DNA of 26,485 nucleotides from IMG/VR virus record IMGVR_UViG_3300043773_001128, positions 1-26,485 of that record. One strand, written 5' to 3'. The DNA comes from a virus. The notes beneath the pieces were generated by a model. It ran no database searches, was not told the DNA's origin, and was given only the letters and a program-made list of their open reading frames with translations. Position numbers and translations under genes: made by a program. Below, in pieces: positions 1-26,485 of this stretch (within the stretch, counting starts at the first letter, position 1; every line of letters starts with the position of its first letter).

Positions 1-770
1 GTGAGTCGGAAGTGTAACCGATTTGCGGTTTGGGTAACCGAACTTGAGTACACAAGCGGGATACCGTTTAACCTTTAGTACCGAGGGCAACGCTGTAGGG
101 AAAGTGGTTAGATGATTTGGCGATGTGGGTCGTCAAGTTGAGGTGGGAACACCAATAGGAATAACTCGTAGGGATATTGCAAAACATGAGATTATCCAAT
201 TTCATTATTGCGTGTTCCAATATGAAAGGGTACTTAAAACCGAAAGGTATGTTAATGTACGGATGGTGCCGTTATTAACCTTGATTAACTTCTACCAAGG
301 GGTCGATCTCGAAGTAATCTTAAAGTATGGAAATGGGGACATTTCAAGGAGTAGTTGAGTATTTCGTTGTTCAAAAGATAACGGATCCCATGACGGACCA
401 CTACTTCTACAATCCACGACACAAAACTTATGGAAATTGATTATTCCAATAATTAAGAACGATAAGCAAAAGTGTCCGTCAGGTAACAGTGAAAGGTGAC
501 TACATAGTAATGAGCTGTTCATTGCATCGTCTAAACCGCAAGTTTAACGATATTCTTACCAAACACCTCTAGTCCCGCAAGGATCAACTGGGAAGGCATT
601 CTCGGAGAGAGTCGAGTAATAAGAGAGTAACTGTTATCTTAAGGAGTGATTGGTCTAACTAATCGTCACTGAGAAATACCATTCAAAAGATGGTGGATAA
701 GTAGGGAAACAATAATACTACTAAAGGTTCTCACAAAAAACTGTAATCTCAGGTTTTTATTTTTTAGGTA
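1..770 (+). ncRNA. Large structured noncoding RNA, 5' end outside window
   Basis: No plausible gene covers this stretch, but it folds well by eye. Stems seen: GTAC-TTAA 230-237 with 252-260 around an ACC-GAAA-GGT hairpin; GATTAACTTC 283-292 with 311-319; 365-370 with 378-383; TGGAA/TTCCA 431-448 inside CTTA/TAAG 427-457; GTAATGA/TCATTGC 507-525; a ten-pair hairpin 526-551 with a CGCAA loop; GATTGGT/ACTAATC 648-664. A three-way junction is closed by GAGAA 671-675 with TTCTC 728-732 and holds hairpins 678-694 and 700-722. GNRA-type loops (GGAA at 146, GAAA at 242) read correctly only on +, fixing the strand. A weak CTG/CAG hairpin with a T-run at 741-768 may be the 3' end. Size and complexity resemble the giant phage-associated RNAs GOLLD and ROOL, but I cannot confirm membership in either family. 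Confidence 0.65.
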
Positions 771-796
771 AACTTATTAAGTTAAAAAAATTAATT

Positions 797-828
797 AGGG
801 ACAATGTAAATTGATCCCTTTTTTTTTA
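797..828 (+). terminator. Intrinsic terminator
   Basis: AGGGA-CAAT pairs with ATTG-A-TCCCT around a GTAA tetraloop with one bulged A, followed by eight or more T. It probably ends transcription of the large RNA upstream. Confidence 0.75.
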
Positions 829-924
829 TCATGAAATTTATGTTAAAAATAATGTGTTATATTGATTATTAAAAATTTTTTTGATATATATTAATTGTAA
901 TAAACAAATAAATGATTAAAAAAA

Positions 925-1089
925 ATGAAAAAATTAGTATTAGTATTTTTTATGTTTTTCACGACATTAACTTTAATGACTTCTTGTGGTGAAAAAAATT
1001 CAACTGAAAATGCAACATCTAACACAACCGAAAACGCAACACCTAACGCAACTGAACAAGTTGTTGCATCGGACACGTTATCAAAGTAA
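925..1089 (+). CDS. Small lipoprotein, 54 residues
   Basis: The ATG at 925 opens a 54-codon frame. It has a positively charged start (MKKL), a hydrophobic core (residues 4-18) and a lipobox ending in TSC at Cys21, then GEKN. This is a signal-peptidase II type lipoprotein signal. The mature part is a low-complexity Thr/Asn/Ala/Glu tail with two near-copies of TENAT. It would be membrane anchored. Phage lipoproteins of this size are sometimes superinfection-exclusion or envelope factors, but nothing here shows which. The 96 bases upstream (829-924) are AT-rich leader in which I see no clear promoter box. A strong terminator follows at once, so it is a single-gene unit. An ATG at 912 is in another frame that closes after about 20 codons. 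Confidence 0.7.
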   Translation: MKKLVLVFFMFFTTLTLMTSCGEKNSTENATSNTTENATPNATEQVVASDTLSK

Positions 1090-1108
1090 ATTTAGATCAG
1101 AAGAAAAG

Positions 1109-1133
1109 AAACCCATTTTATATGGGTTTTTTT
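1109..1133 (+). terminator. Intrinsic terminator after the lipoprotein gene
   Basis: AACCCAT (1110-1116) pairs with ATGGGTT (1122-1128) around a 5-base loop and runs into a T tract. Confidence 0.8.
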
Positions 1134-1183
1134 ATGCCTTAAAATATAGTTTTGGTACATCATTAAAATATAATAATCAAGCA

Positions 1184-1212
1184 TAAAAAAACCTCATCAG
1201 AAGATGAGGTTT
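1184..1212 (-). terminator. Intrinsic terminator of the tmRNA
   Basis: On the minus strand a ten-pair stem, AAACCTCATC with GATGAGGTTT and a TTCT loop, is followed by a run of T. It starts six bases beyond the encoded CCA end of the tmRNA. Confidence 0.85.
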
Positions 1213-1217
1213 ACAAT

Positions 1218-1637
1218 TGGTGGAGGTGGAGGGACTCGAACCCTCGTCCAGCCTATCCTGTCGGATAAGGACTACACGTTTAGGTTAAGGTTTTTCATAC
1301 CTTCCAAAATATTTGGTTCCTATTTTGACATTGTTACCAAAAACTGTGTTGAGTTCACTTTTGTTACGGTAGCCCTCTAAACGAGACCGTTGTTTTCTTT
1401 TAGAGTGAAAACCAACTCATCTGCGACTTCTGTTGCTAGGTTATATGTCTGATCGACCCCCCGTTTCCGTAAACCTCTTAGGCTACAGTAACTTCGGATT
1501 CTCTTACTAAACCAAGAGTTTCCATTTTTGCTAAAACGTTGCCGTCTATAAATGTGAATCAGTTTTTAAGGAGATTAATTCAGTCCCCACGTGCCCTTGA
1601 TCTTCAGCCAATACCTGTCAAATCCAAAAACACCCCC
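1218..1637 (-). ncRNA. ssrA: tmRNA (transfer-messenger RNA), one piece
   Basis: The RNA rescues stalled ribosomes by acting first as a tRNA and then as a short mRNA. The 5' end GGGGGTG (1637-1631) pairs with CACCTCC (1228-1222) as a seven-pair acceptor stem with one G-U, followed by an encoded ACCA ending at 1218. The T arm is GAGGG-TTCGAGT-CCCTC. The 5' half contains the typical TTTGGATTTGACAGG D-arm segment. Aligned by eye to E. coli tmRNA, the resume codon is GGC (1543-1541) after ATAGAC, and the tag runs 21 codons to TAA at 1480-1478. It starts GNVLAKMETL and ends SEVTVA, unlike the short tags ending ALAA usual in bacteria. Length is 420 bases, slightly above the usual 350-400. The frame of the tag is inferred from the alignment. 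Confidence 0.93.
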
Positions 1638-1664
1638 ATATGTCAAATAACTAATTTATAAATA

Positions 1665-1694
1665 CAAAGATAATACAAAAAAACAATATTCCAA
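1665..1694 (-). promoter_or_regulatory. Candidate Bacteroidota-type promoter for the tmRNA
   Basis: On the minus strand TATCTTTG (1672-1665) matches the TAnnTTTG -7 box of Bacteroidota. TTGG lies at 1694-1691 with an 18-base spacer. The box is 28 bases before the mature 5' end, leaving a short leader for RNase P to remove. Confidence 0.45.
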
Positions 1695-1704
1695 GCATTT
1701 AGGA

Positions 1705-1712
1705 TATTTATT
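1705..1712 (+). promoter_or_regulatory. Candidate late promoter box TATTTATT
   Basis: One of a set of TATTTATA/T boxes on the coding strand upstream of genes in this window. Here it ends 4 bases before the ATG at 1717. Confidence 0.35.
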
Positions 1713-1716
1713 TTAT

Positions 1717-3105
1717 ATGAATTACGGAAAATATAATCCATACGAATCCGGTGACGTAGAAATTGTTAGTGAAGACGAAAATTTAAAGATAGTAAAGGTA
1801 TTATCTAAAGATGCTGCATTTTATTTTGGTGGAGATTTATATAGTCAAAGTTGGGATGATAATTTTAGTGAGGGTGATTTGTATTTTTTAATCAGTTCTG
1901 ATCCTGACGTTCAAGTATTCTCCATACATAATAGAGACAATAACGACCCAAGTGTTGTAAGATATGGGTACGATAAAAATGGATTCGCAAATGCTGACGA
2001 TATAAAAAAATACTTCCCTAAATCGATTAAAGTTTTAAACCCAATAATAAGATTCGGTGAAACATATGAATTTTTAAAAAGTGTTTATAATGGGTATGAA
2101 CCAAGATGGAATGAAAATGGTGGGGATAAGATCATAGGTGAAATCAAATTTAATAGTAGTAGTCCAAATAATTCAATAGTTGTTATTGAATTTAATGATG
2201 ATGAAGATTTTTTAAATATTTTTGATCTTGATAGTGATGATGTATATGAATGGAGATATTATATGTCTGATTATTCAAATGTTGATTACGACACTTATAG
2301 ATATACAGAAGATTGGAACGAAGGTGATTTTTTCCAATACGCATTTAATGATCAGAATAAAGAAAAATTAATAAATATTGTTAGAACATTTTTTCCTTCT
2401 GTGGACCCAAGTGATACAAAAAAAATATCTGATTTGGCAAATGAAATTGATTCTAACGTTGTTGATAGTATTGTAGATGAGTACGCATCAGAATGGGAAA
2501 ATTGTATATACAATAATTCTAGAGATGAAATAAGATCTGAACTTAATAATCCGTTTGTTAAATTTGGTATTAAACAAAAGGCATTGGCGTATAAATATGA
2601 GGCAACTGTTGGTGTCTTATTAACATGGTATAAACAACTAAAATCTGAAGACGTTGATCTTGGTGGTCTATTAAAAGAATTAATAGATAAATTTGATAGA
2701 AATAACTATAGAGGTAATTGGGCTGAACTAAGATATAATGGGGATTGTCCTGATTGGGATAATGAAAGATATCAATCTTATGTTTCTGATCAATTGGATA
2801 AAATTATTGAGAAATACGAAGAAGACGAAAGATTTGTTAATTATAATGAATTCATAGAATTACAACAACAGATTGATCAAGAATACGGGTTTGATAAATG
2901 GATCCCAATAAGAACGGATAAAAATAAATTCTTTAAAATAGAAAAGATAGATCCAGGGACAAATAAAATCATCATTTCATTTAGAGATAATCAAAGTGAT
3001 AATAGAGAAGAAAAGAGATCTGTTACTTATGATGATTTGAAAAGAATTGAAACACAATACGAATTATTCGAAGAAATAAGGAAAATAGTTGGTAGATTGA
3101 AATAA
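1717..3105 (+). CDS. Uncharacterised acidic phage protein, 462 residues
   Basis: I do not recognise a family. The protein is soluble, with no signal peptide or membrane segment. It is rich in Asp, Glu, Asn, Tyr and Trp. The first ~200 residues look like a mixed alpha/beta region with many aromatic residues, and the rest contains long charged helices. The final ~70 residues (from about FDKWIPIRTDKNKFFKIEKI) look like a small beta-rich end domain. The ATG at 1717 is supported by the A/T-rich leader and the TATTTATT box 4 bases before it. The next gene starts 18 bases downstream. The codons are fully AT-biased like the neighbours. It could be a regulatory or structural protein; the sequence does not say which. 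Confidence 0.8.
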   Translation: MNYGKYNPYESGDVEIVSEDENLKIVKVLSKDAAFYFGGDLYSQSWDDNFSEGDLYFLISSDPDVQVFSIHNRDNNDPSVVRYGYDKNGFANADDIKKYFPKSIKVLNPIIRFGETYEFLKSVYNGYEPRWNENGGDKIIGEIKFNSSSPNNSIVVIEFNDDEDFLNIFDLDSDDVYEWRYYMSDYSNVDYDTYRYTEDWNEGDFFQYAFNDQNKEKLINIVRTFFPSVDPSDTKKISDLANEIDSNVVDSIVDEYASEWENCIYNNSRDEIRSELNNPFVKFGIKQKALAYKYEATVGVLLTWYKQLKSEDVDLGGLLKELIDKFDRNNYRGNWAELRYNGDCPDWDNERYQSYVSDQLDKIIEKYEEDERFVNYNEFIELQQQIDQEYGFDKWIPIRTDKNKFFKIEKIDPGTNKIIISFRDNQSDNREEKRSVTYDDLKRIETQYELFEEIRKIVGRLK

Positions 3106-3119
3106 TTTGTGTACTTTTG
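3089..3119 (+). promoter_or_regulatory. Bacteroidota-type promoter at the edge of a gene
   Basis: TTGG (3089-3092), a 19-base spacer and TACTTTTG (3112-3119) fit the TTG-N19-TAnnTTTG consensus. The box lies only four bases before the ATG at 3124, so the transcript would be leaderless or nearly so. The promoter overlaps the 3' end of the preceding gene. Confidence 0.5.
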
Positions 3120-3123
3120 TACC

Positions 3124-3909
3124 ATGGAAAGAAACTATGAATTATTAAAGGAGGTATTATCTATTCCAACTAAAACTTATCAAGAGGATTTAATGATCCA
3201 ATTTATTGAGGATTGGTTGATTGAAAACAAAATCCCTTATCACGTTGACGATATGTTCAATATCTATGCAACTAAACAAACCGATGAAAATGTTGAATAC
3301 TTCCCGTGTGTGATCGCACACACTGATACGGTACATACCATTGATACAATTAACGTTGTTGAGGAAATGTTACCTGATGCTCAGGGAAACATTAAACTAT
3401 CTCTTAAAGCGTATAATGACAACGGTAATCCCACTGGTATAGGTGGAGATGACAAATGTGGTATTTATGGGTGTTTGGAATTGTTAAAAGAATTACCAAA
3501 TCTTAAGGCGGCATTTTTTGTATCTGAAGAAACAGGTTGTCATGGGTCAAGAAAGGCAGATCCAGAATTTTTTGAAAATGTCGGATACTGTATTCAGTTT
3601 GACGCTCCTGAGAACAATATGATTTCAGAGTTTCTTATGGGTAGACAAATGTTTGATCGTAATAGTGAGTTCTTTAATGTTGGTGGTCGTTTAATTAACG
3701 AACATTTTCCATCGGATACAAAGTATCACAAACATCCATATACGGATATCTATATGATTAATCAATTATTTAATATTCCTTGTTTTAACATTTCTATTGG
3801 GTATTATCGTTATCATACTCCAAATGAATATGTTGTTGTTGAGGATACATATAACGGTATTAAGGTTGGTAAACTAATGATAGAGGGTCTTGGTTATACC
3901 AAACATTAA
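3124..3909 (+). CDS. M20/M42-type metallopeptidase, PepT-like
   Basis: A zinc peptidase of the M20/M28/M42 clan, which trims amino acids from short peptides in the cytoplasm. Ligand motifs appear in order: HTD (His66, Asp68), GGDDKCG (Asp109/110), SEETG (catalytic Glu133 and Glu134), an Asp in QFDAP, and a late His in YHTPNEY. The protein has 261 residues against about 350-410 for bacterial peptidase T, so the lid or dimerisation insert is probably reduced. I chose ATG 3124 because an upstream in-frame start at 3109 would lie inside the promoter box TACTTTTG. A strong terminator follows, so this is a one-gene unit. The role in infection is not evident; recycling of peptides made by Clp proteases is a guess based on its neighbours. 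Confidence 0.85.
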   Translation: MERNYELLKEVLSIPTKTYQEDLMIQFIEDWLIENKIPYHVDDMFNIYATKQTDENVEYFPCVIAHTDTVHTIDTINVVEEMLPDAQGNIKLSLKAYNDNGNPTGIGGDDKCGIYGCLELLKELPNLKAAFFVSEETGCHGSRKADPEFFENVGYCIQFDAPENNMISEFLMGRQMFDRNSEFFNVGGRLINEHFPSDTKYHKHPYTDIYMINQLFNIPCFNISIGYYRYHTPNEYVVVEDTYNGIKVGKLMIEGLGYTKH

Positions 3910-3932
3910 TGTTTAATTTTCTATTTATTTTT

Positions 3933-3961
3933 AGGGGGGGATTTTTAATCCCCCTTTTTTA
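3933..3961 (+). terminator. Intrinsic terminator after the peptidase gene
   Basis: GGGGGAT pairs with ATCCCCC around a TTTTA loop, followed by seven T. Confidence 0.85.
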
Positions 3962-3969
3962 TTGGGCAC

Positions 3970-3996
3970 AAAAAAAGGAAGATTTCTCTTCCTTTT
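3970..3996 (-). terminator. Intrinsic terminator of the clpC-like gene
   Basis: On the minus strand AGGAAGA pairs with TCTTCCT around a GAAA loop and is followed by T residues. It sits just beyond the stop codon at 4001. The stem has A on one side and T on the other, so it may work in both directions. Confidence 0.75.
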
Positions 3997-4000
3997 TATT

Positions 4001-6064
4001 TTAGATTGAGGGTTGATCCTCTTTCTTTTTTCTACCTCGTTTCTTTGGTTCCTGAACTGTACGGTTTTCAATTACTATTTCTTCACCGTCTTTTACTAAT
4101 AACATATATTCAGTTCCTTCAACAACCTCATTAAGAAGTATTTTTTCTGAGATTAGATCTTCAACTTTATCTTGGAGTGCTCTCTTTAATGGGCGAGCCC
4201 CAAACGTTTCATCAAAACCAACTTTAGAGATTAAATCAATAACCGTTGGTTCGTATGTAAAGTTGTATTTCATTTTAGTTAATCGTTTCATCAAACGATC
4301 AATCTCTAACTTAACGATTTTATCAATGTTTTCTTTTTTCAAAGAATTGAAGATAATAACATCGTCAATACGGTTGAGGAATTCAGGTGCGAAAAACTTA
4401 CCTAATTCTTTTTTGAGGATATCTCTTTTGTGTTCTTCTTTAACAATATCACTATTGCTTTTGAATCCAACACCAGCACCAAAGTCCTGTAGTTTTTTAA
4501 CCCCAATGTTTGATGTCATAATAATCAAACAGTTTTTGAAGTTAATTTTTCTACCCAACCCATCTGTTAAGTGACCATCATCCAACATCTGTAATAGTGT
4601 TGAGAAGATGTCTTTGTTTGCTTTCTCAATCTCATCAAACAAGATAACGGAATAAGGTTTGTTTTTCACTTGTTCGGTAAGTTGTCCACCTTCTTCGTGA
4701 CCTACATATCCTGGAGGAGATCCAATCAATCTTGAGATTGTATGTTTCTCTTGGTATTCAGACATATCCACACGGATTAAGTTTTCTTCATTACCGAAGA
4801 TTTCTTTCGCCAATTGTTTAGCCAAGAATGTTTTACCAACACCTGTTGACCCCAAGAAAATAAATGATCCGATTGGACGATTTGGGTCCTTAATACCAAC
4901 ACGATTTCTACGAATAGATTTGGAGATTTTCATAACTGCTTCTTCCTGACCAATTACGGTAGATGATAATGACGATTCCAAATTAACCAATGTGTTCTTC
5001 TCATCCAAGTTTAATTTGGATACTGGAATTTTGGTCATGTTTGAAACTACCTCATAAATCAATTCTTCAGGAATACCTCGTTTACTAACTTTTAAGTGAT
5101 CTTCAAACTTCCTTTTCTCTAACTCAAGATTTGCCAATACGGTACGTTCTTTATCACGTAGTTCCGCAGCTTGTTCGTACTTTTGTTTTTTAATTACCTC
5201 AAATTTTTCTTTTTTAATTTCCTGAGCTTCAAGTTTAAGTTGTTCAATTACTTCAGGTAATTTAATGTCAATTTGCATTCTTGCTCCGACCTCATCCAAA
5301 ATATCAAAAGCTTTATCGGGGAATTCACGATCAGTAATATAACGATCTGCCAATTCCACACAAACCCAAAGTGCCTCATCAGTATAGTTAACTTTGTGAT
5401 GATCCTCATATTTAGATTTACTTTGTTTAAGGATTTCAAATGTTTCTTCTTTGGTGGAAGGATCCACAACTACTTTTTGAAATCGTCTTTCTAATGCCCC
5501 ATCTTTTTCAAAATGTCTACGGTATTCATCTAATGTGGTTGCTCCAATACATTGAATTTCCCCACGAGATAATGCTGGTTTGAAGATATTAGAAGCATCT
5601 AAAGATCCCGAACTATTACCGGCTCCAACCATTGTATGAATTTCATCAATAAAGATGACAATGTTTGGATTTGCTTGAAGTTCTTCAATAATAACCTTCA
5701 TTCTCTCCTCAAATTGACCACGGTATTTGGTACCAGCAACAATTGAATTAATATCCAAAGATACAATTCTTTTGTCAACCAAATTTTTAGGACAATCCCC
5801 ATTGTAAATCATCATTGCCAACCCTTCAACAATTGCCGTTTTACCCGCTCCCGGTTCACCGATAATAATAGGGTTATTCTTTTTACGTCTTGATAAAACT
5901 TGAGCAATTCTTAGAATTTCTTTTTCACGACCGATCACGGGATCTAATTTCCCTTCTTCCGCCATTTTAATTAAATCCTTACTAAAGTTGTCCAAAACTG
6001 GAGTACCACCATTACTTTCTGGTTTCTTTTTTCCTTTTTCGTTTTCGTCTTGAAATTCAATCAT
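4001..6064 (-). CDS. clpC: ClpC-like AAA+ unfoldase lacking the N-terminal domain
   Basis: A two-ring ATPase that unfolds proteins and feeds them to ClpP. The first AAA+ module has Walker [10 protein letters not shown] (69-77), pore loop KYRG (113-116) and Walker B FIDEIHT (138-144). A UVR-type middle motif, [13 protein letters not shown] (295-307), marks it as ClpC rather than ClpB or ClpA. The second module has Walker A GSTGVGKT (405-412), GYVG (452-455) and Walker B ILFDE (474-478). The tripeptide VGF (532-534) sits where ClpC and ClpA carry the ClpP-docking loop. At 687 residues it is about 120-150 shorter than host ClpC. The missing part is the N-terminal Clp_N domain that binds adaptors, replaced by about 25 charged residues. 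The C-terminus is a basic tail (KKRGRKKK). It is a single gene facing away from the KTSC gene; no clpP is in the window. Confidence 0.95.
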
Positions 6065-6157
6065 AAATTATATTTTTTGTAAAGGTAGTAATTTTTTTCA
6101 ATAAAGTGTATAACCTGTATTTTTATTTTTTTAAAAATATATTTAAAAGAAAAAGAC

Positions 6158-6403
6158 ATGGGAATTATTAAAGAAGAAATCAAAGGAACTAAAATCTTAA
6201 ATGAGATTGAGTCAAGTAATATCGTAAGAACGGAATACGATACTGCAACTAAAAAAATGATTGTTGAGTTTAAACACGGTTTGAAGTATGAATATGATGA
6301 TGTGCCACACCTTACATATACTCAATTTAGAACGGCAAAATCACAAGGTAGTTTTTTCAGTAAAGAAATATCAAAAACGTTTAAATACACAAAATTGTCG
6401 TAA
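6158..6403 (+). CDS. KTSC-domain protein, 81 residues
   Basis: The sequence fits the short KTSC domain: SSNIVRTEYD, a central VEFKHGLKYEYDDVP beta hairpin, and the closing AKSQGSFFSKEI helix and strand. KTSC domains stand alone or sit at the end of lysyl-tRNA synthetases and phage proteins, and may bind nucleic acid or protein; their function is unproven. The ATG at 6158 has an A-rich leader (AAAAGAC) and no Shine-Dalgarno. The gene diverges from the clpC-like gene across a 93-base AT-rich gap and is followed 26 bases later by the nucleotidyltransferase gene. Confidence 0.8.
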   Translation: MGIIKEEIKGTKILNEIESSNIVRTEYDTATKKMIVEFKHGLKYEYDDVPHLTYTQFRTAKSQGSFFSKEISKTFKYTKLS

Positions 6404-6417
6404 TTTGAAAACCATTA

Positions 6418-6425
6418 TATTTATA
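6418..6425 (+). promoter_or_regulatory. Candidate late promoter box TATTTATA
   Basis: The box ends four bases before the ATG at 6430, so any transcript starting from it would be essentially leaderless. Confidence 0.4.
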
Positions 6426-6429
6426 GGTA

Positions 6430-7164
6430 ATGGACAATAATGAAATACTAAAAAGTTTTGAACCAAAGAAAGAATTAAATCCTAAGATTTGGGATTTAAA
6501 CAATGGGATTGCAACTATGAAACCTGAAGTTAGAGAACGGTTATTGGAGATTGCATATGAATTTATATATTTTTTAGATATTGATATTGTTATTACAGAT
6601 ATAATATTAACGGGATCATTATCTAATTATAATTGGTCAAAATATTCTGATTTTGACTTACATATTGTTGCCAATTTTTCACAGTATCCTGATAATCAAA
6701 TAGAATTATATGAAAAATTATTTAATCTAAAAAAAATCATTTTTAATAAAAATCACGACATCACTATATTTGGGTATGAAGTTGAATTATACGTTCAAAA
6801 TGAAGTTGAGACCCATTTTAGTAGTGGAGTATATTCAGTACTATTTGACGAATGGTCTAATGAACCTGAAAAAGAAGATTTTGTTGTTGACAAAGAACTA
6901 TTGAAAGAAAAGTCAAAACAATGGATGAATATAATTGATGGTGTTATTGAAAACATTGAAGATGAAGATATGGATACCGCAAAAGAATTGGTTGACAAAT
7001 ACAAGAAAAAACTTAAGAAATATAGAACCTGTGGTTTAGAAAAAGACGGAGAATACTCAACAGAAAATTTGGTATTCAAGATTTTAAGACGTAACGGGTA
7101 TATTGAAAAATTACATAATTTATCTACCACAATATTAGATAAAAAACTCACAATGAAGCAATAA
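6430..7164 (+). CDS. Nucleotidyltransferase-fold protein
   Basis: Residues 60-80 contain the signature of the pol-beta type nucleotidyltransferase fold. GS (62-63) in LTGSLSNYN is followed by DFD (74-76) in SDFDLHIV, giving the metal-binding Asp pair. A strand with charged residues near 118-122 (GYEVELYV) may supply the third acidic residue. The C-terminal half is helical and highly charged. Such proteins transfer a nucleotide to RNA, protein or a small molecule; the substrate cannot be read here. No partner antitoxin-like gene is next to it, which argues against a simple MNT/HEPN toxin pair, although the KTSC gene just upstream could be a partner. Length is 244 residues. Confidence 0.75.
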   Translation: MDNNEILKSFEPKKELNPKIWDLNNGIATMKPEVRERLLEIAYEFIYFLDIDIVITDIILTGSLSNYNWSKYSDFDLHIVANFSQYPDNQIELYEKLFNLKKIIFNKNHDITIFGYEVELYVQNEVETHFSSGVYSVLFDEWSNEPEKEDFVVDKELLKEKSKQWMNIIDGVIENIEDEDMDTAKELVDKYKKKLKKYRTCGLEKDGEYSTENLVFKILRRNGYIEKLHNLSTTILDKKLTMKQ

Positions 7165-7199
7165 TTTAATAAAACAACAAATAAACATAAGTATTAATA

Positions 7200-7207
7200 T
7201 ATTTATA
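7200..7207 (+). promoter_or_regulatory. Candidate late promoter box TATTTATA
   Basis: The box lies in the 74-base gap before the gene starting at 7239, ending 31 bases before its ATG. It would begin the run of four probable virion-associated genes. Confidence 0.4.
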
Positions 7208-7238
7208 ATAAAAATAATATTTTTAAAAAAACAAAAAA

Positions 7239-8594
7239 ATGGGAAACTTAAGACCAATTGGTAGTGAAAAACTACAGGGAATGGATAAAATTAGAAGAAT
7301 TATTGAAATTTCTCGTTACAACGAAAATACACCAAATCCTGTTAATGAATCTAAATCTACAGAATATTCAATTGATTTAGCGGATGGAAATAGATATCAA
7401 ATCGTAAAAGAAAAGGCAGGTTATATTATAAAGAAAACTATTAACGAATCTGAAAGTGAATATATTGCACCTATGAAAAATAGACAATATTTCAATTCTT
7501 ATTCTCAAGCGTTTAAAAGAATGAATTTAATGGCAAAAGAATTAAATACATTATTTGAAAATGAAGAAGGTACGTCATTGTTTAATGAGGATAAAAAATA
7601 TATCCTAAAAAGAAAATCAACTAATGAGATGATGACTAATGACATTGAACTTGATGAACAATCGGCACCCGCTCCAGCACCTGCAGCGGCACCCGCTCCA
7701 GCGGCAGCACCCGCTCCAGCACCTGTTGCTGTACCATCACCAGAACCTGAGGCATTACCTGAACCGGCACCTGAGGATGAACCTAATTTTGATGAAATGG
7801 GTGGGGATGAAGAAGACGATGACGATAACGAACCTGTAACAATGAAGGTAATCCAAAAATTAACAGGTAAATTAGCACAAAAAATTAGAAACTTTAATAA
7901 TGAAGATGAAGAAATGATTGGGGATGACGTTAAATACGTTATTAATTCAATTTTATCGGCATTGGATTTAACAACATTAAATGATGATGATATTGATGAA
8001 ATTATTGATCGTTTAGAAGGTGTTGAAGAAGACGAACAAGGAATGGGAGAAGAAGAGCCAGGAATGGGAGAAGAAGAACCGGGAATGGGAGAAGAATTAC
8101 CTCCACCACCGGCAGAAGGAGGAGAGATGAAAGAAGTTATGAGTTTAGAAGACGCTCTTAATGAAAAAATTCCATCGGCTTATGCTTCAGGTATGAAAAA
8201 AGAATTAAATATGGGATACGATTCAATGGAAGATGATTTTGAAAATGAATATCCAAGACACGGAGCGAAATTAAAACAAAGATCTTACCCACATTTATCA
8301 CATGGAACATTCGGTGAATCAACAATAGATAAAATAATTTCAAAATATTTTAACATTAATGAAGAAGACGAATTAAGAAAAGAAAAAAATAAAATGAGAT
8401 TACGTGAAATGAGAGAATTTGATAAATCAGAAATTAAGAGATTGTCAGAAACTATCAGACAAGAAAGATCGGCATTAAGTTATATGGAAAAAAATCCTAA
8501 TTCTTCTTTAGTTGGTATTACAAACAAAAAGAATTTAATTTTTAAAGACGGTATCACTGAAACTAAAATTACACCAAATGGATCTATTCTGTGA
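7239..8594 (+). CDS. Uncharacterised modular protein with Pro-Ala linker
   Basis: I do not recognise a family for this 451-residue protein. Residues 1-135 include a short N-terminal helix (KIRRIIEISRY) and a small beta-rich region (YSIDLADGNRYQIVKEKAGYIIKK). Residues about 143-185 are a Pro-Ala-rich, then Pro-Glu linker. An acidic helical domain follows (about 200-265), then three copies of GMGEEEP or its variant. The C-terminal part is a charged coiled coil (about 365-420) and a short tail. Linkers of this kind are common in virion proteins. It starts an apparent four-gene run toward the terminase, and its stop codon overlaps the next start (GTGA). A core or internal head protein is possible but unproven. 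Confidence 0.75.
   Translation: MGNLRPIGSEKLQGMDKIRRIIEISRYNENTPNPVNESKSTEYSIDLADGNRYQIVKEKAGYIIKKTINESESEYIAPMKNRQYFNSYSQAFKRMNLMAKELNTLFENEEGTSLFNEDKKYILKRKSTNEMMTNDIELDEQSAPAPAPAAAPAPAAAPAPAPVAVPSPEPEALPEPAPEDEPNFDEMGGDEEDDDDNEPVTMKVIQKLTGKLAQKIRNFNNEDEEMIGDDVKYVINSILSALDLTTLNDDDIDEIIDRLEGVEEDEQGMGEEEPGMGEEEPGMGEELPPPPAEGGEMKEVMSLEDALNEKIPSAYASGMKKELNMGYDSMEDDFENEYPRHGAKLKQRSYPHLSHGTFGESTIDKIISKYFNINEEDELRKEKNKMRLREMREFDKSEIKRLSETIRQERSALSYMEKNPNSSLVGITNKKNLIFKDGITETKITPNGSIL
7665..7779 (+). repeat. Pro-Ala coding repeat
   Basis: Short imperfect repeats of GCACCCGCTCCAGC-type units encode alternating Ala and Pro, then Pro-Glu. The stretch is far richer in GC than its surroundings and encodes a stiff extended linker. 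Confidence 0.8.
8040..8102 (+). repeat. Three 21-base tandem repeats (GMGEEEP)
   Basis: Three consecutive 21-base units beginning GGAATGGGAGAAGAA encode GMGEEEP twice and GMGEELP once. They differ at few positions, which suggests recent duplication. Confidence 0.85.
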
Positions 8595-8998
8595 ATAAAT
8601 TAATTTACATAAATGGAATGGGACCCAACTATAAGGGTGACAACATTTATGAATTTATTTTTTCGGATACGTTAGAAGTTTGGGGAGACAATTGGGAATC
8701 AAAACCATCAAATGGATATCCAAATCCACCAGATGTTGAATACATTAAGAAAGTTGGTGTATTAATAAATGGAGAAATAGGTTTGGAGTTAATTCAAGAT
8801 TCGGACGTATTCTCAATGTTGGACTCAATGGATGGTGTAATTTCATTGGGGTGGGAAAAAGAAAATGATGAAATTGATTTTTCCGTTACAAAACGACTTG
8901 TTTTTAGGTTTGGAGAAACAGAACAAGAAGTAAAAGATAAATTATATGAACGAGATATTGTTCTTGAGTTTGAAAAAAAAATGATATATGAGAACTAA
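8591..8998 (+). CDS. Uncharacterised phage protein, 135 residues
   Basis: The frame opens with GTG overlapping the previous stop as GTGA, a typical coupled start. An in-frame ATG at 8618 (residue 10) is the alternative. The protein is a compact beta-rich sequence: INGMGPNYKGDNIYEFIFSD, then a segment with EVWGDNW, then ISLGWEKENDEIDF and a C-terminal helix with charged residues. I do not recognise the family. It has no membrane segment or signal. Its stop overlaps the next start by eleven bases, so the three genes 7239-10106 are translationally coupled and probably act in the same particle or stage. Confidence 0.75.
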   Translation: MNKLIYINGMGPNYKGDNIYEFIFSDTLEVWGDNWESKPSNGYPNPPDVEYIKKVGVLINGEIGLELIQDSDVFSMLDSMDGVISLGWEKENDEIDFSVTKRLVFRFGETEQEVKDKLYERDIVLEFEKKMIYEN

Positions 8999-10106
8999 AA
9001 AAGACATACAAATGTTATTAGAAAGCGGACTATCATCCGCTTTTGTTGCTAAATTAAATGACACTCAAATAAAGTCGTTAGTAAATAGATTTAGTAAGAA
9101 TGTTATTGAAGAACAATCAATACCTCAAAACACAACGGTGGTAACAAAACCGGCACAACCATCATATCAAGTTAACCCTAATTCTAAAACTATGGTTAAT
9201 GGCGTTGAGGTAGATACAACTGGAGGTAAAACTGTTGTAACCCCATTAAAAGAAAAAAATGAAATGACTGAGAAATTTGAATCAAAGGCACAACAAGGAT
9301 TCTTTTGGGCAAAATGTAATACAAGTAAAGGTGTAAAGAAAAAGAAGTGGTGTGAATTAGCAAGAGAGTTTTCCGACAAAACCACTAAAAAAGATTATGA
9401 AAATATGCCAGATCAAGTTACTGAAGGTTTTTATGATTTGTTTAAGAAAAAAACACCAAATCAAATTAGAGATTCTAAATTAAAAAATGAATTTAAAAAC
9501 TTTATTGTTAAATATTCAAAAATAAAAGATATTGAATCTGAAATTGAAGATTGGACCGACAAAAAAATAATTGATCAAATTAAGGGTTACGCAGATATGT
9601 CAAAACACGGAAGTACTCATAATAAAAGAGCGAAAGAACTTTATAGTAAATTATTTGAAAAGAAAAAAGAAAAAACCAATGAAGAATATGAAAAACTTTT
9701 GGAGGATCGTATTGTTGAAATGATTGAGAAACACATTGAACCTAAAATGACCAAGGCAGATATTTTAAAAACAATTTCAGAAAAAATGGAAAAAAGTAAT
9801 TCTATGATTTTGAGAAATCCAAAAAAAATGAGTATGTTTGCTAAAGAATCAGGAATTGAAAGTAAAAGAATGAAAAAACCTACTCAAATGATGCCAATTA
9901 TGGGAACAATGGAAGAAAACGAAACTAAAGAAAAAGAAAGAACTAAGGAGAAAGATGCACCTAGTAAACCGGGTACTACACCTAAAAGAAGGGGAAATCC
10001 TGTTAAAAATCCTAATCCTGGGGTTAAAGAAGATCCAAGAGGTCAAAAGAAAAATAAAGAAAAAATGAAACAAGATTTCATTGGATTAATTAACCAAGCA
10101 ATTTAA
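8988..10106 (+). CDS. Basic phage protein with SKAQQ/KKWC module
   Basis: The first 17 residues (MRTKKDIQMLLESGLSS) form a short helix containing LLE-S, which resembles a T4-type prohead protease site (L-x-E). Residues about 98-136 hold a compact module with SKAQQGFFWAKC, KKKKWCELA and FSDKTTKKDY. I recognise this kind of block from other large phages, where it occurs in many unrelated proteins, but its function is unknown. The central region is a long charged helix (about 155-265). The last 70 residues are Lys/Pro-rich and probably disordered. Overall charge is strongly basic. A packaged, nucleic-acid-associated internal protein would fit, but this is inference. It overlaps the preceding gene by 11 bases and is followed by the next after 4 bases. 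Confidence 0.75.
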   Translation: MRTKKDIQMLLESGLSSAFVAKLNDTQIKSLVNRFSKNVIEEQSIPQNTTVVTKPAQPSYQVNPNSKTMVNGVEVDTTGGKTVVTPLKEKNEMTEKFESKAQQGFFWAKCNTSKGVKKKKWCELAREFSDKTTKKDYENMPDQVTEGFYDLFKKKTPNQIRDSKLKNEFKNFIVKYSKIKDIESEIEDWTDKKIIDQIKGYADMSKHGSTHNKRAKELYSKLFEKKKEKTNEEYEKLLEDRIVEMIEKHIEPKMTKADILKTISEKMEKSNSMILRNPKKMSMFAKESGIESKRMKKPTQMMPIMGTMEENETKEKERTKEKDAPSKPGTTPKRRGNPVKNPNPGVKEDPRGQKKNKEKMKQDFIGLINQAI

Positions 10107-10110
10107 CAAA

Positions 10111-11484
10111 ATGGGAAATAAAGATTTAGAAAGATTAATTAGAAGAATCGTTAAAGAAGCCCCTGTTGATTATGGTGATTATCCTGAAAGGATGGATCCA
10201 AGATCTCAAGCAAAAATTGAAGACCCTGAAGGTTTATACGCTAAAAATAGAGCATTTAGAAAAGGGGCAAGTGATGTAGAAAGAATTGCAGGAACACGAT
10301 TTAAAGAAATAGTTGATTATGTAAAGAGATATTACGGAGCTGAAGGTAATATTACTGAACCGTCAGTAAAAAGATCCATTCAAATGGAACAAATGAATGC
10401 TGTAAGACAAGCAATGTCAATTGAACCTGCACATAGAGAAGAGTTAAGAGATTTGGCAGTTGAGATTGCGTCTAAAGAATCAGGATGGATGTCACCCGAT
10501 ATGACCATGGAAGAAGCATTAGAAAATGGAATAATCACTAAAAGAGAAGGTGAAAATGGTGGAGTAGTATACGAGTATGATTTTTTTAATCTTTTGACTT
10601 TCTTAGGTGAACAACCAATTGATCCAAGTGTGTTTAGAATGCAACCGAAAGAAATGAAAAAATTAGAATTACCTCCAAATTTTTCATTTGACGTTGATGA
10701 ATTAACTCCAGATGAAATGAGACAACTTGAAATTGAAAAACGAAATGTTATTAACGCTCTAATTCAAGGAACGGGTAAAAGAATTCAGTTTGCATATCAA
10801 ATTGAAGAATTTAGAGATAGATTAGAACAAATTGATCCAAGATTATATTCAATCTATAATAAGATAATGTCAGCAAACGATTTAATGTATTTCACCGATG
10901 AACAATTGATTGAAATGTTAGGTGGGAATGCCGCAGGATCATCAGGTCAATCTTATGATGATGGAGATGAGGATGAGGATGAAGGTGGTCAAGAAAATGG
11001 TCAAGAAGATGATGTTGAAACTTTTTATGGAAATGGATTAATATTTCCAATTTTATTACACGAATTAGGGAAAACATTTGAAATGATCCCATCAAGAGAA
11101 CAATGGAGAAACGTAGATCCATCCATTGCTCAAGATGTAATGGGTCAAACTGATGTCTTTTCAAACGAACCAATGCAATTTAGAGTTGGGGGAGAATTAG
11201 TGAGAAAATTAAGATCTCTTTTACCTGATGAATTAACAATTGATGAGTATGGTAAAAAGTATAAATTTTATTTCTCAAAAATACTTTATGGTATACCAGC
11301 TGAAGAATTTTTAAGAGACATTATGGCAAATGTTGTTTCTGAAGATAATGCTGATAATGACAAAGCAAGACGTAAATTTGAGGAAATTTTACAACAAGCA
11401 AAACGAGAATATGATAGATATCATAACGATGATGAAGAGGATGAGGAAGAAGATGATGATATCCTTTCAGAATTAGGTCTTTAA
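10111..11484 (+). CDS. Uncharacterised acidic phage protein, 457 residues
   Basis: The N-terminus (MGNKDLERLIRRIVKEAP) is a short basic amphipathic helix ending in VKE-A, close to the prohead protease consensus. The body is helical, with a segment LIFPILLHELGKTFEMI (about residue 310-327) as its most hydrophobic part. Two acidic low-complexity linkers break it: DDGDEDEDEGG (about 287-297) and DDEEDEEEDDD near the C-terminus. I do not recognise the family. It ends the run that starts at 7239 and is closed by a strong terminator just before the terminase unit. A structural or internal head protein is likely from its position. Confidence 0.75.
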   Translation: MGNKDLERLIRRIVKEAPVDYGDYPERMDPRSQAKIEDPEGLYAKNRAFRKGASDVERIAGTRFKEIVDYVKRYYGAEGNITEPSVKRSIQMEQMNAVRQAMSIEPAHREELRDLAVEIASKESGWMSPDMTMEEALENGIITKREGENGGVVYEYDFFNLLTFLGEQPIDPSVFRMQPKEMKKLELPPNFSFDVDELTPDEMRQLEIEKRNVINALIQGTGKRIQFAYQIEEFRDRLEQIDPRLYSIYNKIMSANDLMYFTDEQLIEMLGGNAAGSSGQSYDDGDEDEDEGGQENGQEDDVETFYGNGLIFPILLHELGKTFEMIPSREQWRNVDPSIAQDVMGQTDVFSNEPMQFRVGGELVRKLRSLLPDELTIDEYGKKYKFYFSKILYGIPAEEFLRDIMANVVSEDNADNDKARRKFEEILQQAKREYDRYHNDDEEDEEEDDDILSELGL

Positions 11485-11501
11485 AAATCCTTAAAATAAC
11501 T

Positions 11502-11536
11502 AAAAACCCCCTTTTATGAAAATAACTGGGGGTTTT
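11502..11536 (+). terminator. Intrinsic terminator before the terminase gene
   Basis: AAAACCCCC (11503-11511) pairs with GGGGGTTTT (11528-11536) around a 16-base loop. Only TTTT follows the stem, so the T tract is short. Confidence 0.65.
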
Positions 11537-11538
11537 GA

Positions 11539-11546
11539 TATTTATA
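11539..11546 (+). promoter_or_regulatory. Candidate late promoter box TATTTATA
   Basis: The box follows the terminator at once and ends 13 bases before the terminase ATG. Terminator plus box marks this as a transcription boundary. Confidence 0.45.
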
Positions 11547-11559
11547 GATAAATACTTTT

Positions 11560-13323
11560 ATGGGTTTATCTAAAGAACAAGTAATGCTTGAGTATGTGAA
11601 GTGTATGAAGGACACAACTTACGCATTAAAAACTTATTTACAGACATATGATAATACGGTATCTCAATACGTGCCGTTAGAGTTATTTCCCGATCAAATA
11701 TCTTTACTACAAGATTACGAAAATTACAATGAAAATATTGCATTAAAATATCGTCAGGCGGGTGTATCTACGGTTACAGCCGCTTGGGCATCAAAACGAT
11801 TAGCATTTGCTAAGAAAAACAAACCTGAAAAAATCCTTATTATTGCCAACAAACTTGATACATCATTAGAGATGGCGAATAAGGTAAGAGCATTTATTGG
11901 TCAATGGCCAAAATGGGTAGGTGTTGATTTCGCAGCGGAAAAAAACTCACAAAAACATTATAAATTAAATAATGGATCTGAAGTAAAAGCCGTGGCAACA
12001 TCAAAAGATGCCTTACGTGGTTTTACCCCTACAATACTTATATTTGATGAGGCGGCGTTTATTGAAGCCGACAGTGATTTCTGGGCGGCTTGTATGGCAT
12101 CCTTATCCACAGGGGGTAAGGTAATTGTGGTTTCAACACCGAATGGTTATGACCCAATTTATTATGAGATATATGATCAAGCATTAAGAAATATGAATGA
12201 CTTCAAAATTTCTGAGATGTATTGGTTTAGAGATCCAAGGTATACCAAAGATTTATATTTAGTCAAAACACAGGATATTATTCATTATTTATTAAATAAA
12301 GAGGAATATACCGATGACGATATTTTAAGTTGGGAAAATATCCCATTTAAAGATAGGAATTACGATGATCTTAAAGCAATTATGGATACAGGTTATAAAC
12401 CTTGTTCCGTTTGGTTTGAGGGGATGGTAAAAAAACTTAAATACGACAAGAGAAAGGTATCTCAGGAGTTGGAGTGTAACTTCTTAGGATCGGGGGATAA
12501 TGTCTTTGATTCTAATATGTTACAAAAAATCCGTGAGAATATGTTAAAAGACCCCCAAAATAAAATGATGGGTAATTCACTATGGATTTGGAAAGAACCT
12601 GTTGTGGGACACAAATACATAATGGGGGTTGACGTTTCTCGTGGAGATAGTGAGGACTTTAGTACAATCCAAATTATTGATTTTGATGAAAGGGAACAAG
12701 TATTAGAATATATTGGTAAAATACCACCCGATACGTTGGCGGAAGTTGCTTTTAAATGGGCAAATATGTATTCTGCGTTTGTTGTGGTGGATATAACAGG
12801 AGGTATGGGTATAACAACTGTACGTAAATTACAAGAATTTGATTACAAGAATTTGTATATTGATGGGGTTGATCAAAATAATATATGGAGGTCGGCATCA
12901 AGAACGGTAGATAAAATACCGGGTATTAATTTTAACTCTAAAAGAGTACAAATTATTGCGGCGTTTGAGGAAGGAATGAGACACGGATTTAGAATGTATA
13001 GTTCTAGATTGTATAACGAGATGAATACTTTCGTTTACATAAACGGTAGACCCGATCACCAAAAAGGACACCACGATGATTTAATTATGTCTATTGCCAT
13101 GGCATTATATGTTGGGGAGTCATCTTTTTCAAGTTTAGAGAAAGTTACGGAACATACCAAATCAATGATTGAATCTTGGACTGTAACTAATAATGAATCT
13201 GTAAAAGATATTATTAGTTTTAATCCTGTTATGCCAAATATCACTTATGATTCAAGGAGAGATAGTAGTGCCCCAAGTAGAAGTGATTATGCTAAATACG
13301 GATGGTTATTTGGTGGAAGATAA
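11560..13323 (+). CDS. Terminase large subunit, T4 gp17-like
   Basis: The DNA-packaging motor at the portal, which also cuts concatemers. The N-terminal ATPase has the variant Walker A RQAGVST (65-71), Walker B ILIFDEAAF (159-167, Asp163 and catalytic Glu164) and the coupling motif STPNG (192-196). The C-terminal RNase H-fold nuclease has the three acidic positions expected: Asp358 in GVDVSRGD, Asp411 in VVVDITGG and Asp506/507 in HHDDLIMS. The length of 587 matches T4 gp17 (610). The ATG at 11560 has an A-rich leader and no Shine-Dalgarno. No small terminase gene is obvious next to it; it may lie elsewhere. Confidence 0.97.
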   Translation: MGLSKEQVMLEYVKCMKDTTYALKTYLQTYDNTVSQYVPLELFPDQISLLQDYENYNENIALKYRQAGVSTVTAAWASKRLAFAKKNKPEKILIIANKLDTSLEMANKVRAFIGQWPKWVGVDFAAEKNSQKHYKLNNGSEVKAVATSKDALRGFTPTILIFDEAAFIEADSDFWAACMASLSTGGKVIVVSTPNGYDPIYYEIYDQALRNMNDFKISEMYWFRDPRYTKDLYLVKTQDIIHYLLNKEEYTDDDILSWENIPFKDRNYDDLKAIMDTGYKPCSVWFEGMVKKLKYDKRKVSQELECNFLGSGDNVFDSNMLQKIRENMLKDPQNKMMGNSLWIWKEPVVGHKYIMGVDVSRGDSEDFSTIQIIDFDEREQVLEYIGKIPPDTLAEVAFKWANMYSAFVVVDITGGMGITTVRKLQEFDYKNLYIDGVDQNNIWRSASRTVDKIPGINFNSKRVQIIAAFEEGMRHGFRMYSSRLYNEMNTFVYINGRPDHQKGHHDDLIMSIAMALYVGESSFSSLEKVTEHTKSMIESWTVTNNESVKDIISFNPVMPNITYDSRRDSSAPSRSDYAKYGWLFGGR

Positions 13324-13331
13324 TATTTATT
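13324..13331 (+). promoter_or_regulatory. Candidate late promoter box TATTTATT
   Basis: The box directly abuts the terminase stop codon and ends 11 bases before the next ATG. Confidence 0.35.
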
Positions 13332-13342
13332 ATTAAAATAAA

Positions 13343-13723
13343 ATGGGATTAAGTTTAAGAAAAAGGTCGGGAAAAATATTTGCGGGATCAAGATTGATTG
13401 TTGAAGGTCAGGATATATTAACTGCTAAAGTATTTGAACCGGGTTTTGATGGTAAAATAGGATCTTTACCTAATGAACACAGAGAATCCCCAACTACCAC
13501 AATAACACCAACTACAACCACAACAACCACAATTTCTCCAACACCAACTATAACACCAACACCAAGTATAACTAGAGAACCGGATCCAACTAATACTCCA
13601 ACACCAAGTATAACTAGAGAACCGGATCCAACTAATACTCCAACACCCACAATTACAAGAACACCAAATTCGAGTGTGACTCCAACACCAACAAATACAC
13701 CAACACCAACATCTTCTAAATGA
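13343..13723 (+). CDS. Thr/Pro-rich repeat protein between terminase and portal
   Basis: The first ~48 residues form a short folded-looking segment, MGLSLRKRSGKIFAGSRLIV and onward to EPGFDGKIGS. The rest is entirely Thr/Pro-rich and includes two exact copies of SITREPDPTNTPTP. It has no signal peptide. Extended Thr/Pro tails are found on surface and structural phage proteins, where they act as stalks or as glycan carriers; that is a guess here. The place between terminase and portal suggests a head or neck protein. T4 itself has no counterpart at this spot that I recognise. Confidence 0.75.
   Translation: MGLSLRKRSGKIFAGSRLIVEGQDILTAKVFEPGFDGKIGSLPNEHRESPTTTITPTTTTTTTISPTPTITPTPSITREPDPTNTPTPSITREPDPTNTPTPTITRTPNSSVTPTPTNTPTPTSSK
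13556..13647 (+). repeat. Two exact 42-base tandem repeats plus 8-base partial copy
   Basis: Copies at 13556-13597 and 13598-13639 are related by a 42-base period, followed by CCAACACC at 13640-13647. The copies match except for edge variation before the first. The period is a multiple of three, so copy number can change without a frameshift. Confidence 0.9.
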
Positions 13724-13733
13724 GTTATTAAAC

Positions 13734-13749
13734 TATTTATATATTTATT
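13734..13749 (+). promoter_or_regulatory. Two tandem candidate late promoter boxes
   Basis: TATTTATA (13734-13741) is followed at once by TATTTATT (13742-13749). The second box ends 20 bases before the portal ATG. Confidence 0.4.
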
Positions 13750-13769
13750 GTTATACTTAATTTTTTAAT

Positions 13770-15677
13770 ATGGAAAATAATAATCAAAATCTAACAATTT
13801 GGCAAAAATTATCAAAAACTTTTGGTCCTAATTCTTTGCTGAACCAAGATTACCCAACATATTCGTTAGATAAAAAAGAACTACTCAAAACCACCGATAA
13901 GCAAGAGTATGAAAGAGAAAAATTACAGGCTCAACAATCCATGTATTTGTCAGGACAATGGGCTAAAATTGAAAATAACCTTTATACTCAGGCGGTTTAT
14001 TACGAACCAACAAGATTGGCGGCATTTTATGACTATGAATCAATGGAATTTACTCCTGAGATTTCAACGGCATTAGATATATATGCTGAAGAATCTACCA
14101 CACCAAATCAAGATGGTTATATTCTACAAATTTATTCAGAATCAAAAAGAGTAAAAGGTATATTAACAGATTTATTTAATAATGTTTTAGATATTAACAC
14201 AAACTTACAAATGTGGACAAGAAATACTTGTAAATATGGTGATAACTTTGTGTACCTAAAATTGGACCCGGAAAAAGGTGTTGTTGGTTGTATGCAATTA
14301 CCAAACATTGAGATTGAACGTTTAGAACGTGGTATGGCAGCAAAATCAATAAATGCTGAAGTGGACCCAAAACAAAAAGGTTTAAGATTCCATTGGAAAA
14401 TAAAAGATATGGAATTTAACAGTTGGGAAGTTGCTCACTTTAGATTACTTGGTGACGATAGAAAACTTCCTTATGGTACCTCAATGTTAGAAAAAGCAAG
14501 AAGAATTTGGAAACAGTTATTATTGTCAGAAGATGCAATGTTAATTTATAGAACTTCAAGGGCACCTGAGAGAAGGGTGTTTAAAGTATTTGTTGGTAAT
14601 ATGGACGATAAAGATGTTGAACCATATGTACAACGTGTTGCAAACAAATTTAAGAGAGATCAAGTTGTGGATAATAAAACAGGTAATGTTGATTTACGTT
14701 TTAATCAGATGGCGGTTGATCAAGATTATTTTGTTCCTGTACGTGATGTTACACAAACAATGCCAATTGAGACATTACCGGGAGCACAAAATTTATCTGA
14801 AATTGCGGACATTGAATATATCCAAAAGAAATTGGTTACAGCATTACGTGTACCAAAAGCATACTTAGGATTTGAAGAGGTTGTTGGTGATGGTAAAAAT
14901 TTATCTCTACAGGACATTCGTTTTGCAAGGACTATTAACAAAATACAAAAAGCAATGATTTCAGAAATGAATAAAATTGCAATCATACACTTATTTATCT
15001 TAGGGTTTGAAGATGAGTTACAAAACTTTACATTAGGATTAACTAATCCATCAAAACAAGCGGATTTATTAATGATTGATGTGTGGAAAGAAAAAGTATT
15101 ACTATACAAAGATTTAGTTTCTGAAATACCTAATTCACTGGCACCTACATCCGCAACTTGGGCTAAGAAACATATTTTTGGGTTCTCAGATGAAGATATT
15201 AAATTAGATACTCAACAACAAAGATTAGAAAGAGCGGTTGCCGCCGAACTAGCAAATACCGCAACAGTTATCACACATACAGGTATGTTTGATGTTGTTG
15301 ATAGATTATATAAAACTAAATCAGGATCCACAGAAAATCCACCGGCAGGAGGGGCAGCACCTTCAGGTGGAGGAGGTGGAGGAGGTTCTTCATTTGGGGG
15401 AGGATCATTACCTGACTTTGGTGGTGGAGGTGGAGAATCTTCACCGGCACCAGAACCACCATTAGGTGGGGGTGAAATAGGCGGGGCACCTGAAGCACCG
15501 GGAGCACCTCCAGCACCTGAAGAAGAAGAAACACTACCTGAAGGAAAGAAAAATGATAACTTAAATATCTTACTTGAAAGTGATGATATTTATGGTGATA
15601 AGTACATTGACTTATCAAAAGGTAAAAATTCTTTAGGGTCAATTGAAAGTGAATTGAGCAAATTATTAAGAGATTGA
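13770..15677 (+). CDS. Portal protein, T4 gp20-like
   Basis: The dodecameric head vertex through which DNA enters and leaves. The order of segments matches T4-type portals: a wing region with YYEPTRLAAFYDYESMEF and TALDIYAEEST near residues 75-110; WEVAHFRLL and the YGTSMLEKARRIWKQL stretch in the stem; then RAPERRVFKV and the crown helices with ALRVPKAYLGFEE. Length 635 exceeds T4 gp20 (524). The excess is mostly a C-terminal tail of Gly, Pro, Ala and Glu (about 525-600). That tail ends in NILLESDD, an L-x-E site that the prohead protease might cut. The gene lies directly before the core-protein genes as in T4. Confidence 0.96.
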   Translation: MENNNQNLTIWQKLSKTFGPNSLLNQDYPTYSLDKKELLKTTDKQEYEREKLQAQQSMYLSGQWAKIENNLYTQAVYYEPTRLAAFYDYESMEFTPEISTALDIYAEESTTPNQDGYILQIYSESKRVKGILTDLFNNVLDINTNLQMWTRNTCKYGDNFVYLKLDPEKGVVGCMQLPNIEIERLERGMAAKSINAEVDPKQKGLRFHWKIKDMEFNSWEVAHFRLLGDDRKLPYGTSMLEKARRIWKQLLLSEDAMLIYRTSRAPERRVFKVFVGNMDDKDVEPYVQRVANKFKRDQVVDNKTGNVDLRFNQMAVDQDYFVPVRDVTQTMPIETLPGAQNLSEIADIEYIQKKLVTALRVPKAYLGFEEVVGDGKNLSLQDIRFARTINKIQKAMISEMNKIAIIHLFILGFEDELQNFTLGLTNPSKQADLLMIDVWKEKVLLYKDLVSEIPNSLAPTSATWAKKHIFGFSDEDIKLDTQQQRLERAVAAELANTATVITHTGMFDVVDRLYKTKSGSTENPPAGGAAPSGGGGGGGSSFGGGSLPDFGGGGGESSPAPEPPLGGGEIGGAPEAPGAPPAPEEEETLPEGKKNDNLNILLESDDIYGDKYIDLSKGKNSLGSIESELSKLLRD

Positions 15678-15685
15678 TATTTATA
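15678..15685 (+). promoter_or_regulatory. Candidate late promoter box TATTTATA
   Basis: The box directly follows the portal stop codon and ends 12 bases before the next ATG. Confidence 0.4.
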
Positions 15686-15697
15686 ATAAAAAAGATT

Positions 15698-16414
15698 ATG
15701 AAATTCGGTAAATTAAAATCAAAAATAGAAAACAAATTAGTTGAATCATACAAAAATGGTACAATTAAAACTGATATGTCTAAATTTAACTCATTGGTGT
15801 TAAAGAATAAAAATATTTCTAAACTTTTCTATTTGTACGATGAATTGACATCTAATAAAGGTTTGAATGAATCTATCGCAAACGAATTTATCAATCAAAG
15901 TATTACCGCATACGAAAACGCTATTAACAAAATTAAAATTGATGATTTAAAAAATTTAAATCTTTGGTTAGAAGGTAGTGAATATAATAACGAATATGAT
16001 GTTGTTGATAATTTGTTTTCTACAGGTATAACAAAATTAGAAGAAAAAATTACAAGTAAAAAAACAATTTTAGAAACAATTACAAAATTACCCAAAGAAA
16101 ACAAAGAAGTTATTGCAGTTCCATTAAAAACTATGGTTAACATTGCAAATAAAACAATCAGTAATTACGTAAGTAATCTTAATGAATCAGATCAAATAAA
16201 ATTAAAAACTTTATTATCATCTAAGGAAGATGAATTAGTAGAAAAATATAACTCTTTAAAAGAGAGCGTAATCTCTAAATTAGAGAAAATCCAAGAAAAA
16301 GAGCAAGATAAAGAAGTAGAAAAAACAATCAACGAAACAATTGAAAAAATTAATCAAGAATCATTTGATAAGTTGGGGTATTTAAAACTACAAGAATTAA
16401 ATAATAATCTTTAA
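15698..16414 (+). CDS. Coiled-coil protein, possible prohead core component
   Basis: A Lys/Glu/Asn-rich, almost wholly helical protein of 238 residues with a predicted coiled coil over the last ~90 residues. I do not recognise a sequence family. Its place directly after the portal and before the protease is where T4 has genes 67 and 68 for prohead core proteins, so a minor scaffold role is the best guess. I chose ATG 15698 (MKFGKLKSKIENKLVES) because an upstream in-frame TTG would put the promoter-like TATTTATA box inside the gene. The segment KLVE-S at residues 13-17 could be a protease site. Its stop codon overlaps that of the convergent rpsU gene (TTAA). Confidence 0.75.
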   Translation: MKFGKLKSKIENKLVESYKNGTIKTDMSKFNSLVLKNKNISKLFYLYDELTSNKGLNESIANEFINQSITAYENAINKIKIDDLKNLNLWLEGSEYNNEYDVVDNLFSTGITKLEEKITSKKTILETITKLPKENKEVIAVPLKTMVNIANKTISNYVSNLNESDQIKLKTLLSSKEDELVEKYNSLKESVISKLEKIQEKEQDKEVEKTINETIEKINQESFDKLGYLKLQELNNNL

Positions 16415-16599
16415 TCGTTACTTTTAATTTTTTGACGATAAATAGCCTTATTAAGGATTTCTCTATTTTTAACTGACTTTTTAACAAACTCTTTTCTATC
16501 ATTTAAATGAGAGTTTTGTCTCGTTTTGATTACCTTACTTTTTAATTCTTTGAGAGCTCTCTCGATCCCCCCATTTTTTGTTACGTGTACTATTAGCAT
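16411..16599 (-). CDS. rpsU: Ribosomal protein bS21, phage-encoded
   Basis: A 62-residue protein matching small-subunit protein bS21 along its length. It has an N-terminal strand (MLIVHVTKNGG), helix one with IERALKELKSKV, and the second helix with RKEFVKKSVKNREILNKAIYRQK. bS21 binds near the 3' end of 16S rRNA and aids initiation. Tyr54 falls at the position reported (from memory) in Flavobacterium johnsoniae bS21 to help hide the anti-Shine-Dalgarno. Phage bS21 genes are known from metagenomes and were linked to late infection. It is the only minus-strand gene within the head block and lies opposite the surrounding operon, with its own likely promoter. The upstream leader has no Shine-Dalgarno, unlike the host rpsU autoregulation reported in flavobacteria. 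Confidence 0.88.
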   Translation of the reverse strand: MLIVHVTKNGGIERALKELKSKVIKTRQNSHLNDRKEFVKKSVKNREILNKAIYRQKIKSND

Positions 16600-16639
16600 A
16601 TTATGTTTTAATATTTTATTTTATATTTGATATATATCA

Positions 16640-16647
16640 CAAAAATA
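16640..16647 (-). promoter_or_regulatory. Candidate TAnnTTTG promoter box for rpsU
   Basis: On the minus strand TATTTTTG fits TAnnTTTG and lies 40 bases before the rpsU ATG. No good TTG element sits at the expected spacing. Confidence 0.35.
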
Positions 16648-16690
16648 ACTATTTTTCAATAAAATAAACATTGTATTATGAAAATATCAA

Positions 16691-17158
16691 ATGAAAAAAG
16701 GGAAAACCTCAAAACTGAGCGGATTTAGAAACTCAAAAATTACCTATGGAACAGTAGATTCAAAAAATTTCAAGTCATTGTACTTGAACCTACAAACTTG
16801 GGTAGAACCAAAAAAAGATGTGGAAAATTGGACAAGGGTTGTATTAAATATGAACCGATCAATTAAACACTCAATATTCAATAACATAGATAAACAAATG
16901 TTTGACGATAAATTTATTGTTGATATGGATTTAAGAACAAGTGGTTTATCATTAAAAAAGAAATCATTTATGAATTTAGAAATTAACCTTTATCTCATTG
17001 ATGAGGTGGATTTCAAAGATTTAAAACTTAAACGTAAATTAAAAGAAATCGTTAAGGGGTTATATAATGACGTATTACATAAGAACGATAATTTTAAATT
17101 TTACTTAACAAAAAACGGGAATGTTAAACCAATTAAAGTAAAAACCGAAAAAGTTTAG
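16691..17158 (+). CDS. Uncharacterised protein before the prohead protease
   Basis: A 155-residue basic protein that I do not recognise. It has a beta-rich middle (KSLYLNLQTWVEP, DKFIVDMDLRTSGL, FMNLEINLYLI) and a helical segment near 115-135, ending in a Lys-rich tail. The ATG at 16691 is followed by AAAAAAGGG. The gene is 18 bases downstream of an alternative ATG (16678 region) in another frame and ends directly at the TATTTATA box before the protease gene. It has the position of a T4 core gene, but sequence gives no support for gp67 or gp68. No TATTTATA box is seen upstream. Confidence 0.7.
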   Translation: MKKGKTSKLSGFRNSKITYGTVDSKNFKSLYLNLQTWVEPKKDVENWTRVVLNMNRSIKHSIFNNIDKQMFDDKFIVDMDLRTSGLSLKKKSFMNLEINLYLIDEVDFKDLKLKRKLKEIVKGLYNDVLHKNDNFKFYLTKNGNVKPIKVKTEKV

Positions 17159-17166
17159 TATTTATA
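17159..17166 (+). promoter_or_regulatory. Candidate late promoter box TATTTATA
   Basis: The box directly follows the TAG stop of the previous gene and ends 13 bases before the protease ATG. Confidence 0.4.
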
Positions 17167-17179
17167 ATAAAAAAATACT

Positions 17180-17917
17180 ATGAGCGGTTATAAAATTTTA
17201 GGACCCCAAGATTCGGGTAAGGGAATTCTTATTGAATACGATGCAGGATATGTTAATCCTAATGAGGGTCGTAATTTAGATATTATAAAAGAGTCAAGAA
17301 ATATGCTTGACCACTCTAAACCATTTGAGTTTTATGCGGTATTACAAAAATATGATACCCCAAATAGAAATGGTAGAGTTTATCCTGAAAAGATATTAAA
17401 GAGAGAGTCGGAAAACTACAAAAAGATGATTGAAAAAGGGACCGCTCTCTCTGAATTAAATCACCCTGAATCATCGTTGATTGATTTGGATCGTGTTTCT
17501 CATATTATCACTGATGTGTGGTGGGAAGGTCCTGTATTATTAGGTAAAATAAAATTACTTACAAGTCCAGGATTTCACGAAAGGGGCATTGTTTCCACAA
17601 AAGGAGATCTAGCAGCAAACTATTTACGTCAAGGGGTTACATTAGGTATTTCTTCTCGTGGTGTTGGATCACTTAAAAAAGTGGGGGATCAAAATGAAGT
17701 ACAAGATGATTTTGAATTAATCTGTTTTGACCTCGTATCTTCTCCGTCTACACCGGGGGCTTATTTATTCTTAGATAAAAACGATCGTTTAAAATATGAG
17801 GAAAATTTAGATGAGGATAGAAAGATGAATATTGAAAGAGCAACTGGAATGGAATCTTCATCTGTTGAAAAAACAAAAAGTTTAATGGATAAATTAACAT
17901 CATTTCTTGACAAATAA
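17180..17917 (+). CDS. Prohead core protease, T4 gp21-like
   Basis: A serine protease that digests the scaffold and trims head proteins inside the prohead. The catalytic His is in SELNHP (His95) and the Ser in GISSRG (158-159), both typical of the gp21 family. YDTPNRNGRVYP (58-69) is a conserved substrate-pocket stretch in the family. Length 245 is slightly above T4 gp21 (212). IIKE-S at residues 35-39 could be a self-cleavage site, as the T4 enzyme trims itself. The gene precedes a small DUF4494-like gene and the scaffold, so the T4 order protease-scaffold-capsid is kept with one insertion. Confidence 0.95.
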   Translation: MSGYKILGPQDSGKGILIEYDAGYVNPNEGRNLDIIKESRNMLDHSKPFEFYAVLQKYDTPNRNGRVYPEKILKRESENYKKMIEKGTALSELNHPESSLIDLDRVSHIITDVWWEGPVLLGKIKLLTSPGFHERGIVSTKGDLAANYLRQGVTLGISSRGVGSLKKVGDQNEVQDDFELICFDLVSSPSTPGAYLFLDKNDRLKYEENLDEDRKMNIERATGMESSSVEKTKSLMDKLTSFLDK

Positions 17918-17953
17918 AAAAATAAGTTCTATGATTTAATAAAAATAAAAATT

Positions 17954-18169
17954 ATGGAACAAGGAGAAAAGTATTTTGTGGCTAAAATCACATCTGATTT
18001 ATTAGACAGTGAATCAGGAAAGGTTAGAAAAGTTAGAGAGGAAAAATTAGTATTGGGTTATACCCCTACTGATGTTGAGGCAAAAGTAACCAAAGTTTAT
18101 GAACACTACACAATGGATTGGAGAATTACATCAATCACAGAAAGTAAAATTGATGAGGTTATCGACTAA
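17954..18169 (+). CDS. DUF4494-like small protein, 71 residues
   Basis: The pattern fits a family common in Bacteroidota and their phages: KYFVAKIT, then GKVRKVREEKLVLGYTPTDVEAKV, and a closing strand WRITSITES. The function of the family is unknown. It is inserted between the protease and scaffold genes, where T4 has nothing, and is closed by its own terminator. The leader is A-rich, with no TATTTATA box and no Shine-Dalgarno. Confidence 0.65.
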   Translation: MEQGEKYFVAKITSDLLDSESGKVRKVREEKLVLGYTPTDVEAKVTKVYEHYTMDWRITSITESKIDEVID

Positions 18170-18195
18170 ATTTTAATTTAATTACATTTTAATAA

Positions 18196-18229
18196 AATGG
18201 GGGTATTTTTAATATCTCCATTTTTTTTT
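18196..18229 (+). terminator. Intrinsic terminator before the scaffold gene
   Basis: AATGGGGGTAT pairs with ATATCTCCATT, with two G-U pairs, followed by nine T. It isolates the scaffold-capsid unit from the genes before it. Confidence 0.75.
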
Positions 18230-18271
18230 GTCTCAATGTTATAAAAATGTGAATTTTTTCAATTTAGATAC

Positions 18272-18279
18272 TATTTATA
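18272..18279 (+). promoter_or_regulatory. Candidate late promoter box TATTTATA
   Basis: The box ends 22 bases before the scaffold ATG and lies just after a terminator, so it is the best candidate for driving the scaffold-capsid unit. Confidence 0.45.
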
Positions 18280-18301
18280 TTGTAAAAACAACAAAACTAT
18301 A

Positions 18302-19777
18302 ATGAGCAAAGAAAAATCATTGGTTGAAGATACTTTCTTACAAATGAAAAATTTGGAAGAAGTTATCAACGAAAATGCAAAAGGAATACTTGCTTCTACA
18401 ATGAAGGAAGAAATCAGATCATTAGTAAAAGAGTCCCTTAACGAACAAGATGACGATGAGGAGATTGATGTAGATGCTGAGTTTGACGATACTGACGTAT
18501 CCGATGATGATGCTGATAATGCGGACATTGGTGACGAAGATGATGACGAACTAAATTTGGGCGTTGACATGGGAGACGAAATGGACGATGACGATACACT
18601 TGATTTAAGAGGAGCATCGGCTACAGACGTATTAAAAGTTTTTAAAGCCATGGGACCTGAAGACGGTGTAATTGTTAAAAAAGAAGATGATATGATACAT
18701 TTATCTGATGAGAATAACGATGTTGACTATTTTATCCAATTGAGTGAGTCCGAACAAGAACAAGATGAAAAAGAAATGTTGAAAAACGATGAACTTGATG
18801 AAGCTTGGATGGAAGAGGATGTTACTGAAACCATTTATGAAATCGTATTAGACGAAGAAGAAGATGGTGATGAGGACAAATTTTCTAAACACATGGGTGG
18901 TGAAATGGAAGAACGTTATCATATGGGACGTAAAAAACATAAACACGACGATGATGATGATGATGATGATGATGATTTTGATGATTTTGAACTTGACCTT
19001 GATCCTGAAACAGATTGGACTCAATTAGAAGAAGATGAAGAGGAAGAATTTGTTATTGAATCAAAATCTAATTTCAAAGCAAAAGGAGTTGGTATGGGTA
19101 ACGCGTCTAAATTCAAATATGACAAAAAACCAAATCAAGGACAAGGTTTCAAAACAAAAATGAAACAAGGGACCAGAGGAGTTGGTATGGGTAAAGCCAA
19201 ATTTGAATACAAAGAAGGTGAAAACATGGAAAAAGGTAAAAACACTACCGTTAAAAAAATGGAAACCAAAGAAGCGTCTCGTACGTTAGGAAATGGTTCT
19301 AATTTTAGAAAAGGTGGTTTACCTAAACCAAGAGCACACTCAAAAGCGAATACAGCAATTAAAAAAGAAAGTGTAGACGCAAGAGAATTACAAATTCTTA
19401 GAGAAAAAAATGAAGAGTATAGAAATGCATTAAATGTATTTAGAGATAAATTAAACGAAGTTGCGGTATTCAATTCAAACTTAGCATACGCTACTCGTTT
19501 ATTTACTGAACACTCAACAACAAAACAAGAGAAAATTAATATCTTGAAAAGATTTGATAGTGTTGAAACTCTTAAAGAATCTAAAAATTTGTATAGATCA
19601 ATAAAAGACGAACTTTCAGATACGGTAAGTAAGGATAGTAATACGATTACAGAATCATTTGAAAGAACTGTTGAAAAAACGCCAACATCTGGGTCAGCAG
19701 TTAATTTAATTGAATCTAAAACGTATGAAAATCCTCAATTCTTGAGAATGAAAGATTTAATGTCAAAAATAAAATAA
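18302..19777 (+). CDS. Acidic prohead scaffold protein, T4 gp22-like by position
   Basis: A 491-residue very acidic protein directly before the capsid gene, the T4 gp22 position. The N-terminal ~50 residues are helical (EEIRSLVKESLNEQ). Two Asp/Glu-rich regions follow (about 50-100 and 215-250), including a run of ten Asp. The middle (about 260-310) carries two copies of a GVGMG-(N/K)A-KF-Y block and basic residues. The C-terminal part is helical (about 360-440) and ends KDLMSKIK. Several L/I-x-E sites (LVE-D, LNE-Q, LIE-S) would suit digestion by the neighbouring protease. Sequence similarity to gp22 is not visible, so the call rests on place, size and composition. It lies 32 bases before the capsid ATG. 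Confidence 0.8.
   Translation: MSKEKSLVEDTFLQMKNLEEVINENAKGILASTMKEEIRSLVKESLNEQDDDEEIDVDAEFDDTDVSDDDADNADIGDEDDDELNLGVDMGDEMDDDDTLDLRGASATDVLKVFKAMGPEDGVIVKKEDDMIHLSDENNDVDYFIQLSESEQEQDEKEMLKNDELDEAWMEEDVTETIYEIVLDEEEDGDEDKFSKHMGGEMEERYHMGRKKHKHDDDDDDDDDDFDDFELDLDPETDWTQLEEDEEEEFVIESKSNFKAKGVGMGNASKFKYDKKPNQGQGFKTKMKQGTRGVGMGKAKFEYKEGENMEKGKNTTVKKMETKEASRTLGNGSNFRKGGLPKPRAHSKANTAIKKESVDARELQILREKNEEYRNALNVFRDKLNEVAVFNSNLAYATRLFTEHSTTKQEKINILKRFDSVETLKESKNLYRSIKDELSDTVSKDSNTITESFERTVEKTPTSGSAVNLIESKTYENPQFLRMKDLMSKIK
18947..18976 (+). repeat. GAT trinucleotide run
   Basis: GAC followed by nine exact GAT codons encodes ten Asp in the scaffold protein. Such a run is prone to copy-number change without a frameshift. 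Confidence 0.95.
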
Positions 19778-19809
19778 AAAATAAACAAATAAAATAAAAA
19801 ACCAAAAAA

Positions 19810-21657
19810 ATGGGAGCATTATTAGAATCAGGTCTTGTTGGTAACATCGGTTTAAAACACCTTAAAGTTATCAAAGAAGATACTATTAACAAATGGGATA
19901 AATTAGGATTCCTTGAAGGTCTTAGAGGCCACCTAAAAGAAAACGTAGCACAGTTATATGAAAACCAAGCTTCTTTCTTAATTAACGAGGCAACTTCTGA
20001 AGGTTCTAACGGAGCGTTCGAAACAGTTGTTTTCCCTATCGTAAGAAGAGTTTTCTCTAAATTGTTGGCTAACGATATCGTATCTGTACAAGCAATGAAC
20101 TTACCTATCGGTAAATTGTTCTACTTTGTACCTCGTATCCAAGGATATAACGGTGGTACTGCAAACGCATCAGGTGACCACTACGCACCAATCGGAGCAC
20201 CTAACGGACCTACAGCAGGTGGTTTAGGTAACAATGGACCAGGTGCAGGATACCCTGACAACGCAGGTGCATTCGGAAAAAATCTTTATGATTTATTCTA
20301 CGAAGGTGCTGAAGCAGGATTAGATCCTCCAGGATTATTTGACTATTCTAAAGGTCGTTGGTCAGCGGTTACAGCAACAACTGCAATCCAAGTTTGGTCA
20401 AACGGTACTTTAGTTGATGCTGCGGCACCAGCAGGTAACCAAAGAAAATTAATTATCAAAATGTGTGGTTTCGCAGATACAGGAGCAGGTAAATTAATCG
20501 GTCCTGATGGAAATGAAATGGATTCTGAAACTTTCCTTTCTGACCTTAAAATCTTTACTAATTTAAGTGCATTCTCTTCATCTACAACTCCTTGTGATGT
20601 TGTTGGAGCAGGAGCAGGTGTTGCGGTTCCATTGTTATTTAGAGTTGTTACTCAACAATACGGTAAAGGTATCGTACAATATGGTAACACTGTAACTACA
20701 ACTTGGCCAACAGATGGTAACGGTGGTTCATTTAAAAATATCTGTTCCGCAGATGGATGTATCTATTTAGAAGTTGATTTATCTTGTCCAGTATGTGCTG
20801 ATTGTGACTCAACATCATTAGATGGTTACACAGGTACAACAATTTTCTCAGGAGCTTCAGGTGATTCATTCGTAGCGGTATTTAGAAGATACGAAGAAAT
20901 GGAATTTGAAGACAAAATCGGAGAGGTTTCTTTCGACTTGGATTCAGTAACTGTTTCCGTAACTGAAAGAAAATTAAGAGCACAATGGTCTCCTGAGTTA
21001 GCTCAAGACGTTGCAGCTTTCCATAACATCGACGCTGAGGCTGAGTTAACAGCATTGTTATCTGAGCAAGTAGCAGCAGAGATTGACCGTGAGATCTTAC
21101 GTGACTTGAGAAAAGGTGCGGCTTGGAACTTACGTTGGGACTACAACGGATGGAGAAGAATTTCTCAAACTACATCTTACACTCAAAAAGATTGGAACCA
21201 AACTTTAATTACAGCAATCAACCAATTGTCAGCACAAATCCACAAATCTACTTTGAGAGGTGGTGCTAACTGGATCGTTGTTTCTTCTGAAGTTTCAGCA
21301 ATCTTTGATGATTTAGAATACTTCCACGTATCTAACGCATCTCCTGAGCAAGATCAGTATAACATGGGTATCGAAAGAGTTGGTACTTTAGCAGGACGTT
21401 ACCAAGTGTACCGTGATCCTTACTTCCCACCAAACCAAGTTTTGATTGGACACAAAGGAACATCATTGTTAGACACAGGTTACATCTACGCACCGTATGT
21501 ACCTCTACAATTGACACCTACAATGTACAACCCATTCAACTTTACACCTATCAAAGGTATTATGACAAGATACGCTAAGAAAATGGTTAACAACCGTTTC
21601 TACGGACGTATCACAGTTGATGGAGTTAGAACATTCGACTTGAGAGAATTGAGATAA
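19810..21657 (+). CDS. Major capsid protein, T4 gp23-like
   Basis: The shell protein of the head. The order LKENVAQLYENQ, VVFPIVRRVFSKLLANDIVSVQAMN and IGKLFYFVPRI matches the gp23 start of the HK97-fold core. The C-terminal IDGVRTFDLRELR-like end also fits. FLINE-A (Glu60) fits the T4-type cleavage site near residue 65. Length 615 exceeds T4 gp23 (521). The extra length includes a Gly/Pro/Asn loop (about 115-160) and a Cys cluster (Cys312, 317, 326, 329, 332). The codon use looks more C-rich at third positions than neighbours (TTC, AAC, ATC), as expected for a very highly made protein. A strong bidirectional terminator follows. Confidence 0.96.
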   Translation: MGALLESGLVGNIGLKHLKVIKEDTINKWDKLGFLEGLRGHLKENVAQLYENQASFLINEATSEGSNGAFETVVFPIVRRVFSKLLANDIVSVQAMNLPIGKLFYFVPRIQGYNGGTANASGDHYAPIGAPNGPTAGGLGNNGPGAGYPDNAGAFGKNLYDLFYEGAEAGLDPPGLFDYSKGRWSAVTATTAIQVWSNGTLVDAAAPAGNQRKLIIKMCGFADTGAGKLIGPDGNEMDSETFLSDLKIFTNLSAFSSSTTPCDVVGAGAGVAVPLLFRVVTQQYGKGIVQYGNTVTTTWPTDGNGGSFKNICSADGCIYLEVDLSCPVCADCDSTSLDGYTGTTIFSGASGDSFVAVFRRYEEMEFEDKIGEVSFDLDSVTVSVTERKLRAQWSPELAQDVAAFHNIDAEAELTALLSEQVAAEIDREILRDLRKGAAWNLRWDYNGWRRISQTTSYTQKDWNQTLITAINQLSAQIHKSTLRGGANWIVVSSEVSAIFDDLEYFHVSNASPEQDQYNMGIERVGTLAGRYQVYRDPYFPPNQVLIGHKGTSLLDTGYIYAPYVPLQLTPTMYNPFNFTPIKGIMTRYAKKMVNNRFYGRITVDGVRTFDLRELR

Positions 21658-21680
21658 TCAATTGAAAACAGAATACGAAA

Positions 21681-21708
21681 AAGGTCAGAGAAATCTGACC
21701 TTTTTTTA
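21681..21708 (+). terminator. Strong terminator after the capsid gene
   Basis: AAGGTCAGA pairs with TCTGACCTT around a GAAA tetraloop, followed by seven T. It also has A residues on the other side, so it may serve the convergent gene ending at 21710. Confidence 0.9.
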
Positions 21709-21709
21709 T

Positions 21710-21934
21710 TTATTCATTTTTTGATAGTGTTCGTATGGCTTTAGAAATAACTTCGGATTCACCTATAGTGAAAGCACCTCTTTGATGTGCGGATTTAACA
21801 GATTCAACCAAATAATGTATTGCGTGATCTCTATCCATAGTTAATAATATTGCATCTAAATGACTTTCATTTAATAAATTTATTGACCCAAATAAATTAC
21901 CATATATTTTATCAGATTCTTCATTTTTTTCCAT
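21710..21934 (-). CDS. Uncharacterised protein, 74 residues
   Basis: A small helical protein with INLLNESHLDAILLTMDRDHA and a C-terminal AHQRGAFTIGESEVISKAI. I have no firm family assignment. I chose ATG 21934 (MEKNEESD) because the longer frame would run deep into the divergent gene that begins at 21957. It shares the capsid terminator. A role in late regulation or virion assembly cannot be told from sequence. Confidence 0.65.
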   Translation of the reverse strand: MEKNEESDKIYGNLFGSINLLNESHLDAILLTMDRDHAIHYLVESVKSAHQRGAFTIGESEVISKAIRTLSKNE

Positions 21935-21942
21935 ATTCCCAA

Positions 21943-21950
21943 TATTTATT
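21943..21950 (+). promoter_or_regulatory. Candidate late promoter box TATTTATT
   Basis: In the 22-base gap between divergent genes. It ends six bases before the ATG at 21957 on the + strand. Confidence 0.35.
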
Positions 21951-21956
21951 ATAGTA

Positions 21957-22715
21957 ATGATAACCGATAATTTTATAAAGAAAATATTAAGAGAGGCAAC
22001 GTCTGAAAAGTCAACAAGAGGTTCATATGTTTCTCCTTTATTACCTGGGTATAGAGAATTTGACAAAAATCAAATTGCTCCATTTACCGAATATGTTACC
22101 GATTGGGATGATGCGTCATTAGATCACGATAGTTTAGACGGTAAAATGTCTACCGACCCAAAAACAATTAAAAAGAAAGAAAAAAGAGCGGAAAAGATTA
22201 CAAAATTTATGAAAAATAATCCCGATGCGTTTGCTTGGGCTGATGATGCGGGTATTATGAATTCATTACCAGGAAAAAATACTGATGCAAAACCAATTAA
22301 AAATTTTAACCCAAAAAAAACTGTAACTAAATTAGATGAATGGGATGAGTTAAATGATGACCTTATTTCTGAAGATTTAGCCGTTTGGTTTGGTACAAAA
22401 AAGAAACCAAAAGGTTCTAAACAACCTAAAGGTCCTTGGGTTGATATTTGTCGTAAAGTTGATGGTAAACATCCACCATGTGGTAGACAAGACACGTCTA
22501 CAGGTGCGTACCCAAAATGTAGAGCCACAGGTGTTGCGGGTAAAATGAGTGATTCACAGAAAAAAGCTGCTTGTCAACAAAAAAGGAAGGCCGAAAAAAA
22601 TGACCCACAAAGAGGAAAAGGTCAAAAACCAGTTATGACATCACATAAAACAAAAAAGGAATCCGTAGATTCCTTAGTCGAAAAGATTTTAACTGAGATT
22701 AGAAATACGTTTTAA
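21957..22715 (+). CDS. Protein with N-terminal LRE-A helix and Cys-rich module
   Basis: The first 13 residues (MITDNFIKKILREA) make a basic amphipathic helix ending L-R-E-A, an exact fit to the T4 prohead protease consensus (L/I)-x-E before A/G. Residues about 160-220 hold a Cys-bearing module: WVDICRKVDGKHPPCGRQD, then YPKCRATGVAGKMS and ACQQKRKAEK. It has four Cys and many Lys. I know this kind of module from other large marine phages but no function. The C-terminus again ends in a helix like the N-terminal one (LVEKILTEIRNTF). The middle (about 40-145) is charged and probably flexible. A packaged internal protein is a reasonable guess. Confidence 0.7.
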   Translation: MITDNFIKKILREATSEKSTRGSYVSPLLPGYREFDKNQIAPFTEYVTDWDDASLDHDSLDGKMSTDPKTIKKKEKRAEKITKFMKNNPDAFAWADDAGIMNSLPGKNTDAKPIKNFNPKKTVTKLDEWDELNDDLISEDLAVWFGTKKKPKGSKQPKGPWVDICRKVDGKHPPCGRQDTSTGAYPKCRATGVAGKMSDSQKKAACQQKRKAEKNDPQRGKGQKPVMTSHKTKKESVDSLVEKILTEIRNTF

Positions 22716-23108
22716 AACCATATCTAACGAATGTGTTATCCTTGAGTTAACTTCATTTTCCGTTTGAGTACGTCTTTTTTCCGTTTCAATGTCAAATATA
22801 TAAATCAATCTTTGCCAATCCCTATCTGATAATTTTACATTATAATTAAAAACGTGATTAGTTATCTCAACTCTTCCATAATCCATCATAATAAAAATCC
22901 CAAATTCATTATTAACAATGTATCTTTTTTGAGACATTGGAGCAATCATAAAATCAGAATTAGGATTTGATATTAATTTTAAACATATTTTAAAACAAGT
23001 TTTTTCATAAGAAACTACTTCTTCTTGGTATGTTTTCATCATAGATGATCTTTTTGTCCAAAGAATCCATCTAACTTTTATTCTTTTCATTAATCTTTTT
23101 AACCACAT
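22689..23108 (-). CDS. Uncharacterised basic protein, 139 residues
   Basis: The N-terminus is very basic (MWLKRLMKRIKVRWILWTKR), then a mixed alpha/beta body with a short strand pair (YIVNNEFGIFIMMDYGRVEI) and a C-terminal helix. I do not recognise the family. The ATG at 23108 is chosen because an in-frame TTG at 23129 lies in the promoter box TATCTTTG. ATG 23087 is the next alternative. Its 3' end overlaps the convergent gene ending at 22715 by 27 bases. Confidence 0.65.
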   Translation of the reverse strand: MWLKRLMKRIKVRWILWTKRSSMMKTYQEEVVSYEKTCFKICLKLISNPNSDFMIAPMSQKRYIVNNEFGIFIMMDYGRVEITNHVFNYNVKLSDRDWQRLIYIFDIETEKRRTQTENEVNSRITHSLDMVLKRISNLS

Positions 23109-23126
23109 ATTTTTTAATTTATGGTA

Positions 23127-23134
23127 CAAAGATA
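23127..23134 (-). promoter_or_regulatory. TAnnTTTG promoter box, minus strand
   Basis: On the minus strand TATCTTTG fits the Bacteroidota -7 consensus and lies 18 bases before the ATG at 23108. It is followed by TACCAT, as in the promoter at 3112-3119. No clear TTG element is seen upstream. Confidence 0.45.
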
Positions 23135-23171
23135 TATAAAAAAATTAAATAAAAAAATTTTTATTAAATTA

Positions 23172-23738
23172 TTAGCAATAAGTTCCCGAACATTGTTTTT
23201 TACCGTCAAGACCTTTAATTTTTCCTTTACATACCTGTACCGCATGACCATTACTATAGGCACTTGGAAATACGTCATATCTGGCTTTAGCCGCCGCTTT
23301 TCCTCTAGCACAAAGTTTAGTGCCTGTTTTTTTTCTACCTTCATTCATTTGATATAAAGCCAATGCCTTATCCGGATCCTTTTCTGTCATTGCCAAATCA
23401 TCAATAATATCATCTTCTTCTGACATTACCATATCTTTATCATCAATATTCATAGACAATTCCATACCATCTTTTTTTGATTCATTCATAATAAAATCAA
23501 AAACTTGATCCATATTATTTTTTGCTTCGGCAATATGATCTTGAGCCCAATCGTGACCATTCTCTAAAATAGATTCAACCATTTCAGGATCTAAATCTAA
23601 AAGTAAATCACATTGTCTTCTCATTTGTTCTAAATTAGAAAAAAACATATATCTGTTTCCTCTATCCTCATTTTCACTAAGGATTTTTTTAATGATCATA
23701 CTAAGATCAGATTCTTTTAATTTAATTATTTTTTTCAT
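23172..23738 (-). CDS. Protein with N-terminal LSE helix and Cys-rich C-terminus
   Basis: The N-terminus (MKKIIKLKESDLSMIIKKILSEN) is a basic amphipathic helix ending L-S-E, of a type I recall at the start of many unrelated proteins of large phages. The body is acidic and helical. The last ~55 residues form a basic module with LCARGKAAAKARYDVFPSAY and VQVCKGKIKG, then QCSGTYC, giving four Cys. This architecture (helix, acidic middle, basic Cys end) parallels that of the 21957 gene. Its start lies three bases after the stop of the 63-residue gene. Function is not known. Confidence 0.75.
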   Translation of the reverse strand: MKKIIKLKESDLSMIIKKILSENEDRGNRYMFFSNLEQMRRQCDLLLDLDPEMVESILENGHDWAQDHIAEAKNNMDQVFDFIMNESKKDGMELSMNIDDKDMVMSEEDDIIDDLAMTEKDPDKALALYQMNEGRKKTGTKLCARGKAAAKARYDVFPSAYSNGHAVQVCKGKIKGLDGKKQCSGTYC

Positions 23739-23741
23739 AAT

Positions 23742-23933
23742 TTATCCATTTAATCCGTTACCCCCAATGAGTACCATATTTAGTTGTAATACATCTCCAC
23801 CATCTTGAGTGCTCCAAGTAGGATGTGGGGGATTTACAGATACTACAGTAGTACCGGTATCCCCTGAACATATTTGTACACAAACAGTTGATAGTGTGTT
23901 TGCGCTTATTGTTGTTAATTCTCCGTCTCCCAT
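23742..23933 (-). CDS. Small probable virion protein, 63 residues
   Basis: The ATG at 23933 opens a short sequence with two Cys and a beta-like pattern (VCVQICSGDTGTTVVSV), then NPPHPTWSTQDG and VLQLNMVLIGGNGLNG. The NPPHPTW and LGGxNGLN pattern recalls small proteins of phage structural clusters, though I cannot name the family. It lies 15 bases after the large structural gene and three before the next, in the same run. Confidence 0.6.
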   Translation of the reverse strand: MGDGELTTISANTLSTVCVQICSGDTGTTVVSVNPPHPTWSTQDGGDVLQLNMVLIGGNGLNG

Positions 23934-23948
23934 GACTTTTGTTTTTTT

Positions 23949-25412
23949 TTATTTTTTATTTACGATTTGAAACTTAATCTGTTTCTTATAAGTATTAACT
24001 TCACCACTACTTAACACTTTTATATCAATAAAATATTCATTTGGTATTTTATCTCTTGTATCAAATATAAAATAGTATTCATTTGGTGTCCTATTTATCT
24101 TTGTCCATCCTTGAACTTGTACTTCAGTAGAACCTTCTTTTACATAAACTCTATACGACGCATCAACTTTAAGTAAAAGTTGATTTGTGGTATATGCCTT
24201 TTTAATTACCACTCCCACTTTACGAACATCCGTATTTAATATTTTTTCATCTTGTTTAATACCATAGAAATCAAAACCGTAAATTGATGGTTCTTGAGAC
24301 AATGTACCAATCTGTAAAGATTTTTGTAATGGATATATTGCGAATTCATTAGTTACATTTGGTAACGGGAAACCATTAAGATATAGATTACTCCAAACAT
24401 CGTTAAATATACAAGGTGTTTTATACCCAATCAGTGGGGGAATAACAACTTCATATATACCTTTTGCTCTACGACAAGTTGTTAAACCTGTTAACCCTGG
24501 TATGGCAGTACAAGAAGTATCTCTAATTTCTACAACAGGATCAAAATCCAAATTTTGGAAGTCACCATCTTCATAAACATAAAGATATAATTTGTTAACT
24601 TTACCTAATACAAATAAATTCCTATCATCCTCAATTAGGTCATCATAGTTTGTTTGTAAGAAAGGTTCGTAGAATGTTTGAGTATGTCTTGTAAAGAATC
24701 CTACAGAATACGTTCCGGTGGTCCCTGAGAGATTTTCTACTTGTGGTAGATAAGCAATACCCCAACCAACAGGATCTGGTATTGTACCATCTAATATTGA
24801 GTTTATTTCATTTGTCATATCAAACTCAATATTTTCATCCCCAAATTCAAAGTGTTGTGTATCTACAATTTGTAATTGATTATAATTAAATGCCCCCGTA
24901 TTTGTATTACTATATATACCAGGTTCTTGCCAACTATCTATTGTTGTGGTTGCTGACCAATTTGATGGTCTGTCAGAATAATTCTTATCATTAAATATAA
25001 CAGTGGTTGTCGGAATATAATCGTATCCCACACCTTCATCCCAATTTTGTGGGATTGCTGGTATTGTACTATTATTAAGTGGTATTCTAAATAAGAATAA
25101 ATCAAATGATGTTGCTCTATATCTACCTTGAGATGTTGTGGTGTTTAAAAAATCTTTATCAAAATAAGATGTGTTAGTCATATTCAAGGTATGTGTCATC
25201 GCCGATGTACATCCCGTTGATATAGTACCATCATTTATTTTTTGAGTTAGTAACGATAGATCAATATCAAAAATAAAACGACTAAACCCTCTTGGGTTAA
25301 CAATACCATCTTCACCATAATACAATTCTGTTACAGGATTTTGACCTGTGTTTGTTAGATTATTGTATATTATAGTGTTATTTCTACTAAAATATGAATT
25401 ATTTATTGACAT
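23949..25412 (-). CDS. Large structural protein, DNRLRE-like start
   Basis: A 487-residue beta-rich protein full of Thr, Asn and Tyr. The start (IIYNNLTNTGQNPVTELYYG, then RFIFDIDLSLL) and NWDEGVGYDY and SWQEPG follow the pattern of DNRLRE-type beta-sandwich domains, which I propose only tentatively. The second half has YLYVYEDGDF and repeated beta-sandwich-like strands. It has no signal peptide. A tail fibre, baseplate or other surface protein is likely. The ATG at 25412 has a TATTTATA box 12 bases upstream on its coding strand. Confidence 0.7.
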   Translation of the reverse strand: MSINNSYFSRNNTIIYNNLTNTGQNPVTELYYGEDGIVNPRGFSRFIFDIDLSLLTQKINDGTISTGCTSAMTHTLNMTNTSYFDKDFLNTTTSQGRYRATSFDLFLFRIPLNNSTIPAIPQNWDEGVGYDYIPTTTVIFNDKNYSDRPSNWSATTTIDSWQEPGIYSNTNTGAFNYNQLQIVDTQHFEFGDENIEFDMTNEINSILDGTIPDPVGWGIAYLPQVENLSGTTGTYSVGFFTRHTQTFYEPFLQTNYDDLIEDDRNLFVLGKVNKLYLYVYEDGDFQNLDFDPVVEIRDTSCTAIPGLTGLTTCRRAKGIYEVVIPPLIGYKTPCIFNDVWSNLYLNGFPLPNVTNEFAIYPLQKSLQIGTLSQEPSIYGFDFYGIKQDEKILNTDVRKVGVVIKKAYTTNQLLLKVDASYRVYVKEGSTEVQVQGWTKINRTPNEYYFIFDTRDKIPNEYFIDIKVLSSGEVNTYKKQIKFQIVNKK

Positions 25413-25424
25413 TACATTTTTTTA

Positions 25425-25432
25425 TATAAATA
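25425..25432 (-). promoter_or_regulatory. Candidate late promoter box TATTTATA, minus strand
   Basis: On the minus strand the box is preceded by TTGA, like those before the genes at 11560 and 15698. It ends 12 bases before the ATG at 25412. It shows that the motif follows gene orientation. Confidence 0.4.
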
Positions 25433-26485
25433 TCAATTAATTCGGATATTTTGATTTAGAATGTTATTTTCGGCATTATTAATTGTTTCTTGAATTTTTC
25501 TACCTGAAACACCCGCATTTGGGTATTCTTTAATTGGGGGTAAACCAGGGAATGGATGTACGTGGGTTAACATAAAATCTACAATCTGATTTAATAGATT
25601 CATCAGTTCTTCCCCCCTTACCATTGAGTTTGTTCTATTATAGATATCTATTGCTAACTTAGATTGGGGGATACCATAAAGAGTATCCTTTAAATCTATT
25701 TGGAACTTGTCCTTAGATTTATTTGTTAGTAAATATAATTTATCCCCACCCAATACCGAATAGGTTATTGGTTGTACCAAGTAATCACGTTTTTCAACCT
25801 CAAAAGATTTAAGTTCAGGAAGTATCCCTAATTTTTCTGGAGATCTTTTCCATACTAAACCAAAACCTCTTTCATCATAAGCGTAACTTAAAGAAATTTT
25901 ATTATTCAATAACATTACCTTACTTGATTGTAAGATATTTGATGTGGCATTTGCTAATGAAGCGAATCCCGTAACAATATATTCATAAGTTGTTTGATCG
26001 GGTCCATAAAAAAATGGAAATTGATTACTAATAGTTTGATTTGGATAACCTAATGATGGATCCCAAGAAATTTCCCCCTCATTAACACCTCTTATTAGTT
26101 CATTGATAATAGTAGATGCATCACTTAATGATTTACCCGTAAATGTGATCTCATAAATAGGACTCAATGTTTGACCAGCAAGTAGGTCAATACTTTGATT
26201 AATAACCGATACTTTATAATTATCATTATTACCGGGTAATGAGTAAACACTTACTTTACCATCATATGTTGGTGAAACTGAATTTACATTAGTTACCGAC
26301 CATTGAACATATGTCTTTGTTGAAATATCTTCAAATGTTTCTGATGTTATCGTCTCACTCCCCGTATTAACATTATCTAATTCAAAACTAGAGATTTGTA
26401 AGAAACTTCTTAAATCATTTCTAACTACAGGTATATTATTATTACCTGATGATAAAGTTTTACCTGCTCGTATTAAAACCTCATT
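25433..26485 (-). CDS. Large structural protein, 5' part outside window
   Basis: The frame stays open to the right edge. The last 350 residues are visible. They begin with NEVLIRAGKTL and NIPVVRNDLRSFLQISSFEL and end with HVHPFPGLPPIKEYP and an Asn-rich helix. A TTG at 26167 could be read as a start but the frame continues without break upstream for at least 106 codons, with similar composition, so the true start lies beyond. A baseplate or virion structural protein is the best guess from the beta-rich sequence and its neighbours. The HPFPGLPP stretch recalls structural proteins of other large phages. Confidence 0.75.
   Translation of the reverse strand, partial: NEVLIRAGKTLSSGNNNIPVVRNDLRSFLQISSFELDNVNTGSETITSETFEDISTKTYVQWSVTNVNSVSPTYDGKVSVYSLPGNNDNYKVSVINQSIDLLAGQTLSPIYEITFTGKSLSDASTIINELIRGVNEGEISWDPSLGYPNQTISNQFPFFYGPDQTTYEYIVTGFASLANATSNILQSSKVMLLNNKISLSYAYDERGFGLVWKRSPEKLGILPELKSFEVEKRDYLVQPITYSVLGGDKLYLLTNKSKDKFQIDLKDTLYGIPQSKLAIDIYNRTNSMVRGEELMNLLNQIVDFMLTHVHPFPGLPPIKEYPNAGVSGRKIQETINNAENNILNQNIRIN

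Follow-up and report, generated by a model that had tools for sequence, protein, structure and literature searches.

A phage one-piece tmRNA with a conserved tag of 21-22 residues, encoded beside a ClpC-type unfoldase and an M20-type peptidase

The stretch of DNA analysed here (hereafter, the window) is a virus record of 26,485 bases that carries T4-like head genes, those for the terminase, the portal, the gp23 major capsid protein and the S77 prohead protease. It also contains a tmRNA gene, with the following features in and around it.

1185..1211, minus strand: hairpin AACCTCATC-TTCT-GATGAGGTT with a T run behind it, probably the intrinsic terminator of the tmRNA gene (read by eye)
1637-1218, minus strand: one-piece tmRNA (ssrA) gene, 420 nt, CCA encoded, matching RF00023
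1478..1543, minus strand: tag reading frame GNVLAKMETLGLVRESEVTVA and the stop codon UAA; the resume codon GGC is at 1543-1541
1544..1548, minus strand: frame-setting UAGAC, with the -4 A at 1547
1555..1588, minus strand: pseudoknot PK1, stem 1 GGGGA/UCUCC, stem 2 UGAAU/AUUCA, 11 nt upstream of the resume codon
1631..1637, minus strand: 5' strand of the acceptor stem with G3 of the G3-U70 pair; the 3' strand is at 1222-1228
1665..1672, minus strand: Bacteroidota-type -7 element (TAnnTTTG), TATCTTTG, 27 nt upstream of the mature 5' end (a weak candidate, read by eye)
1717..3105, plus strand: 462-aa protein with no family match, present in 38 of the 44 tag loci with sufficient flank
3109..3909, plus strand: minimal M20/PepT-like metallopeptidase (PF01546, 1.4e-6; PHROG 4191, 3.9e-37)
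4001..6064, minus strand: ClpC-type double-AAA+ unfoldase of 687 aa, with no Clp N-domain and a short M-domain

The covariance model RF00023 covers the tmRNA over its full length (model positions 1-374, 103.2 bits, E = 1.3e-39, cut-off 47). ARAGORN, run on the 26,485-nt stretch, missed the gene; by itself this program is unreliable here, giving wrong tags for some relatives (L069, L036) and for the phage Calle_1. The tRNA-like part had been described in the original prediction as intact, hence allowing the RNA to be charged and to enter ribosomes, and as far as the sequence can tell this description holds: the acceptor stem GGGGGUG/CACCUCC includes G3-U70, the T-arm is GAGGG-UUCGAGU-CCCUC, and with the discriminator A and the encoded CCA the window sequence contains the whole alanine acceptor identity set. 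In 82 relatives, the acceptor pairs 4-69 to 7-66 vary with compensation (GC, AU, UA, CG), while pair 3 is G-U in 80, the other two looking like a one-base register shift of the parser. As G3-U70 is an alanine identity element, it can be strongly inferred that the tmRNA would be charged with alanine. The CCA end is not encoded in approximately 40% of the related tmRNAs, unlike that of the window.

Covariation among 15 relatives agrees with this structure. In P1, P2, PK1 and the T-arm we observed 53 two-sided changes, compared to 16.1 ± 3.3 in shuffles, which ignore relatedness, and 97.8% of the cells were paired, compared to at most 59% when the partners were slid, a control that takes relatedness into account. 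The PK1 pairs are kept in 97-100% of cases, with compensatory changes in both stems. The fold energy z-score of the single sequence (-1.29) is uninformative, as is to be expected of an RNA with pseudoknots. Upstream of the gene, the TAnnTTTG element at 1672-1665 might serve in a promoter, being a single motif that could also occur by chance. Beside the tmRNA, at 347-755 on the plus strand, there is a GOLLD RNA (RF02032, 321.9 bits), also present in two relatives (L014, L036).

The tag frame was reported at 1478-1543 as encoding a tag of 21 residues, without indication of the strand; our translation is identical, and the strand is minus. The base at -4 from the resume codon is A in all 87 distinct relatives, and that at -5 is always U or C. 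This agrees with the experimental rule for the Escherichia coli A86 and U85: A86, the -4 base, sets the frame, and with a pyrimidine in its place function is lost, while at U85 C is tolerated and A leads to frame errors (PMC2481249). GGC serves as the resume codon in 50 of the 52 tags of the first set; one variant (L044/L286) resumes at GAC (Asp), yielding DNVINKLSAVGLIRTEENISVA. In close pairs, dN/dS is 0.28-0.32 in the tag frame, the two other frames giving 0.7-0.95 and 2.0-2.5, and the tag frame has accumulated 211 nonsynonymous changes with 332 ± 8 expected; since the pairs are not independent, the effect size here matters more than the z-value. The stop codon interchanges among UAA, UAG and UGA at the same position. 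Thus, the frame is established by the invariant -4 A, the conserved peptide, and the preference for synonymous changes in this frame only, and judging by the substitution pattern the tag peptide is under purifying selection, in its own frame only. A resume codon elsewhere, producing a short ALAA-like tag, had been named as an observation that would overturn the original prediction; we found no evidence for one.

The comparison with related phages, suggested there as well, revealed 56 distinct tag peptides of 21-22 residues, conserved across the clade. Among the 53 tabulated variants, 41 comprise 21 residues and 12 comprise 22. G11-L12 is present in all 53 and K6 in 51; G1 and R14 are conserved as well, and the N-terminal and central segment can be written as G-N-V-L-x-K-M-x-x-L-G-L-x-R. 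The last residue is A in 53/53, and the last two are VA in 46/53. No tabulated variant ends in LAA (0/53), and neither does the tag of the window, so that in this respect the ending was read correctly; the canonical ssrA degron, short and LAA-ended, differs at this end.

A DNA pattern of the tag occurs in at least 120 stretches of viral contigs, and by sequence this occurrence is not due to chance. The genomes of 84,980 bacterial and archaeal species do not contain the exact pattern, a single one that does not cover all variants. For the tag of Bacteroidota cells, GExNYAxAA, there are also at least 120 stretches, and nearly all matches listed are Bacteroidota by title. We considered several origins and uses of the tag. 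Origin from a bacterial host was rejected given the absence of the exact pattern (again, one pattern and not all variants) from the bacterial and archaeal species genomes. Copying or mimicry of a phage protein was rejected as well, for outside tmRNAs the loci searched yielded just short, weak matches apart from unmasked tags. Finally, a prohead-protease site (VRE-S) was dismissed because position 15 varies among E, T and G. On this evidence, the tag is supported as a selected feature common to the whole clade.

The gene neighbourhood is equally constant. Starting from the tag, both the M20 and the ClpC genes are present in every locus whose 5' flank is 7 kb or longer (44/44), and starting from ClpC, a tag of this family is present in every locus that extends 6 kb or more past ClpC (48/48). 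An RF00023 tmRNA was found in 27 of the 30 longer records; in the remaining three, the contig ends 1.5-2.4 kb past ClpC, that is, near or before the expected place of the tmRNA. The ClpC relatives were picked for their resemblance to the ClpC of the window and therefore represent one lineage, so that the linkage does not count as independent evidence that the genes act together; shared descent could explain it. Moreover, two phages of 634-642 kb (LR745206 and LR756502) encode a ClpC 56-59% identical to that of the window, with a GOLLD RNA within 6 kb of it and no tmRNA above the cut-off. As these distant phages carry ClpC without such a tmRNA, ClpC has to have some tmRNA-independent role. Unrelated Cellulophaga phages encode a relative of the M20 peptidase at a distance of 1.2-1.3 kb from their tmRNA, and in other phages, such as Brevibacillus phage Jenst, an M20-type peptidase occurs without a tmRNA. 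In an uncultured phage of 636 kb (L445; LR756504.1, 280507-280863), a tmRNA has the tag DNVNSFEQSILNELFAPVEMAVAA; four places of this genome match the M20 peptidase, one of them approximately 14 kb from the tmRNA.

The ClpC has retained two AAA+ domains, the pore loops KYRG and GYVG, and the ClpP-docking loop VGF. Of all PDB chains, the ClpC of 6em8 scores best (721 bits), residues 14-663 of the phage protein aligning to it from its residue 154 onwards; the VGF loop lines up with that of the ClpC/MecB chain 3j3s, and the loop [VIML]GF is kept in 76 of 80 relatives. The phage protein shares with these ClpC chains the short M-domain, the pore loops and the GF docking loop and differs from them in lacking the N-terminal adaptor domain: the Pfam scan yielded no Clp_N domain, and the 6em8 alignment begins after it. 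Among 31 records scanned for ClpP and SmpB, mostly fragments, which do not prove absence, ClpP is encoded in one (L308, the record of L070, a relative from the tag family; PF00574, 3e-59) and SmpB in two (L309, L310), convergent with the tmRNA and 0.5-0.9 kb away. The partners are likely to be the host ClpP and the host SmpB.

In the M20 peptidase, the catalytic motifs AHTDT, GGDDK, SEETG and HTPNE, comprising the metal ligands and the catalytic Glu (HxD, D, EE, H), are kept, and HTDT together with GGD is found in 177 of the 188 matching loci. The 462-aa protein had no match in Pfam, PHROGs or NCBIfam and only weak, partial similarity to uncharacterised proteins of viruses, and its confidently predicted structure (pLDDT 87.7) had no PDB match. 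We rejected it as an adaptor, as it is absent near some tmRNAs (present in 38/44) and its fold offers no functional clue.

Phage tmRNAs as such are known (PMC4131195, PMC9004378), with 402 of 18,146 phage genomes containing one (PMC9004378). The RNA described here shares with the bacterial one-piece tmRNA (RF00023) the tRNA-like domain with G3-U70, PK1, P2, the -4 A, the tag frame and the stop codon, and differs in the tag itself, which has 21-22 residues and no LAA end, compared to nine residues in the GExNYAxAA tags of Bacteroidota cells. Phage-encoded tmRNAs are also those of Bacillus phage G, of Melnitz, where the tmRNA is two-piece in contrast to the one-piece RNA here, and of Bxz1 and other mycobacteriophages, Bxz1 likewise having a long tag. 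We found no description of the present tag family in the searchable part of the literature on other phage tmRNAs.

Among the closest parallels are tmRNAs of Bacteroidota phages. In the Cellulophaga phages phi38:1 and Calle_1, the -4 A rule yields a 30-residue tag, GNNTNAVNAQIEANMEAVNAILNLEVAVGV, and as in the present family it is long and starts with G-N; the resume context is UAAAC-GGA-AAC, and an M20-type peptidase is encoded near the tmRNA. The tmRNA of phi38:1 (L443; KC821614.1, 26803-27164) is unannotated, small hypothetical CDSs occupying its place, and for that of Calle_1 (L305; MT732432.1, 42950-43311) ARAGORN reports a tag shorter than the -4 A rule does. Chryseobacterium phage MA9V-3 also has a long tag with the G-N start, GNVIDINKYVAKLEVAA, and its tmRNA is permuted, unlike the present one. 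Beyond the G-N start and the length, these tags bear no likeness to the present tag, and the examined stretches of the three genomes contain no ClpC relative. At 3.8 kb from the permuted tmRNA, MA9V-3 (PV245944.1, 26938-27777) encodes a 279-aa AAA+ protein annotated as ClpX, which is short for ClpX and matches generic AAA models only. Long tags recur in viral tmRNAs: a separate clade (L088, L091, L103, L110, L121, L122, L125, L132, L152, L155) has a conserved 24-residue tag, DVELSTMTFED[AV]M[AS]FVGADYA[VIL]AA, and further examples are ANAFKPEVTVPMSVFADQELVAA and ANKKALGFADLTVGMSELRLAA (permuted).

The host may be a member of Bacteroidota, as weakly suggested by the nearest isolate terminase, from a Flavobacterium phage (28%), by the nearest isolate M20 peptidases, from Cellulophaga phages, and by the resume context of the Cellulophaga phage tmRNAs, which resembles that of the present family. 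The phage collection contained no isolate of this lineage.

There are several possible variants of what happens to the tagged proteins. The original prediction assumed that without ALAA neither ClpXP nor ClpAP would act, and hence proposed a different fate or an unfoldase of the phage itself. The assumption is not supported, since in E. coli and Salmonella the LVA-ended tags are degraded faster than the AAV and ASV ones (PMC9097571, PMC11003136); an ending other than ALAA therefore does not imply escape from ClpXP. As such tags are degraded and Ala closes every one of the 53 tabulated variants (preceded by V in 46), there is no need for a different fate. The proposed unfoldase of the phage fares better, gaining support from the ClpC linkage in 44/44 and 48/48 loci and from the kept docking loop, although the linked genes all belong to a single lineage. 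Mollicutes provide a precedent for tags that differ together with their protease: those of Mollicutes, ending in NYAFA, are read by Lon and not by ClpXP (PMC9382460); both the protease and the sequence are other than here, where the candidate reader is the phage ClpC.

We consider it an even call that the phage tmRNA is functional and marks proteins for degradation, its tag being most likely read by the phage ClpC docked on the host ClpP. The one-piece tmRNA, charged with alanine, would enter stalled ribosomes with the host SmpB (a few relatives encode their own), and the clade-specific tag of 21-22 residues would be added to unfinished proteins. The tag would be a bipartite signal, consisting of the N-terminal and central recognition segment and the hydrophobic C-terminus ending in V-A, and would deliver the proteins to the N-domain-less ClpC, which would use the VGF loop to dock on the host ClpP; the M20 peptidase encoded nearby may then finish the peptides to amino acids. 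Hence, ribosomes would be freed and amino acids recycled under phage control. The sequences show the RNA, its fold, the reading frame and the selection on the peptide; charging and tagging in the cell, degradation, reading by ClpC and the part played by the peptidase are predicted. In its full form, with trans-translation and proteolysis owned by the phage, the bipartite tag dedicated to a ClpC devoid of the adaptor domain and using the host ClpP, and M20 finishing the peptides, this scheme is tentative. The recurrence of M20 near the tmRNA in the unrelated Cellulophaga phages is in favour of such a phage degradation route.

Alternatively, the tmRNA could simply top up or replace the host tmRNA, the tag being degraded by the host ClpXP and other host proteases, and ClpC being an independent adjustment of chaperones or proteases. 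This is a serious possibility, if short of a probable one. It would account for the hydrophobic, Ala-ended C-terminus, with VA in 46 of the 53 tabulated variants, in line with the rapid degradation of LVA-ended tags (PMC9097571, PMC11003136), and it is consistent with the ClpC of the huge phages lacking a tmRNA and with the existence, in other phage lineages, of long tags that end in VAA or LAA. However, if the tag were read at its C-terminus only, the conservation of G1, K6, G11, L12 and R14 would be left unexplained. Besides, GExNYAxAA tags are common in Bacteroidota, whereas the phage form is seen in no bacterial genome searched.

The tag could instead mark proteins for a non-degradative fate (sequestration, an adaptor, the virion or a nucleus-like compartment) or could itself be an active product. 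The strong conservation of the N-terminal and central segment and the lack of ALAA agree with this, but the hydrophobic Ala-ended C-terminus is kept across the variants, an unfoldase and a peptidase are linked, and no convincingly similar segment exists elsewhere in the loci searched; we regard this variant as improbable. It is scarcely conceivable that the long frame is spurious, with a short tag in another frame being the real one (frame +1 from GCA would yield the three-residue ATF) or the conservation, in what is a structured RNA, being that of RNA structure rather than of the peptide: other frames and a short tag are ruled out by GGC fitting the -4 A rule, by peptide conservation and by the dN/dS signal, and RNA-only conservation by this signal being confined to the tag frame (approximately 0.7 or higher in the others), with the UAA/UAG/UGA interchange at one position also speaking against an artefact.

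To our knowledge, a phage tmRNA is mostly recorded as a spare copy of the host gene, and its tag seldom analysed. The new part here is the conserved long tag family with its constant ClpC and M20 neighbours, of which we found no description in the searchable literature, thin on subscription journals; the phage tmRNAs themselves are known. Here, a tag peptide is under selection across a large phage group that includes contigs of nearly 300 kb, and the candidate phage reader beside it makes a defined, testable case for asking if phages redirect tagged proteins to a protease of their own. The tag and ClpC are also a candidate orthogonal pair of a degron and an unfoldase. Judging by the genes, the conserved long tag with the adjoining unfoldase suggests that the phage runs its own version of the clean-up pathway, and if the phage-owned route is true, it would take the rescue of ribosomes and the recycling of amino acids away from host quality control and turn them over to the phage.
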